A DNA stretch of 53,357 nucleotides, from NCBI GenBank assembly GCA_026416095.1, contig JAOAFV010000032.1, forward strand, positions 1 to 53,357, read 5' to 3'. Below are positions 1 to 53,357 of this stretch, one piece after another. The DNA comes from Bacteroidales bacterium (GTDB taxonomy: Bacteria > Bacteroidota > Bacteroidia > Bacteroidales > GWA2-32-17). The notes beneath the pieces were generated by a model. The model ran no database searches. It saw only the letters and a list, made by a program, of their open reading frames with translations, and was not told the DNA's origin. A program made the position numbers and the translations under genes. How positions within the stretch are numbered: position 1 is the first letter of the stretch; each line of letters begins with the position of its first letter.

Positions 1-1
1 T

Positions 2-3000
2 TTTTCTCAGCAGAAGAATTGGGAGATAAGATATGGTAGCGAGAAGGCGTTTATACTAAATGTTGGACAGTTCAATAATGAAGTATTAGGGAGATACTCG
101 ACACCTGAATATGCATACGATGGGAGTCAGGAGGATTATTATTTCTTAAAAGATGGAATTGTTTTCAGATTTACATGGCTAAAAGAAGAAGAAGAAAGTG
201 AACGTCGAGAGTTACGAGAACGCCGCAAATATACCGCTGCTGAATGGAAACAAAAAGAGATAAACGAATGGCGTAGAAGGGTTCAGAGAGAATTTGTATC
301 GGCAAAGTGGTTAAATGCAAACAACGATGTTATTTTATTACCTATGAATAAGACGACATTTTATTATAGTTACACCTTTAAGAAAGAAGGAAAGCTTATA
401 AATATTAATGAAATTCCAGCTTATGAAAAAATAATTTACAAAAATATTTATAATAATATAGATGTAATCTACGAGCTTCCAGAAAAAGGAGGTTTAAAAT
501 ATTCAATAGTATTAAGAGCGGGTTCAGACCCCATGGATATTCGCTTAAGATATACAGATATAAGAAACATAAGCTTAAAGGATAATAAAGTAATAATAAA
601 GACTAAAGCTGGACAGATTATTGAACATGAACCGAGGGCGTTTTACAGCGATACGAGAGAGGAGGTAGAAGTCAAGTATTATTTAGATGAGGGCACGATA
701 ATGTTTAGTTTGGGTAAATATGATAAAAGTAGGGAGGTGATAATAGACCCGTGGGTACAGACGCCGTTTTCGAATTCGTCGAATGGAGTTTGGGAGTGCG
801 AGACAGACGGGAATGGGAATGTGTATATTATAGGCGATGGTATGGTAGATTATCAGAAGTTAAAGAAGTATAATGCGAATGGGGTTTTACAGTGGACATA
901 TACGACGCCGTGGGATACTAGTGGGTATTGGTTAGGTACGTTGGCAACGGATCAGGCTGGGAATTCGTATATTACGGCGGGGTCGATAGCGGAGATAGAG
1001 AAGATAAACACGAATGGTTCGATGGTGTATCATAAGAATGGAGGTCCACTTGATGAATATTGGGCGATAACATTTAATTGCGATCAGACTAAGCTTATAG
1101 TTGGTGGTACCCGGCTTAATTCGACTTTTAATATTACTGGCGACGGAGTTCTTTTTGATATTAATACTAATAATGGACAAGTAATTGACTTAGTTGAAGT
1201 TGGTGCTTTTAGACCCGGTCCTCTTGGTTTAACAAATTATGCGGAAGAAGTTCGCTCCATAGCTTCTGCTTATAATGCTAAATATTATTTTATAACTCTT
1301 GATACCATAGGTGCCATAACACAAAATTTTTCACAATGTCCCGACAACGAACCTATTTTTGCAATTAATCATGGCTATCATTTTTCTTACAAAAGTGAAA
1401 ACTTTAGACCTGAAACCGGTAATGGTGCTAATATGATGATTAAAGCAAACCGTAATTTTGTTTATACCATGAACGGCGTAAAAGTAGACAAACGTTCTCT
1501 TGTTACAGGACAAATATTACAATCTGTAAATATACCAGGCGGGAGTACTCAATCTTCGATGGGGGAATATGCTCCCAATAACAATGGAATTGACCTTGAT
1601 ACATGTGGCAATGTATATATAGGCTCAACTGATAGAGTAATTAAATACGATGCTAATCTTAATCAAATTACTAGTTCAAGTACAACTTATAGAGTTTCTG
1701 ATGTTGCAGTAGGAACAAATGGTGCTGTAATAGTATGTGGAACAACAGGTAGTAGTGGTAGTAATAACAGAGTTGGCTATGTGGCTTCTATCAATTTTAA
1801 CGCGTGCCCTAAAAATGTTATGGTATGTTGCGATGCCAATATTTGTGCAGAAGGACCTTTTTGCCCTAATGATCCACCTGTTAATTTAACTGCTGGGCAA
1901 CCAGGGGGTATATGGAGTGGTCCAGGAATTACCAATCCAAATACAGGTACTTTTAATCCTGCAGTAGCAGGAGTTGGGCATCATATGATTGTATATACTT
2001 TACCATGCGGAAGTGATTCAATATATATAGATGTACTAGCATGTACACCTCTTGAAGTTTGTTATCATCAGGGTAATAATAATTTACAAGCAGAGGGCGG
2101 AAGTGGAACTATTACATGGCAAAATATGCAAACAACAATTATAACTCCAACTAATCAGCAGCAGTGTCAACAATGCGGTGGTCAATGGATTTTTAACTTT
2201 TGTACTGTACCAGTTTGTTCAACATCGGTTTGGACTAGCTACGCTACAGGTTATACAGCTAACTTACCTTCTTCATGGCCTCTATTGGTTACCGATGGCA
2301 GTGATACATTAATATTCAACAATCAATCACAAATTCCACCATGCGACACTGTTTGTACAACACCAACATTTACATACAACGTAACTCATGTTACTTGTCA
2401 AGGACAAAATAATGGTGCAATTTCTTTAACAATGACTTCGCCAGGTAACTTTACTTATCAATGGAGTGGGCCTGGAGGTTTTACTTCTACGCAACAAAAT
2501 ATTAGTAATCTTGCAGCGGGTACATATAATGTAACTGTTACTAATAATCAGCAGGGTACTACATGTACTGCTACTGCATCTATTGTTGTGAATCCCGGAT
2601 CGCCCAATCCAACTCCTACTATAAGCGGCTCAACAACTTTTTGTACTGGTTCCTATACTACATTAAATGCAGGTACAGGTTATGCTTCGTATTTGTGGAA
2701 TACTGGAGCAACAACACAAACTATAACTGTCAACACCCCTGGTCCTTATTCTGTAACAGTTACCAATTCGAGCGGGTGTTCTGGGTCAGCATCGGTAGTT
2801 GTTGGTGTATCATCGGCACTTTCCCCTCAAATTACAGGAACTCTGGCTTTATGTTCAGGGGCTTCAACTGTACTTGACGCTGGTCCTGGATATGCCTCTT
2901 ATTTATGGAATACTGGCGAAACAACGCAAACAATTACAGTACAAGCAAATAATCCGGGCACTTATAGTGTAACAGTAAGCGATGCTACGGGTTGTACTGG

Positions 3001-5230
3001 TACTGCTCAAGCAACTGTTACTGTATCTTCCAATCCTACTCCAACAATTACTGGAGACAATATCATATGTGCTGGAAATGTTGGTACGCTGAATGCAGGA
3101 TCTGGATATTCTTCGTATTTATGGAGTAATAATCAAACAACTCAAATAATTCAGGTAAGTACTGCTGGAACATATACGGTTACTGTTACAAATAATGCTG
3201 GTTGCACAGGCACTGCTTCTATACAGGTATCGGTAGTACCTTCACCTAATGCTAATGCAGGGACCGACCAAACTATTTGCGGTTTTACTACTAATCTTAA
3301 TGCTATTCCATCGACAGGTATAGGAACATGGACCTATAATGGTCCAGGCCAAGTTACTATTAATAATCCTAACATGCCTAACTCTCAAGTTACTGTTAGT
3401 AATGCAGGTGTTTATTATTTCATATGGACCGAAAATGCAGGTTCTGGTTGTATCGATGCCGACACAGTAGTTATTACTTTTAATCAGCAACCTACAAGTA
3501 ATTTTACAGTATCTACTATTAATTGTATGGGTCAGCAAGCTACGGTAGTATATACGGGCAATGCTTCGCCAAATGCAAATTACTTATGGAACTGGGGCGG
3601 AGCAAGCGTCTTCCCTGGATCGGGGCAAGGTCCTCATACAATTTCATATAATCAACCAGGTACTTATACCATATCGTTACAAGTAACAGAAAATGGGTGT
3701 ACCTCTGTTTTAACAACTGTTCAAGTTGTTAATCCTTCTGGTATGATAACAACAATAGATAAGGTTGATTTGAAATGTTATGGCCAAAGTACTGGTGCAA
3801 TAAATCTTACAGTAACAGGTGGAACGCCTCCTTATAATTTCTTATGGAATAATGGTGCAACAAGCGAAGATCTTATTAATTTGCCGGCAGGCACATATTC
3901 TGTAACAGTAACAGATAATAATGGTTGTACGGTTGTTAATGGAGTAACCTTAACGCAACCTCAACAATTAACAATGACTGTTACTCCTTCGCAAACCATT
4001 TGTTTAGGCCAATCGGCAACTCTTAATGTTGTAGCAACAGGCGGTACACCTCCATATACCTATTACTGGAACAATCAACCTGGTGGAACAACATTAATTG
4101 TTTCTCCAACTCAAACAACATCATATACAGTTTTTGTTACCGATGCAAATGGTTGTTCTACAACTCCAATAACAACTACAGTATTTGTTTCGGGGCAAGT
4201 TTATGCCGAATTAACTGCTAATCCTACTGTAGTATGCCCAGGTGATTTAGTAGTATTAACACCTGTTGTTTGGGGAGGAATGGGTTCGCCATATACTATT
4301 TACGACCAAAACGGAAATGTAGTAACTCCTCCTATTTATTTATACCCGAATATTAGTGGCTATTATTGGATAAGAGCCGAAGATGCTTGCGGAACATCCG
4401 ATACCGCAGGAGTTTACATTACAGTTTTAGATTTACCACCTGCCGATGCATTAGCCGATACTTTGCAAGGATGTGTTCCTCTCACTGTACATTTTATCGA
4501 AATAAATCCAGATAATGGGCAAACTTATGTATGGGATTTTGGCGATCAAAGTAATTTATCGTTAGACAAAAATCCTGTTCATACTTATACCTCGCCAGGT
4601 AATTATACAGTTACATTAACTGTTATTTCTCCTCAAGGTTGTAAAACAGTGAAAGTGTATCCATCATTAATACACGTATGGCCAAGGCCCGAAGCAAAAT
4701 TTACATGGATGCCTCAAGAAGTAACTGAAATATACCCAGAAGTATTGTTTATTAATCAAACTTATTTAGGAAGTACTTTCATGTGGTCGTTTGGCGACGG
4801 CGATAGTTCTTCTCTCAAGAATCCTTCGCATATGTATCCTTCGGCAGGAACTTACGAAGTTGTTTTAGTTGCTTATACAGATAAAGGGTGTACAGATACT
4901 GCAAAAGCAATTTTAATAGTGAAAAAAGAATATACATTTTATGTGCCAACATCGTTTACTCCTAATAATGATGGTATAAACGACGAATTTTATGTAATGG
5001 GAAGAAATATTTCTCCAGAAAGCTTTAAATTGCAAATTTTTGATAGATGGGGGAATGTTGTTTGGGAAACCGATAAATTCTTTGTTGAAAAAGATCGTAG
5101 CGAAGCATGGGATGGAAGAAATAAAAATGGCAAATTACTACCGGTAGGAACTTATACGTGGCGTGTTTTATTTAGAGATAATCTTAATCATTTGCACGAA
5201 GAAGCAGGTCCAGTAACTATAATACGGTAA
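2..5230 (+). CDS. Giant secreted adhesin-like protein with Ig/PKD/SprB repeats and CHU_C (T9SS type B) C-terminus; 5' end outside window
   Basis: The reading frame is open from base 2 with no stop, so the ATG at 344 is internal and the true start lies before the window; at least 1742 residues are visible. The first part (to about nt 750) resembles the N-terminal module common in Bacteroidota giant proteins (pattern NVGQFNNEVLGRYS, then FLKDGIVFRFT). A propeller-like region with ATDQAGNSYIT-type repeats follows, then a Cys-rich stretch (about 1800-2240), SprB repeats (about 2380-2590 and 3760-3960), three tandem Ig-like repeats with the core YxSYLWxxxxTTQxI (about 2605-3240), PKD domains (about 3490-3740 and 4440-4920, with WDFGD and WSFGDGD), and finally a gliding-motility-associated CHU_C domain (4925-5227) with SFTPNNDGINDEF and IFDRWGNVVWE. 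That domain directs export by the type IX secretion system. It probably acts at the cell surface as an adhesin; the ligand is unknown. G-ending codons are concentrated at about 630-1045, unlike the rest. Confidence 0.93.
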   Translation, partial: FSQQKNWEIRYGSEKAFILNVGQFNNEVLGRYSTPEYAYDGSQEDYYFLKDGIVFRFTWLKEEEESERRELRERRKYTAAEWKQKEINEWRRRVQREFVSAKWLNANNDVILLPMNKTTFYYSYTFKKEGKLININEIPAYEKIIYKNIYNNIDVIYELPEKGGLKYSIVLRAGSDPMDIRLRYTDIRNISLKDNKVIIKTKAGQIIEHEPRAFYSDTREEVEVKYYLDEGTIMFSLGKYDKSREVIIDPWVQTPFSNSSNGVWECETDGNGNVYIIGDGMVDYQKLKKYNANGVLQWTYTTPWDTSGYWLGTLATDQAGNSYITAGSIAEIEKINTNGSMVYHKNGGPLDEYWAITFNCDQTKLIVGGTRLNSTFNITGDGVLFDINTNNGQVIDLVEVGAFRPGPLGLTNYAEEVRSIASAYNAKYYFITLDTIGAITQNFSQCPDNEPIFAINHGYHFSYKSENFRPETGNGANMMIKANRNFVYTMNGVKVDKRSLVTGQILQSVNIPGGSTQSSMGEYAPNNNGIDLDTCGNVYIGSTDRVIKYDANLNQITSSSTTYRVSDVAVGTNGAVIVCGTTGSSGSNNRVGYVASINFNACPKNVMVCCDANICAEGPFCPNDPPVNLTAGQPGGIWSGPGITNPNTGTFNPAVAGVGHHMIVYTLPCGSDSIYIDVLACTPLEVCYHQGNNNLQAEGGSGTITWQNMQTTIITPTNQQQCQQCGGQWIFNFCTVPVCSTSVWTSYATGYTANLPSSWPLLVTDGSDTLIFNNQSQIPPCDTVCTTPTFTYNVTHVTCQGQNNGAISLTMTSPGNFTYQWSGPGGFTSTQQNISNLAAGTYNVTVTNNQQGTTCTATASIVVNPGSPNPTPTISGSTTFCTGSYTTLNAGTGYASYLWNTGATTQTITVNTPGPYSVTVTNSSGCSGSASVVVGVSSALSPQITGTLALCSGASTVLDAGPGYASYLWNTGETTQTITVQANNPGTYSVTVSDATGCTGTAQATVTVSSNPTPTITGDNIICAGNVGTLNAGSGYSSYLWSNNQTTQIIQVSTAGTYTVTVTNNAGCTGTASIQVSVVPSPNANAGTDQTICGFTTNLNAIPSTGIGTWTYNGPGQVTINNPNMPNSQVTVSNAGVYYFIWTENAGSGCIDADTVVITFNQQPTSNFTVSTINCMGQQATVVYTGNASPNANYLWNWGGASVFPGSGQGPHTISYNQPGTYTISLQVTENGCTSVLTTVQVVNPSGMITTIDKVDLKCYGQSTGAINLTVTGGTPPYNFLWNNGATSEDLINLPAGTYSVTVTDNNGCTVVNGVTLTQPQQLTMTVTPSQTICLGQSATLNVVATGGTPPYTYYWNNQPGGTTLIVSPTQTTSYTVFVTDANGCSTTPITTTVFVSGQVYAELTANPTVVCPGDLVVLTPVVWGGMGSPYTIYDQNGNVVTPPIYLYPNISGYYWIRAEDACGTSDTAGVYITVLDLPPADALADTLQGCVPLTVHFIEINPDNGQTYVWDFGDQSNLSLDKNPVHTYTSPGNYTVTLTVISPQGCKTVKVYPSLIHVWPRPEAKFTWMPQEVTEIYPEVLFINQTYLGSTFMWSFGDGDSSSLKNPSHMYPSAGTYEVVLVAYTDKGCTDTAKAILIVKKEYTFYVPTSFTPNNDGINDEFYVMGRNISPESFKLQIFDRWGNVVWETDKFFVEKDRSEAWDGRNKNGKLLPVGTYTWRVLFRDNLNHLHEEAGPVTIIR

Positions 5231-5418
5231 TAAATAAATTTATTATGTGAAGAGAATAAATAAATTAAAAAAAGAGCAACTGAAAAAATACATTGATAAA
5301 AGAAACAAAAAGTATTAGTTTTATAAACAGAATTCGTAGAGAACAGCTCCTATATTAAAATAACTAAAAGTGGTTTAATCTCATAAAAAAAGAGCTATTA
5401 ACATACTAAAGAAAAAGA

Positions 5419-5499
5419 CTTAACTTTTTAACAGTCTAATTGTTTAACTTTTTTGTATTTTTATAATTAATACAAAAAACTTAAAATTTAAAAGTTAAG
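5419..5499. terminator. Nested inverted repeats between convergent genes
   Basis: Within the 292-base intergenic stretch 5231-5522, arms at 5443-5459 and 5469-5485 pair over 17 positions with one mismatch. An outer pair (5419-5430 with 5489-5499) is also complementary. Both strands have T-rich tracts here, so it could stop transcription of the giant gene from the left and of lysS from the right. Nothing else gene-like was seen in this gap. The stem is very A+T-rich, so its strength is uncertain. Confidence 0.5.
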
Positions 5500-5522
5500 G
5501 CTAATAAATAAATTATATGAAG

Positions 5523-7262
5523 CTATGTTATATTCCTAATCCATTTTTCAACCTCTTCAAGTGTAATTTGTGAATGGTGTAATTTGTACTTTGTAATATA
5601 ATAATTCACTTCGTTACATAGTCGTTCTTTATTTGCGCTTTTAATCATTTCTAAATTATAATAGCCAGCTTTTTGGATTATGGGGACTAATTTTTCAGGG
5701 ATACCAATATTTATAAATTTTATTTGTTCGTCGATAGTAATTCGTTTTTCTGGTCTTAATTGAGGAAATAAAATAACTTCTTGGATAGAATGTTGATTAG
5801 TTAATAGCATAGTTAACCTGTCGATACCAATACCGAGCCCGGCTGTAGGTGGCATTCCATATTCTAAGGCGCGAATAAAGTCTTCGTCCATTTGCATGGC
5901 TTCTTCGTCACCGCGTTTTGCTAGTAATAATTGTTCTTCAAATCTTTCTCGTTGATCAATTGGATCGTTTAACTCGGTATATGCATTGCATATTTCTTTT
6001 CCGTTACAAATCATTTCGAATCTTTCTACAAGTCCTTCTTTTGAACGATGTTTTTTTGCTAATGGTGACATTTCAATAGGATAATCAATAATAAACGTTG
6101 GGTTTATAAAGTTCTTTTCGCAATAATCGCTAAAAATTGCATCAAGTATTTTTCCTTTTCCAACTTTATTTTCAGTATCTACATTCAGTTTTTTTGCAAT
6201 TGCAATTACTTCTTCTTCGGTTTTACCATATAAATTAAATCCTGTATATTTTTCTATTGCTTCATAAAATTTAATGCGAGGCCATGGCCTTTTAAAATCA
6301 ATTTCTGTGTTGCCATACATAATTTTTGTTGTATTGTGTAAATCTATGACTACTTTTTCTATCATCTCTTCAACTAACTCCATCATCCATAAGTAATCTT
6401 TATAAGCAACGTAAAGTTCCATTTGAGTAAACTCTGGGTTATGGAACCTGTCTATGCCTTCGTTTCTAAAATCTTTTGAAAATTCGTATACTCCAGTAAA
6501 ACCTCCTACAATAAGTCGTTTTAAATATAATTCGTTGGCAATTCTTAAGTATAGGGTTAAATCAAGAGCATTGTGATATGTTTTAAAAGGACGTGCTGAT
6601 GCTCCTCCATATATAGGCTGTAAAATAGGTGTTTCAACTTCTAAGTAACCTTTTTGATTAAGAAATTCTCTTATGGAATTTACTATTTTTGTTCTCTTTT
6701 TAAATACTTCCTTATTTTTTGGGTTTACAATTAAATCGAGGTAACGTTGTCTATATCTTTGTTCTGGATCGGTAAAAGCATCAAAAATCTTTCCATCTTT
6801 TTCTTTTACAATGGGTAAAGGTCTTAGCGATTTTGATAGTATTTTGTAATTTTTTACGTGTATAGTTATTTCTCCCATTTTGGTTCTAAAAACATATCCT
6901 TCAACACCTATAATGTCGCCAATATCTATAAGTTTTTTAAAAACAACGTTATACATTGTTTTGTCTTCACCTTTACAAATTTCGTCTCTATTAAAGTATA
7001 ATTGAATTCTACCGTGTTCGTCTTGTAAATCAGCAAATGAAGCAGAACCCATAATGCGTTTGCTCATTATTCTACCAGCAATTTTTACATCCTGAAATGG
7101 TTTTTTTTCATCGTCCCAATTTTCTATTATTTCTTTTGTTGTTACATTAACTGGAAACTCTTCGTTGGGGTAACAGTCAATTCCAATTTTTTTTAGTTCT
7201 TCTAATGCTTGTCTTCTTATTATTTCCTGTTCACTTATATCGAATGATAAAAAACTTTCCAT
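5523..7262 (-). CDS. lysS: Lysine--tRNA ligase (class II)
   Basis: Charges tRNA-Lys with lysine in the cytoplasm. An N-terminal OB-fold anticodon-binding domain (including IMGSASFADLQDEHGRIQLYF) precedes the class II catalytic core with motif 2 (FRNEGIDRFHNPEFTQME) and motif 3 (GLGIGIDRL). After motif 3 there is an extension of about 90 residues, as I recall for Bacteroidota LysRS. The frame is open upstream to a GTG at 7295, but the ATG at 7262 is preferred: it starts MESFLSFDISEQEIIRR, matching the usual short lead before the SEQEIIRR motif. The gene is divergent from the agmatinase gene. The family assignment is secure; only the start is uncertain. Confidence 0.96.
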   Translation of the reverse strand: MESFLSFDISEQEIIRRQALEELKKIGIDCYPNEEFPVNVTTKEIIENWDDEKKPFQDVKIAGRIMSKRIMGSASFADLQDEHGRIQLYFNRDEICKGEDKTMYNVVFKKLIDIGDIIGVEGYVFRTKMGEITIHVKNYKILSKSLRPLPIVKEKDGKIFDAFTDPEQRYRQRYLDLIVNPKNKEVFKKRTKIVNSIREFLNQKGYLEVETPILQPIYGGASARPFKTYHNALDLTLYLRIANELYLKRLIVGGFTGVYEFSKDFRNEGIDRFHNPEFTQMELYVAYKDYLWMMELVEEMIEKVVIDLHNTTKIMYGNTEIDFKRPWPRIKFYEAIEKYTGFNLYGKTEEEVIAIAKKLNVDTENKVGKGKILDAIFSDYCEKNFINPTFIIDYPIEMSPLAKKHRSKEGLVERFEMICNGKEICNAYTELNDPIDQRERFEEQLLLAKRGDEEAMQMDEDFIRALEYGMPPTAGLGIGIDRLTMLLTNQHSIQEVILFPQLRPEKRITIDEQIKFINIGIPEKLVPIIQKAGYYNLEMIKSANKERLCNEVNYYITKYKLHHSQITLEEVEKWIRNIT

Positions 7263-7340
7263 TTGTTTTTGTTTTAAAATTGATAGTTTTTTCACTAAAT
7301 AAAAAATATAAAGGTCATTAAAGATAAAATTAAAATAATT

Positions 7341-7348
7341 TAATTTTG
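7341..7348 (+). promoter_or_regulatory. Bacteroidota -7 box upstream of agmatinase gene
   Basis: TAATTTTG fits TAnnTTTG and ends 8 bases before the ATG at 7357. No clear TTTG lies 19-21 bases upstream, so only the -7 half is supported. The spacing predicts a very short or absent 5' leader. Confidence 0.45.
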
Positions 7349-7356
7349 TAGAAAAA

Positions 7357-8205
7357 ATGGAGTGGGTTTTTGGCGACTTTGACAGGAGATTTACAGACTT
7401 ATCAACTTCTAATGTTGTTATTTTACCGGTTCCTTTTGATTTAACAAGTACGGGGATAAAAGGTTCTGCTAATGCTCCTCGTGCAATAATCGAAATGTCT
7501 CGTCAACTTGAAAATTATGATATAGAATTAAATACAGAGTTTTACACTATTGGAATTCATACTTTACAACCATTGTCGAACTTGAATACTTCAGAAGAAA
7601 TGATAGAAAAAGTATACAAAACAGTAAAGAATTATATAAAAGATAAATTTATTATAACAATTGGAGGGGAGCATAGTGTTTCAATTGGCGCAATTAAATC
7701 TCATTGTGAAGAATATAATCGCTTAACTGTGGTTCAATTAGATGCTCATGCCGATTGCAGAGATACATACATGGGGAGCAAGTATAATCATGCTTGTACA
7801 ATGGCTAGAATTAAAGAATTATGCGATGTGATACATGTTGGAATCAGATCGCTCGATGTTTCAGAGTTTGAGATTATAGACGAAAGGAATATTTTTTATG
7901 CTCAACACATTATTAATTATTCTAATTGGGAATATGAGGTAATGGATAGAATACAAACTAGAGATATTTACATTACCATCGATGTCGATGTGTTTGATCC
8001 ATCAATTATGCCATCAACAGGAACTCCAGAACCAGGAGGATTATTATGGTACGAAACTTTATCTTTTCTTAAAAAACTTCATAAAAACTTTAATGTTGTA
8101 GGGTTTGATGTTACAGAACTTTGTCCAATCAAGACCAATAAATCGCCCGATTATATGATTGCAAAGCTTATTTATAAAATGATAGGTTATAAGTTTTTTT
8201 TATAA
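7357..8205 (+). CDS. speB: Agmatinase/arginase-family ureohydrolase
   Basis: A 282-residue ureohydrolase, probably hydrolysing agmatine to putrescine and urea in polyamine synthesis. The binuclear manganese ligands are visible: GGEHSVS (about residue 105), QLDAHADCRD (about 128) and TIDVDVFDPS (about 208), followed by the conserved GTPEPGGL and DVTELCP. Length and motif order match SpeB-type agmatinases; arginase, guanidinobutyrase or another ureohydrolase activity cannot be excluded from sequence alone. It is divergent from lysS, and clpC follows after 85 bases. The ATG is preceded at 8 bases by a TAnnTTTG -7 box, which supports this start. Confidence 0.9.
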   Translation: MEWVFGDFDRRFTDLSTSNVVILPVPFDLTSTGIKGSANAPRAIIEMSRQLENYDIELNTEFYTIGIHTLQPLSNLNTSEEMIEKVYKTVKNYIKDKFIITIGGEHSVSIGAIKSHCEEYNRLTVVQLDAHADCRDTYMGSKYNHACTMARIKELCDVIHVGIRSLDVSEFEIIDERNIFYAQHIINYSNWEYEVMDRIQTRDIYITIDVDVFDPSIMPSTGTPEPGGLLWYETLSFLKKLHKNFNVVGFDVTELCPIKTNKSPDYMIAKLIYKMIGYKFFL

Positions 8206-8290
8206 AAATAATTAACATTTGAATGTTTAAAGTAAAAAATTCTGAAATAGAAAATAAATTTATTTTTAGTTAAATTTAAATCTAAAATTT

Positions 8291-10900
8291 ATGAAAATGT
8301 ATCTTTCGTTTTCAGAAAAGGTGAAAGAAATACTCACTTATAGTAGCGAAGAGGCAATACGTTTAGGTAATGAAATTATAACCTCTGATCACATATTTTT
8401 AGGTATTTTACGCGATGCCGATTCTGATGCCTATAACTTACTTAAATCTATTATTGATAGCGATGAAATAAGAAAAAAAATTGAAAGAATGCTTAAACGA
8501 GACAATCCTTTATCTTACGAGGAAATAAATCATATTCCTTTTTCTAAAGGAGCTGAAAAAGTATTAAGACTTATGAATATGGAGGCACTAAATCTTAAAA
8601 GCTCCAAAATAGAAAGTGAACACTTACTTTTAGCCATAATACAAGATGAAACGAGTTATATTTACCAAATATTAAAGAACTATAATATTACATACGACGA
8701 TATAAAAGATGCAATATTATTATTATACCAGGAGAAAAATAAAAATACCTTAAGAAACGAAAGCAATAACGAAATAAAACAATTAAAAAAGCATAAAAAA
8801 AATTATCCTTTAAAATCAAAAAATTTATCTAGCGACGACGATGACGACGAAGAAGATTCAATGTCTTTTTTTCAACCAAAAAGTAGTGGAAGATCTCATT
8901 CTCAAACAGATACTCCTTATCTTGATAACTATGGTATAGACCTTACTAAGGCAGCAGAAGAAGGAAAACTCGATCCAATAATTGGTAGAGACGTTGAAAT
9001 AGAAAGAATTTCTCAAATTTTAAGTAGACGAAAAAAAAACAATCCAGTACTAATTGGGGACCCTGGAGTAGGTAAATCTGCAATTGTTGAAGGTCTGGCA
9101 ACACGAATTGTTCAAAAAAGAGTTTCACGTATACTTTTTGATAAAAGAATTGTAGCACTTGATCTTGCTGCCCTTGTTGCAGGAACAAAATACAGAGGGC
9201 AATTTGAGGAAAGAATAAAAGCAATATTAAATGAATTAATTAAAAACCCACATATTATTCTGTTTATTGATGAAATTCATACAATAGTTGGTGCTGGTAG
9301 CGCCACCGGTTCGCTCGATGCTGCAAATATATTAAAACCAGCACTTGCACGAGGTGAAATTCAATGCATAGGAGCAACAACTTTAGATGAATATCGTCAG
9401 TATATCGAAAAAGATGGTGCTCTTGAACGTCGTTTCCAGAAGGTAATAGTTGATCCTACAACAATTGAAGAAACAATAATTATTCTTAATAACGTTAAAT
9501 CAAAATACGAAGATCATCATTCTGTTATATATACTCCCGAAGCTATTGAAGCATGTGTAAGGCTAACTCATAGATATATTACCGATCGTCATTTACCTGA
9601 TAAAGCCATAGATGCTCTCGACGAAGCTGGTTCGAGAGTACATTTAAAAAATATAAAAGTACCTTCAAGAATAATTGAACTAGAACAAGAATTAGAAAGA
9701 ATTAAACAAATAAAAATAGAAGTTGTAAAACAACAAAAATTCGAAATGGCAGCTCAACTTAGAGATAGAGAAAGACAAATTTTACATCAACTTCAATTAG
9801 AAAAACATAGATGGGAAGAAGACATGAAGAAAAACAGACAAATTGTGACCGAAGAAAATGTTGCAGAAGTTGTATCTATGATGACTGGTATACCAATTCA
9901 AAGAATAGCACAATCCGAAAGCTCTAGATTGCTAAAAATGTACGATGAATTGAAAAAAAGAATAATAGGTCAGGATGAAGCAATAGAAAAAATAGTAAAA
10001 GCAATTCAAAGAAACAGAGCTGGTTTAAAGGATCCTAATAAACCAATAGGTACTTTTATATTTTTAGGACCAACAGGTGTAGGCAAAACACAATTAGCTA
10101 AAGTACTTGCAGAATATTTGTTTGATAATAGCGAAAATCTCGTAAGAATTGATATGAGTGAGTATATGGAAAAATTTAGTGTATCGCGACTAATTGGTGC
10201 TCCCCCTGGCTATGTAGGATATGAAGAAGGAGGACAGCTTACCGAAAAAGTTCGTCGAAGACCATATTGTGTTGTTTTATTAGATGAAATTGAAAAAGCC
10301 CACCCCGATGTGTTTCATATTTTACTTCAAGTTCTTGATGAAGGTAGATTAACCGATAGCTTAGGACGAAGAGTTGATTTTAGAAATACAATTGTAATAA
10401 TGACAAGTAATATTGGAACACGTCAGCTTCAAGAATATGGTAAAGGTATTGGATTTGAAACTTCAGCTAAAAGAGAAGCCATGTCGGTACATCAAAAAAG
10501 TATTATTGAAAATGCATTAAGAAAAACTTTTGCTCCAGAATTTCTTAACCGTATAGATGATGTTATAATATTTAATTCACTTACCAAAGACGACATGGCA
10601 AAAATTGTTGAAATTGAACTTGAAGGGTTAATAAAAAGAATTAAACAAATGGGTTACGATATAAAACTTACATCTAAAGCCAAAGATTACATTATAAATA
10701 AAGGTTATGATCCTAAATTTGGTGCTCGCCCTCTAAAACGTGCTATTCAAAAATATCTGGAAGACCCACTTGCAGAAGCTATGATAAAACACCAACCAAA
10801 AACAGGTGATGTTTTTGTAGTAAACTATGACCAAAAGAACGATGAGTTAACATTTAAAGTACAATCTGCTGGCAAAGCAGAAGAACCAAAAGAAAATTGA
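8291..10900 (+). CDS. clpC: ATP-dependent Clp protease ATP-binding subunit ClpC
   Basis: An 869-residue Hsp100 unfoldase that would feed substrates to ClpP. The order is a double Clp_N repeat (about 1-145), a charged linker with an acidic run (DDDDDEEDS, about 178-190), AAA1 with Walker A GDPGVGKS (about 256) and Walker B FIDEIHT, a UVR-type coiled-coil middle segment ([18 protein letters not shown], about 480), then AAA2 with GPTGVGKT (about 593), [11 protein letters not shown] and the arginine-finger region. An IGF tripeptide (about 719) sits where ClpP-docking loops carry (I/L/V)G(F/L), so this is a protease partner, unlike ClpB. The UVR motif and length indicate ClpC rather than ClpA. No clpP or mcsB neighbour is present. 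Confidence 0.96.
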
Positions 10901-10961
10901 GGGTTGTTGTAATTATGAAATAAAGTGATGAAAATATTTAAGTATATTCCCTATTGATACT

Positions 10962-11050
10962 AAATTTAGAAGGTTGTGAGATTTTATAAACGTATTAAGT
11001 AATTGTTTTTACTGATTTGTGAAGTGTCAAAATTGTAACCTTCTATAATT
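10962..11050. other. Candidate structured element between clpC and feoAB
   Basis: A 9-bp perfect inverted repeat (TAGAAGGTT at 10967-10975, AACCTTCTA at 11037-11045) closes about 61 bases; with one bulged base the stem extends by about five A/T pairs. Inside are a 5-bp stem AGTAA/TTACT and a 4-bp TTTG/CAAA stem. It lies after clpC and upstream of the predicted feoAB promoter, so it would be a clpC 3' UTR structure, a small RNA or an upstream regulatory site. No known RNA family was recognised. Confidence 0.3.
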
Positions 11051-11108
11051 TTTAACCATAAAAAATAGTTGTTAAAGAGAAATATGGAAACCTAAAAAAT
11101 AATATGAT

Positions 11109-11127
11109 ATTTAGATTTGGTCTAAAT
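11109..11127. promoter_or_regulatory. Perfect 19-bp inverted repeat, likely metal-responsive operator of feoAB
   Basis: ATTTAGATTTGGTCTAAAT has perfect 7-bp arms around a 5-bp centre and ends 31 bases before the feoAB start. It overlaps the predicted -33 box at 11116-11119. Size and base pattern resemble DtxR/MntR-type operators (TTAGG...CCTAA style); the assignment to an iron regulator rests on this resemblance and on the downstream gene. Confidence 0.5.
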
Positions 11128-11147
11128 AAAAGTTTATTATATTTTTG
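11116..11147 (+). promoter_or_regulatory. feoAB promoter (TTTG-N20-TAttTTTG)
   Basis: TTTG at 11116-11119, 20 bases, then TATTTTTG at 11140-11147 matches the Bacteroidota sigma factor consensus TTTG-N19-21-TAnnTTTG. The ATG at 11159 is only 11 bases after the -7 box. Confidence 0.6.
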
Positions 11148-11158
11148 GTGGGTTTTCT

Positions 11159-13576
11159 ATGCTGTTAAGTGAGCTTAATATAGGAGAAAAGGCATATATT
11201 TTAAGAATAAATGGGAGTTTAGAGTTTAAACGTCATCTCGGTGAGTTGGGATTTATAAAGGGGAAAGAAATTGTGCTTGTGAGAGAAGCACCACTTGGCG
11301 ACCCTTGCGTATATAGGTTAATGAATTCTGAAGTATTGCTTAGAAAAAGTGAAGCAAGTTTAATTGAAGTTGTATCTGAAAAAGAAATTATAGAAGAAGT
11401 ATATAAAGAAAAAACGTTTTACGAATCTAAAATTGATCTAAACAAGTATATCGAAAAAAATATAAAATCAAAATTATTTACAGTAAAAGTAGCTCTTGTA
11501 GGAAATCCTAATACAGGCAAAACTTCTTTTTTTAATTATTGTACAAAGTTAAAAGAATATGTAGCAAATTATTCGGGTGCTACTGTAGATTTAAAAAAAG
11601 GAAAATATAATCTTAATAATTATTTATTTGAAGTAATCGACTTACCAGGAACATATTCTCTCAATTCTTTAACATCTGAAGGAAGCTTTGTAAGAAATTT
11701 TCTTTTGAACGAAAATTATGATATTATTATCAATATTGTAGATGTAACAAATCTTGAACGAAATCTTTACCTTACAACTCAATTATTAGAAATGGAGATA
11801 CCTATGGTTGTATCTCTTAATATGTACGATGAGTTAATAAGAAGAGGCGATAAAATAAATAGCAAAAAGTTAAGTGATATTATAGGTGTTCCATGCATTC
11901 CAACTGTTTCTTCAAGAGGTAGAGGTATCGTCAATGTTTTTAGAGAAATTATAAAAATTGTCGAAAATAATAAAGCAGAGTATAAACATGTATTTGTAAA
12001 TTATGGTAAGCAAATCGAAAGTGCTATAAGTAATATTCAATCGCTATTAAGAAATACAGAACTAAAGAATAAGTTATCCACAAGGTACCTTTCTATAGCT
12101 TTGCTTGAAAATGATGTGGAGATTAAAAAAATAATTACGCAAAATAATAATTCAGAAGCAATACTTCAACAAGTTGAAGTTGAAAGACAAGTTTTAAAAC
12201 AAGGTTTGCTAAATGTTGAAGAAGAAATAGTAAATAAACGATATTCTTTTATATCGGATATAATTAGCAACGTATACAAACTAAGTGAAATTAATAAAAG
12301 AATTGAAATAACAAAAAAAATAGATAACATTGTAACTCATAAATTTTTTGGAATTCCTATATTTATTGCACTACTATGGTTAATATTTCAAGGTACTTTT
12401 ATACTTGGTAAATATCCTGTTGATGCAATAAAATATCTTACAGAATATATAAGTGAATATTGTAAAACACATATAGAAAATTATTTTCTTAAAGAAGCAT
12501 TAGTGAATGGTATAATAACTGGTTTAAGTAATGTAATGGCTTATTTACCTAACATTATTATTTTGTTTTTGTTTTTATCGATTCTTGAAGATGTAGGGTA
12601 TTTACCAAGAGTAATATTTATAATGGATAAAATAATGCGAAAAATAAATTTGCAGGGCAAGTCGTTTATACCTATTTTTTTAGGTTTTGGGTGTACTGTA
12701 CCAGCAATTATGGCAACCAGATCAATAGAAAACAAAACAGATAGGTTAGTAACAATTCTTGTTACTCCTTTCATAAGTTGTAGTGCTCGTTTACCTGTTT
12801 TAATATTGTTAATTAGTGCGCTTTATAATGAAAATCAAGGTACAATATTATTCCTTACATATCTCATAAGCATTTTAATTACAGGTTTAATGTCGATACT
12901 ATTGAAAAAAATTTTTTTTAAAACACAAGAAGTACCAATAATAATAGAATTGCCCCCTTATAGAATACCAACTTTAAAAAATTTATTTTATCATTTATGG
13001 TATAAAATTTATCAGTACATTAAAAGAATGGCTTTTATTATTTTTTGTGTGTCAATAGTCGTATGGGCTTTGCAATTTTTTCCTTACAATAAAGAGCTAA
13101 ATGCTAAAATAGTCCAACTCGAAAAGGAAATTCTTACTGAGAAGAATGCCGAAAAGCTATCAGAATATAAAATATTATATGAAAATCTGAATAGACAAAA
13201 GATAGAAAGCTCACTTTTAACACAATGTGGTAAAATTATTTCACCAGTATTTACTCCATTAGGCTTCGACTGGCGAATATCTGTAAGTTTATTAACAGGG
13301 ATAATTGGTAAAGAAACTATATTAAGCACAATGGCTATACTTTTTGCTAACAATAATTCAAACAACCTTAGTAATATTATAAAAACAGACACATTGTTTA
13401 CTAAACAAACGATTTTGAGTTTAATTATTTTTATTCTATTATATACACCTTGTATTGGTACCCTTATTACAATGTATAAAGAAACGGGAAGAATAAAATA
13501 TAGCATTATTTCTTTTATTATGAATTTTTCTGTTGCATGGTTTATGGCTTATCTTGCAAGGTTAATAGTCAGCTAA
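11159..13576 (+). CDS. feoB: Fused FeoA-FeoB ferrous iron transporter
   Basis: Inner-membrane Fe(II) importer of 805 residues. Residues 1-73 form an FeoA (SH3-like) domain fused to FeoB, an arrangement common in Bacteroidota. The G domain follows with G1 GNPNTGKTSF (about 113), G3 DLPGTYSL (about 160) and G4 NMYD (about 221), then a helical spacer and a polytopic domain with paired Gate-type segments (for example GFGCTVPAIMATR and FISCSARLPVLILL; later GIIGKETILSTMA). The C-terminus is hydrophobic to the end. FeoB is expected to be induced by low iron, consistent with an inverted-repeat operator just upstream. No separate feoC was found. The next gene is convergent after 31 bases. Confidence 0.96.
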   Translation: MLLSELNIGEKAYILRINGSLEFKRHLGELGFIKGKEIVLVREAPLGDPCVYRLMNSEVLLRKSEASLIEVVSEKEIIEEVYKEKTFYESKIDLNKYIEKNIKSKLFTVKVALVGNPNTGKTSFFNYCTKLKEYVANYSGATVDLKKGKYNLNNYLFEVIDLPGTYSLNSLTSEGSFVRNFLLNENYDIIINIVDVTNLERNLYLTTQLLEMEIPMVVSLNMYDELIRRGDKINSKKLSDIIGVPCIPTVSSRGRGIVNVFREIIKIVENNKAEYKHVFVNYGKQIESAISNIQSLLRNTELKNKLSTRYLSIALLENDVEIKKIITQNNNSEAILQQVEVERQVLKQGLLNVEEEIVNKRYSFISDIISNVYKLSEINKRIEITKKIDNIVTHKFFGIPIFIALLWLIFQGTFILGKYPVDAIKYLTEYISEYCKTHIENYFLKEALVNGIITGLSNVMAYLPNIIILFLFLSILEDVGYLPRVIFIMDKIMRKINLQGKSFIPIFLGFGCTVPAIMATRSIENKTDRLVTILVTPFISCSARLPVLILLISALYNENQGTILFLTYLISILITGLMSILLKKIFFKTQEVPIIIELPPYRIPTLKNLFYHLWYKIYQYIKRMAFIIFCVSIVVWALQFFPYNKELNAKIVQLEKEILTEKNAEKLSEYKILYENLNRQKIESSLLTQCGKIISPVFTPLGFDWRISVSLLTGIIGKETILSTMAILFANNNSNNLSNIIKTDTLFTKQTILSLIIFILLYTPCIGTLITMYKETGRIKYSIISFIMNFSVAWFMAYLARLIVS

Positions 13577-13592
13577 AATTACTATTATGAGT

Positions 13593-13607
13593 TGCTATGT
13601 TATAGCA
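13593..13607. terminator. Small hairpin between convergent feoAB and lipoprotein gene
   Basis: TGCTAT-GTT-ATAGCA is a perfect 6-bp stem placed exactly in the 31-base convergent gap. There is no strong T-tract on either side, so termination is possible but weakly supported. Confidence 0.3.
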
Positions 13608-15206
13608 TTATAAATTCAACTTATATTCTACTTCCCAATTAGATCTTAATTTAACAGGATTATTCGACATAATTACCTTTTCGGGTAATATTTTTTTAAA
13701 ATAAAAACCACTGTCCCATTTATTGTTATTATTTTCGTCTTGTATAATTTTGAAAAAATATTCGCCAGGTGGTAAGTAATCTTCTTTAAGCGTTGTATTA
13801 CAATTAAAGTACCATTCTTTTATGCAAGTTTTTCCGTCTTTAATAAGTTGTATTATGTGATTTTTGCCGTTTTCGTTTGTTGTAAAATCAAGTAATAGTG
13901 AGGAGTAATATTCTTTTTCGTATGTGGAAAATAAAAGAGTGTCGCATATTGTATCGATATTTGAAGTAAAATTTGTTATTAATTTATATTTTTTTTCGTC
14001 CTTTAAATCGGCTATTAGTAAGTATTTTAAAAAGTTAATAGAATCGGTTGTAAATTTTAAATTTTTAATATCGTTCCAGCAAGTATCTGTAAATTCTTGT
14101 AATTTGAAATTTATTGAAAATTGTTTCCTAAAAGGGAGCGTAATAATTATAGTATCATTTTTTTTTACAATTGAATTATTTTGAATAGAATATTTAATTT
14201 TTTCATTACGTTTCGAGGGTTTAATTTTTGTATATGAAATATATTTAGTTTCTGTATAACTTATATAATTATTTAAGCTATCGAGAATTTTATATGTAAA
14301 CGAAATAATTATAGAATCTTTTTCTTTTAACTTTTGTAAAAAGTATATTTTTCCTTTTTTTATAGGTCTGTCGAAAGTGATTTTAATACTATCGTTATAG
14401 TTTGGTAAAACCGATATAGAAGGTACTTCATATAATTGAGTGTTGAATTCGAACTCAATTGAGCAACTGTCGGCGAATCTTAAACTACTTACATAAATTT
14501 TATTTCGTGGCTCATAATACGAATATAATTTAATGTTATTTTGGATACTATCTACAAAGATGACGTTATTAGAAAATGCTATTTTTTCTGTAAATGGATT
14601 CCATATGTAATTTTTATCTTTATCGTCGAATGCTATTATTTTATATTGACCATTTTTTAAGTTAGGAAAAATAAAATAACCGTTTTTATCTGTTCGTGTT
14701 ATATAATCAGGCTTTTTTTTTAATACAACACTATCGAAGGTGTCTTTATATAATCCGACAATAAAGTATTGTTCAGGTGTTAAATTAAAAGCATCGTATA
14801 CGTGGCCTGAAAGTATTAAGGTGTCTAAATTAGAGCCGGTAGAAAAATAATATAAAAAATTCTGAATATAATTACCTTCTGTTATATCGCGTATAACATT
14901 GTCGAAAAAAAACGAATAAGTTGTATTTTCTAATAAAGTATCACTAATATTTAAAATAAACCCTTTAGGTTTGGGCTTTATTTTAAAGTTATTAAGATAA
15001 GGTGATATTATTAGTTTTTGCTGTATATTGTTTAAAGTAATAAATTCATTGAAATAAAATTCAATTTTTCGGGGTTTTACATTGAGAGATTTATGAGGGG
15101 GTATTACTTTTACTATTTCTGGTGGTTTATTATCTTCTGGGCCTCCTGTAAGAAACGATTGACTAGCACAAGAGTATAGTAATAATATTATTATTGTCCA
15201 ATACAT
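13608..15206 (-). CDS. Lipoprotein with N-terminal bacterial Ig-like (Big_5-type) domain
   Basis: A 532-residue protein starting with a short hydrophobic segment and a lipobox-like LLLYSC, so probably a lipoprotein. After GGPEDNKPPEIVKVIPP comes a Big_5/SbsA-type Ig-like domain (about 28-125), where the phrase IEFYFNEFITLNN resembles the usual 'F-S/N-E-x-V' strand of this family. The middle part includes a segment like carboxypeptidase-regulatory folds (LSGHVYDAFNLTPEQYFIVGLYKD, then GQYKIIAFDDKDKNYIWNPFTE), and the C-terminus again has a DENNNNKWDSGFY motif. Such proteins are widespread in Bacteroidota with no assigned function. The start is fixed: an in-frame stop lies just upstream and a -7 box 6 bases before the ATG. 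Confidence 0.85.
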   Translation of the reverse strand: MYWTIIILLLYSCASQSFLTGGPEDNKPPEIVKVIPPHKSLNVKPRKIEFYFNEFITLNNIQQKLIISPYLNNFKIKPKPKGFILNISDTLLENTTYSFFFDNVIRDITEGNYIQNFLYYFSTGSNLDTLILSGHVYDAFNLTPEQYFIVGLYKDTFDSVVLKKKPDYITRTDKNGYFIFPNLKNGQYKIIAFDDKDKNYIWNPFTEKIAFSNNVIFVDSIQNNIKLYSYYEPRNKIYVSSLRFADSCSIEFEFNTQLYEVPSISVLPNYNDSIKITFDRPIKKGKIYFLQKLKEKDSIIISFTYKILDSLNNYISYTETKYISYTKIKPSKRNEKIKYSIQNNSIVKKNDTIIITLPFRKQFSINFKLQEFTDTCWNDIKNLKFTTDSINFLKYLLIADLKDEKKYKLITNFTSNIDTICDTLLFSTYEKEYYSSLLLDFTTNENGKNHIIQLIKDGKTCIKEWYFNCNTTLKEDYLPPGEYFFKIIQDENNNNKWDSGFYFKKILPEKVIMSNNPVKLRSNWEVEYKLNL

Positions 15207-15212
15207 AATTCA

Positions 15213-15220
15213 CAAAAATA
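15213..15220 (-). promoter_or_regulatory. -7 box of lipoprotein gene, within the upstream terminator's T-tract
   Basis: On the minus strand this reads TATTTTTG, 6 bases before the ATG at 15206. A TTTA lies 19 bases upstream (15240-15243), inside the terminator loop and stem. The spacing predicts a leaderless or nearly leaderless mRNA. Confidence 0.5.
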
Positions 15221-15222
15221 AA

Positions 15223-15255
15223 AAAAGGGATATCTTAAATAAAGATATCCCTTTT
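15223..15255 (-). terminator. Strong intrinsic terminator after the outer-membrane barrel gene
   Basis: A perfect 14-bp stem (AAAAGGGATATCTT at 15223-15236 with its complement at 15242-15255) has a 5-base loop and, on the minus strand, runs into a T-rich tract (15211-15226). It lies 22 bases after the stop of the barrel gene. This is the clearest terminator in the window. Confidence 0.85.
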
Positions 15256-15277
15256 GTCGGTTTTAAATATTACATTT

Positions 15278-16135
15278 TTAGAAATGTAACATCATATATA
15301 TACAACCACCAAAGTTATCAGTATCAAAGCCGAAAGAGCCACCACCTGCGGTTTTAATTGTTAATGTTTTAATTGAATTATTTTGAGCATCCCAAGTTTC
15401 AACTTTTGTTTCTCCATTACCAAGAGATAATATATTTAACCCCCAACCGAATTCGCCTCCTACCGACAGTTTTGGCATTACGAAGTACTCGGCTCCTACG
15501 AATGCTCTTAATCCAAAACCAAATCTTCCTCCCTTTTTGTCTTCCAGAATTCTACCACCTGTTACATTAACATTTGTTACAGTATTATTAGTAAAATCAT
15601 AATATGTTGCCGCTCCATTTTGAATTCTGTTTCCATAGGTGTACTTGTCTTTACCTCCACCAACTATAATTAATGCTTCGCCTCCATAAAATCCTTGTAA
15701 CCTGTTTTTTCCTCTACGTTTTTCGATACCTCCACCTAATGCTATATTGCGATTATTCGAAACAACTTTGTCTTCTACTGTTACAGTAGGATCTGCTTGA
15801 CCATCTTGAATTACAAATTCCTTATTTGTGTTTGTTGTAATTCCAATTCTTAATTTTCCTCTTATTGCAGTTGATTCGTTCAGAAAATATTTTCCGAAAA
15901 TATAGTTATTAGCATCGAGAAAATTCCATGAACTAGGATCATTAAAAGCAGTACCACTGTTAATTTTTATAAAATTACCAAAGAAATTAAATATTGGTGT
16001 TGCATCTATACCTACACCATAGTCGCCCGATTCTGGTAAAATTGTAAAACCATTTTTGTTTTTTAATTCTTGGGCGTTTGTTCCTATAATAAAAATTACT
16101 AAAATTAAACTACTTAATAGCCCTTTCATATGCAT
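15278..16135 (-). CDS. Outer-membrane beta-barrel protein of unknown function
   Basis: A 285-residue protein with a type I signal peptide (MKGLLSSLILVIFIIGTNAQ, probably cleaved after Ala). The rest is rich in alternating Gly/aromatic strands, for example RGKLRIGITTN, RLQGFYGGEALIIVGGG, RFGFGLRAFVGAEYFVMPKLSVGGEFGWGLN, and it ends in an aromatic residue (MLHF), typical of an outer-membrane barrel. It resembles the general Bacteroidota 'outer membrane beta-barrel' families; no ligand or transport role is evident. Translation could start at the third residue (ATG at 16129). A TAATTTTG box at 16151-16158 on this strand and a strong terminator after the gene suggest it is a single-gene transcript. 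Confidence 0.8.
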   Translation of the reverse strand: MHMKGLLSSLILVIFIIGTNAQELKNKNGFTILPESGDYGVGIDATPIFNFFGNFIKINSGTAFNDPSSWNFLDANNYIFGKYFLNESTAIRGKLRIGITTNTNKEFVIQDGQADPTVTVEDKVVSNNRNIALGGGIEKRRGKNRLQGFYGGEALIIVGGGKDKYTYGNRIQNGAATYYDFTNNTVTNVNVTGGRILEDKKGGRFGFGLRAFVGAEYFVMPKLSVGGEFGWGLNILSLGNGETKVETWDAQNNSIKTLTIKTAGGGSFGFDTDNFGGCIYMMLHF

Positions 16136-16150
16136 TCATTTTAATTTGTA

Positions 16151-16158
16151 CAAAATTA
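16151..16158 (-). promoter_or_regulatory. -7 box of the barrel gene
   Basis: The minus strand reads TAATTTTG, 15 bases before the ATG at 16135. A TTTG is present upstream at a spacing of about 26, longer than consensus. Confidence 0.4.
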
Positions 16159-16199
16159 TTTAGCTTTATTGTTGAAAATTTTAACAAAATATTATGTTA

Positions 16200-16217
16200 T
16201 TAACAATTATTTGTTAA
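16200..16217 (-). terminator. Hairpin just after the AOR-family gene
   Basis: TTAACAA-TTAT-TTGTTAA is a perfect 7-bp stem starting two bases after the stop codon on the minus strand. The following bases are only moderately T-rich, so this is a weak terminator candidate. Confidence 0.35.
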
Positions 16218-16219
16218 AT

Positions 16220-18373
16220 TTATTGCAACGGGGCTACAACTTCTATGAGTTCGGGTAAGTCCATACCTATTTCTTTTAATCGTTGTATAGTTGGAATTCC
16301 ATTTTTGTTCCATCCTCGTCTTTCGTACACAGCGTCAAGTAGTTTTTCGTATTGTTCTTCTCTATATTTTCGTAAAGCTTTTATTTTTTCTTCAACTGTC
16401 ATATTTTCTGGGTTAAGATTTAATAGCGTTCTTAATTGGTTATCGTATCTTTCTTCTCTCGATTTATATTCTTCAACGGTAACTGGACCAGCTGCTCTAT
16501 ATGGTTGAGCATCATGTTTCCGTGTACCATATCCTCTTCTAATATTAAATATTCTTTGGAACTGATAAACTCTTTCTGATTGTCGTATTAGTTCGTTTTT
16601 ATCTATGTTATTACCAGTTACAGCATTGTAAATGGTAACATAGTTATCTACGTGTTCAGGAACTTTTTCGGGTTCGGGTTGTAAGTGATTGTCGGCAGGT
16701 TCAATATCGTTCCACGGTAGCTTACATAATCCCTGTAAAGAAAACCATGTTCTAAACATGGGGAAATAATATAGGGCTTCAGCTTTTTTTTCGAATGTTG
16801 GAAGCTGATTATTTACCATATCCATAAATATAAGCCAAGCTTCATCGTGTTGAGGACCTTTATTTGTCATAGCATAACCACCTTGTTGAGCTAAAGATTC
16901 TTTTGAGACGTATTGACTATATTCGAGACCTTTATTTTCCATGGCAATATCATTTAGGAATTGAGGATCGCCCCAACCTTTTTCAATAAACAGTTGTTTT
17001 AGTTTTCTTACACCAAGTCCTGCAGTTTTACCAAATTCTTCTCCTCTTGCCAATTGATGTAATAGTTCTAAAACTGCCGATGAATTACCCCATGTCAGTT
17101 CAAGACCTCCTGTTCTCTCTTTATTTAAAATTCCATTTTCGTAACATTCCATTAGAAAGGCAACAATTGTTCCCCAAGTAATTGTACAAACACCATAAAC
17201 ATCGCAATAAAAGTTAATTTCAAAAATGGCTTCTGGGTCAAAAATAGCACAATTTGCACCAACTCCTGCAGCAGTTTCGTATTCTGGTCCATCAACTATA
17301 ACTTTATGCCCTTTGAAAGGACCGGTTTTAAGCTCAAAACCATCGACAGCTTTACAACACGATAAATGGCATCCTATCCAACAACCATCAAACATGTTCT
17401 GTGTAAAATATTTTTTTAATATGTCGGAATGAATATTAACAGCGTCGGGGTGTGAACCATATTTAAAATTTTTCACAGGTAAAAGATCGTAATCGTTCAT
17501 TATGTTTGTTAAGTGAGCAGTTCCTTTTGTACGCATTTCGTTTTGTTTATCATCGAGTTCATCTATTTCTTTTTTTAGTCTTAATCCGCGTTCTATAATT
17601 TTTTGCAAATCAGCTACATTGTTGGCATTTCCTTTAACTCCACTTATTTTACAAACTAAAGCTTTTATTTTTTTATCTCTAAATACTGTACCAGTTCCTC
17701 CTCTTCCTGCTTGTTTTAATCTTATTTTTTTTCTTTTTATATCGTAGAATGTGAAGTTTAGCATACCGATTAATGAATGATCTGCAGCAGGTCCAGTAGA
17801 AACAATTGCTATGTTTTTCTTATCGTTTTCGTTTTCAGCAAACATTTCCATTAGTTGTTCGGGCAATTGATAGCTATCTAATGCTTCTAGTGGAGCTTCG
17901 AATATTTCAATTTTTCCTTTTGAGCCATCTATAAAAATTATGACATCATTTTTTGCTTTACCTTGTATTTCTATTGAATCGAAGCCCGAAAACTTTAAAA
18001 AAGGCCCAAAATGCCCGCCTGCATTGCTATCTATAGGTATATCTGTTGTAGGAGATAAAGTAACAACAATAGATTTACCTGTGCCACTATATTGAGTTAT
18101 ACCACCAATTGGGCCTGAGCCTATTATTATTTCATTTTCAGGGTCATTCCACTTGGTTGTTGGTGTTGTAGCATCCCACAATAATTTAAGCCCATAGCCT
18201 CTACCTCCTATAAATAGTTTTTTCATAAGTGGAGGCACATCTTTAATTTTAATCTCGTTATTTGTAAGATTAATATATAAAATTTTGTCGGTATAACCTC
18301 TATAAAGAGGTGTAACTTCATAAGTGAATTCTTTTAAAACCTTATGTGCTGCTTTAATTTTAGTAATTTCCAT
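16220..18373 (-). CDS. Aldehyde:ferredoxin oxidoreductase family tungsten/molybdenum enzyme
   Basis: A 717-residue AOR-family protein, expected to oxidise an aldehyde (or reduce an acid) with ferredoxin using a bis-pterin W or Mo cofactor and a 4Fe-4S cluster. Family signatures: YTDKILYINLTNNEIKI near the N-terminus, KKLFIGGRGYGLKLL, GPIGGITQYSGTGKSIVV, DSNAGGHFGPFLKFSGFDSIEIQGKA, and RLKQAGRGGTGTVFRDKKIKALV. The likely cluster cysteines are C-x3-C-x3-CC (DGCWIGCHLSCC, about 329-338) plus a distal one in GLCKLPW (about 549). The classical spacing is C-x2-C-x3-C, so this belongs to a variant subgroup. It is longer than typical AORs (about 600-650). No ferredoxin or pterin-synthesis genes are adjacent, so the substrate is unknown. 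It indicates anaerobic metabolism. Confidence 0.88.
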   Translation of the reverse strand: MEITKIKAAHKVLKEFTYEVTPLYRGYTDKILYINLTNNEIKIKDVPPLMKKLFIGGRGYGLKLLWDATTPTTKWNDPENEIIIGSGPIGGITQYSGTGKSIVVTLSPTTDIPIDSNAGGHFGPFLKFSGFDSIEIQGKAKNDVIIFIDGSKGKIEIFEAPLEALDSYQLPEQLMEMFAENENDKKNIAIVSTGPAADHSLIGMLNFTFYDIKRKKIRLKQAGRGGTGTVFRDKKIKALVCKISGVKGNANNVADLQKIIERGLRLKKEIDELDDKQNEMRTKGTAHLTNIMNDYDLLPVKNFKYGSHPDAVNIHSDILKKYFTQNMFDGCWIGCHLSCCKAVDGFELKTGPFKGHKVIVDGPEYETAAGVGANCAIFDPEAIFEINFYCDVYGVCTITWGTIVAFLMECYENGILNKERTGGLELTWGNSSAVLELLHQLARGEEFGKTAGLGVRKLKQLFIEKGWGDPQFLNDIAMENKGLEYSQYVSKESLAQQGGYAMTNKGPQHDEAWLIFMDMVNNQLPTFEKKAEALYYFPMFRTWFSLQGLCKLPWNDIEPADNHLQPEPEKVPEHVDNYVTIYNAVTGNNIDKNELIRQSERVYQFQRIFNIRRGYGTRKHDAQPYRAAGPVTVEEYKSREERYDNQLRTLLNLNPENMTVEEKIKALRKYREEQYEKLLDAVYERRGWNKNGIPTIQRLKEIGMDLPELIEVVAPLQ

Positions 18374-18387
18374 AATAATTTTTTTTA

Positions 18388-18395
18388 CAAATGTA
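18388..18395 (-). promoter_or_regulatory. -7 box of the AOR-family gene
   Basis: TACATTTG on the minus strand, 14 bases before the ATG at 18373. No convincing -33 box is seen. Confidence 0.4.
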
Positions 18396-18487
18396 TTATT
18401 TTTTTCTTTAAAAAAATATGCTTTATTATAACATTTGACTTAAAGTAGATAATACAACATGAAAATAAAGTTAAATAATTATTATGC

Positions 18488-18519
18488 TTTTAGAATTTGA
18501 AGAAGTTGTGTTATTTTTG
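18488..18519 (+). promoter_or_regulatory. Promoter of the degenerate SpoIIE-like gene
   Basis: TATTTTTG at 18512-18519 has a TTTT 20 bases upstream (18488-18491), a near match to the -33 box. The ATG at 18533 follows after 13 bases. Confidence 0.4.
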
Positions 18520-18532
18520 TAAAAAATTGTAA

Positions 18533-19606
18533 ATGTATAGATTTTATAAAATTTTATATTTTGCACTTGTTTTAATTTTTGTTTTTTTAGTTTTATTGAA
18601 TCTTTTACATGGAATAAAAAGTAATGTATTTGTTTTTTTATTGATAGTTTTAATATCGTTTGTTTTTATTGTAAAGGGTTTTGTTTTATATCTATTTAGG
18701 CGTAAAAGTGAAATTTTTGAAAAGGAGTTAAAAGAGCAAAATGAAAAGTCGAAATCTCTAACGTTAAAAGTTCAAGCTTTAAATCTAGAAATAGAAAATC
18801 TGAGAAAACAATTAAATAGTTCTAACGAGAGTTTAAATTCCTTACAAAAGGAATACAATAACGTTGTATGTTTTACTAGAAATTATTTTGATTTTATGTA
18901 TGATTATAATGAGCAATTAAAAAAATATTTTGGCGACAATTATTTTTTGGTGTCTTATCCAAAAAGCGATATAGGAGATGATATAATTTTTATTCAAAAA
19001 GTAAATGACTACATAATTATAGCAATAATCGATTCGTCTGGCTCTGGAATACAGCTGTTTTTGAATAATTTAATAATTATAGATATTTTAAAATCTGCTA
19101 CTATAAAAGAAAAGTTAAATAAACCATCTGAAATATTACGTTATGTTAATAACACTATTTTGGAAAAATATAATTTTAATAAGTTCCCATATTTACTAAC
19201 TTATTCTATTGGGATTGTAAGTATTCTGTATAAACACAACATAGTTGAGTATGCTGGAGCAAGAAATTTATTACTTTACAGATATAAAGATTCTATAATA
19301 ACGCAAAAAGGTGATAATTATTTAATAAATAATTTTTCAGATAAATTAAGAGACTTTAAAAATTTTGGTATTCCAATTCACGATAATTCTATTCTATACT
19401 TATTTACCGATGGAATATCAAATCAAATTGTAAACAACAAAAAAATAAAAAGAAAATTTTTAATAGAGCTTATTAATAACTGTAGAAAAAGTACCATTAG
19501 AGAACAATATAATTTAATATCAAGAGAAATTGAAAATCTTATTATGAAAGAAAATCAGATTGATGATATAAAAATTTTAGGAATTAAGCTTTACGATAAC
19601 AACTAA
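18533..19606 (+). CDS. Membrane-anchored, degenerate SpoIIE/PP2C-like protein
   Basis: A 357-residue protein with two N-terminal membrane segments (about 6-27 and 31-55), a coiled coil (about 58-115) and a C-terminal region that aligns by eye with the SpoIIE-type PP2C domain of the next gene. Compared with that neighbour, KDIVSGDF becomes SDIGDDII, ADCTGHG becomes IDSSGSG, the metal-binding D of DGMDIAL is absent (TYSIGIV), while FTDG and QIDD are kept. It may be an inactive or altered phosphatase acting as a scaffold or partner of the neighbour, which starts 54 bases downstream on the same strand. Assignment is from residue patterns only; I do not recognise a named family member. Confidence 0.75.
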   Translation: MYRFYKILYFALVLIFVFLVLLNLLHGIKSNVFVFLLIVLISFVFIVKGFVLYLFRRKSEIFEKELKEQNEKSKSLTLKVQALNLEIENLRKQLNSSNESLNSLQKEYNNVVCFTRNYFDFMYDYNEQLKKYFGDNYFLVSYPKSDIGDDIIFIQKVNDYIIIAIIDSSGSGIQLFLNNLIIIDILKSATIKEKLNKPSEILRYVNNTILEKYNFNKFPYLLTYSIGIVSILYKHNIVEYAGARNLLLYRYKDSIITQKGDNYLINNFSDKLRDFKNFGIPIHDNSILYLFTDGISNQIVNNKKIKRKFLIELINNCRKSTIREQYNLISREIENLIMKENQIDDIKILGIKLYDNN

Positions 19607-19660
19607 TTTTTTTATTGTTACTTTTTACAACATAGTTTTTTTTAATAACTTTACAAAAAA

Positions 19661-22600
19661 ATGAAGTATCTAATTACATTACTAATACTACTATTAAGTC
19701 AAATAAAGTTATTTTGCTATATTAACAAGAATGGCGTACCCTTTGTGAGGAATTATGATTCAAAAATTTTTAAAGTAAGTAGTGATATATGGGCCGAGAC
19801 TCAAGATAAATATGGAGTTTTATACTTTGGGAATAGCGAAGGCGATATTTTAAGATACGACGGAAGAGAATGGCATGTTATAAAGACTGGCAAGAATATG
19901 ATTATTTATTCTTTAAAATGCGATATGATTAATAATGTTATTTACGTAGGTGGAGCAGGTGATTTTGGAAAGTTGATAATTGGTAAAAACGGTATGCAAT
20001 ATATATCTCTTGCGCGTAACATTAAAACAAACATTAACACCGATAATTTCTATAAAATTTATATAGATAGTAAAGGAATAGTTTATTTTTGTTCTTTTCA
20101 ACATTTGTTTATCTTAGAAAATAATAAAATTAAAGAAGTAGAAATACCTGGCAAAATAACAGGTTATAGTTTTCTTTTAAATGATACTCTATATATACCT
20201 CATTTTGAATTTGGATTGTTAAAATACAATAATTTAAAAGGTAGCTTCGATAAAACTCCAATTTCTGATGTCCTAAAAAATAAAGAAATAATAGTAATGT
20301 TTCAAGCGCTTTATTCAAAAGAAATTGTAATATTTGATAATAAAGACTTATACATATATAACTATCATGAGAAAACGTTAAAAACATTAAAAGATAATTT
20401 TAATATTAGTTTTTTGTCGCAAAGTATAGTGTATAATGTTACTACAACTTCCGATGGGAAGTATGTATGGGCAACGGTTAATAATGGTGTTATAATAAGC
20501 GATGTAAATTTTAAAATAGAAAATGTTATAGGCGAAAATGAGGGCCTTATTACAAATTCCGTAAGCAATGTTTTATATTCTGAGATCGATGGAACTATTT
20601 GGGCAACCACCCCAAAAGGCCTTTCATGTATTTTTTATAATTCACCAATTTCTCATTTCCCTGCTTCATACTTTAAGAATAGCGATTTAAGGGATATTAC
20701 AATATTTAATAATGAACTTTATATTTCTACCTTGAATTGGCTGTTTAAAAAAACAAAAGATAATTCCAATAAAAGTATCTTTATAAAAGTTGGGGACCTA
20801 AGAACAATAGAAACAATTTACAGCATGCAAAAAAATTCAAAAGAATTATTATTAATATCGGATTATTATGGTAACATATACGAATTTGATGGAAAATTTT
20901 TAAAAAAGATTCTTAATGAAACTTATGCAAAGTATTTTCTGCAAGTTAATTCAAATACAATTTATGCAGGTTCATATAGAGTTGTGTACAAATTACAGTA
21001 TGATAAACAAGGAAAATGGACTTCTAAAATAATCGAAAAATGTAAGGGTCACGTTAAGTCAATGGTATTAGCCGATAATTATTTATGGATTAGTACTTTA
21101 AATAACGGAATTTTTAAAATAAATATATTGAACGATTCAGTTACACATTACACAGTAAAAAATGGATTGCCTGATAATAATAATAATTGTGTTTTTTTAT
21201 ATAAAAATAATGTGTTAGTTGGAACTAAAAATGGACTTTATCGCTATGAACCTAAAAGAGAAATCTTTTTGCCAACTAATTTGTGGAATAATGTTTTATC
21301 AAATGTACCAATTGCTTCACTTCATAACACTTATTACAATAATGAAATAATTGTTATTTCAAGCAATAAATTAGGTATAGTAAAACCCTTTATTACTAAA
21401 TATGTGTTAGATAGTATTACTTTTAGAATACTACCAGATGTGTCGGTTTATGAAAGGTTATTTACCGATAATTACAATGTAACGTGGATTTCTACATCTG
21501 ATGGATTGGTTACATATAACCCCAAAACAAAAGTTTCTCAAAAAAAATATTACTGTTTAATAAAACAAGTTAAATTTGTAGATTACGATTCAATATTGTT
21601 TAATGGCTTTTGGTTACAAGGTGGTAAACTTGAACCTAAACAAGCAGAAATACCTGAAATAGAATATAAATATAATAAAATTACTTTTAGTTTTTATGCC
21701 CCTTTTTTTCATAAGGAAGAAGAAATAAAATTTTCTTATTTTCTTGAAGGATTCGATTCAAGATGGTCAGATTGGAACTATGATAATAAAGTTACATACA
21801 ATAATTTACCTGAAGGTAAATATACATTCAAAGTTAAAGCTAAGAATATTTATAATAAAGAAAGCTTAGTGTCGACATATTCATTTGAAATATTACCTCC
21901 TTGGTACAGAACATTATGGGCTTATATTAGTTATGTAATAATATTTTTTGTTATTATTATAACCTCTACAAAGCTTTATACAAGAAAGCTTGAAGCAGAC
22001 AAAAGGAAGCTAGAGAAAATTGTTGCCGAAAGAACCGCAGAAGTTGTTAGGCAAAAGGAAGAAATAGAGCAGAAAAATAAAATTATTGAGCAAAAAAATA
22101 AAGACATATTGGATAGTATAAATTATGCAAAGAGAATACAAGATTCTATATTACCTCCGGTAGATTATTTGAAAATTCCAGGAGTAGATATCTTTGTATA
22201 TTACAAACCTAAAGATATTGTAAGTGGCGATTTTTATTTTATTAAGTATTTAAAAAGCGCAAATGTGTACATTGTTGCAGCAGCCGATTGTACGGGGCAT
22301 GGTGTTCCTGGTGCTTTTATGAGTATGCTTGGTTCTTCGTTGTTAAACGAGATAATAAATCGTCCTGAAATTACTACTACCGATATGGTATTAAATGAAT
22401 TAAGAGAAAGAATAATTAATGCTCTAAATCCAGAAGGTAAACATACCGAAACCAGAGATGGCATGGATATTGCTTTAATTGCTTATTTCCCTGATAAAAG
22501 GTTATTACAATTTTCAGGAGCAAATAATCCTCTCTATTTAATAAGGAACGATGAATTAATTGAATATAAAGCCGATAAAATGCCTGTGGGATTATACGAC

Positions 22601-22870
22601 GAAAATACTAAAATTCCATTTTCCAGGCATGAAATTAATATTAAGTCTGGCGATTTAGTTTATATATTTTCAGATGGTTTTGCAGATCAGTTTGGTGGTG
22701 AACATGGAAAAAAATATTTATATAAAAATTTTAAGAATCTGTTATTAAGAATACACAAATATCCTTTAAATGAACAATGTAAATTAATTGAAGAAGAAGG
22801 GTTAAAATGGCGAGGTGATAAATATGAACAAATAGATGATAATTTAATAATTGGTATTAAATTTAGTTAA
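19661..22870 (+). CDS. Propeller/Y_Y_Y sensor with SpoIIE-type serine phosphatase output
   Basis: A 1069-residue membrane signalling protein. A signal peptide (MKYLITLLILLLSQIKLFCY) precedes a periplasmic seven-bladed type propeller with two-component-regulator repeats (for example WAETQDKYGVLYFGNSEGDILRYDG, DGTIWATTPKGL, DNLWISTLNNGIFKI-like stretches), then a Y_Y_Y domain (about 668-745, FLEGFDSRWSDW and LPEGKYTFKVKAKN), one membrane helix (about 752-772), a coiled coil (about 775-835) and a cytoplasmic SpoIIE/PP2C domain (about 848-1069). The phosphatase metal motifs are complete: SGDFY, DCTGHGVPGAFMS, DGMDIAL, FSDGFADQ and IDDN. It probably senses an extracellular or periplasmic cue and dephosphorylates an anti-anti-sigma-like partner; no STAS or anti-sigma gene is nearby. 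Confidence 0.93.
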   Translation: MKYLITLLILLLSQIKLFCYINKNGVPFVRNYDSKIFKVSSDIWAETQDKYGVLYFGNSEGDILRYDGREWHVIKTGKNMIIYSLKCDMINNVIYVGGAGDFGKLIIGKNGMQYISLARNIKTNINTDNFYKIYIDSKGIVYFCSFQHLFILENNKIKEVEIPGKITGYSFLLNDTLYIPHFEFGLLKYNNLKGSFDKTPISDVLKNKEIIVMFQALYSKEIVIFDNKDLYIYNYHEKTLKTLKDNFNISFLSQSIVYNVTTTSDGKYVWATVNNGVIISDVNFKIENVIGENEGLITNSVSNVLYSEIDGTIWATTPKGLSCIFYNSPISHFPASYFKNSDLRDITIFNNELYISTLNWLFKKTKDNSNKSIFIKVGDLRTIETIYSMQKNSKELLLISDYYGNIYEFDGKFLKKILNETYAKYFLQVNSNTIYAGSYRVVYKLQYDKQGKWTSKIIEKCKGHVKSMVLADNYLWISTLNNGIFKINILNDSVTHYTVKNGLPDNNNNCVFLYKNNVLVGTKNGLYRYEPKREIFLPTNLWNNVLSNVPIASLHNTYYNNEIIVISSNKLGIVKPFITKYVLDSITFRILPDVSVYERLFTDNYNVTWISTSDGLVTYNPKTKVSQKKYYCLIKQVKFVDYDSILFNGFWLQGGKLEPKQAEIPEIEYKYNKITFSFYAPFFHKEEEIKFSYFLEGFDSRWSDWNYDNKVTYNNLPEGKYTFKVKAKNIYNKESLVSTYSFEILPPWYRTLWAYISYVIIFFVIIITSTKLYTRKLEADKRKLEKIVAERTAEVVRQKEEIEQKNKIIEQKNKDILDSINYAKRIQDSILPPVDYLKIPGVDIFVYYKPKDIVSGDFYFIKYLKSANVYIVAAADCTGHGVPGAFMSMLGSSLLNEIINRPEITTTDMVLNELRERIINALNPEGKHTETRDGMDIALIAYFPDKRLLQFSGANNPLYLIRNDELIEYKADKMPVGLYDENTKIPFSRHEINIKSGDLVYIFSDGFADQFGGEHGKKYLYKNFKNLLLRIHKYPLNEQCKLIEEEGLKWRGDKYEQIDDNLIIGIKFS

Positions 22871-22887
22871 TATATAAAAACATTTTG

Positions 22888-22895
22888 TACCTTTG
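22888..22895 (+). promoter_or_regulatory. -7 box at head of the bactofilin-trk-folA operon
   Basis: TACCTTTG matches TAnnTTTG and lies 19 bases before the bactofilin ATG at 22915. A weak TTTA-like sequence is found near the expected -33 position. Confidence 0.45.
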
Positions 22896-22914
22896 TATAA
22901 AAATTTGTTAACAT

Positions 22915-23289
22915 ATGGGGAAAAATAAAGAACCAGAACAATCCAACTCGGGGTTTAATCTAATTGTAAATGGAACAAAAATGACTGGAAATATTGAAAG
23001 TGAAAATAATTTTAGAATAGATGGTTTCATAAAAGGAGATATTATTGTTAATGGAAAACTAATAGTTGGAGAAACAGGTGAAATTAATGGAAATATTAAA
23101 TGTTTAACTGCCGAAATAAACGGAAAAGTTAATGGCAAAATTATTGTTAGTGATTTATTATCGCTTAAAAGTACTGCTCACGTTACAGGTGAAATAATAA
23201 TTGGTAAGCTTTCAATAGAACCTAATGCATATTTTAACGGCACTTGTAAAATGGGCGACGAAATATTAACTAAACAAAGTAATGAGTAA
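22915..23289 (+). CDS. Bactofilin (polymer-forming cytoskeletal protein)
   Basis: A 124-residue protein with the bactofilin beta-helix: repeating short strands such as GNIESENNFRIDGFIKGDI, NGKLIVGETGEINGNIKC, AEINGKVNGKIIVSDLLSL and KSTAHVTGEIIIGKLSIEP. Bactofilins self-assemble without nucleotide into membrane-associated filaments that organise envelope growth or shape. The length fits the family. In other Bacteroidota I recall a bactofilin gene lying directly before atpZ and the F0F1 ATP synthase genes; here it also precedes an AtpZ-like gene, with which it overlaps by 8 bases, but the ATP synthase subunits do not follow. Confidence 0.92.
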   Translation: MGKNKEPEQSNSGFNLIVNGTKMTGNIESENNFRIDGFIKGDIIVNGKLIVGETGEINGNIKCLTAEINGKVNGKIIVSDLLSLKSTAHVTGEIIIGKLSIEPNAYFNGTCKMGDEILTKQSNE

Positions 23290-23497
23290 TGAAAATAATA
23301 AAAAGTTCGTAAATAATTATATCAAATATTCTTCACTTGCTATACAAATGGCTTTAATTATTTTTTTTGGTATCTTAGGAGGCATTAAATTAGATGAAAT
23401 ATTTAATCTTAAGTTTCCAATATTTACTATTATACTTTCTTTATTATGTGTATTTGCTTCTATTTATCTTTTAATAAAGGAAATAAATTCAAATTAA
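23282..23497 (+). CDS. AtpZ/AtpI-like small membrane protein
   Basis: 71 residues with two hydrophobic helices (about 17-36 and 45-66) connected by GGIKLDEIFNLKFPIFTI. The pattern IQMALIIFFGILGGIKLDE, with the Gly-rich end of helix 1 and an Asp soon after, is that of the AtpZ/AtpI family (ATPase_gene1), small proteins that assist F0F1 ATP synthase assembly or divalent cation supply. It overlaps the bactofilin gene by 8 bases and the next gene starts 1 base after its stop, so they are co-translated. No ATP synthase subunit gene is found in the window, so its link to the enzyme is inferred from family and order. Confidence 0.8.
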   Translation: MSNENNKKFVNNYIKYSSLAIQMALIIFFGILGGIKLDEIFNLKFPIFTIILSLLCVFASIYLLIKEINSN

Positions 23498-23498
23498 A

Positions 23499-23882
23499 AT
23501 GATTAAAAATCCATTGTTTTCTAAAACTGGTATAATTATATTATTAGCTTTATTTGTTTTATCTTTAATAGTGTTTATTTCTTTTAATTATAAAATCTGG
23601 TTTATGCCCTTTATTCTTTTGCCTTATTTTGGCGTTACTCATTATGTTGCTATAAAATTCTTTATTAGAACTTTTTCTTTGATTAATTTTTTTAGAGTTT
23701 ATTTGTTGTCGACTTTTTTAAGAATGGTTGTGCACTTAATTACACTAGCGATATTGTTGATTTTATATACTTCTAATAAAATATTAATTACTATTGTTTT
23801 TATTGTTATTTATTTTGTACTTTATTTATATGAGGTGTTATGGTTATTAAGGCTAAATAAAAGTCATTATAAGAATAAATGA
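23499..23882 (+). CDS. Small polytopic membrane protein next to AtpZ-like gene
   Basis: 127 residues, nearly all hydrophobic, with about four membrane helices (about 9-28, 33-55, 65-88, 93-117). No catalytic motif is visible. Its position after an AtpZ-like gene matches the small uncharacterised membrane protein that precedes atpB in other Bacteroidota as I recall, so it could be an AtpI-like factor, but the sequence alone does not prove this. Its stop overlaps the trkH start as ATGA (23879-23882), indicating translational coupling with the potassium uptake genes. Confidence 0.75.
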   Translation: MIKNPLFSKTGIIILLALFVLSLIVFISFNYKIWFMPFILLPYFGVTHYVAIKFFIRTFSLINFFRVYLLSTFLRMVVHLITLAILLILYTSNKILITIVFIVIYFVLYLYEVLWLLRLNKSHYKNK

Positions 23883-25741
23883 GAATTTTTTTTAATAAAA
23901 TATTGGCCAAAATAATATCCAGGTATAGGTTTTATAGACTAAAGTTTTATCGTTTTAAAACATATAATTTTCGCGAATTTGCTCTTGGTTTAACTAAAAA
24001 ATTATCTTTTATAAATTTAATTCTATCATCTTTAATATTAGTAACGTATCTTTATAGATATTCATTTGGTTTAAATTATGAAGTAGAATTAGCTTTAGAT
24101 AAATTAATTTTTGTTTCCTTAATATTATTGTTTTTTTCATTATTTATTTGTTGGGTTTTATTAGTAATTCTTAAACAAAAGATCCGCATAATTGTTACTG
24201 AGTTGCTTCTTTTTTTGTTTTTATTTTTTACTCTTTTGATATACAAAGGTAAAATTCCTTTTTTTGAGAAAATATTTTTACAATGGTATTTAAAATTCTG
24301 TAGTTATGCTCCTTTTTATTCGGTTTTCTTAATATTTATTTCAGAAGTTTCAAAACGATCTTTACGTTTATTAAAAATGGTTAATTATAGTACACTATTG
24401 CTTTTAAGCTTCTTTACCATGATATTTTTGGGCACATTACTTCTACTATTGCCAGTTTCTACATATAACGGCATATCTTTTACCGATGCTTTTTTTACTT
24501 CAACGTCGGCTGTTTGTGTTACAGGGCTCACTGTTGTTGATACTGCTAATACATTTACTTTTTTCGGGAAAACCGTTATTCTTATTTTAATTCAATTAGG
24601 TGGTTTGGGTATAATGACATTTACAACTTTCTTTGGATTAATGCTTCAAAGATCCACTTCGTTTAGAGAAAAAATGATGATAAAGGAAATAATTGAATCC
24701 GATACTTTGTCTGAGCTTACAAAAAGTTTATTTAAAATTATATTTTTTACTTTTGCAATAGAAAGTATGGGAGCTGTACTTATATTTTTGACTTTGGATA
24801 GTAATCTTACTGTAATAGAAAGAATAAAATTCTCTGTTTTTCATGCAGTGTCGGCATTTTGTAATGCAGGCTTTAGTACATATTCTAAAGGCCTAATGGA
24901 CTTAAGAGTTTACAATAATTACCTTTTATATTTAATCATTTCTTTTTTAGTAATATTAGGTGGAATTGGATATCCTGTATTGTTAAACTATTATAAGTTA
25001 TTTAAGCATTATTTTCGAAACTTGTTTAGAGTACTTATGCATAAGCCCTATATTCATAAACCAAATATAGTTGATATTAACACGCGAATAGTAGTAATTA
25101 CTACTTTAATTTTAATTGTATTAGGTACTTTATTTATTTTAATTTTTGAATACAACAATACTCTCAAGGGATATAATTTCTTTGGTAAATTAGTACATTC
25201 ATATTTTGCATCTGTAACCCCCCGGACTGCTGGTTTTAATACTATCGATTATTCAAATGTTTTACCAATAACTGCCTTATTTACAATATTACTAATGTGG
25301 ATTGGAGCTTCGCCTTCAAGCACTGGTGGCGGAATTAAAACTTCTACCTTTGCGCTTGCAATTATGAATATTATAAGTTTTTCTAAATCAAAACCTAAAA
25401 TCGAAATATTTTATAGAGAAATAGCTTTTCAAAGTATAAGAAAAGCATTTGCAGTCATTTTCCTTTCTTTTATTTTAATTGGCCTTTCTTTATTCTTTAT
25501 GGTTTTTTACGATGAAAATAATCACTCATTTTTAAAGATAATGTTCGAAGTGTTTTCGGCCTTTGGTACAGTAGGTTTGAGCATGGGTATAACACCTGAA
25601 TTATCGGTAGAATGCAAGTGGGTATTAATACTTACAATGTATTTTGGTAGAGTAGGACTTCTAAGTTTTTTTATGGCTGTTATTCATAAAGTAGCTCATA
25701 CTAAATATAAATATCCTGAGTCTGTTGTAATAATTAATTAA
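23879..25741 (+). CDS. trkH: TrkH/KtrB-family potassium uptake channel subunit
   Basis: A 620-residue integral membrane protein. The TrkH core begins near residue 165 (LKMVNYSTLLLLSFF) and shows the four selectivity-filter segments: TSAVCVTGLTVVDT (about 207), SAFCNAGFSTYS (about 325), TPRTAGFNTIDY (about 445) and SAFGTVGLSMG (about 560). The first 160 residues add several extra membrane helices; TrkH is usually about 450-490 residues, though long forms exist in Bacteroidota. It would import K+ with the RCK regulator encoded 13 bases downstream. Gene order (trkH then trkA) and tight spacing support one transporter complex. Confidence 0.94.
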   Translation: MRIFFNKILAKIISRYRFYRLKFYRFKTYNFREFALGLTKKLSFINLILSSLILVTYLYRYSFGLNYEVELALDKLIFVSLILLFFSLFICWVLLVILKQKIRIIVTELLLFLFLFFTLLIYKGKIPFFEKIFLQWYLKFCSYAPFYSVFLIFISEVSKRSLRLLKMVNYSTLLLLSFFTMIFLGTLLLLLPVSTYNGISFTDAFFTSTSAVCVTGLTVVDTANTFTFFGKTVILILIQLGGLGIMTFTTFFGLMLQRSTSFREKMMIKEIIESDTLSELTKSLFKIIFFTFAIESMGAVLIFLTLDSNLTVIERIKFSVFHAVSAFCNAGFSTYSKGLMDLRVYNNYLLYLIISFLVILGGIGYPVLLNYYKLFKHYFRNLFRVLMHKPYIHKPNIVDINTRIVVITTLILIVLGTLFILIFEYNNTLKGYNFFGKLVHSYFASVTPRTAGFNTIDYSNVLPITALFTILLMWIGASPSSTGGGIKTSTFALAIMNIISFSKSKPKIEIFYREIAFQSIRKAFAVIFLSFILIGLSLFFMVFYDENNHSFLKIMFEVFSAFGTVGLSMGITPELSVECKWVLILTMYFGRVGLLSFFMAVIHKVAHTKYKYPESVVIIN

Positions 25742-25754
25742 AGTGTTTATTACT

Positions 25755-26465
25755 ATGAAAAAGAAATTTTTAATAATAGGATTAGGTAATTTTGGTTCAG
25801 CTCTAGCTAAAAAATTATCTGAGCTCGGACATGAAGTTTTTGCAGTAGATTCGGATCTAAACAAAGTTGAAAACCTTAAAGACGAAGTTACTTATGCAGT
25901 CAATATTAACTGTACCGATATAAGCGTTTTAAAAACATTGCCAATAAATGAATTCGATTATGCTATTGTTGCTATTGGCGAAGATTTTGGTCATTCTGTG
26001 TTAGTTACGGCGTTGTTAAAAAAACTGAATGTTAAAAATATTATAAGTAGATCAATTTCACCTATTCATAAAACAATTCTAGAAGGTCTTGGGTTACCTG
26101 ATGAAAATATTATTAATCCAGAAGAAGATTCTGCCGAACGGCTTGTTACAAAGCTTACTATGAAGAATATCTCTAATTATTTGAAAATATCGCAAGAATA
26201 TTCTATAATCGAAATAAGCGTACCTAAAAAATATATTAATAAAAAATTGCATGAAACCGACTTTCGTAAAAGGTACAATTTAAATATAATTACAGTTAAG
26301 CACGTTGTAAAAAACAAAGATGATAAAGAAGATTTTAAAGTTGAAAAATTCGAAGGTGTATTAACTGGTGAATATGTTTTTAAAGATGGCGATATTGTGG
26401 TCGTGTTTGGCCACGAAAATGATATTAGAAACTGGTATATTCATAACGTAGAAAATGAATTGTAA
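25755..26465 (+). CDS. trkA: TrkA/KtrA-type RCK regulator of potassium uptake
   Basis: A cytoplasmic protein of 236 residues with one RCK unit: a Rossmann nucleotide-binding fold (FLIIGLGNFGSALAKKLSELGHEVFAVD) in the first 130 residues, then an RCK_C domain (about 145-230, ending VFKDGDIVVVFGHENDI). A single RCK unit is KtrA-like rather than the duplicated E. coli TrkA. It would gate the adjacent TrkH-family channel in response to ATP/ADP or NAD(H). The frame opens at a GTG (25743), but the ATG at 25755 starting MKKKFLIIGLGNFG gives the usual N-terminus and is preferred. The folA gene overlaps its 3' end by 11 bases. Confidence 0.93.
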   Translation: MKKKFLIIGLGNFGSALAKKLSELGHEVFAVDSDLNKVENLKDEVTYAVNINCTDISVLKTLPINEFDYAIVAIGEDFGHSVLVTALLKKLNVKNIISRSISPIHKTILEGLGLPDENIINPEEDSAERLVTKLTMKNISNYLKISQEYSIIEISVPKKYINKKLHETDFRKRYNLNIITVKHVVKNKDDKEDFKVEKFEGVLTGEYVFKDGDIVVVFGHENDIRNWYIHNVENEL

Positions 26466-26952
26466 TAATCTTTCAATTATTGTTGCTGTTGATTTAAGGG
26501 GAGCCATTGGTTATAAAAATAACCTTTTATGGCACATACCAGAAGATTTAAAGTATTTTAAGAGCTTAACTATTAACAATACAGTAATAATGGGTAAAAA
26601 TACATGGCTTTCTTTGCCCGTAAAACCTTTACCTAATAGAGAAAATATAATTATTTCTACTTCTCTTAAAAATATTCCCAATGTATTAGTCTTTTCTACT
26701 TTTTCTGATGCTTTAAAATACTGTTGCAAAAAAAATAATGAATGTTTTTTTATAGGTGGTGAAAAAATATATAAACAAGCAATAAATTTTGTTGATAATA
26801 TATATCTTACCAGAATTTTAAAAGAAGCAAATCATGCCGACGCTTTTTTCCCTCTCGATAGTTTGAGGCATTTTTACTTAATTTCTGAAAAGAAAACTTT
26901 TAGTGAAAATATTCAAGCCTATATAGCATTTGAAGTTTATAAAAGAAAATAG
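26455..26952 (+). CDS. folA: Dihydrofolate reductase
   Basis: Reduces dihydrofolate to tetrahydrofolate with NADPH, in the cytosol. At 165 residues it has the normal length. Visible features: SIIVAVDLRGAIGYKNNLLWHIPEDLKYFK, containing the substrate-binding acid (E in PEDL) and the Met20-type loop; VIMGKNTWLSLP for the cofactor; PLPNRENIIIS; and FFIGGEKIYKQAI with the conserved GG. It overlaps the trkA 3' end and is last in the operon. No thyA lies next to it. The following gene is convergent after 4 bases. Confidence 0.95.
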   Translation: MNCNNLSIIVAVDLRGAIGYKNNLLWHIPEDLKYFKSLTINNTVIMGKNTWLSLPVKPLPNRENIIISTSLKNIPNVLVFSTFSDALKYCCKKNNECFFIGGEKIYKQAINFVDNIYLTRILKEANHADAFFPLDSLRHFYLISEKKTFSENIQAYIAFEVYKRK

Positions 26953-26956
26953 TTTT

Positions 26957-27736
26957 TTACTCTTCTTTTTTCATTTCTTCGGGTAAATGCTGATAGAATG
27001 TGTCGCCTCTTAATCCAAGTCTTAGGGTTTCTAAAGCTATTACTTCAGTAGAAGGAATATTACCCAAATTTACATTAGCTCCTAATAATTTAATAAACCA
27101 TACTTGTTGTGATTTTTGTGGAGCTTCCCAAATTATTTTTGATGGATCAATTGCATTTAAAATTTTATTTATTAATAATACGTGAGCACTTCCATTTGAG
27201 CGATAAATACCTACATTTCCACTTTCTCTGGCCTCGGTTATAACTTTTTGAGCTCCAGCATTTAGTTCATCTTTTATCATTTTTATCCATTTAGCTGGAG
27301 ATATTATTATGCTTTCGTCTTTGGAGCCAACTTCGCTTATTACCGTATAGTATTTTGAAAGTTCGCTTATATAATTACACTTAACTTTATGATCGATGTG
27401 CATAGAACCATCGGAAACTTCTACTACTTCTAATTTAAATTGCTCTATAAATCTAAGATATTCGTTAAACATGTTCCTAACAACAAATATTTCAAATAAT
27501 GTTCCGCCAAAATATGGCTTTATATTATACGATTTATATATTTCTACCTTTTCTTTTACATTCTTAGAGATAAGAGAAGTACCAAAACCAAATTTAACGT
27601 AATCAATATATTCTCCGGCAGCTTTACAAAGCCCTTCGGCTTCATAGGTCGATAAGCCTTTATCCATAACCATTGTTATCCCTTCATTTCTTGGTTTTTT
27701 GGTCCTTTGTGGTATAAATGGTAGATTATAATTCAT
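26957..27736 (-). CDS. comA: Phosphosulfolactate synthase (ComA) homologue
   Basis: A 259-residue ComA/PSL-synthase family TIM barrel, which in methanogens adds sulfite to phosphoenolpyruvate as the first step to coenzyme M. Recognisable stretches are KPRNEGITMVMDKGLS, EYIDYVKFGFGTS, IKPYFGGTLFEI, VVEVSDGSMHI, VISEVGSKD, VITEARESG and LGANVNLGNIP. Length matches the family (about 250). Homologues occur in Bacteroidota and Bacillus, where the product may be sulfolactate rather than coenzyme M; no comB, comC or sulfonolipid gene is adjacent, so the pathway here is open. A TACCTTTG box (27754-27761, minus strand) precedes the start. Confidence 0.88.
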   Translation of the reverse strand: MNYNLPFIPQRTKKPRNEGITMVMDKGLSTYEAEGLCKAAGEYIDYVKFGFGTSLISKNVKEKVEIYKSYNIKPYFGGTLFEIFVVRNMFNEYLRFIEQFKLEVVEVSDGSMHIDHKVKCNYISELSKYYTVISEVGSKDESIIISPAKWIKMIKDELNAGAQKVITEARESGNVGIYRSNGSAHVLLINKILNAIDPSKIIWEAPQKSQQVWFIKLLGANVNLGNIPSTEVIALETLRLGLRGDTFYQHLPEEMKKEE

Positions 27737-27753
27737 AATTTTATAAATTTAAG

Positions 27754-27761
27754 CAAAGGTA
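27754..27761 (-). promoter_or_regulatory. -7 box of the comA homologue
   Basis: The minus strand reads TACCTTTG, 17 bases before the ATG at 27736; a T-run sits at the expected -33 position. Confidence 0.42.
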
Positions 27762-27857
27762 ATAAACTTTTTTCCTTGTAAAAAATCTTATTCGCTTTTT
27801 ACTTTCTTTTTGGCTTAATAAAATTTTTAATGCAAAAAATATAACTTCAACTTGTTG

Positions 27858-30764
27858 TTAAAAAATGGCTACCCGGAAATTATAATAGTTATTTTTTAAG
27901 CCAACTTTTAAAATATAAATTCCAGAGTTCAAATTTGAAACATCAATGCTTATGTTTTTTTCAAATATAACCGATTCTTTTATTAATAGTTTCCCTTCTA
28001 TTGAGTATAAAAATACTTCTATAGTGTCAATTTCTAGTTCGTTATTATTTTCGGTTTCAATTTTTAAAAAATACTTGGTTGGTATGGGATATACTTTAAT
28101 AGCCAATTCATTTTTGTTTTCATTTTGAATTAAATCGCTATTTTGTTCTGTTGAAGAAGTATATTTTTTTGTTTCACATATAGGCATATAGATATTTGTT
28201 TTTGTTGCAGTACATGAGTTATAGTCGGTGACTGTAATTGAATAATTTCCTTCGCAAACAGAACTTATTTGCGATGTTGTTTGGCCAGTATTCCATAAAT
28301 AAGAATAAGGAGGATCGCCCCCATGAACCGTGACTTTAAGGTTACCATTACATTTACCCTGTTGTGTGCAATTCATCACTTGTGGTGTTATAGATATTGT
28401 TTTCTTACCAACGTACACAGTATATGATTTAGTTGTTCCGCAGTTATCTATAACAGTTACAGTATAACTACCACTCGCCAAGTTTATTATTGTATCGTTT
28501 GTTTGAGCATTTGACCATTTAAATGTGTAAGGTGGAGTACCGTAGTTTGGTAAAGCTATAGCAATTCCCGTATTTTTACATGGTGACGATGGGTATGATA
28601 TTGCACTTACTGTTAAAGGATTTGGTTGTAAAATTGATGTTGTGGCACTAGCTGTTGCATTATTGCAATCTCTATCTGTTATTGTAACCGAATATGTGCC
28701 AGCAACTAAGTTTGTTATTTCTTGTGTGGTTCTTCCATTATTCCATCTATATCTTATTCTGGTACCACTACCAACAGTATTTATAGGTATTGCTTTAGCT
28801 CTGCCAGTTGCAGATCCATAACATGTAATATCTGTTTTTTCTATGATTACAGAAGGCACATCAGAATACTGCATTACAATCGATGTATTTCTTGAGATGT
28901 TGCAAGCATCAATTACAGTTACGTGGTAAGTTGTATTTCCTCTCAATTTTATTGCAATATTTGTAGTTTGTCCGTTACTCCATTGGTATGTATATGGCAA
29001 TTTACCACCTTTAGGTACTGCTTCGGCTACCCCTTCAAATATGTTGCTTGTACATAATTTATCTAATGAAAGTAAATTAATATTTACTGAACTTAACGGT
29101 GGATTTTGAAGTACACTATAAGTTTTTATAATCTGGCATCCATGTGAACCAGATACTGTTACAGTATAATTACCAGCTGTTAAATTTGTAATGGAGTTAC
29201 TTGTATTGCCATTGCTCCATAGGTATGAATACGGTTCATTTCCTTCGGAAGGGATTATAGTAATGCTACCATCGCTCCCGCCCGGACATGTAACATTATT
29301 AACTGTAGAATAAAGAGTATCGAAACATCCATATTTAGCAATAAATCCATCTTTCAATATAGGAGGGTTGTCGTTTGTTAAGGTAAAATTTCCAAAAGTA
29401 ATATTTGCCGAAGCAAAATCGCCTACCCATATATAATAACGTGCGTTTACACTAAAATATGCAGAATTGCCCCAGTCGATTTTATCGCCTCCAGCATTTA
29501 AAACGTTTAAAATATTTAGATTGCTGTTAAATATTGCCGCAAAAGCATCTTCTAAACCTTTGTTATTTAGAATATAACCTTCAAAATTTATTTGTGCTTT
29601 GTAACTACCTGTCACAATTATTCTTTTGTTTGAATAGTCAATACCCTTTACATCATCATCTTGCAAACTTCCGTATGTTTTTGTGTTTTTAAGAGTGCCA
29701 TTGAAATCATATTTAGCAATACCAATATCATAAGTTGTAGGATTAACGTTATAGTATTTTTTAATAGTTTGATGTGTTGCTGTTGAATCTAAATAAAAAA
29801 AGCTACTTCTGTATTTATATGCCAAGTAAACATTACCTTCTTCGTCGATGGTATGCATCATCATATATAATTCGTTATTATTTGGAAATATTCTCCTTAC
29901 AAAAGAAAAGTTTCCATTTGTATTTAGGGCAATTAAAAAGCCTGTCCTGTATGTAGAATTTAATTGTGTAATAAAATTATTGTCGTAATAAAGATTTCCA
30001 ATACCTTGGCCTACCACAAAAATTCTATTGTTGTAATAAGTAATATTTTTACTTAAGGTGTTGATATTATTACTTTCTAACTTTTTAGCCCACACAATTT
30101 CGCCATTTGAATCGAATTTGGCAATAAAGTTTTGGCGGTTAGGATAAGAAGTATTATAAGTAAGAGTTATTGTGCCAGGGTAAAATGTACATTGATCGTG
30201 AAATGTGCCGCTTACATACAAATTTTCAGATTCATCCATACAAAAATACCCTCCTAATTGATGATTATTACCATATACAATATTTCTTGCCCACGTAACA
30301 GAACCATTACTGTTTAACTTTATCAAAAAAATGTCGTTACCCCCGCTGTTATAAATAGGGAATTCATCTATTGAAATATTACCATTAAAGGTTCCGCTAA
30401 TGTAGATAAAGTTACTATTTGAAGAAAGTAAAATTTCGTATGTAGACTCAGTACCGGGGCCGGTTATATGTTTAAGCCATTTTAATGCACCATTATGATC
30501 GAATTTTGCAAGAAAAACATCTTGAGTAGTACCGTTAGCATTTATGGTATTACCGTCTATTTTTAATTGTCCATTAAAATACCCATATACATAAAAATTT
30601 CTGCTATTGTCTTCAACTATTCTGTATAAACATACGTTTCCGCTACCACCAATTTTTTTTACCCATAAGTAATTTTGCGAAAAAAATTCTACTGAAATAA
30701 TTAAAAATAAGCAACAAGTTAAAATTCTTAACATTAAGAAATTTTTATTTTTCAAATATACCAT
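27858..30764 (-). CDS. Secreted propeller/SprB-repeat protein with T9SS type A sorting domain
   Basis: A 968-residue exported protein. An N-terminal signal (start at 30764, or at the ATG 30734 giving MLRILTCCLFLIISVEFFSQ) is followed by about 450 residues of SBBP-like propeller repeats of the type DVFLAKFDHNGALKWLKHI, NDIFLIKLNSNGSVTWARNI and FIAKFDSNGEIVWAKKL. Five SprB-type repeats follow (about nt 28200-29330), each with a Cys near its start and a core like YSYLWSNGNTSNSITNLTAGNYTVTV. The last 80 residues (IKVYPIPTKYFLKIETEN to the end, with IEVFLYSIEGKLLIKE and GIYILKV) are a T9SS type A C-terminal sorting domain. It is probably a surface or secreted adhesin-like protein. It shares module types with the giant gene at the window start. 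Confidence 0.93.
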   Translation of the reverse strand: MVYLKNKNFLMLRILTCCLFLIISVEFFSQNYLWVKKIGGSGNVCLYRIVEDNSRNFYVYGYFNGQLKIDGNTINANGTTQDVFLAKFDHNGALKWLKHITGPGTESTYEILLSSNSNFIYISGTFNGNISIDEFPIYNSGGNDIFLIKLNSNGSVTWARNIVYGNNHQLGGYFCMDESENLYVSGTFHDQCTFYPGTITLTYNTSYPNRQNFIAKFDSNGEIVWAKKLESNNINTLSKNITYYNNRIFVVGQGIGNLYYDNNFITQLNSTYRTGFLIALNTNGNFSFVRRIFPNNNELYMMMHTIDEEGNVYLAYKYRSSFFYLDSTATHQTIKKYYNVNPTTYDIGIAKYDFNGTLKNTKTYGSLQDDDVKGIDYSNKRIIVTGSYKAQINFEGYILNNKGLEDAFAAIFNSNLNILNVLNAGGDKIDWGNSAYFSVNARYYIWVGDFASANITFGNFTLTNDNPPILKDGFIAKYGCFDTLYSTVNNVTCPGGSDGSITIIPSEGNEPYSYLWSNGNTSNSITNLTAGNYTVTVSGSHGCQIIKTYSVLQNPPLSSVNINLLSLDKLCTSNIFEGVAEAVPKGGKLPYTYQWSNGQTTNIAIKLRGNTTYHVTVIDACNISRNTSIVMQYSDVPSVIIEKTDITCYGSATGRAKAIPINTVGSGTRIRYRWNNGRTTQEITNLVAGTYSVTITDRDCNNATASATTSILQPNPLTVSAISYPSSPCKNTGIAIALPNYGTPPYTFKWSNAQTNDTIINLASGSYTVTVIDNCGTTKSYTVYVGKKTISITPQVMNCTQQGKCNGNLKVTVHGGDPPYSYLWNTGQTTSQISSVCEGNYSITVTDYNSCTATKTNIYMPICETKKYTSSTEQNSDLIQNENKNELAIKVYPIPTKYFLKIETENNNELEIDTIEVFLYSIEGKLLIKESVIFEKNISIDVSNLNSGIYILKVGLKNNYYNFRVAIF

Positions 30765-30879
30765 ATTTTGCTTAAAAAAGTTGCATAATATTTGATAAAA
30801 GTTAGAAAAAATTTTATAGAAAGATTACTTATTTTTATTATATAAAAGAAATGTAAAGTTTTAAATGTGTATTATTTAA

Positions 30880-32256
30880 TTATTTTTCTTTTTCTCTTAA
30901 AACGTTTATATTTTTAACAATTATTAACAATGAACTTAAATAGAAAGGAATAAATGGTATTTTGTATCTCACTAAAGCACCAAAATTTGCAGTACTCAAA
31001 CCAACAAAAAAAGCAAAGATAACACTAAAGGTAATGCCAAAAATAATGTATGGATCAGAAAATAATACAGAAAGAACATATTTTATTTTATGATAACGTA
31101 AACTGTATAAAAAAGTAAATAATATATAAATGGTAAGTAATAAAAATAATGAATTTTCAAGAGCCGAAATAACAACGATAGGTTTACGCACATCCCATAA
31201 AAATGGGCGGTATAATCCTGTAATTGTTGCGATTGGGAACTTAGAAAGCATTCCTTGAGGCGTTGGTTCAAATTCACCTATATCGAAAGAATTTAGACCA
31301 TAATATTCTTGCTTTAAATCTTGCTGTGTAATTTTAATTTTTTTTGCCATTTTCTCGAACGAAGCAAAATCGCCACCAATTATTTCTCCTAAATAGGCTA
31401 ATATATATGAACCTAAAAAAATAGTGATTAGAAATGAAAAAGGTAATATTACAAGCCTTATAAATTTATTCTTGAAAGCTTTTAGATTGATAAAAATGAA
31501 AAATACAAAAAGAGCAGACACTTCGGCTAAAAGAATATATGGTTTAATCTCAATTAGAATATAACAAGAAAAAATAATAATAAATATATTTATAAAAATT
31601 TTTTTTCTAAGAAAGATCAGCCTATAAAAGCCGTAAAATAATAAACATGCACCCATAAAAGTGTAAGAATCTTTGTATAAACCACTACCCCAAAAAGCAA
31701 CAGAAGGTACAAACAAAAATGAAAAAGCAATGCTTTTAATGTGCTCGGGGAACCTGCTTGCAAGCAGGTTAAACAACTTCCATTGGCCAATAAATGTAAA
31801 CATACTAACTACTATTGTTGATGGTAAGTAATACCCTAATCCGGCAATACAAAAAAACGTTGAGAATCTTATTACCGAAAAAGCTCTGTAATCGTTCCAG
31901 TATAATGGATAACCCGTTTCATTGTTAAAAACCGAAAAATTCTCAGGCGTAAGGTTACCTAATAAAATACTTAAAAATTTTAATATATCTACTTTAATAG
32001 TTTGAAGTAAAACCATAGTGCTTTGAAAATAATTAGTAGTATCGCCTTCGCCATAATAATACACGTAAAATATCGAAAAAATTATCCCCCCTGAAATTTT
32101 GAACAATATACCTGGTAGAAAATATTTTACTGTAAGCGAATTTTCTTTATAATTTTTGAGAAATAACCCATAAAGTATAATAATAATTAAGTAAAATGCA
32201 GTAATTGAATAATCCCAAATTGTAATTAAGTCGGCACCATACTTCCAGATGTACAT
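30880..32256 (-). CDS. Polytopic membrane protein, probable polysaccharide polymerase-like
   Basis: 458 residues with about ten to twelve hydrophobic segments and one large loop (about 290-345, AKKIKITQQDLKQEYYGLNSF and onward). The conserved-looking part VPSVAFWGSGLYKDSYTFMGACLLFYGFYRL resembles a segment seen in membrane proteins of exopolysaccharide clusters. It sits divergently next to a sugar amidotransferase and three glycosyltransferases, so a Wzy-like polymerase or a related lipid-linked glycan enzyme is the best guess. No named family was firmly recognised. Its promoter overlaps that of the divergent gene in a palindrome. Confidence 0.75.
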   Translation of the reverse strand: MYIWKYGADLITIWDYSITAFYLIIIILYGLFLKNYKENSLTVKYFLPGILFKISGGIIFSIFYVYYYGEGDTTNYFQSTMVLLQTIKVDILKFLSILLGNLTPENFSVFNNETGYPLYWNDYRAFSVIRFSTFFCIAGLGYYLPSTIVVSMFTFIGQWKLFNLLASRFPEHIKSIAFSFLFVPSVAFWGSGLYKDSYTFMGACLLFYGFYRLIFLRKKIFINIFIIIFSCYILIEIKPYILLAEVSALFVFFIFINLKAFKNKFIRLVILPFSFLITIFLGSYILAYLGEIIGGDFASFEKMAKKIKITQQDLKQEYYGLNSFDIGEFEPTPQGMLSKFPIATITGLYRPFLWDVRKPIVVISALENSLFLLLTIYILFTFLYSLRYHKIKYVLSVLFSDPYIIFGITFSVIFAFFVGLSTANFGALVRYKIPFIPFYLSSLLIIVKNINVLREKEK

Positions 32257-32265
32257 TTAAATTAT

Positions 32266-32281
32266 TATTTTTGCAAAAATA
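32266..32281. promoter_or_regulatory. Palindromic bidirectional -7 box pair
   Basis: TATTTTTGCAAAAATA is a perfect 16-bp palindrome that reads TATTTTTG (TAnnTTTG) on both strands. The two opposed -7 boxes are adjacent, each ending 17 bases before the start codon of its gene (ATG at 32256 on minus, TTG at 32291 on plus). No good -33 box is seen on either side. Confidence 0.55.
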
Positions 32282-32290
32282 TAATTAAAC

Positions 32291-33424
32291 TTGAATAAAA
32301 AAATAAAAATATGTTCCTATTGCGTTTGCGACACTACTATTTCAGGAATTAAATTTAATATTGAAGGTAGATGCAACTATTGTATTAGTCATGAAAAATT
32401 TTTGAACAAAATATACTATAATCGAGGAAAAACTCATACTTATCTTATAAAGATTCTAAATTTAATAAAAAAAAGGGGAAAAGATAAAAAATATAATTGC
32501 ATAATTGGGGCAAGTGGAGGGGTCGATTCTTCTTATTTGTTATATTTAGCAAAAAAATGGGAGCTTCGTCCTCTTGTGGTTCATATGAATAATGGTTGGA
32601 ATACGGAATTTTCTGTTGCAAACCTTATTAATTTGACTAATATTTTGAAGTTTGATTTTTACGAGTATTACCTTGACTTTGAAGAATTTAAAGATTTGCA
32701 GATTTCTTTTCTTAAAGCATCTGTGTCCGATCTTGAAAACCCAACCGATATGGCAATTTTAGGAGTACTTCATAAAATTGCAAAAAAACATAATGTAAAA
32801 TATATTCTAATGGCTAATAACTTTGTATCAGAAGGTATCTTACCTCAATATTTTCTTTATAATCCAAAAGATAAAAAATACATAAAATCGATTCATAGAA
32901 AATATGGCAATCTAAAAATTAAAAAGTTTCCATGGTTCGGGTTAAAAGAAGAGCTTTATTACAAGTTTATTAAAGGAATAAAAATAATTTATCCTTTGAA
33001 TTATATTAGCTATTCACCTGAAGAAGCTAAAATAGAATTAAAAAAAGTTTTTAATTTTATAGATTATCCTAAAAAGCATACCGAATCAATATATACTAAA
33101 TTTGCTCAATTTTATTACTTATATAAAAAATTTAATATTGACTACCGAAAAGCTACTTTATCGTCTTTAATATGTTCGGGCGAAATTACTCGTTCTGAAG
33201 CATTAAAAATATTAGAAACTCCGCCATTGACTTTAGAAGAAGAAGAATCTTTAATAAATAAAGTTGCTTTTAATTTTGGCATTACCAAAGAATATTTAAA
33301 TGAGCTAATTAATCAAAAGCCAAAATATTTTCACAACTACCCTAATAATGAATTAATTCTTAAAATTATTTATTTTCTTTTCAACAAATTATTAAAAAAA
33401 ATTATTAGCCCTTATTCCTTATGA
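32291..33424 (+). CDS. N-acetyl sugar amidotransferase (WbpG/PseA family)
   Basis: A 377-residue ATP-pyrophosphatase (PP-loop) enzyme of the type that converts an acetamido group of a nucleotide sugar into an acetamidino group for O-antigen or flagellin glycans. Evidence: a Cys cluster at the N-terminus (CSYCVCDTT and CNYC), the PP-loop SGGVDSSYLLYLAKKW (about 77-92) and later GVLHKIAKKHNVKYILMANN. Known WbpG proteins get ammonia from HisH/HisF-type partners; none is adjacent. The start is a TTG: an in-frame stop is three codons upstream, and any later start would lose the Cys cluster. It overlaps the next gene as ATGA. Confidence 0.88.
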   Translation: MNKKIKICSYCVCDTTISGIKFNIEGRCNYCISHEKFLNKIYYNRGKTHTYLIKILNLIKKRGKDKKYNCIIGASGGVDSSYLLYLAKKWELRPLVVHMNNGWNTEFSVANLINLTNILKFDFYEYYLDFEEFKDLQISFLKASVSDLENPTDMAILGVLHKIAKKHNVKYILMANNFVSEGILPQYFLYNPKDKKYIKSIHRKYGNLKIKKFPWFGLKEELYYKFIKGIKIIYPLNYISYSPEEAKIELKKVFNFIDYPKKHTESIYTKFAQFYYLYKKFNIDYRKATLSSLICSGEITRSEALKILETPPLTLEEEESLINKVAFNFGITKEYLNELINQKPKYFHNYPNNELILKIIYFLFNKLLKKIISPYSL

Positions 33425-34362
33425 TTTCTATAATTATTCCTACTTATAATAGGGAAAATATATTGCAACAAACTATTTTAAATTTATATAATTTGTTTTG
33501 CCAATATAGCATAAATTTCGAAGTAATAATAATAAACGATGGCAATGATATAAATGTGTATAATCCGGGGTTTAAAGATTTTAAGTTATACAAAAACAAC
33601 AAAAAAGGTGTTGCTTCGGCACGTAATTTAGGAATTAAAAAAAGCAATTTTGATAACTTGCTCTTCATTGATGATGATATATTGTTGACTCATAATGCAG
33701 TGAAAACAATTATAAATTTCATTGAAGAAAAATTAATCCACTCTTTTTGTCTTAATTTTATATGGGAATATACACCAGAAGTAAAAAAGCTATCTTTAAC
33801 AGATAATTTTATAAGATATTTAATGAAGGTTTATGATAAAAGCATATACAAGGATGCTCATTATATTTTTTTTAAAGATAATCTTTATTTTATTGAAGAT
33901 TTAAGTTCTTGTGCTTTGCTAATTAGTAAAGAAAATATGCTTAAAGTAGGAGGGTATAATGAAAGTTACCCATATAGCGGTTTTGAAGATTACGATTTTT
34001 CGAAAAGAGTCAAAGAATATGGAATAAAAGTTTTGTGTTCAAAAGATATTATTTATCATAACGATATAGATAACATGAGCTTTAAAAGATGGAAAGAAAA
34101 ACGTCAAATAGAAGGATTAACAAGAGCAATGTATGTTAGAATTACAAAGGATAGTTCGTGGGTAATTAAGCACTCTATTGTTAAAAGATTATTATTCGCC
34201 GTTTTTATAAGATTTAACATGTATATTTATGACCTTTGTAAATTACTTAACAACAAAAGATTTGACTTAATTACTTTTAAATTATATAATGTATTAGCAG
34301 GAGCTTTTATATGGAAAGGATACAATGATTGCTTTAAAAATGAACAAAAGAAAAAAAATTAA
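33421..34362 (+). CDS. Family 2 glycosyltransferase
   Basis: 313 residues with a GT-A fold: IIPTYNRENILQQTILNLY at the start, INDG, KGVASARNLGIKK and the metal-binding FIDDDI (about 83-88), then SGFEDYDFSKRVKEYGIKV for the acceptor side. It would transfer a sugar from a nucleotide donor to a growing surface glycan at the cytoplasmic face. The C-terminal part is basic and lacks clear membrane segments. It overlaps the amidotransferase gene by 4 bases and the next glycosyltransferase gene by 38, so these are one operon. Donor and acceptor cannot be told from sequence. Confidence 0.92.
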   Translation: MISIIIPTYNRENILQQTILNLYNLFCQYSINFEVIIINDGNDINVYNPGFKDFKLYKNNKKGVASARNLGIKKSNFDNLLFIDDDILLTHNAVKTIINFIEEKLIHSFCLNFIWEYTPEVKKLSLTDNFIRYLMKVYDKSIYKDAHYIFFKDNLYFIEDLSSCALLISKENMLKVGGYNESYPYSGFEDYDFSKRVKEYGIKVLCSKDIIYHNDIDNMSFKRWKEKRQIEGLTRAMYVRITKDSSWVIKHSIVKRLLFAVFIRFNMYIYDLCKLLNNKRFDLITFKLYNVLAGAFIWKGYNDCFKNEQKKKN

Positions 34363-35473
34363 AGTAGTTGCTGTTTTTTCTAATATTGATTATGCCAAAG
34401 AATTTTATTGGTATGCAAAATTTATAGATAAAAATTTGTTTAATGTTGTGTTTATTTTCATTAATCCTAATAAATTTCCAATAGAAGAACAAATAGAAAG
34501 ATTAGGATATAAAGTAATTCACTATTCTTATAAAAAAAAATTACATTTATTAGTAGTAACAATACGTTTGTTTTTATTTATTTTGAAAACACGTCCGCAT
34601 ATCATACATTCTCAATTATTTGAAGCAACTCTGGTTAGTAGTATAGCAGCATTTTTTGCATTTACAAAAAATAGGATAATAACCAGACATCATTCAGATT
34701 ATCACAAAATTTATTTTCCATCTGCAGTAAAGTACGATAAGCTTATAAATTTATTGTCAAGAAAAATTATTGTACCATCTACGTCGGTTGTAAAACAACT
34801 TATGCTTGAAAATTGTAAAGAAACGAAAATAGAAGTCATATATCATGGTTTCGATTTCGGTGAGTTTAACCGAACACAAGAGCAAATAGAGAGAATAAAA
34901 GAAAAATACAATCTTACATCAAAACCTGTTATTGGAATTATTTCTCGTTTTACTCATTGGAAAGGGTTACAATATTCTATTCCAGCCTTTGAAAAATTGC
35001 TTGATTTTTATCCTCATGCAATACTGGTTCTTGCAAATGCTCATGGAGAATACAAATCTAATATTTTGTCGTTATTGAAAAGTATTCCAGCAAAAAATTA
35101 CAGAGTTATTGAATTTGAAGAAGATAATTACTCTTTATTTAAAACATTCGATGTATTCGTTCATACGCCTATTAGCCCAACTGCCGAAAGCTTTGGACAA
35201 GTATATGTAGAAGCGCTTTATTTACAAGTTCCATCGGTATTTACTCTTTCGGGAATTGCATGCGAATTAGAAATGTTTAAGAAATATTCGATTGTGGTCG
35301 ATTATCAAAACTCAAGTCAGATACTAGAAGCCTTATTAAAAATTCTTACAAATTACGAATTTTATAAAAATCAACTTATAAATGTTAGAAATGAAATAGA
35401 AAATTATTTTAGCTTCAATATAAAAATAAAAAAAATAGAAAATTTATACCTACATCTATGCAAGAAAATTTAG
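34325..35473 (+). CDS. Family 4-type glycosyltransferase
   Basis: 382 residues of GT-B fold. The N-terminal domain has KVVAVFSNIDYAKEFYWYAKFID and RPHIIHSQLFEATLVSSIAA; the C-terminal domain has VIGIISRFTHWKGLQYSIPAFEKLL and the donor-site region FVHTPISPTAESFGQVYVEALYLQVPSVFT with the acidic residues of the E-x7-E motif. It is the only GT-B enzyme in the cluster. A second ATG at 34340 (MNKRKKIKVV) is an equally good start and shortens the overlap with the upstream gene. The last 16 bases overlap the next gene. Confidence 0.92.
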   Translation: MIALKMNKRKKIKVVAVFSNIDYAKEFYWYAKFIDKNLFNVVFIFINPNKFPIEEQIERLGYKVIHYSYKKKLHLLVVTIRLFLFILKTRPHIIHSQLFEATLVSSIAAFFAFTKNRIITRHHSDYHKIYFPSAVKYDKLINLLSRKIIVPSTSVVKQLMLENCKETKIEVIYHGFDFGEFNRTQEQIERIKEKYNLTSKPVIGIISRFTHWKGLQYSIPAFEKLLDFYPHAILVLANAHGEYKSNILSLLKSIPAKNYRVIEFEEDNYSLFKTFDVFVHTPISPTAESFGQVYVEALYLQVPSVFTLSGIACELEMFKKYSIVVDYQNSSQILEALLKILTNYEFYKNQLINVRNEIENYFSFNIKIKKIENLYLHLCKKI

Positions 35474-36333
35474 TATCGGTTGTTATACCTGCATATAACG
35501 CTAGTATGTATATAGTCGACACATTAAATTCAGTAATACATCAGTCGTATAAAAACATAGAAATTATTGTAGTGAATGATGGTTCTTTTGACGACACTCT
35601 AGAAAAGGTTCTTTCGTTTAGCGATGAAAGAATTATTGTAATAAATCAAGAAAATAGGGGTGTTTCGGTAGCAAGAAATAAAGGGCTAGAAATTAGTAAA
35701 GGAGAGTTTATAGTTTTTTTCGATGCCGACGACATAATGGATAAGTATTATCTCGAAAACCTTGTTAAAAAGTTAAAATTGCATCCAGATGCTAATTTTT
35801 GTTCATCTCTAGTTTTCAAAATACATATTGATGTTTCTAATGTTGTGGAAATTAAAGACAGCATCTATAATAATATTGCCGAAAATGTTTTGTTATATTT
35901 ACCTAAAAGCACAGTACCATCGGCCTTTATGTTTAGAAAAGATTTTTTAATAAAGAACAAAATATTATTTAATCCAGAGTTGTCGAGCACTGCCGATAGA
36001 GAATTTTTATTAAAAGTTCATTCTTGTAATGGCAATGGTGTTATTTGTAGAAGTGCACGATTATATTACAGAATGCACGAAAACAGCATGTCGTATAAAT
36101 TAACACCTCAATTAATTAACGATAATGTAAAATTTTACGATATCATAAATATTAAGGATTATTTTAAAGAAAAAAGTAAAATAGAATATGCAGAATTTAT
36201 TAAGTTTTATATCATTTCTGTTTCGTATTTAAAAATAAAATCCTTAAAGTTTATTAAATATGCTTTAGAACTAATAAAAAGGTTTCATTTAAAAAGTCTT
36301 TATTATTTTGTTAAATGGAAAACATCAGGTTAA
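35458..36333 (+). CDS. Family 2 glycosyltransferase
   Basis: 291 residues; the classic GT2 N-terminus VVIPAYNASMYIVDTLNSVI with HQSYKNIEIIVVNDGS, then NRGVSVARNKGLEISKGEFIVFFDADDIMD with the DxD-type motif (about 88-92). The central STADREFLLKVHSCNG region fits the acceptor/catalytic base area (usually ED or D-RE). It is the last gene of the glycan operon, overlapping the previous gene by 16 bases, and is followed by a 62-base gap before panC. Specific sugar unknown. Confidence 0.93.
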   Translation: MQENLVSVVIPAYNASMYIVDTLNSVIHQSYKNIEIIVVNDGSFDDTLEKVLSFSDERIIVINQENRGVSVARNKGLEISKGEFIVFFDADDIMDKYYLENLVKKLKLHPDANFCSSLVFKIHIDVSNVVEIKDSIYNNIAENVLLYLPKSTVPSAFMFRKDFLIKNKILFNPELSSTADREFLLKVHSCNGNGVICRSARLYYRMHENSMSYKLTPQLINDNVKFYDIINIKDYFKEKSKIEYAEFIKFYIISVSYLKIKSLKFIKYALELIKRFHLKSLYYFVKWKTSG

Positions 36334-36395
36334 AATATAGATGGAATATTATTGTTTGTTATTAAAAAAAAACTCAATTTTGAGCAAAATATTAT

Positions 36396-37250
36396 ATGAT
36401 TATTATTAGAAACGAGATAGGTTATTTAAAGGACCTAATAAATAAATATAAAGATCAAAAGAAAATTATTGGCTTTGTTCCTACAATGGGGGCATTACAT
36501 CAAGGTCATCTTTCACTTGTTAAGCGAGCTAAAAACGAAGTTGATATTGTTATTGTAAGTATATTTGTTAACCCTCTGCAGTTTAACGATCCTAACGATT
36601 ATAATAGCTACCCAAGAATGCTTGAAAAAGATATTAGTTTGCTAGAAAAAGAAAATTTATGTGATATTCTTTTTGTGCCAGATGAAAAAACAATATATCC
36701 TCCGGAATTTAAATTAATAAAATTTAATTTAGGACATCTTGAAGAAATAATGGAGGGGAAATATAGACCCGGCCACTTTCAAGGTGTTGCTAATGTTGTA
36801 TACAGATTGTTTAGTTTAGTAGAGCCACACAAGGCTTATTTTGGTAAAAAAGACTTTCAGCAAATTGCAATTATTAAAAAATTACTTGAACTAGTACATT
36901 TTGATATTGAAATAGTAGAATGCGAAACCTATAGAGAACCTCATGGGTTGGCTATGAGCTCAAGAAATTTATTGTTATCGGAAACAGATTTCTATAATGC
37001 TAAAATTATTTATGATACGTTGTTATGGATAAAAGAGAATATTAAGAACTATACTTTAAGTACTCTTAAAACTTTTGCCCAAAATAAAATTAATAAACAA
37101 AAACCTTTTAGGGTAGAATACATTGAAATTGTTGATACTTATTCCTTATTACCGGTAAATTATATAGGGGAACTTAAAACAGTAACGTGTTGTGTTGCAG
37201 TTTATTGTGGTAATGTACGGTTAATTGATAATATTGAAATAAATTTATAA
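36396..37250 (+). CDS. panC: Pantothenate synthetase (pantoate--beta-alanine ligase)
   Basis: Joins pantoate and beta-alanine with ATP to make pantothenate for CoA. At 284 residues it has the usual length. Signatures: FVPTMGALHQGHLSLVKRA with the HxGH motif (about 35-38), IFVNPLQFNDPNDYNSYPR, RPGHFQGVANVVYRLF and KAYFGKKDFQQIAIIKKL, then AMSSRN. The next gene, panD, supplies the beta-alanine, 27 bases downstream. A panB gene is not in the window. Confidence 0.97.
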   Translation: MIIIRNEIGYLKDLINKYKDQKKIIGFVPTMGALHQGHLSLVKRAKNEVDIVIVSIFVNPLQFNDPNDYNSYPRMLEKDISLLEKENLCDILFVPDEKTIYPPEFKLIKFNLGHLEEIMEGKYRPGHFQGVANVVYRLFSLVEPHKAYFGKKDFQQIAIIKKLLELVHFDIEIVECETYREPHGLAMSSRNLLLSETDFYNAKIIYDTLLWIKENIKNYTLSTLKTFAQNKINKQKPFRVEYIEIVDTYSLLPVNYIGELKTVTCCVAVYCGNVRLIDNIEINL

Positions 37251-37255
37251 ATTTG
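37248..37255 (+). promoter_or_regulatory. Possible internal -7 box before panD
   Basis: TAAATTTG overlaps the panC stop codon and has TTG 20 bases upstream (37225-37227). panD starts 22 bases later. It could give panD extra transcription beyond read-through from panC. Confidence 0.35.
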
Positions 37256-37277
37256 CAATTATTATATTTTAATTTCT

Positions 37278-37628
37278 ATGATAATAGAAGTACTTAAGTC
37301 GAAAATTCATAAAGTAAGAGTAACAGAAGCTAATTTAAATTATACAGGTAGTATAACAATTGATGAGCAATTAATGGAGGCGGCATCTATAAACGAATAC
37401 GAGAAAGTTCAGGTTCTTAATATGAATAATGGTGAAAGAATTGAAACCTATGTTATAAAAGGAGAAAAAGGTAGTGGTATTATTTGTTTAAATGGACCAG
37501 CTGCACGAAAAGTAGCAGTAGGCGATTATGTTATAATTCTTTCTTATGCATTGATTGAAATCGACAAAGTTAAGGAACACCAACCAATAATAATTTTCCC
37601 TAATCCTGAAACCAACAAGCTTACATAG
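37278..37628 (+). CDS. panD: Aspartate 1-decarboxylase (pyruvoyl-dependent)
   Basis: 116 residues; makes beta-alanine from aspartate. The self-cleavage site is visible as YTGSITID with Gly24-Ser25, where Ser25 becomes the pyruvoyl group. Other family stretches are LMEAASINEYEKVQVLNMNNGERIETYVI and GSGIICLNGPAARKVAVGDYVIILSYA. Length and spacing are normal. It follows panC and is followed after 2 bases by a membrane protein gene, an order I recall in other Bacteroidota. Confidence 0.97.
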   Translation: MIIEVLKSKIHKVRVTEANLNYTGSITIDEQLMEAASINEYEKVQVLNMNNGERIETYVIKGEKGSGIICLNGPAARKVAVGDYVIILSYALIEIDKVKEHQPIIIFPNPETNKLT

Positions 37629-37630
37629 TT

Positions 37631-38662
37631 GTGAAAAATAAATTTATTAAATTTATCATAAATTTCGTAATAGTTCCACTTACAGCAGTATTGTTGTTAT
37701 ATCTAGCTTTTAAAAATATTAACATTAAGTTATTTATTGAGAAACTTCTTAATGTTAAAATTGAATGGGTGTTGCTTTCTTTGCTAATAGCATTAATTGC
37801 TATGTATTTTCGTGGATTACGATGGAAAATGCTTCTTGAACCTTTAGGTTATAAGCCACAAAATTTAATCGTATTTCTGTCGATTTTAATTACTTATTTA
37901 GCGAATATAGCTTTACCACGTTTTGGCGAAATAGCACGTTGCATTACTTTAAAAAAAATAAACAATATTCCAATTGAATTGTCTTTAGGTACAGTTGTTA
38001 CTGAACGTATTATTGATGTTATTACTTTATTATTTTTTTTACTTTTAATTTTTATTACAAATGTAAACTTATTTGGTAGGTTTTTTCTTGAAAACATCTT
38101 AAATCCCTTATCCAATAGCATGCTTAATATTTTAGTTATATTATTTATATTTTTAGCTGTAATTATATTGATATTCTTAATCTTAAAAAAAGAATCTAAA
38201 AACAAAATAGCAACAAAAATAAAACGGTTGGTAATAAATTTCTCGGAGGGTATAAAGTCAATTTTGAGAGTAAAAAAATTACATTTATTTTTAATTTACA
38301 CTTTTACGATATGGATGCTGTATATTTTTATGACTTATGTTGTTTTTTTCTCAATAGAAGCAACTTCGCATCTGACTTTTTACGATTCAATATTTGTTAT
38401 GGCTTTAGGTGGGGTAGGTATGAGTTTGCCAGTACAAGGGGGCTTTGGTACTTTTCATTGGCTTGTTATTCTCGGAATGTCTTTGTTAAACATATCTAAT
38501 ACCGATGCAATGTTATATGCAACAATAACTCACGAATCGCAGGTACTAATGATAATAATATTGGGTTCTGCTTCTGCGTTAATTATAGGGTTAAAATATA
38601 AAAATTTTTATAAAAATGGAAATAGCAGATTATATACAAAAGAAAATTTTCAGAAGCTATAA
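37631..38662 (+). CDS. YbhN/UPF0104-family membrane protein (lysyl-PG synthase TM-like)
   Basis: 343 residues with about eight membrane helices and the family patterns AMYFRGLRWKMLLEPLG, ANIALPRFGEIARCITLKK, GTVVTERIIDVITLL and GMSLPVQGGFGTFHWLVILG. The family corresponds to the flippase part of MprF and to AglD/YbhN proteins; it probably moves a lipid or lipid-linked molecule, but the substrate is unknown. The start is GTG at 37631, 2 bases after panD, in keeping with translational coupling. Its 3' end overlaps rfaE2 by 47 bases. Confidence 0.87.
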   Translation: MKNKFIKFIINFVIVPLTAVLLLYLAFKNINIKLFIEKLLNVKIEWVLLSLLIALIAMYFRGLRWKMLLEPLGYKPQNLIVFLSILITYLANIALPRFGEIARCITLKKINNIPIELSLGTVVTERIIDVITLLFFLLLIFITNVNLFGRFFLENILNPLSNSMLNILVILFIFLAVIILIFLILKKESKNKIATKIKRLVINFSEGIKSILRVKKLHLFLIYTFTIWMLYIFMTYVVFFSIEATSHLTFYDSIFVMALGGVGMSLPVQGGFGTFHWLVILGMSLLNISNTDAMLYATITHESQVLMIIILGSASALIIGLKYKNFYKNGNSRLYTKENFQKL

Positions 38663-39116
38663 CGAGATTGAATTTAGTAGGTTACTTGCTTACTATAGGT
38701 TTAAAGATTATCGTATAGTATTTACTAATGGTTGCTTTGATATAATTCATAGAGCTCATGTAGAATATTTGTTACAAGCTTCTACCGAGGGCGATGTTCT
38801 TATTGTTGGGTTAAATAGTGATGAGTCGGTAAAAAGAATTAAAGGTAAAAATCGTCCTATAAACGATGAATATTCTAGAGCCTTAGTTCTTGCGTCGATG
38901 CTTGTTGTTTCTAATGTTGTTATTTTTAATGAAGAAACTCCATTAGAATTAATAAAAATAATAAGGCCTCATGTTATTGTAAAAGGTGGCGATTACAAAG
39001 AAAATGAAATTATTGGAGCCGATTTTGTTAAATCGTACGGTGGAAAAGTAAAAATTGTGCCTTACATAGAAGGGTTTTCTACATCAAAAATTATAAATGA
39101 ATTTTTAGTAAATTAA
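38616..39116 (+). CDS. rfaE2: D-glycero-beta-D-manno-heptose 1-phosphate adenylyltransferase (RfaE2-type)
   Basis: A stand-alone nucleotidyltransferase of 166 residues matching the C-terminal half of E. coli HldE, making ADP-heptose for LPS core. Signatures: VFTNGCFDIIHRAHVEYLLQA, GLNSDESVKRIKGKNRPIN, HVIVKGGDYKENEIIGADFV and the closing EGFSTSKIINEF. The HxGH motif reads H-R-A-H (GCT for the third residue), an unusual change from Gly to Ala at the ATP site. No heptokinase (RfaE1) or gmhA/gmhB gene is nearby. It overlaps the upstream gene by 47 bases. Confidence 0.88.
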   Translation: MEIADYIQKKIFRSYNEIEFSRLLAYYRFKDYRIVFTNGCFDIIHRAHVEYLLQASTEGDVLIVGLNSDESVKRIKGKNRPINDEYSRALVLASMLVVSNVVIFNEETPLELIKIIRPHVIVKGGDYKENEIIGADFVKSYGGKVKIVPYIEGFSTSKIINEFLVN

Positions 39117-39153
39117 TACTAAAAAATGAAATTTTCTTCTTAATACCAAAGTT

Positions 39154-39510
39154 ATGAAAGAAGTATTAGTTGTGTTATTACTGGTTGTTTTATGTGGATT
39201 GTGTGCTTGTAAAAAACATAAAGAAAATTTATTACCTGGCGAATGGCAAAGGATATCGTTCAGATACGATGAAAAAGATTTAAAGTGGATATATAAATTT
39301 AACAAAGATGGCACTATTATAGAGTATAAAGCCGATACTGTGTGTGATACTGCATTTTATAAAATGAAAACAAGATTTTTTAAAGAATATATCCAAATTT
39401 CAGGCTTACGATGGGAAAGTGGCGATTATTATATTGAAAAGATAAATAAAAAGAAATTAATACTACAATGCTATTCTCCATATAATAGAATGGAGTTTAT
39501 CAGGAAATAA
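39154..39510 (+). CDS. Small lipocalin-like lipoprotein
   Basis: 118 residues with a lipoprotein signal peptide and lipobox LCAC (Cys19). The remainder has the small lipocalin-like pattern common in Bacteroidota: LLPGEWQRISFRYDEKDLKWIYKFNKDGTIIEYKAD, then GDYYIEKINKKKLIL. No catalytic or ligand residues can be named. It lies 37 bases after rfaE2 and 4 bases before radA, on the same strand, but shows no functional link to either. Confidence 0.8.
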   Translation: MKEVLVVLLLVVLCGLCACKKHKENLLPGEWQRISFRYDEKDLKWIYKFNKDGTIIEYKADTVCDTAFYKMKTRFFKEYIQISGLRWESGDYYIEKINKKKLILQCYSPYNRMEFIRK

Positions 39511-39514
39511 AAAA

Positions 39515-40885
39515 ATGAATAAACAAAGAATTATTTTTTTTTGTAAAGAATGTGGCAACGAATCTCTTAAATGGCTAGGTAAATGCCCTGCTTGTGGTGC
39601 ATGGAATAGTTTTATCGAGCAAAAATTGAATGATGGTGAAGTAAAGCTAGAAAATAGAGATACAAAGAAACCCATAAAACTTCAAGAAATTACCGAAGGC
39701 GAAATTACTCGTATAGATACTAAGAGTGTAGAATTAAATAGAGTGCTTGGGGGAGGAATTGTTCCGGGGTCTGTTATTTTAATAGCTGGCGAACCAGGTA
39801 TAGGAAAATCTACATTAATGTTACAATTTGCATTAAGGGTTAAAAGTATAAAAACATTGTATGTTTCTGGCGAAGAAAGTGAATATCAGTTAAAATTAAG
39901 AGCAGAACGATTAAAAGGTAAAGGTGAATCTTGCTTAATTTTATGCGATACTATTGTTGAAAATATTATAACTGCTATAAGTGAAATTAAACCCGATATT
40001 GTTGTTATTGATTCTATTCAAACTATTCAGACAGATAACTATGAATCGTATCCTGGTAGTGTTTCACAAATTAAGCAATGTGCTTTTTTGCTTATGCAAA
40101 CTGCTAAACAAATGAATATACCAATTTTTATAATAGGCCATGTAAATAAAGAAGGAGATATAGCAGGTCCAAAAATTATTGAACATATGGTAGATGTAGT
40201 CCTATTTTTTGAGGGGAATACAAATAATACTTACAGGTTACTCAGAACAATGAAAAATAGATTTGGCCCAACCTTCGAAATTGGACTTTTTGATATGCGT
40301 CAGGATGGGTTAAAAGAAGTTACTAATCCAACAAATGTTTTAATAAATGAAGAAACCTTTAATTTAAGCGGAACATGTCTTGCCTGTGTAATCGAAGGTA
40401 TTAGACCTCTTATTGTAGAAGTTCAAGCTTTAGTAAATCAGGTAAATCATTTTAATCCTCAGAGAGTTTCTAATGGTTATGATAATAAAAGACTTGCCAT
40501 TCTAATTGCTGTCATTGAAAAAATATTGAAAATTAAGTTTTATAATAAGGAAATTTTTATTAACATAGCAGGAGGCTTCAAAATTAACGATACATCTCTG
40601 GATTTTGCAGTAGCAATGGCAATGCTATCTTCAACTTATGATTTAACTATACCAAGAGAGTTGTGTTTTATTGGGGAAATTGGTTTAAATGGCGAAATAC
40701 GACCATCGCCTAAAATAGAACAACGATTAAATGAAATTCAAAAAATTGGTATCAAACATGTGGTAGTTTCTTCGTTTAAGATTAAAGAATTGAATATGGC
40801 GAATTTTAAAAACTTAAATATTATACCTGTTTCAAATATAAGCGAAATAAAACTTAAAGAATTAATATCAGAAATTAAATGTTAA
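39515..40885 (+). CDS. radA: DNA repair protein RadA
   Basis: 456 residues; a RecA-like branch-migration helicase for homologous recombination. In order: a four-Cys zinc finger (C10, C13, C24, C27 in FFCKECGNESLKWLGKCPAC), the ATPase with Walker A GEPGIGKST (about 92) and Walker B IVVIDSIQT, the RadA motif KNRFG (about 247-251) and a Lon-protease-like C-terminal domain (GGFKINDTSLDFAVAMAM, then ELCFIGEIGLNGEIRP). All key residues are present. Its 3' end overlaps the GWxTD lipoprotein gene by 7 bases. Confidence 0.97.
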   Translation: MNKQRIIFFCKECGNESLKWLGKCPACGAWNSFIEQKLNDGEVKLENRDTKKPIKLQEITEGEITRIDTKSVELNRVLGGGIVPGSVILIAGEPGIGKSTLMLQFALRVKSIKTLYVSGEESEYQLKLRAERLKGKGESCLILCDTIVENIITAISEIKPDIVVIDSIQTIQTDNYESYPGSVSQIKQCAFLLMQTAKQMNIPIFIIGHVNKEGDIAGPKIIEHMVDVVLFFEGNTNNTYRLLRTMKNRFGPTFEIGLFDMRQDGLKEVTNPTNVLINEETFNLSGTCLACVIEGIRPLIVEVQALVNQVNHFNPQRVSNGYDNKRLAILIAVIEKILKIKFYNKEIFINIAGGFKINDTSLDFAVAMAMLSSTYDLTIPRELCFIGEIGLNGEIRPSPKIEQRLNEIQKIGIKHVVVSSFKIKELNMANFKNLNIIPVSNISEIKLKELISEIKC

Positions 40886-42189
40886 TGCTTAACATTAATA
40901 TCTTTTATAAAGCAAGAAAAAAATGTAGTTTTTTATTTATTCTATCTCTAGTTTTATCTTTAATCGGCTGTATTTCATTAACAAATCAGCAGAATTATTC
41001 TAATAAAGGCCTAAATGTAAATTTTTTGTATAATCCAAATGCTTACAGTTTAGAAGCTAATATTTATGTTTTTAATGTATCTGGTTCAAATTCTGAATTA
41101 TATTGTAATATCCCATATTCTACCCTAACATTTTATGGCGATAGCATTAGATTTTCCAATGTTTTAATAAAATATATTTTATATAAGATATCTAAAAATG
41201 TTTTGATTGTAGATTCTTCAACAGTTAATCATCAAATTGTTTTTAATAAAAATAAAACAGATGCCTTGATTAAATTAGATTTAATTTTAAACGATACATC
41301 CGATTACATGCTTGATATAGGTTTAATAGAAGTAAATACGGGTAAAACATTCAGAACATTTTATGAAATTGAACGTAGTAAAAAAGTTAACTCGAACGAT
41401 TTTCTTGCACTCACAAAAAATGGGAACATAGTTTTTAACGGATACATTAAATCGAGCGATACTATATATTTTAAAGTGAAAAAAGAGCTTCCAAAAACGT
41501 TGAGAATAGCTTACTTTAAAGATGAGTCTAAATTAGCAAGTCCTCCTTATTCTTACTTATCGAAAGATTATATATACAAACCTCCCGATAGTATAAAAGT
41601 AATCAGAATATGCGATACATGTTATTTTTTTCTAAAAAAACAAAATACAATAGGAAGAATATTTTATGATTCTATTTCGTATGGTTTTACTTTATATAAT
41701 TTTTCCGATAATTTTCCAAATTTGAAAAATATAACCGAAATGCTTCAACCTTTAAGGTTGCTTACTTCAGCTAAAGAATTTAATGAGTTAGTTGAAAATT
41801 CTGATAAAAAAGAAGCGTTAGATAAATTTTGGCTCGAAATTTCGAACAGCCCAGAAAGAGCTAGAGAATTAATTAGAGTATTTTACACACGTACAATGTT
41901 AGCTAATAAATACTTTACTAGTTATACGCAGGGGTGGAAAACAGATAGAGGAGCAATTTATATTTTATTTGGTTTACCAACTGCTATATATAAATCTCCT
42001 AAACTTGAACAATGGATTTATGGAAATCCTTCAAGTCCAAAAGCACTAGTGTTTACTTTTCATAAACAATACTGCGAAATATCGAATAATCACTATGTAC
42101 TCGAACGTAACGAGTTTTATAAAATTCCATGGTTACAGGCAGTTGATACATGGCGTAACGGACGTATTTTTACAGTTTCAAGCGAATAA
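40879..42189 (+). CDS. GWxTD domain-containing lipoprotein
   Basis: 436 residues with a signal peptide and lipobox (LSLIGC, Cys about 31). The C-terminal 120 residues form a GWxTD domain: YTQGWKTDRGAIYILFGLPTAIYKSPKLEQWIY and then SPKALVFTF. This family is typical of Bacteroidota and related phyla and has no established function; it is probably periplasmic and lipid-anchored. The middle (RALKTLRIAYFKDESKL-like strands) is beta-rich. It overlaps radA by 7 bases and rlmB begins 10 bases after its stop. Confidence 0.86.
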   Translation: MLMLNINIFYKARKKCSFLFILSLVLSLIGCISLTNQQNYSNKGLNVNFLYNPNAYSLEANIYVFNVSGSNSELYCNIPYSTLTFYGDSIRFSNVLIKYILYKISKNVLIVDSSTVNHQIVFNKNKTDALIKLDLILNDTSDYMLDIGLIEVNTGKTFRTFYEIERSKKVNSNDFLALTKNGNIVFNGYIKSSDTIYFKVKKELPKTLRIAYFKDESKLASPPYSYLSKDYIYKPPDSIKVIRICDTCYFFLKKQNTIGRIFYDSISYGFTLYNFSDNFPNLKNITEMLQPLRLLTSAKEFNELVENSDKKEALDKFWLEISNSPERARELIRVFYTRTMLANKYFTSYTQGWKTDRGAIYILFGLPTAIYKSPKLEQWIYGNPSSPKALVFTFHKQYCEISNNHYVLERNEFYKIPWLQAVDTWRNGRIFTVSSE

Positions 42190-42199
42190 AATAAAATAC

Positions 42200-42940
42200 A
42201 TGAAGTACATCTATGGCATAAATCCCTTGATAGAAGCTTTTAATGCAGGTAAAACTATCGAAAAAATATGGATAAATAGAAATATTAGAAAAAAAGAAAT
42301 TAAGGAAATTCTTACTAAAGCACAAGATAAGGCAGTTAAAGTAAATTTTGTTCCAGATGCTTTTTTTAAAAAGTTCGCAAGTAAAAATCATCAGGGGATA
42401 ATTGGAATCTTATCGATAATCGAGTATGAGAATATTGAAAACATTATTACATCGGTTTTTGAAAAAGGAGAATCACCAATAATTGTTATTTTAAACGGTG
42501 TAACAGATGTAAGAAATTTTGGAGCCATTGTAAGAACTTCATTATGTGCTAATGCCGATGCAATTTTAATTGAAAGTAAACATTCAGTTATGGTAAATGA
42601 AGATGCTATTAAAACTTCTGCAGGCGCTTTGTTTCATATACCTATCTGTAGAACATCTTCATTATTTAACACTATTAAAAACATAAAAAAATATGGCTTG
42701 CAAATTGTAAGTTGTACAGAAACTGGTAATAAAACTTTGTTTGAAATAGATTTTACTAAGCCAACTGCAATAGTTCTTGGCGATGAAGATAAAGGTATAA
42801 ACTCACAGATAATAAAAATTTCAGATTATACTGCTTTAATCCCTTTAAAAAATAAAATTAGTTCTCTGAATGTGTCGGTTGCTGCTGGTATATTTCTTTA
42901 TGAAATAAAAAAACAAAGATTATGCATGAAACACGTATAA
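42200..42940 (+). CDS. rlmB: 23S rRNA 2'-O-ribose methyltransferase, RlmB/TrmH (SPOUT) family
   Basis: 246 residues; an AdoMet-dependent SPOUT enzyme expected to methylate G2251 of 23S rRNA. A small N-terminal RNA-binding domain (YIYGINPLIEAFNAGKTIEKIWI) precedes the trefoil-knot catalytic part with motif 1 LNGVTDVRNFGAIVRTS, motif 2 AIVLGDEDKGIN and motif 3 LKNKISSLNVSVAAGIFLYEI. The frame is open further upstream to 42095, inside the preceding gene; the ATG at 42200 (MKYIYGINPL) gives the normal N-terminus. The exact rRNA target is inferred from the family. Confidence 0.92.
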   Translation: MKYIYGINPLIEAFNAGKTIEKIWINRNIRKKEIKEILTKAQDKAVKVNFVPDAFFKKFASKNHQGIIGILSIIEYENIENIITSVFEKGESPIIVILNGVTDVRNFGAIVRTSLCANADAILIESKHSVMVNEDAIKTSAGALFHIPICRTSSLFNTIKNIKKYGLQIVSCTETGNKTLFEIDFTKPTAIVLGDEDKGINSQIIKISDYTALIPLKNKISSLNVSVAAGIFLYEIKKQRLCMKHV

Positions 42941-42978
42941 AATAACTTTCATTGTTACAATAAAAAACTGATCCTGTC

Positions 42979-43185
42979 CTATATTCCATACCTGTGCGAT
43001 CTGAAAACTTCTTCGATAATTTCACCGTACTTATCTCCATAAGTAGTTATGCACCATTTATACAGACTGTCGATTTCGTTATTATCGTTACCAATCCACT
43101 GTAAAATTTTTTTAAGTTCTTTATGGAATAGAACAGGATCAAAGCTAACACGCGAAAGAACAATTTTTGAGAAATCTAACATCAT
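42979..43185 (-). CDS. Small conserved Bacteroidota protein of unknown function
   Basis: 68 residues: MLDFSKIVLSRVSFDP and LFHKELKKILQWI, later TYGDKYGEIIEEVF. I recognise the pattern VSFDxxLFxKEL....W as a small family occurring in many Bacteroidota, with no assigned role. It looks soluble and helical. The second Met (ATG at 43182) is an alternative start. It is convergent with rlmB (38-base gap), and 229 AT-rich bases separate it from the next gene on its left-to-right order; I see no other gene in that gap. Confidence 0.72.
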   Translation of the reverse strand: MMLDFSKIVLSRVSFDPVLFHKELKKILQWIGNDNNEIDSLYKWCITTYGDKYGEIIEEVFRSHRYGI

Positions 43186-43414
43186 AATGTTTGATCTAAT
43201 AAGTATGGTTCTTAAAAATTAAACGAAAAATTCTTTAATTTTGTTTCATTTTTTTAACATTTTTTTATTTAAGTTATAAACTTGTTGATGATTTTGAAAG
43301 CATTTAATTCTAGTGAAAAATTTTGTTTTAAAATTTTAAATGCAAATAAATAACTTGGGTAAAAAAATTTACAGGAGAGTAAGATTATCAAGTGTAGGTA
43401 GTTAAGGCAATTTT

Positions 43415-45532
43415 TTAAGGTTTAAATTCTATTGTTCTATTTGTTCTATTACTTTTTTTTGGCTCAAGTATTAGAGAACTATTATAGTTTATTAATCTTA
43501 TGTTGGATTGACGTGAACTTTTATCGGGTGGTTTAGGAGCTAAAGGCAGTCGTATTCCTTCATGTTTAGAAATTAATTCACCAGTTTCAGGATTAATGTA
43601 GTCTCTTCTGTGGCCATTAACAAAATAAGTAAACGATACATTCGATGTGCCTCCTTGCAATTCAACAACTTCAAAACCTTCGTTTGATTTATTGGTTACA
43701 TATACGCCTTTACAATCACCTTCTAATTGAATATAAACATGTAATGGGTATTTTTCATTAACAATAATGTTTTTAGCATATATTGGATCGAGTTTAACGT
43801 AAGCACGACCGTTTACTAATTGAGCTCTTCCAAAATCTTGTAAAAAAATTTCAGTAGCTTCTGGAGCAAACATTAAACGAGCATCTTTTAATCCTTCTTC
43901 ACCAAGAACATCGGTTGAAACAGAGCCACCAAAACCTGCTATGTCAATTATTTTGTAATTTGTTTCTGATGAACTTCTATAAGCAACATAAACACCAGTA
44001 TTTGCATCGGAAGAGGCAATAAATGCAGCAGCTCCGGTGTTGCTACTGAATGCTCCAACTTTATAAGCAAATAAGCCAAATGTTGAACCATTGAACGAAC
44101 CTCCACAGCCGTTTGTAGGATAGAAAAGATTCGACACATTATTACCACCTGCTAATATTGCGGTTCCAAGGGTGTGCTGATTAAAAGCATACACTGCCAT
44201 TCCTTGAGTTTGAGAAGTTAATGAGTTAAGTCCATCGCCATAGCCTGTTCCTGCAGGAGCGTTGTTGTAAAAATAACCAGCCGAACCATTTGGATTAGAC
44301 GACTGTCCCCATACTCCAATGGCATTATAGTTGGCGGTAGTGCTTGAATTTATACCTAAAACTCCAATACCTTGAGTCCCACTTGTTTGTCCTTGAATTG
44401 CCACTCCTGTAGTATTATTAGATTGAGCAATTATGCCTCTTGCTCCGTTTAGAGAAGCATCGGAAACAGCTGAAATGGCAGCGTTTGAAAAGTACAAATT
44501 TGATATTAAGTTAGCACATATAGTAGAAGCTCCACTTTGATTTGAAGAAGCCCATATTGCTGTACCACTTCCTATTCCACTTGAAGCATTATTAACAGCA
44601 TATAAAGCGTCGCCATTATTATGGTCGTTTTGAGCTTGTATTGCAGCATACAATGCAGAGTTATTATATCCAACAACACCTCTGGTATGGTTTCCTCCTG
44701 AGCCAAAAACTCCTGCACCTTCTGTTTGATATGATTGACCGTAAACCCCACAACCGCTACCATTGCCTGTTGTGGTGGTATTAATTCCTACTATTCCCAT
44801 ACCTCCAGGTTGATTAGAATATCCACAAATAGCATCGGTGTAAGTTGAAGTGCTTTGAGCGCTAAATAAATCTTTTGAAGATAATGGCGAAGTTAAATTA
44901 ACTAAAACTTGACCTGTGTTAAGTATCCTCATGCGTTCTGTATTGTTTGTTTTTAAAACTAAAGATTGGTTGTCGATTGTTCCAAGAAAATTTGTATTAG
45001 GATTAGTACCACTGTTCCCAATTAATTGCCATGCTGTGCTTGAAGTAACAGGAGGACCGAAAGTGCCGTTACCAAGTAAAACGTCATTTGAGTTGCCAGA
45101 AAAATTAATGATACTTAAATCACCATTAGAATTGGTTCGTAAAATTGCACCATTTGCACCTGATGAATAGTTAGCAAAACGCACTGTTCCTGTTGTGTGT
45201 AATTGAGCTAAAGGAGTTGTAGTTCCTATTCCGATATAACCATTATTTGCAATTCTTATAAATTCTGTATTATTTGTGCCTAATATAAGCGAATTATTAT
45301 GTTTATTAATTATTGAATAGTCATTATTGTTTACCGAAAAAATTAATCCTGTGTTGGGCAACGGACTTCTACTTAGTTGTAAAAGATTTCCATCGTTTGT
45401 TATATAAATATGTAGTGGGCTTTGAGGAGTATTAAACGATGGGTCGTTACTTAATCCAACTCCAATTTGGGAGTAAAAAATTGTTGGTTTAAGCACTACA
45501 AGAACAATTATAATGTAAACTAAATTTTTCAT
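43415..45532 (-). CDS. Large secreted tail-fibre-like repeat protein
   Basis: 705 residues with a signal peptide ending at FYSQ. The N-terminal part has the phrase NGYIGIGTTTPLAQLHTTGTVRF, typical of bacterial and phage tail-fibre-like proteins. The middle is a Gly/Ala/Ser/Asn-rich run of short repeats such as GVVGYNNSALYAAIQAQN, GIGVLGINSSTTANYNAIGVWGQSS and GDGLNSLTSQTQGMAVYAFNQ, suggesting a fibrous beta-helix. The C-terminal domain (about 545-690, GLKDARLMFAPEATEIFLQDFGRAQLVNG and GDCKGVYVTNKSNEGFEVVEL) is compact; no S74 peptidase or T9SS sorting motif is visible. A -7 box lies 28 bases upstream. Function unknown, probably surface-exposed. Confidence 0.8.
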   Translation of the reverse strand: MKNLVYIIIVLVVLKPTIFYSQIGVGLSNDPSFNTPQSPLHIYITNDGNLLQLSRSPLPNTGLIFSVNNNDYSIINKHNNSLILGTNNTEFIRIANNGYIGIGTTTPLAQLHTTGTVRFANYSSGANGAILRTNSNGDLSIINFSGNSNDVLLGNGTFGPPVTSSTAWQLIGNSGTNPNTNFLGTIDNQSLVLKTNNTERMRILNTGQVLVNLTSPLSSKDLFSAQSTSTYTDAICGYSNQPGGMGIVGINTTTTGNGSGCGVYGQSYQTEGAGVFGSGGNHTRGVVGYNNSALYAAIQAQNDHNNGDALYAVNNASSGIGSGTAIWASSNQSGASTICANLISNLYFSNAAISAVSDASLNGARGIIAQSNNTTGVAIQGQTSGTQGIGVLGINSSTTANYNAIGVWGQSSNPNGSAGYFYNNAPAGTGYGDGLNSLTSQTQGMAVYAFNQHTLGTAILAGGNNVSNLFYPTNGCGGSFNGSTFGLFAYKVGAFSSNTGAAAFIASSDANTGVYVAYRSSSETNYKIIDIAGFGGSVSTDVLGEEGLKDARLMFAPEATEIFLQDFGRAQLVNGRAYVKLDPIYAKNIIVNEKYPLHVYIQLEGDCKGVYVTNKSNEGFEVVELQGGTSNVSFTYFVNGHRRDYINPETGELISKHEGIRLPLAPKPPDKSSRQSNIRLINYNSSLILEPKKSNRTNRTIEFKP

Positions 45533-45560
45533 ATAAAAAATTTTTTAATGATTTTCATAA

Positions 45561-45590
45561 CAAATATACTAAATTTATTTAATTATTCAA
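45561..45590 (-). promoter_or_regulatory. Promoter of the tail-fibre-like gene
   Basis: On the minus strand: TTG (45588-45590), 19 bases, then TATATTTG (45561-45568). The ATG at 45532 is 28 bases downstream. Confidence 0.5.
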
Positions 45591-45623
45591 TGATATTTAA
45601 AATTTTTTTAATTAAAAAAGATA

Positions 45624-46793
45624 TTATTTTATGTCTATTAATTCGACGTCGAAAATTAAGGTAGCGTTAGGTGGAATAACATTAAATATTCCTTGCTCTC
45701 CATAAGCTAAATTGGGAGGTATAATAAATCGTAGCTTATCGCCTTTATTCATTAATTTAATTCCTTCTTCCCAGCCTTTAATAACCATTCCAGAGCCCAA
45801 TTTAAATTCAAAAGGGAAGCCTCTTCTAATTGAAGAGTCAAAAATTCTGCCATCGGTAAAGTAACCAGTGTAATGTACAATTACTGTGTTACCTTGCTGA
45901 GGCTTTTCGTTAGATTTTGATTTTTCTACTATTATATATTTTAATCCCGAAGGCAAAGTTATTGTATCTTTATTTTTTGTGTCGAAAGGAGTAGGTTCCA
46001 TTTTCTTATAAATGTTTAAAAGTTCAATGTCGAAAATCAAGTCGCTTTTTGGGGGTATTAATGGAGGTCTGCCGTTTTCGCCATAAGCCAACTGGTATGG
46101 AATTATTAGTCTTGCCTTTTCTCCTTTGTGAAGCTTAGAAACCCCTATTTCCCACCCTTTAATTACTTGTCCTTTGCCTAACTCAAATCTGATGGGTTTA
46201 CCTCGTTTTATAGAAGAATCGAAAATTTTACCATCTTTAAAATAACCTGTATAATTAACTTCTATTATATCACCTATTTGTGGTAAAGGTTGGTTTTTTT
46301 GTTCGCTAACTATAATATACTTTAAACCTTCTATTGTAGTAAAAGTATCTTTGCCTTTTGTGTCGAAGGGAATAATTATAGGTGGGTCTTCTCTCTTAAC
46401 AATTTTTACAAAAAATTTTAATGTAGAATTGGCAGGAATATTACCAACTTTTTTGTTACCATAGCCAAGTTCTGGAGGTATAATAAGTATTGCCGAATCT
46501 CCTTCGCATAATAATAACATTGCTTCGTCCCATCCTTTAATAACTTCGCCTTCACCTAAAAAAAATACAAAAGGATCTCTATTTATAGAAGAATCGAAAA
46601 CACTATCGTTCATTAATTTTCCTATATAGTGCACGTAAACCTTATCGCCTTTTTTTAATTGTTTACCTTTTCCTTTTTTTATAACTGAATACTTAAGACC
46701 ACTTTTAGTAGTTTGGAAGCTAATATCTTGAGCATAAATATTGCAGTAGAGCAAAATTAAAAAAGAAAAACAAATAAGGCGCATATTTTTCAT
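45624..46793 (-). CDS. Periplasmic FKBP-type peptidyl-prolyl isomerase with three tandem FKBP domains
   Basis: 389 residues with a signal peptide (MKNMRLICFSFLILLYCNIYAQ). Three full FKBP domains follow at about 27-132, 150-262 and 280-389; each has the pattern V-x-V-x-Y-x-G-x-F/L...FDSS...F-x-L-G-x-G-x-V-I-K-G-W, then PPxLxYG and a closing F-x-V/I-E-L. The two linkers repeat PFDTKxKDT followed by GLKYIIV, so domains and linkers arose by internal duplication. It would catalyse prolyl isomerisation, helping fold exported proteins. It lies 3 bases downstream of a second FKBP gene, so both share a transcript. Confidence 0.93.
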   Translation of the reverse strand: MKNMRLICFSFLILLYCNIYAQDISFQTTKSGLKYSVIKKGKGKQLKKGDKVYVHYIGKLMNDSVFDSSINRDPFVFFLGEGEVIKGWDEAMLLLCEGDSAILIIPPELGYGNKKVGNIPANSTLKFFVKIVKREDPPIIIPFDTKGKDTFTTIEGLKYIIVSEQKNQPLPQIGDIIEVNYTGYFKDGKIFDSSIKRGKPIRFELGKGQVIKGWEIGVSKLHKGEKARLIIPYQLAYGENGRPPLIPPKSDLIFDIELLNIYKKMEPTPFDTKNKDTITLPSGLKYIIVEKSKSNEKPQQGNTVIVHYTGYFTDGRIFDSSIRRGFPFEFKLGSGMVIKGWEEGIKLMNKGDKLRFIIPPNLAYGEQGIFNVIPPNATLIFDVELIDIK

Positions 46794-46796
46794 TAC

Positions 46797-47648
46797 TTAA
46801 TCTACTTTTAAAAGTTTAACTTCGAAAATTAATGTAGAGAATGGTGGTATAAGTTTATATTGTTTATCTCCGTAAGCAAGTTTTGATGGTATAATTAAGG
46901 TTGCTTCGCCTCCTTCACACATATACTTAACTCCTTCTTCTAATCCAGGTATTACTAATTCTTTACCAAGTTGAAATTCGAACGGTATACCTCTCTGATA
47001 TGTATTATCTATAATCTCGCCGTTTAAAATTGAAAGAAAATAATGTATAGCAACTTTTGAAGTGTCGGAAGGTTTTTTTCCTGTCCCTTTCTTTTTTTCT
47101 ATATAGTACAACCCCGATGGTGTAGGTTTTACCGTTATATTACAAATTTTTAAGTAATGTTCTAACATTTGCATTTCTTCGCGTTCGTTTTGGTTGTATA
47201 TTTGTTTTTTTTCTTCAATAAATTCATCTAAAGTCATTACTTTAAGTACTTTTACATAAAAAGTAAGTTTTTCATCGTCTGTTTTTATAAATGAGGGGAC
47301 ATCTTCTTTTTTAGTTTCTGTAAAAAATTTAATTGCATTTAGTTTGAAAATTGCACTATCACCTTCATGTAATAAACACAAAGCTTCGTCGATTGTGCCA
47401 GCTACTATGTTTTTTGAAATTTTAATTCGAAAGGGTGTAGTTAATTCTCTTGTATCGTATAAAATACTATCGTTAATTGTAGTGTAGTACATTGAAAGCG
47501 TAATTATATTCCCTGGTAAAACTCTTTTGTTTTCTTTATTTTCAGTAATAATTTTATATTCAATACCGCTTTTTGTTTTTTTAAAATCGTTAGAGCATGA
47601 AAAAATTAGTGCTATCGGTAATAAATGAATAACTAATAAGTATTTCAT
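46797..47648 (-). CDS. FKBP-type peptidyl-prolyl isomerase lipoprotein, two domains (first degenerate)
   Basis: 283 residues with a lipobox IFSC (Cys18). The C-terminal FKBP domain (about 170-283) is complete: PSGLYYIEKKKGTGKKP, VAIHYFLSILNGEIIDNTYQRG, FQLGKELVIPGLEEGVKYMCEGGEATLIIP, LAYGDKQYKLIPPFSTLIFEVKLL. The N-terminal half has a divergent FKBP-like repeat (SGIEYKIITENK, LYDTRELTTPFRI, GTIDEALCLLHEGDSAIF) that lacks the G-W and YG signatures. Lipid-anchored at the envelope, it is probably a foldase for surface proteins. It is transcribed first in the pair from a consensus promoter. Confidence 0.9.
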   Translation of the reverse strand: MKYLLVIHLLPIALIFSCSNDFKKTKSGIEYKIITENKENKRVLPGNIITLSMYYTTINDSILYDTRELTTPFRIKISKNIVAGTIDEALCLLHEGDSAIFKLNAIKFFTETKKEDVPSFIKTDDEKLTFYVKVLKVMTLDEFIEEKKQIYNQNEREEMQMLEHYLKICNITVKPTPSGLYYIEKKKGTGKKPSDTSKVAIHYFLSILNGEIIDNTYQRGIPFEFQLGKELVIPGLEEGVKYMCEGGEATLIIPSKLAYGDKQYKLIPPFSTLIFEVKLLKVD

Positions 47649-47679
47649 AATAATGAAGCAGTTAAAAATAATTTTTTTC

Positions 47680-47711
47680 CAAATATAGCATTTATTTATT
47701 TTGCTGTCAAA
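47680..47711 (-). promoter_or_regulatory. Consensus promoter of the FKBP operon
   Basis: On the minus strand: TTTG (47708-47711), exactly 20 bases, then TATATTTG (47680-47687), a full match to TTTG-N19-21-TAnnTTTG. The ATG at 47648 follows after 31 bases. Confidence 0.65.
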
Positions 47712-47726
47712 ATATTTTTATAACAA

Positions 47727-48206
47727 ATGAAGAAAAAGGTAAAAAATCCGTTTACAAAACAATTGGAGTATAATTGTTTTGGGTGTTGTCCAACTAATCC
47801 TATTGGGTTAAAGTTAGAATTTGAAATAGAAAATAATGAAGTAGTTGCTACTTGGAATCCAAAGAAAGACTATGAAGGTTGGGTTAATATTTTACATGGT
47901 GGAATACAAGTAACTTTAATGGATGAGATTGCAAGTTGGTATGTTTTTACTTTTTTAAAGACGGCAGGGGTAACATGTAAAATAAATGTTGAACTTAAGA
48001 GGGCAGTTTACATAAGTGATGGTCAAATAAAGTTAAAAGCTCGCTTAAAAGAAATGAAAAGAAATTTAGCTTTTATTGAAGTTATATTATTAAATAAAGA
48101 AGAAATTGAATGTGCATATGGAATTTTTACCTATTACCTATATACTCGTGAAAAAGCAATTGCTCACTTCAATTTTCCAGAAAAAGAAAATGATTTTATT
48201 GATTAA
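47727..48206 (+). CDS. PaaI-family (hotdog-fold) thioesterase
   Basis: 159 residues. The pattern NCFGCCPTNPIGLKLEFE at the start and GWVNILHGGIQVTLMDEIASWYVF in the middle is that of PaaI/YigI-type acyl-CoA thioesterases; the HGG and the acidic D-E of the long helix are where catalytic residues lie. It would hydrolyse an acyl- or aryl-CoA ester, substrate unknown. It is divergent from the FKBP operon and its 3' end overlaps the convergent GIN-domain gene by 11 bases. Confidence 0.85.
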   Translation: MKKKVKNPFTKQLEYNCFGCCPTNPIGLKLEFEIENNEVVATWNPKKDYEGWVNILHGGIQVTLMDEIASWYVFTFLKTAGVTCKINVELKRAVYISDGQIKLKARLKEMKRNLAFIEVILLNKEEIECAYGIFTYYLYTREKAIAHFNFPEKENDFID

Positions 48207-48936
48207 GAAAAATAACTTTTCCATCACTATACATGAAAGTGGTTATTTCTGAAGGAGAGCCTTTTACAATTAAATTTCCTGTTTTATATAAATATGCCAC
48301 GAGTTTTTCTTTTACATTTACTACAATATTTCCTGTTGTCTTATGTGTGACCTGGCAAAAATTAGCAAGTAAATTGTCTGCAATTACATACCCTGTGCCA
48401 TGCGACCATATATAGCAATTATTACATTTACCGCTAATGTAAGTATCTCCTGTTCCTGCGTGCTGTGAATAACTAAATTCTTCTGTGTTAACTAATAGTT
48501 TAATATCGGTAATGTCATTATAATTATCAATATGAATTCTTTTTGTAGTTATAGTATCGACGCAATAAAAGTTGTTACTCCTTTTTAGCGAAATTTTTGT
48601 TAAATAAGGACAATAAACATCTAATCTTATTTTTTCGTATTTACGTAACCATTTGCACTTGTTTTTGTCCGACACAAATAATACGTTATTAACCACTTTA
48701 AATTCTACATGTTCGATATTATTACTGCCCCCCGTAATATCTAATCTGTAAACGTTATCATTGTGCCAATAAACATCGAATATCCCGTTAAAATTTACTT
48801 CGTAAAATTCCGATAGAACATAAGATTTTGTTATTGTTTTTCCTTTTGAATGTAAACAAGGAGAACTATTTTCTTTGCAACTAACAAAAAGTATAAAAAT
48901 TAAAAATGAAAATATGTTAAATGTTGTATTTTTCAT
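48196..48936 (-). CDS. GIN-domain (DUF2807) lipoprotein
   Basis: 246 residues with a lipobox FVSC (Cys20). The remainder is a right-handed beta-helix-like GIN domain: YEVNFNGIFDVYWHNDNVYRLDITGGSNN, VNNVLFVSDKNKCKW, TKISLKRSNNFYCV, FSYSQHAGTGDTYISGKCNNCYIWSHGTGYVIADNL. These auto-transporter-adhesin-head-like proteins are frequent in Bacteroidota with no defined role. It is exposed in the envelope and convergent with the thioesterase gene. Its promoter faces that of mltG. Confidence 0.85.
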   Translation of the reverse strand: MKNTTFNIFSFLIFILFVSCKENSSPCLHSKGKTITKSYVLSEFYEVNFNGIFDVYWHNDNVYRLDITGGSNNIEHVEFKVVNNVLFVSDKNKCKWLRKYEKIRLDVYCPYLTKISLKRSNNFYCVDTITTKRIHIDNYNDITDIKLLVNTEEFSYSQHAGTGDTYISGKCNNCYIWSHGTGYVIADNLLANFCQVTHKTTGNIVVNVKEKLVAYLYKTGNLIVKGSPSEITTFMYSDGKVIFLNQ

Positions 48937-48952
48937 TAATAGTAATAAAAAT

Positions 48953-48974
48953 TATCTTTGTATTTACAAAAATA
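48953..48974. promoter_or_regulatory. Facing -7 boxes between GIN lipoprotein gene and mltG
   Basis: TATCTTTG (48953-48960, plus strand) and TATTTTTG (48967-48974, minus strand) face each other with 6 bases between. They overlap an inverted repeat TTTGTA-TT-TACAAA. Distances to the starts are 25 bases (TTG 48986) and 30 bases (ATG 48936). Confidence 0.5.
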
Positions 48975-48985
48975 AAGATTAATAA

Positions 48986-50035
48986 TTGAAGAAAAAAAGA
49001 AAAATAAGCATAAAAAGAATATTACTTTTAATGTTTTTTATAATTGCGGTTTATGTGGTTATTTTAGTTTTGCAATATTCTTATTATGGGTTCGTGAATA
49101 ACGTCAAAATAAAAAAAGATTACATGTATATCTATATACCAACAGGTAGTAAATACGAAGATGTTTTAAGAATTTTAACGGAAAATAATATTTTGGATAA
49201 TATTAGAACTTTCGAGCTATTGGCTGAATTGAAAAATTATAAGAACAATGTTAAACCAGGGCGTTACCGAATAAATAAAAAGATGAGTACAAACAAAATA
49301 ATAAACATACTACGAGCTGGCTTACAAGAGCCTGTTAGTTTGTATATAGGAAATTTTTATAATTTACGATATTTTTCAAGATATATAAGTAAACACTTAG
49401 AAATTGACTCTACCGAGTTGCTGTGTACTCTACAGAACGAAGAAATTATTGGAAAGTATGGCTTTAATAAAAATAATATTCTTGCATTATTTTTGAATGA
49501 TACATATAGTATCTACTGGAACACTTCGATAGATAAGTTTTTAGATAGAATGTATTCTGAATACCAGAAGTATTGGGATAATGAAAAAATAAAAAAATTA
49601 AATAAGTTGGGCATATCTGCCATCGATGCTATTATTATTGCTTCTATAGTGCAATTTGAAACAAATCATTACGATGAAATGCCAAGAATTGCTGGAGTGT
49701 ATTATAACAGATTAAAAAAAGGTATGTTATTACAAGCAGACCCTACCATTAAATATGCTTGGAATAATTTTTCACTAAAAAGAATAACAAAAGAACATTT
49801 ATCAATAGCTTCTCCATATAACACTTATTTGTTTAGAGGACTACCACCAGGTCCAATTTGTATTCCTAACAAGAAAGTAATCGAAGCAGTTTTAAATTTA
49901 GAGTTTCATAATTTTTTGTACTTTTGTGCTAAAACCGATGGTTCTGGTTATCATGTATTTTCAAAGTCATACGACGAGCATTTACGATATGCTAAGCTTT
50001 ATCATAAAAAACTTAATGAACTTGGTATATATTAA
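48986..50035 (+). CDS. mltG: Endolytic murein transglycosylase MltG (YceG-like)
   Basis: 349 residues; an inner-membrane enzyme that cleaves nascent peptidoglycan strands and sets their length. One N-terminal membrane helix (about 11-31) follows a basic start; a LysM-like region (YIYIPTGSKYEDVLRILTENNIL) precedes the catalytic part: ASIVQFETNHYDEMPRIAGVYYNRLKKGMLLQADPTIKYAW, then SPYNTYLFRGLPPGPICIPN and FCAKTDGSGYHVFSKSYDEHL. The conserved Glu in the FET sequence is present. It begins with TTG; the first in-frame ATG would remove the membrane-anchor start. The phosphohexomutase gene follows after 15 bases. Confidence 0.93.
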   Translation: MKKKRKISIKRILLLMFFIIAVYVVILVLQYSYYGFVNNVKIKKDYMYIYIPTGSKYEDVLRILTENNILDNIRTFELLAELKNYKNNVKPGRYRINKKMSTNKIINILRAGLQEPVSLYIGNFYNLRYFSRYISKHLEIDSTELLCTLQNEEIIGKYGFNKNNILALFLNDTYSIYWNTSIDKFLDRMYSEYQKYWDNEKIKKLNKLGISAIDAIIIASIVQFETNHYDEMPRIAGVYYNRLKKGMLLQADPTIKYAWNNFSLKRITKEHLSIASPYNTYLFRGLPPGPICIPNKKVIEAVLNLEFHNFLYFCAKTDGSGYHVFSKSYDEHLRYAKLYHKKLNELGIY

Positions 50036-50050
50036 AAATTTATAAATAAT

Positions 50051-51460
50051 ATGGGTAAAATTAAATTTGGTACCGACGGATGGCGAGGCATTATAGCAAA
50101 GGATTTTACAGTAGAAAATGTTATTAAAATTAGTCAGGCCACTGTAAAATGGTTGAGGGCAAGAGTAAAGTCGCCTAAAGTTGTTGTAGCATACGATTTT
50201 AGATTTAATGGAAAATTGTTTGCCGAAACTGTTGCTAAAATATTTGCTAATAATGATATAGTGGTTTATTACTGTCCCACACCAACTTCAACACCTGCCT
50301 TATCATTAGGAGTGGTAAAAAAAGAAGCTTCGCTTGGAATAATGATAACTGCAAGTCATAATCCACCTGAATATAATGGATATAAACTAAAAGGCCCCTA
50401 CGGAGGACCTTTGCTCGAAGAAAGTCTTAGAGAAATAGAATTACTCATTTCTGATTCAGTTGAAATTAATGTTGATTCTTTGAAATGGTCAGACTTTTTA
50501 GCTAAAAATTTAATAGTAGAAGTAAATCTCGATGAATTATACATTGAAAATGTAAAAAAGAATTTTGATCTAACAAAAATAAAAGAATCGAAATTTAAAT
50601 TTGCTTTTAATGCAATGTATGGCTCGGGTCAAAATATTATGAAATCGTTGTTTCCTGAAATTCTTCATTATAATTGCGAAGCAAATCCGTCATTTAATGG
50701 CATACCTCCTGAACCAATACCTCAAAACCTCAAAGATTTTATGCAGTTTATAAAAAAACACAAAAACATTTCGCTTGGCCTTGTGGTAGATGGTGATGCC
50801 GATAGAATTGGACTTATCGATGGTAATGGTAACTATATTGATTCGCATTCTATTATGCTTTTACTTATTTATTACTTGGCTAAGTATAAAAAATTAAAAG
50901 GTAAAGTTGTTACTGGATTTTCAAGTACAATTAGAATTGAAAAATTATGCAAATATTTCGGTTTACCTGTTGAAAGAGTAAAAATAGGATTTAAAGATAT
51001 ATGTAAAATAATGTTGAAAGAAGATGTACTTGTGGGAGGGGAAGAATCTGGTGGAATAACTATAAAAGGACATATTCCTGAAAGAGACGGAATTTGGATG
51101 GGTTTAACAATATGGACAGCAATGATTGAAACAAATAAAACAATAGAAGAATTACTTAATGAAATTTATGAAATAACAGGTAAATATTATTACTCCAGAT
51201 TAGATTTAAAAATAGAAGAAACAAAACGACCTATTATTACTGAATTTTTAAAAAGCAATTCATTAAAATCAATAAATAAAGAAAAAATTATTAGGGTTGA
51301 AACTCTTGATGGTCATAAATTTTTCTTTAATGAAAATGAATGGTTAATGATACGCTTGTCGGGTACCGAACAACTTGTAAGAATATATTGCGAGGCAACT
51401 ACAAAAGAAAGAGTTGATTTTTTTATTGATGAAGCAAAAAAAATAATTGAAAAACTTTAA
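50051..51460 (+). CDS. Phosphoglucomutase/phosphomannomutase-family phosphohexomutase
   Basis: 469 residues with the four-domain alpha-D-phosphohexomutase fold: FGTDGWRGIIAKDFT at the start, the phosphoserine loop MITASHNPPEYNGYK (Ser about 101), the magnesium loop VVDGDADRIGLID, the sugar-specificity loop VGGEESGGITIKGHIPERDG and the phosphate-binding loop IRLSGTEQLVRIYCEA. It interconverts 1- and 6-phosphates of glucose, mannose or glucosamine; the GEESGG loop is that of glucose/mannose types. It is probably co-transcribed with mltG. pssA is convergent 8 bases away. Confidence 0.93.
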   Translation: MGKIKFGTDGWRGIIAKDFTVENVIKISQATVKWLRARVKSPKVVVAYDFRFNGKLFAETVAKIFANNDIVVYYCPTPTSTPALSLGVVKKEASLGIMITASHNPPEYNGYKLKGPYGGPLLEESLREIELLISDSVEINVDSLKWSDFLAKNLIVEVNLDELYIENVKKNFDLTKIKESKFKFAFNAMYGSGQNIMKSLFPEILHYNCEANPSFNGIPPEPIPQNLKDFMQFIKKHKNISLGLVVDGDADRIGLIDGNGNYIDSHSIMLLLIYYLAKYKKLKGKVVTGFSSTIRIEKLCKYFGLPVERVKIGFKDICKIMLKEDVLVGGEESGGITIKGHIPERDGIWMGLTIWTAMIETNKTIEELLNEIYEITGKYYYSRLDLKIEETKRPIITEFLKSNSLKSINKEKIIRVETLDGHKFFFNENEWLMIRLSGTEQLVRIYCEATTKERVDFFIDEAKKIIEKL

Positions 51461-51468
51461 AAACATAG

Positions 51469-52230
51469 TTAAGGTTTAACCTTCATGAAAAATTTATTTT
51501 TAGCATACGTGTATATACCACTTAAAACGTAAAAGGCAAATATAATTGGAACGCTATAAAGAGGATACAAGATGAAAGTTAAAATTGATAAAATTAGAAA
51601 TAAGTACCTTTGTTTGTTATTTTTATATTTAAAATTTTTAAATTTAAAGGAAAAAAATGTAAATGGAGAAACTAATAAAAGAGAGTTTATTACAGATAAT
51701 ATTATTAATACTTTGATGTTTAATATTACGTAAAAGACTTCAATTTTTAATTTATATAACATTACAGGTAACCATGCAATAAAGAAAGCATTAGCGGGAG
51801 TTGGTAAGCCAATAAATTTATCGGTTTGTCTATTGTCGGTGTTAAATTTTGCTAATCGAATAGCCGAAAAAACTGGTATTAATATAGGGAAAAAAAAGTA
51901 TAGTAACTCAGTTAAAGTAATAGTATCGGGAATATATTCATACACTAATACTTTTTTCATAAGTACAAAAATAATAATAGAAGGAGCCAGACCAAAGGTA
52001 ACAAGATCGGCCAAAGAATCGAGCTCTTTGCCTATCTTGGTTTGAGATTTTAGTAAACGAGCTGTAAAACCATCAATGTAATCAAAAATAAATCCTAGGT
52101 AAATAAAAATGCTAGAAAAAATTAAATGATTTTCAAAAGAAGCAATTATAGAAATAATACCACAAATTAAATTTAATATTGTAAAAGTATTTGGAACATT
52201 ATTTTTTAATTTGTAAAAAAAGTAATTCAT
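51469..52230 (-). CDS. pssA: CDP-diacylglycerol--serine O-phosphatidyltransferase
   Basis: 253 residues; makes phosphatidylserine, the precursor of phosphatidylethanolamine. The start NVPNTFTILNLICGIISI is characteristic of bacterial PssA, and the CDP-alcohol phosphotransferase signature is complete: FDYIDGFTARLLKSQTKIGKELDSLADLVTFG (D-G-x2-A-R-x8-G-x3-D-x3-D). Six or more membrane helices follow. The frame continues to a TTG at 52248, which lies in the probable promoter; the ATG at 52230 (MNYFFYKLKNNVPN) is preferred. psd is not in the window. A TACTTTTG box (52246-52253, minus strand) lies 15 bases before this ATG. Confidence 0.94.
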   Translation of the reverse strand: MNYFFYKLKNNVPNTFTILNLICGIISIIASFENHLIFSSIFIYLGFIFDYIDGFTARLLKSQTKIGKELDSLADLVTFGLAPSIIIFVLMKKVLVYEYIPDTITLTELLYFFFPILIPVFSAIRLAKFNTDNRQTDKFIGLPTPANAFFIAWLPVMLYKLKIEVFYVILNIKVLIILSVINSLLLVSPFTFFSFKFKNFKYKNNKQRYLFLILSILTFILYPLYSVPIIFAFYVLSGIYTYAKNKFFMKVKP

Positions 52231-52245
52231 TTGCAATAAATTTTG

Positions 52246-52253
52246 CAAAAGTA
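52246..52253 (-). promoter_or_regulatory. -7 box of pssA
   Basis: The minus strand reads TACTTTTG, 15 bases before the ATG at 52230, which supports the shorter pssA start. Confidence 0.4.
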
Positions 52254-52274
52254 AGTTTTTTTAAAAAAAATTCT

Positions 52275-53345
52275 ATGGTAAAAGCTAACTATTTTAGTTT
52301 TGCTTTTCTTTTCGTAATAAATTTTATGTATTCACAAAAGTACTCGAATGAATTTTTATTTTTGGGTGCAGGAGCAAGGGCTTTTGGAATGGGAAATGCA
52401 GTTATAGCAAGTACAACCGATGCTACATCTGCTTATTGGAATCCTTCTAAACTTGTTAATCTAGATAAAAATTTAAATTTTTCTTTAATGCATTCAAATT
52501 ATTTTGGAGGTATTTCTAAATACGATTTTGCTGCTGTTGCAATGAAACAAAAAGATTCTACTTCTGTAGCTCTTACATTTTTTAGATTTGGTGTTGACGA
52601 TATCCCCAATACTCTTGATATTATTGATGCAAATGGGAATATAGATTTTACCAAAATTAAATCTTTTTCTGTTGCCGATTACTGTGTAATGCTTAGCTAT
52701 GCTAAATTAACCAATTTGCCCATATTGTTCGGTGGTAATGTTAAATTTATAAGAAGAATTGTAGGTGAATTTGCATCGGCAATAGGGTTTGGTTTTGATA
52801 TTGCTGCTAGTTATAAACATAAAAGATTATGGTTTTCTATTGTTGCAAGAGATGTTACTTCTACCTTCACTTATTGGTCCTATAATAAATCACAGTTCGA
52901 AGAAACTTTTATTAAAACAGGTAATGCTATACCACAAAATGGCTTTGAAATAACTACACCGCGACTTTGTATTGGTGCAGCATATTATCTACAACAAAAA
53001 GAAAAAATTAATTTACTCATAGAAACAAATTACGATTTTACTTTCGATAAAAAAAGAAATACACTGGTGCGTACAAATATTACTTCTCTCGATCCAAAGT
53101 TTGGTATTGAAGCTTCATATGATAATATTTTATTTATTCGTGCCGGCATTTTTAATATTCAACAAATAACAAATGAAAAACTTAAAAAAGTTTTAAATCT
53201 GCAACCAACAGTAGGTATAGGTGTAAAATATAAAAACATTTCTATTGATTACGCTTTTACAAATATTGCTAATACTTCTGTTGCAATGTATTCGCATGTA
53301 ATAAGTTTAAATTTTGGTATAAATGCTACATTTAAACACAATTGA
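52275..53345 (+). CDS. PorV/PorQ-family outer-membrane protein
   Basis: 356 residues with a signal peptide (MVKANYFSFAFLFVINFMYSQ). The mature start EFLFLGAGARAFGMGNAVIASTTDATSAYWNPSKL is the hallmark of the PorV/PorQ group of barrel proteins, some of which are shuttle components of the type IX secretion system. The remainder is made of strands with alternating aromatic residues and Gly; the protein ends FGINATFKHN, so the final residue is not aromatic. It may be a PorV-like T9SS accessory (PorV2-type) serving cargo such as the two T9SS proteins in this window, or another FadL-like barrel. The frame extends upstream to 52191 inside pssA; the ATG at 52275 fits the signal peptide. Confidence 0.87.
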   Translation: MVKANYFSFAFLFVINFMYSQKYSNEFLFLGAGARAFGMGNAVIASTTDATSAYWNPSKLVNLDKNLNFSLMHSNYFGGISKYDFAAVAMKQKDSTSVALTFFRFGVDDIPNTLDIIDANGNIDFTKIKSFSVADYCVMLSYAKLTNLPILFGGNVKFIRRIVGEFASAIGFGFDIAASYKHKRLWFSIVARDVTSTFTYWSYNKSQFEETFIKTGNAIPQNGFEITTPRLCIGAAYYLQQKEKINLLIETNYDFTFDKKRNTLVRTNITSLDPKFGIEASYDNILFIRAGIFNIQQITNEKLKKVLNLQPTVGIGVKYKNISIDYAFTNIANTSVAMYSHVISLNFGINATFKHN

Positions 53346-53357
53346 AAAGTTTATTTG

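Follow-up and report, generated by a model that had tools for sequence, protein, structure and literature searches.

The surface-glycan genes of Bacteroides fragilis, a member of the same phylum as the organism considered here, are preceded by invertible capsule promoters. The primary-sigma promoter of the Bacteroidota, as seen in Bacteroides fragilis and Flavobacterium, carries the -7 octamer TAnnTTTG, which in F. psychrophilum lies at -12 to -5 according to the accessible part of the study concerned (PMC9723704). Bidirectional promoters were described in E. coli and Salmonella by Warman, Grainger and colleagues, with divergent starts lying 7-25 bp apart and a separation of 18 bp being the commonest, as given in the accessible parts of two papers (PMC12825309, PMC10268837).

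The locus described here is located in a window of 53,357 nucleotides, which represents one entire contig of an AT-rich, 2.46-Mb Bacteroidales genome in 62 contigs (G000; three further members of the genus are referred to as G001, G002 and G003). Direct reading of the sequence revealed a perfect 16-bp palindrome, TATTTTTGCAAAAATA, between two oppositely directed sugar-coat genes, holding TAnnTTTG on both strands in the form of two abutting, opposed -7 boxes. With a probability of roughly 78%, we consider this site to be a compact bidirectional promoter composed of two ordinary sigma-A promoters, the -7 boxes of which abut tail to tail, probably by chance. The features of the locus are as follows.

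30880..32256, minus strand: membrane protein of 458 aa, resembling GT-C-fold glycosyltransferases (open reading frame, no family match; structure model with pLDDT 83.6, ArnT match with Z 16.7)
32266..32281, no strand: perfect 16-bp palindrome with two abutting, opposed -7 boxes (direct reading, palindrome count)
32266..32273, plus strand: -7 box TATTTTTG facing the amidotransferase operon, ending 17 nt before the TTG at 32291; predicted +1 at 32278
32274..32281, minus strand: -7 box TATTTTTG facing the GT-C-like gene, ending 17 nt before the ATG at 32256; predicted +1 at 32269
32291..33424, plus strand: N-acetyl sugar amidotransferase (TIGR03573, WbuX) with TTG start (218.6 bits, cut-off 203.2)
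33421..34362, plus strand: GT2 glycosyltransferase, operon gene 2 (open reading frame, family match)
34325..35473, plus strand: GT4-type glycosyltransferase, operon gene 3 (open reading frame, family match)
35458..36333, plus strand: GT2 glycosyltransferase, operon gene 4 (open reading frame, family match)

Geometry of the intergenic gap

The gap between the two genes measures 34 bp (32257-32290), with 9 bp on either side of the palindrome, and the two pairs next to the latter on the outside are mismatched (32265/32282 and 32264/32283). The plus-strand TTG (32291-32293) is well supported as a start codon, since an in-frame stop (32282-32284) is located just 5' of it and the match to the NCBIfam profile TIGR03573 begins at residue 6 of the encoded protein. 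The minus-strand ATG at 32256 (CAT at 32254-32256) is likewise well supported, as the protein could be aligned from residue 1 with homologues in G001 and G003. The distance from box end to start codon is 17 nt in both directions, and the sequence therefore reads exactly as stated in the preliminary description, which had noted a palindrome with opposed -7 boxes, each 17 bases from its start codon.

Given a gap of 34 bp and two spacings of 17 nt, the boxes are bound to abut, and TAnnTTTG boxes in this opposed, abutting arrangement necessarily read TAnnTTTGCAAAnnTA; beyond this, the perfect 16-mer needs just two further base pairs (TT against AA). The two boxes share no bases. Applying the box position of -12 to -5 given for F. 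psychrophilum in the accessible part of that study (PMC9723704), transcription starts were predicted at 32278 on the plus strand and 32269 on the minus strand, 9 bp apart and with a 13-nt leader each, so that each box would cover the early transcribed region of the other.

Flanking repeats were also inspected, as the promoter might have been invertible (phase-variable). No inverted repeats suited to inversion were found within 32100-32450, where the longest fully complementary pair measured 10 nt and longer pairs were 70-92% complementary, and an invertible promoter was therefore rejected.

Identity of the divergent membrane protein gene

No match was obtained for the minus-strand gene in Pfam, NCBIfam or PHROGs at the cut-offs used, Wzy/O-antigen polymerase families included, and none of 16 members of its family matched Pfam at an E value of 0.01. 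A structure model of the protein, built from 16 homologues, reached a mean pLDDT of 83.6, and its best structural match was ArnT (5f15; Z 16.7, rmsd 4.2, 287 aligned residues), followed by ALG12 (Z 16.6) and then by more ArnT and oligosaccharyltransferase chains. All 25 structural matches with a Z score of at least 8 are what we take to be GT-C enzymes or GT-C relatives; helical models may, however, score high through a common arrangement of helices, and Foldseek alone returned nothing at E ≤ 0.001. The catalytic aspartate of GT-C enzymes sits in the first outer loop. Residues D72 and T73, invariant in all 16 homologues, are placed at the turn between model helices 41-68 and 72-88. From the position of this pair and the type of structural match, the gene is better read as GT-C-like than as polymerase-like, the latter label, used initially, being doubtful for a protein of this predicted fold. 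Homologues are common in the class, being found in 106 of 149 genomes when a distant member was used as the query.

Both boxes resemble the promoters of the genome

The position of TAnnTTTG boxes relative to gene starts was determined in 426 kb of this genome (the window and 20 stretches), in which 296 genes were called and 149 were leading by a simple rule. Between 10 and 29 nt before the 149 leading-gene starts, 52 boxes were present, compared with 12 in reverse orientation, and the most frequent distance was 17 nt. As 16 of the 20 stretches had been picked around palindrome-like sites, and palindromic boxes had been included in these counts, the distances were recounted without palindromic boxes in unchosen stretches of four genomes. 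For the 468 leading genes thus covered in G000-G003, a joint peak was observed at 17 and 18 nt, with 15 boxes at each distance. Both window boxes are therefore located at the distance usual for the genus.

A promoter profile covering 28 bases before and 18 bases after the box was then derived from 84 non-palindromic boxes of this genome, with 887 boxes inside genes serving as a control (median scores of 5.3 for true promoters and -6.9 for coding boxes). The plus-strand box scored 5.2, which is above 44% of the true promoters and was reached by 0.8% of the 887 coding boxes, and the minus-strand box scored 9.6, above 86% of the true promoters and reached by 0.1% of coding boxes. When the boxes of this genome were aligned, a T-rich stretch was seen some 14-24 bases upstream of the box, and neither a recognisable -33 element (TTTG) nor a conserved G was present among them; a Flavobacterium study likewise failed to find a -33 element, as recounted in the accessible part of PMC7366714. 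Based on the peak spacing and the promoter-like surroundings, each of the two boxes is likely to be a functional -7 element of a sigma-A promoter. If so, the two polymerases would overlap and a single region would serve both genes, which agrees by inference with the earlier proposal that one polymerase at a time can occupy the site.

It could also be supposed that the operon-facing box alone is functional, the GT-C-facing box being a chance echo and the GT-C-like gene being expressed from another start. The GT-C-facing box is, however, the one that outscores its counterpart, and it too lies at the peak distance. Furthermore, the GT-C-like gene is divergent and has no upstream gene from which it could be read, and no second TAnnTTTG was found within 150 bases upstream of it.

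Palindromic sites and divergent starts

In a screen of 99 genomes, 87 were found to have at least one palindromic site. Sixty such sites were examined, comprising the complete sets of G000 (12) and G002 (8) together with 40 drawn from six genomes that belong to six other families; among the sites listed, the latter were 3 from G081, 8 from G085, 6 from G059, 9 from G012, 5 of the 8 of G097 and 9 of the 13 of G056. Thirty of the 60 were located 8-45 nt before a called start, 20 lay farther away or had no called start, and 10 lay inside called genes. It had been suggested at the outset that a palindrome common at non-promoter positions would refute the interpretation given there, and on this point the picture from these counts is mixed.

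Starts on both sides were assigned by the automatic caller to two of the 30 sites near a start (L211 and L213). The caller had missed the window's own TTG start, which was counted by hand to give 3 of 30, and a further site (L010) would raise the number to four if the 65-aa frame flanking it is real. The other perfect copy of the palindrome in this genome (L001) has starts at 17 nt and at 58 nt (37 nt if a TTG is used). Among ordinary promoter boxes of G000-G003, 25 of 307 had a start on the opposite strand at a position suited to an abutting box, a count made with no hand correction, and in the same control sample this applied to none of the 7 palindromic promoter boxes. Palindromic boxes therefore show no preference for divergent starts (10%, or 7% uncorrected, versus 8%), and a special bidirectional class is not supported. 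The presence of one start only at 28 of the 30 sites by the caller, or 27 after correction, is consistent with one working box per palindrome, as would apply if the operon-facing box alone were active at the present locus.

The locus in related genomes

The divergent partners of the GT-C-like gene in G003 are GT2, GT4 and GT2 genes, which match genes 2-4 of the window operon (39%, 47% and 44% identity), and in G001 the start of the same locus is found near a contig end, where the divergent glycosyltransferase start was read directly from the sequence. The amidotransferase had no match in either G003 or G001, the assemblies of which are 97% and 94% complete, and in G002 the GT-C-like gene is present in a different setting. 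The short gaps of the genus members were read by eye, automatic DNA alignment of the four having misregistered them. At the corresponding place, G003 reads AAATGCAAAAATA and G001 reads ATATTTTGCAAAAATA, which is symmetric across its ten central bases. The TATTTTTG box facing the glycosyltransferases is thus kept in both comparable relatives, the GT-C-facing half lacks TAnnTTTG in both, and the palindrome is present in neither. In both genomes the operon-facing box ends 6 nt before the glycosyltransferase start, and as this spacing is unusual, the operon promoter could lie elsewhere. The abutting-box palindrome was also absent from 60 loci of minus-gene homologues (30 + 30, or 28 + 28 with a called gene), and in several distant relatives a divergent gap of 31-32 bp contained other promoter sequences.

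The retention of the operon-facing half alone in G001 and G003 speaks for a single working promoter; weighed against the spacing and score of the GT-C-facing box, such an arrangement appears to us unlikely.

The same comparison bears on the initial hypothesis of a dedicated switch, in which the symmetric box would force the polymerase to choose between the directions, with the result that the genes would alternate or keep a fixed ratio and thereby vary surface glycans. Abutting boxes cannot be occupied together, and the exact 17/17 symmetry is found at a glycan locus, both of which would suit a switch. Nevertheless, two relatives with the same divergent locus are without the palindrome, and such sites were seen above to have no preference for divergent starts. 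As to alternation or a fixed ratio, the basal activity of five bidirectional promoters in E. coli was too low for competition, as stated in the accessible part of the report (PMC12825309). With this precedent, we consider a switch improbable where a pair is not regulated. Strong activation of one direction in E. coli did give competition and could repress the other direction, with a fall in cell-to-cell variation, according to the same accessible part (PMC12825309), and by analogy strong activation of one side could couple both directions here. Since the palindrome is not conserved, such sites do not favour divergent pairs and the findings in E. coli point the other way, a switch or alternation was rejected as highly improbable.

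The palindrome compared with chance expectation

Eight perfect palindromes of at least 16 bp were found in the window, compared with a mean of 3.0 (range 0-8) in 60 first-order Markov simulations, and near matches to TAYTTTTGCAAAARTA with up to two mismatches numbered 5 against 1.1 expected, a count reached in none of 100 shuffles. In the 2.46-Mb genome, the perfect 16-mer occurs at 2 sites, or at 15 when one mismatch is allowed, and TAnnTTTGCAAAnnTA occurs at 12. As a palindrome, the site is weakly beyond chance; as a pair of promoter boxes, it is beyond chance.

The perfect symmetry, the second perfect copy in the genome (L001), which is also in front of a gene, and the near matches exceeding those in shuffled sequence would all be in keeping with an operator, bound by a dimeric regulator that controls both genes. 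The central octamer TTTGCAAA was, however, not in excess: 191 copies were seen in 1.34 Mb of four genomes, against 186.5 expected from the overlapping parts of the octamer, contigs of G000 with known palindromic sites having been excluded from this sample. Moreover, of 76 intergenic copies, TAnn was present on one side of 52, on both sides of 2 and on neither side of 22, and most intergenic copies are therefore -7 boxes, TAnn flanking 54 of the 76. Double flanking was seen in 2 of these 54, compared with about 10% expected for TA by composition. Symmetric copies are thus not favoured, and an operator, the site for a symmetric protein put forward in the preliminary description, was rejected on the octamer count and is regarded as very improbable.

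In unchosen stretches of the four genomes, the base after a promoter box was C in 81 of 187 cases, and CAAA followed in 21 of 187. In this genome, TAnnTTTGCAAA followed by three bases and then A or T gave 135 strand-counts, 24 of which came from the 12 palindromic sites. The TA that completes the palindrome after TAnnTTTGCAAA was present at 12 of 123 sites in G000 and at 8 of 85 in G002, compared with a rate of 8.9% expected from single-base frequencies in the four-genome sample (25/73 x 19/73). The completing TA therefore occurs at about the expected rate and, given the abutting geometry and the C/A-rich context, the symmetry needs no special cause.

The number of palindromes expected depends on the yardstick. 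By our arithmetic from box density, independent boxes would give about 2.2 abutting pairs per genome, compared with the 12 seen, and the single-base product after non-palindromic promoter boxes (0.0082) leads to an expectation of only 2 to 3 palindromes. Joint frequencies are, we think, a fairer yardstick than single-base products: in the G000 stretches picked without regard to palindromes, CAAA came after 8 of 46 boxes and, multiplied by 8.9% and by about 330 such boxes per genome (scaled up from 93 in 696 kb), this fraction gives about 5 palindromic sites near starts, whereas 8 were counted at 8-45 nt from a start. Of the 187 promoter boxes in stretches of the four genomes picked in this manner, none was palindromic, with about 2 expected. 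A scan of the spacing between opposed boxes in 1.34 Mb of the four genomes gave 2 abutting pairs (offset 8) against 1.07 expected by independence, a count that is biased low because contigs known to carry the palindrome were left out of the G000 part; the G000 stretches chosen for carrying such sites held 11 pairs at this offset. Offsets 8-13 pooled gave 11 pairs against 6.4, and offsets -14 to -4 gave 26 against 11.8, with 10 at offset -6, where the boxes share their TA and where, by our arithmetic, sharing predicts about this number. We see no clear excess of palindromes, though a modest one is conceivable in this genome.

Proposed function and comparison with known systems

From the boxes, their spacing and their fit to the promoters of this genome, we infer activity in both directions. 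Depending on the orientation in which it binds, RNA polymerase would transcribe either the operon of the amidotransferase and glycosyltransferases, from a start near 32278, or the GT-C-like gene, from a start near 32269. The leader of each transcript would be approximately 13 nt long, and the upstream half of each promoter would be situated within the first codons of the opposite gene. The palindrome would be a by-product of box geometry, consensus and spacing and is probably a product of chance, its formation perhaps dating from the time at which the amidotransferase gene was placed at the front of an older divergent locus. Joint regulation of the two genes is not needed to explain the site. 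It seems doubtful that abutting TAnnTTTG/CAAAnnTA boxes constitute a Bacteroidota bidirectional promoter of a distinct kind, with adjacent asymmetric -7 boxes in place of a single shared symmetric element, and that, at compact divergent glycan loci, transcription in one direction is coupled to that in the other through competition between polymerases.

A striking symmetric promoter can accordingly come from a normal -7 consensus and a short gap, and the base rates obtained here are usable for AT-rich Bacteroidota genomes before such palindromes are called switches. If both directions are active, the site would be a tidy example of a bidirectional promoter whose -7 element is asymmetric, no report of which was found for the Bacteroidota in the accessible parts of the literature searched.

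In common with the invertible capsule promoters of Bacteroides fragilis, the site is a probable promoter in front of surface-glycan genes, differing from them in its lack of suitable flanking inverted repeats. It shares the TAnnTTTG octamer and short leaders with the primary-sigma promoter of Bacteroides fragilis and Flavobacterium, and differs from it in that the octamer is present on both strands as two abutting copies, with no clear -33 element and with starts that are predicted. As in the E. coli and Salmonella promoters, to judge from the accessible parts of the reports, one short region would be expected to start divergent RNAs with mutually exclusive binding of polymerase (PMC12825309, PMC10268837). 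In those systems, both directions depend on one near-symmetric -10 element, whereas two asymmetric boxes lie side by side here. The predicted separation of 9 bp between the starts, although shorter than the common 18 bp, falls within the 7-25 bp that define bidirectional promoters in the accessible part of that work (PMC10268837).

A further symmetric case within the order was found at positions 1501-1516 of locus L213, where the palindromic site TAAGTTTGCAAAATTA has a start on both sides and each TAnnTTTG box ends 23 nt from its own start. In the same-genus genomes G001 and G003 (loci L087 and L086), which share the divergent locus, only 6 nt lie between the end of the TATTTTTG box and the point where the divergent GT2 gene begins, and this short spacing suggests that the GT2 mRNA would be nearly leaderless in both genomes.

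A perfect palindrome of 20 bp, AACCTGCTTGCAAGCAGGTT, lies within the GT-C-like gene (window 31751-31770), and the window copy of its 16-bp core was the sole zero-mismatch occurrence genome-wide. Distant homologues of the GT-C-like gene were found at eight loci (L183, L189, L191, L196, L200, L201, L245, and L247), each divergent from a gene that was read as GT4-type (TLYITFDGLSDPLGQ and variants). The space between the two genes hardly varies, at 31-32 bp. The GT4-type gene was assigned a TTG start by the gene caller in six of the eight.

For the amidotransferase, loci L044 (G056, a genome of another family) and L045/L089 (same-genus genome G002) contain a single frame of about 830 aa, in which a glycosyltransferase-like stretch is followed by the amidotransferase domain. 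These frames look like a fusion protein.
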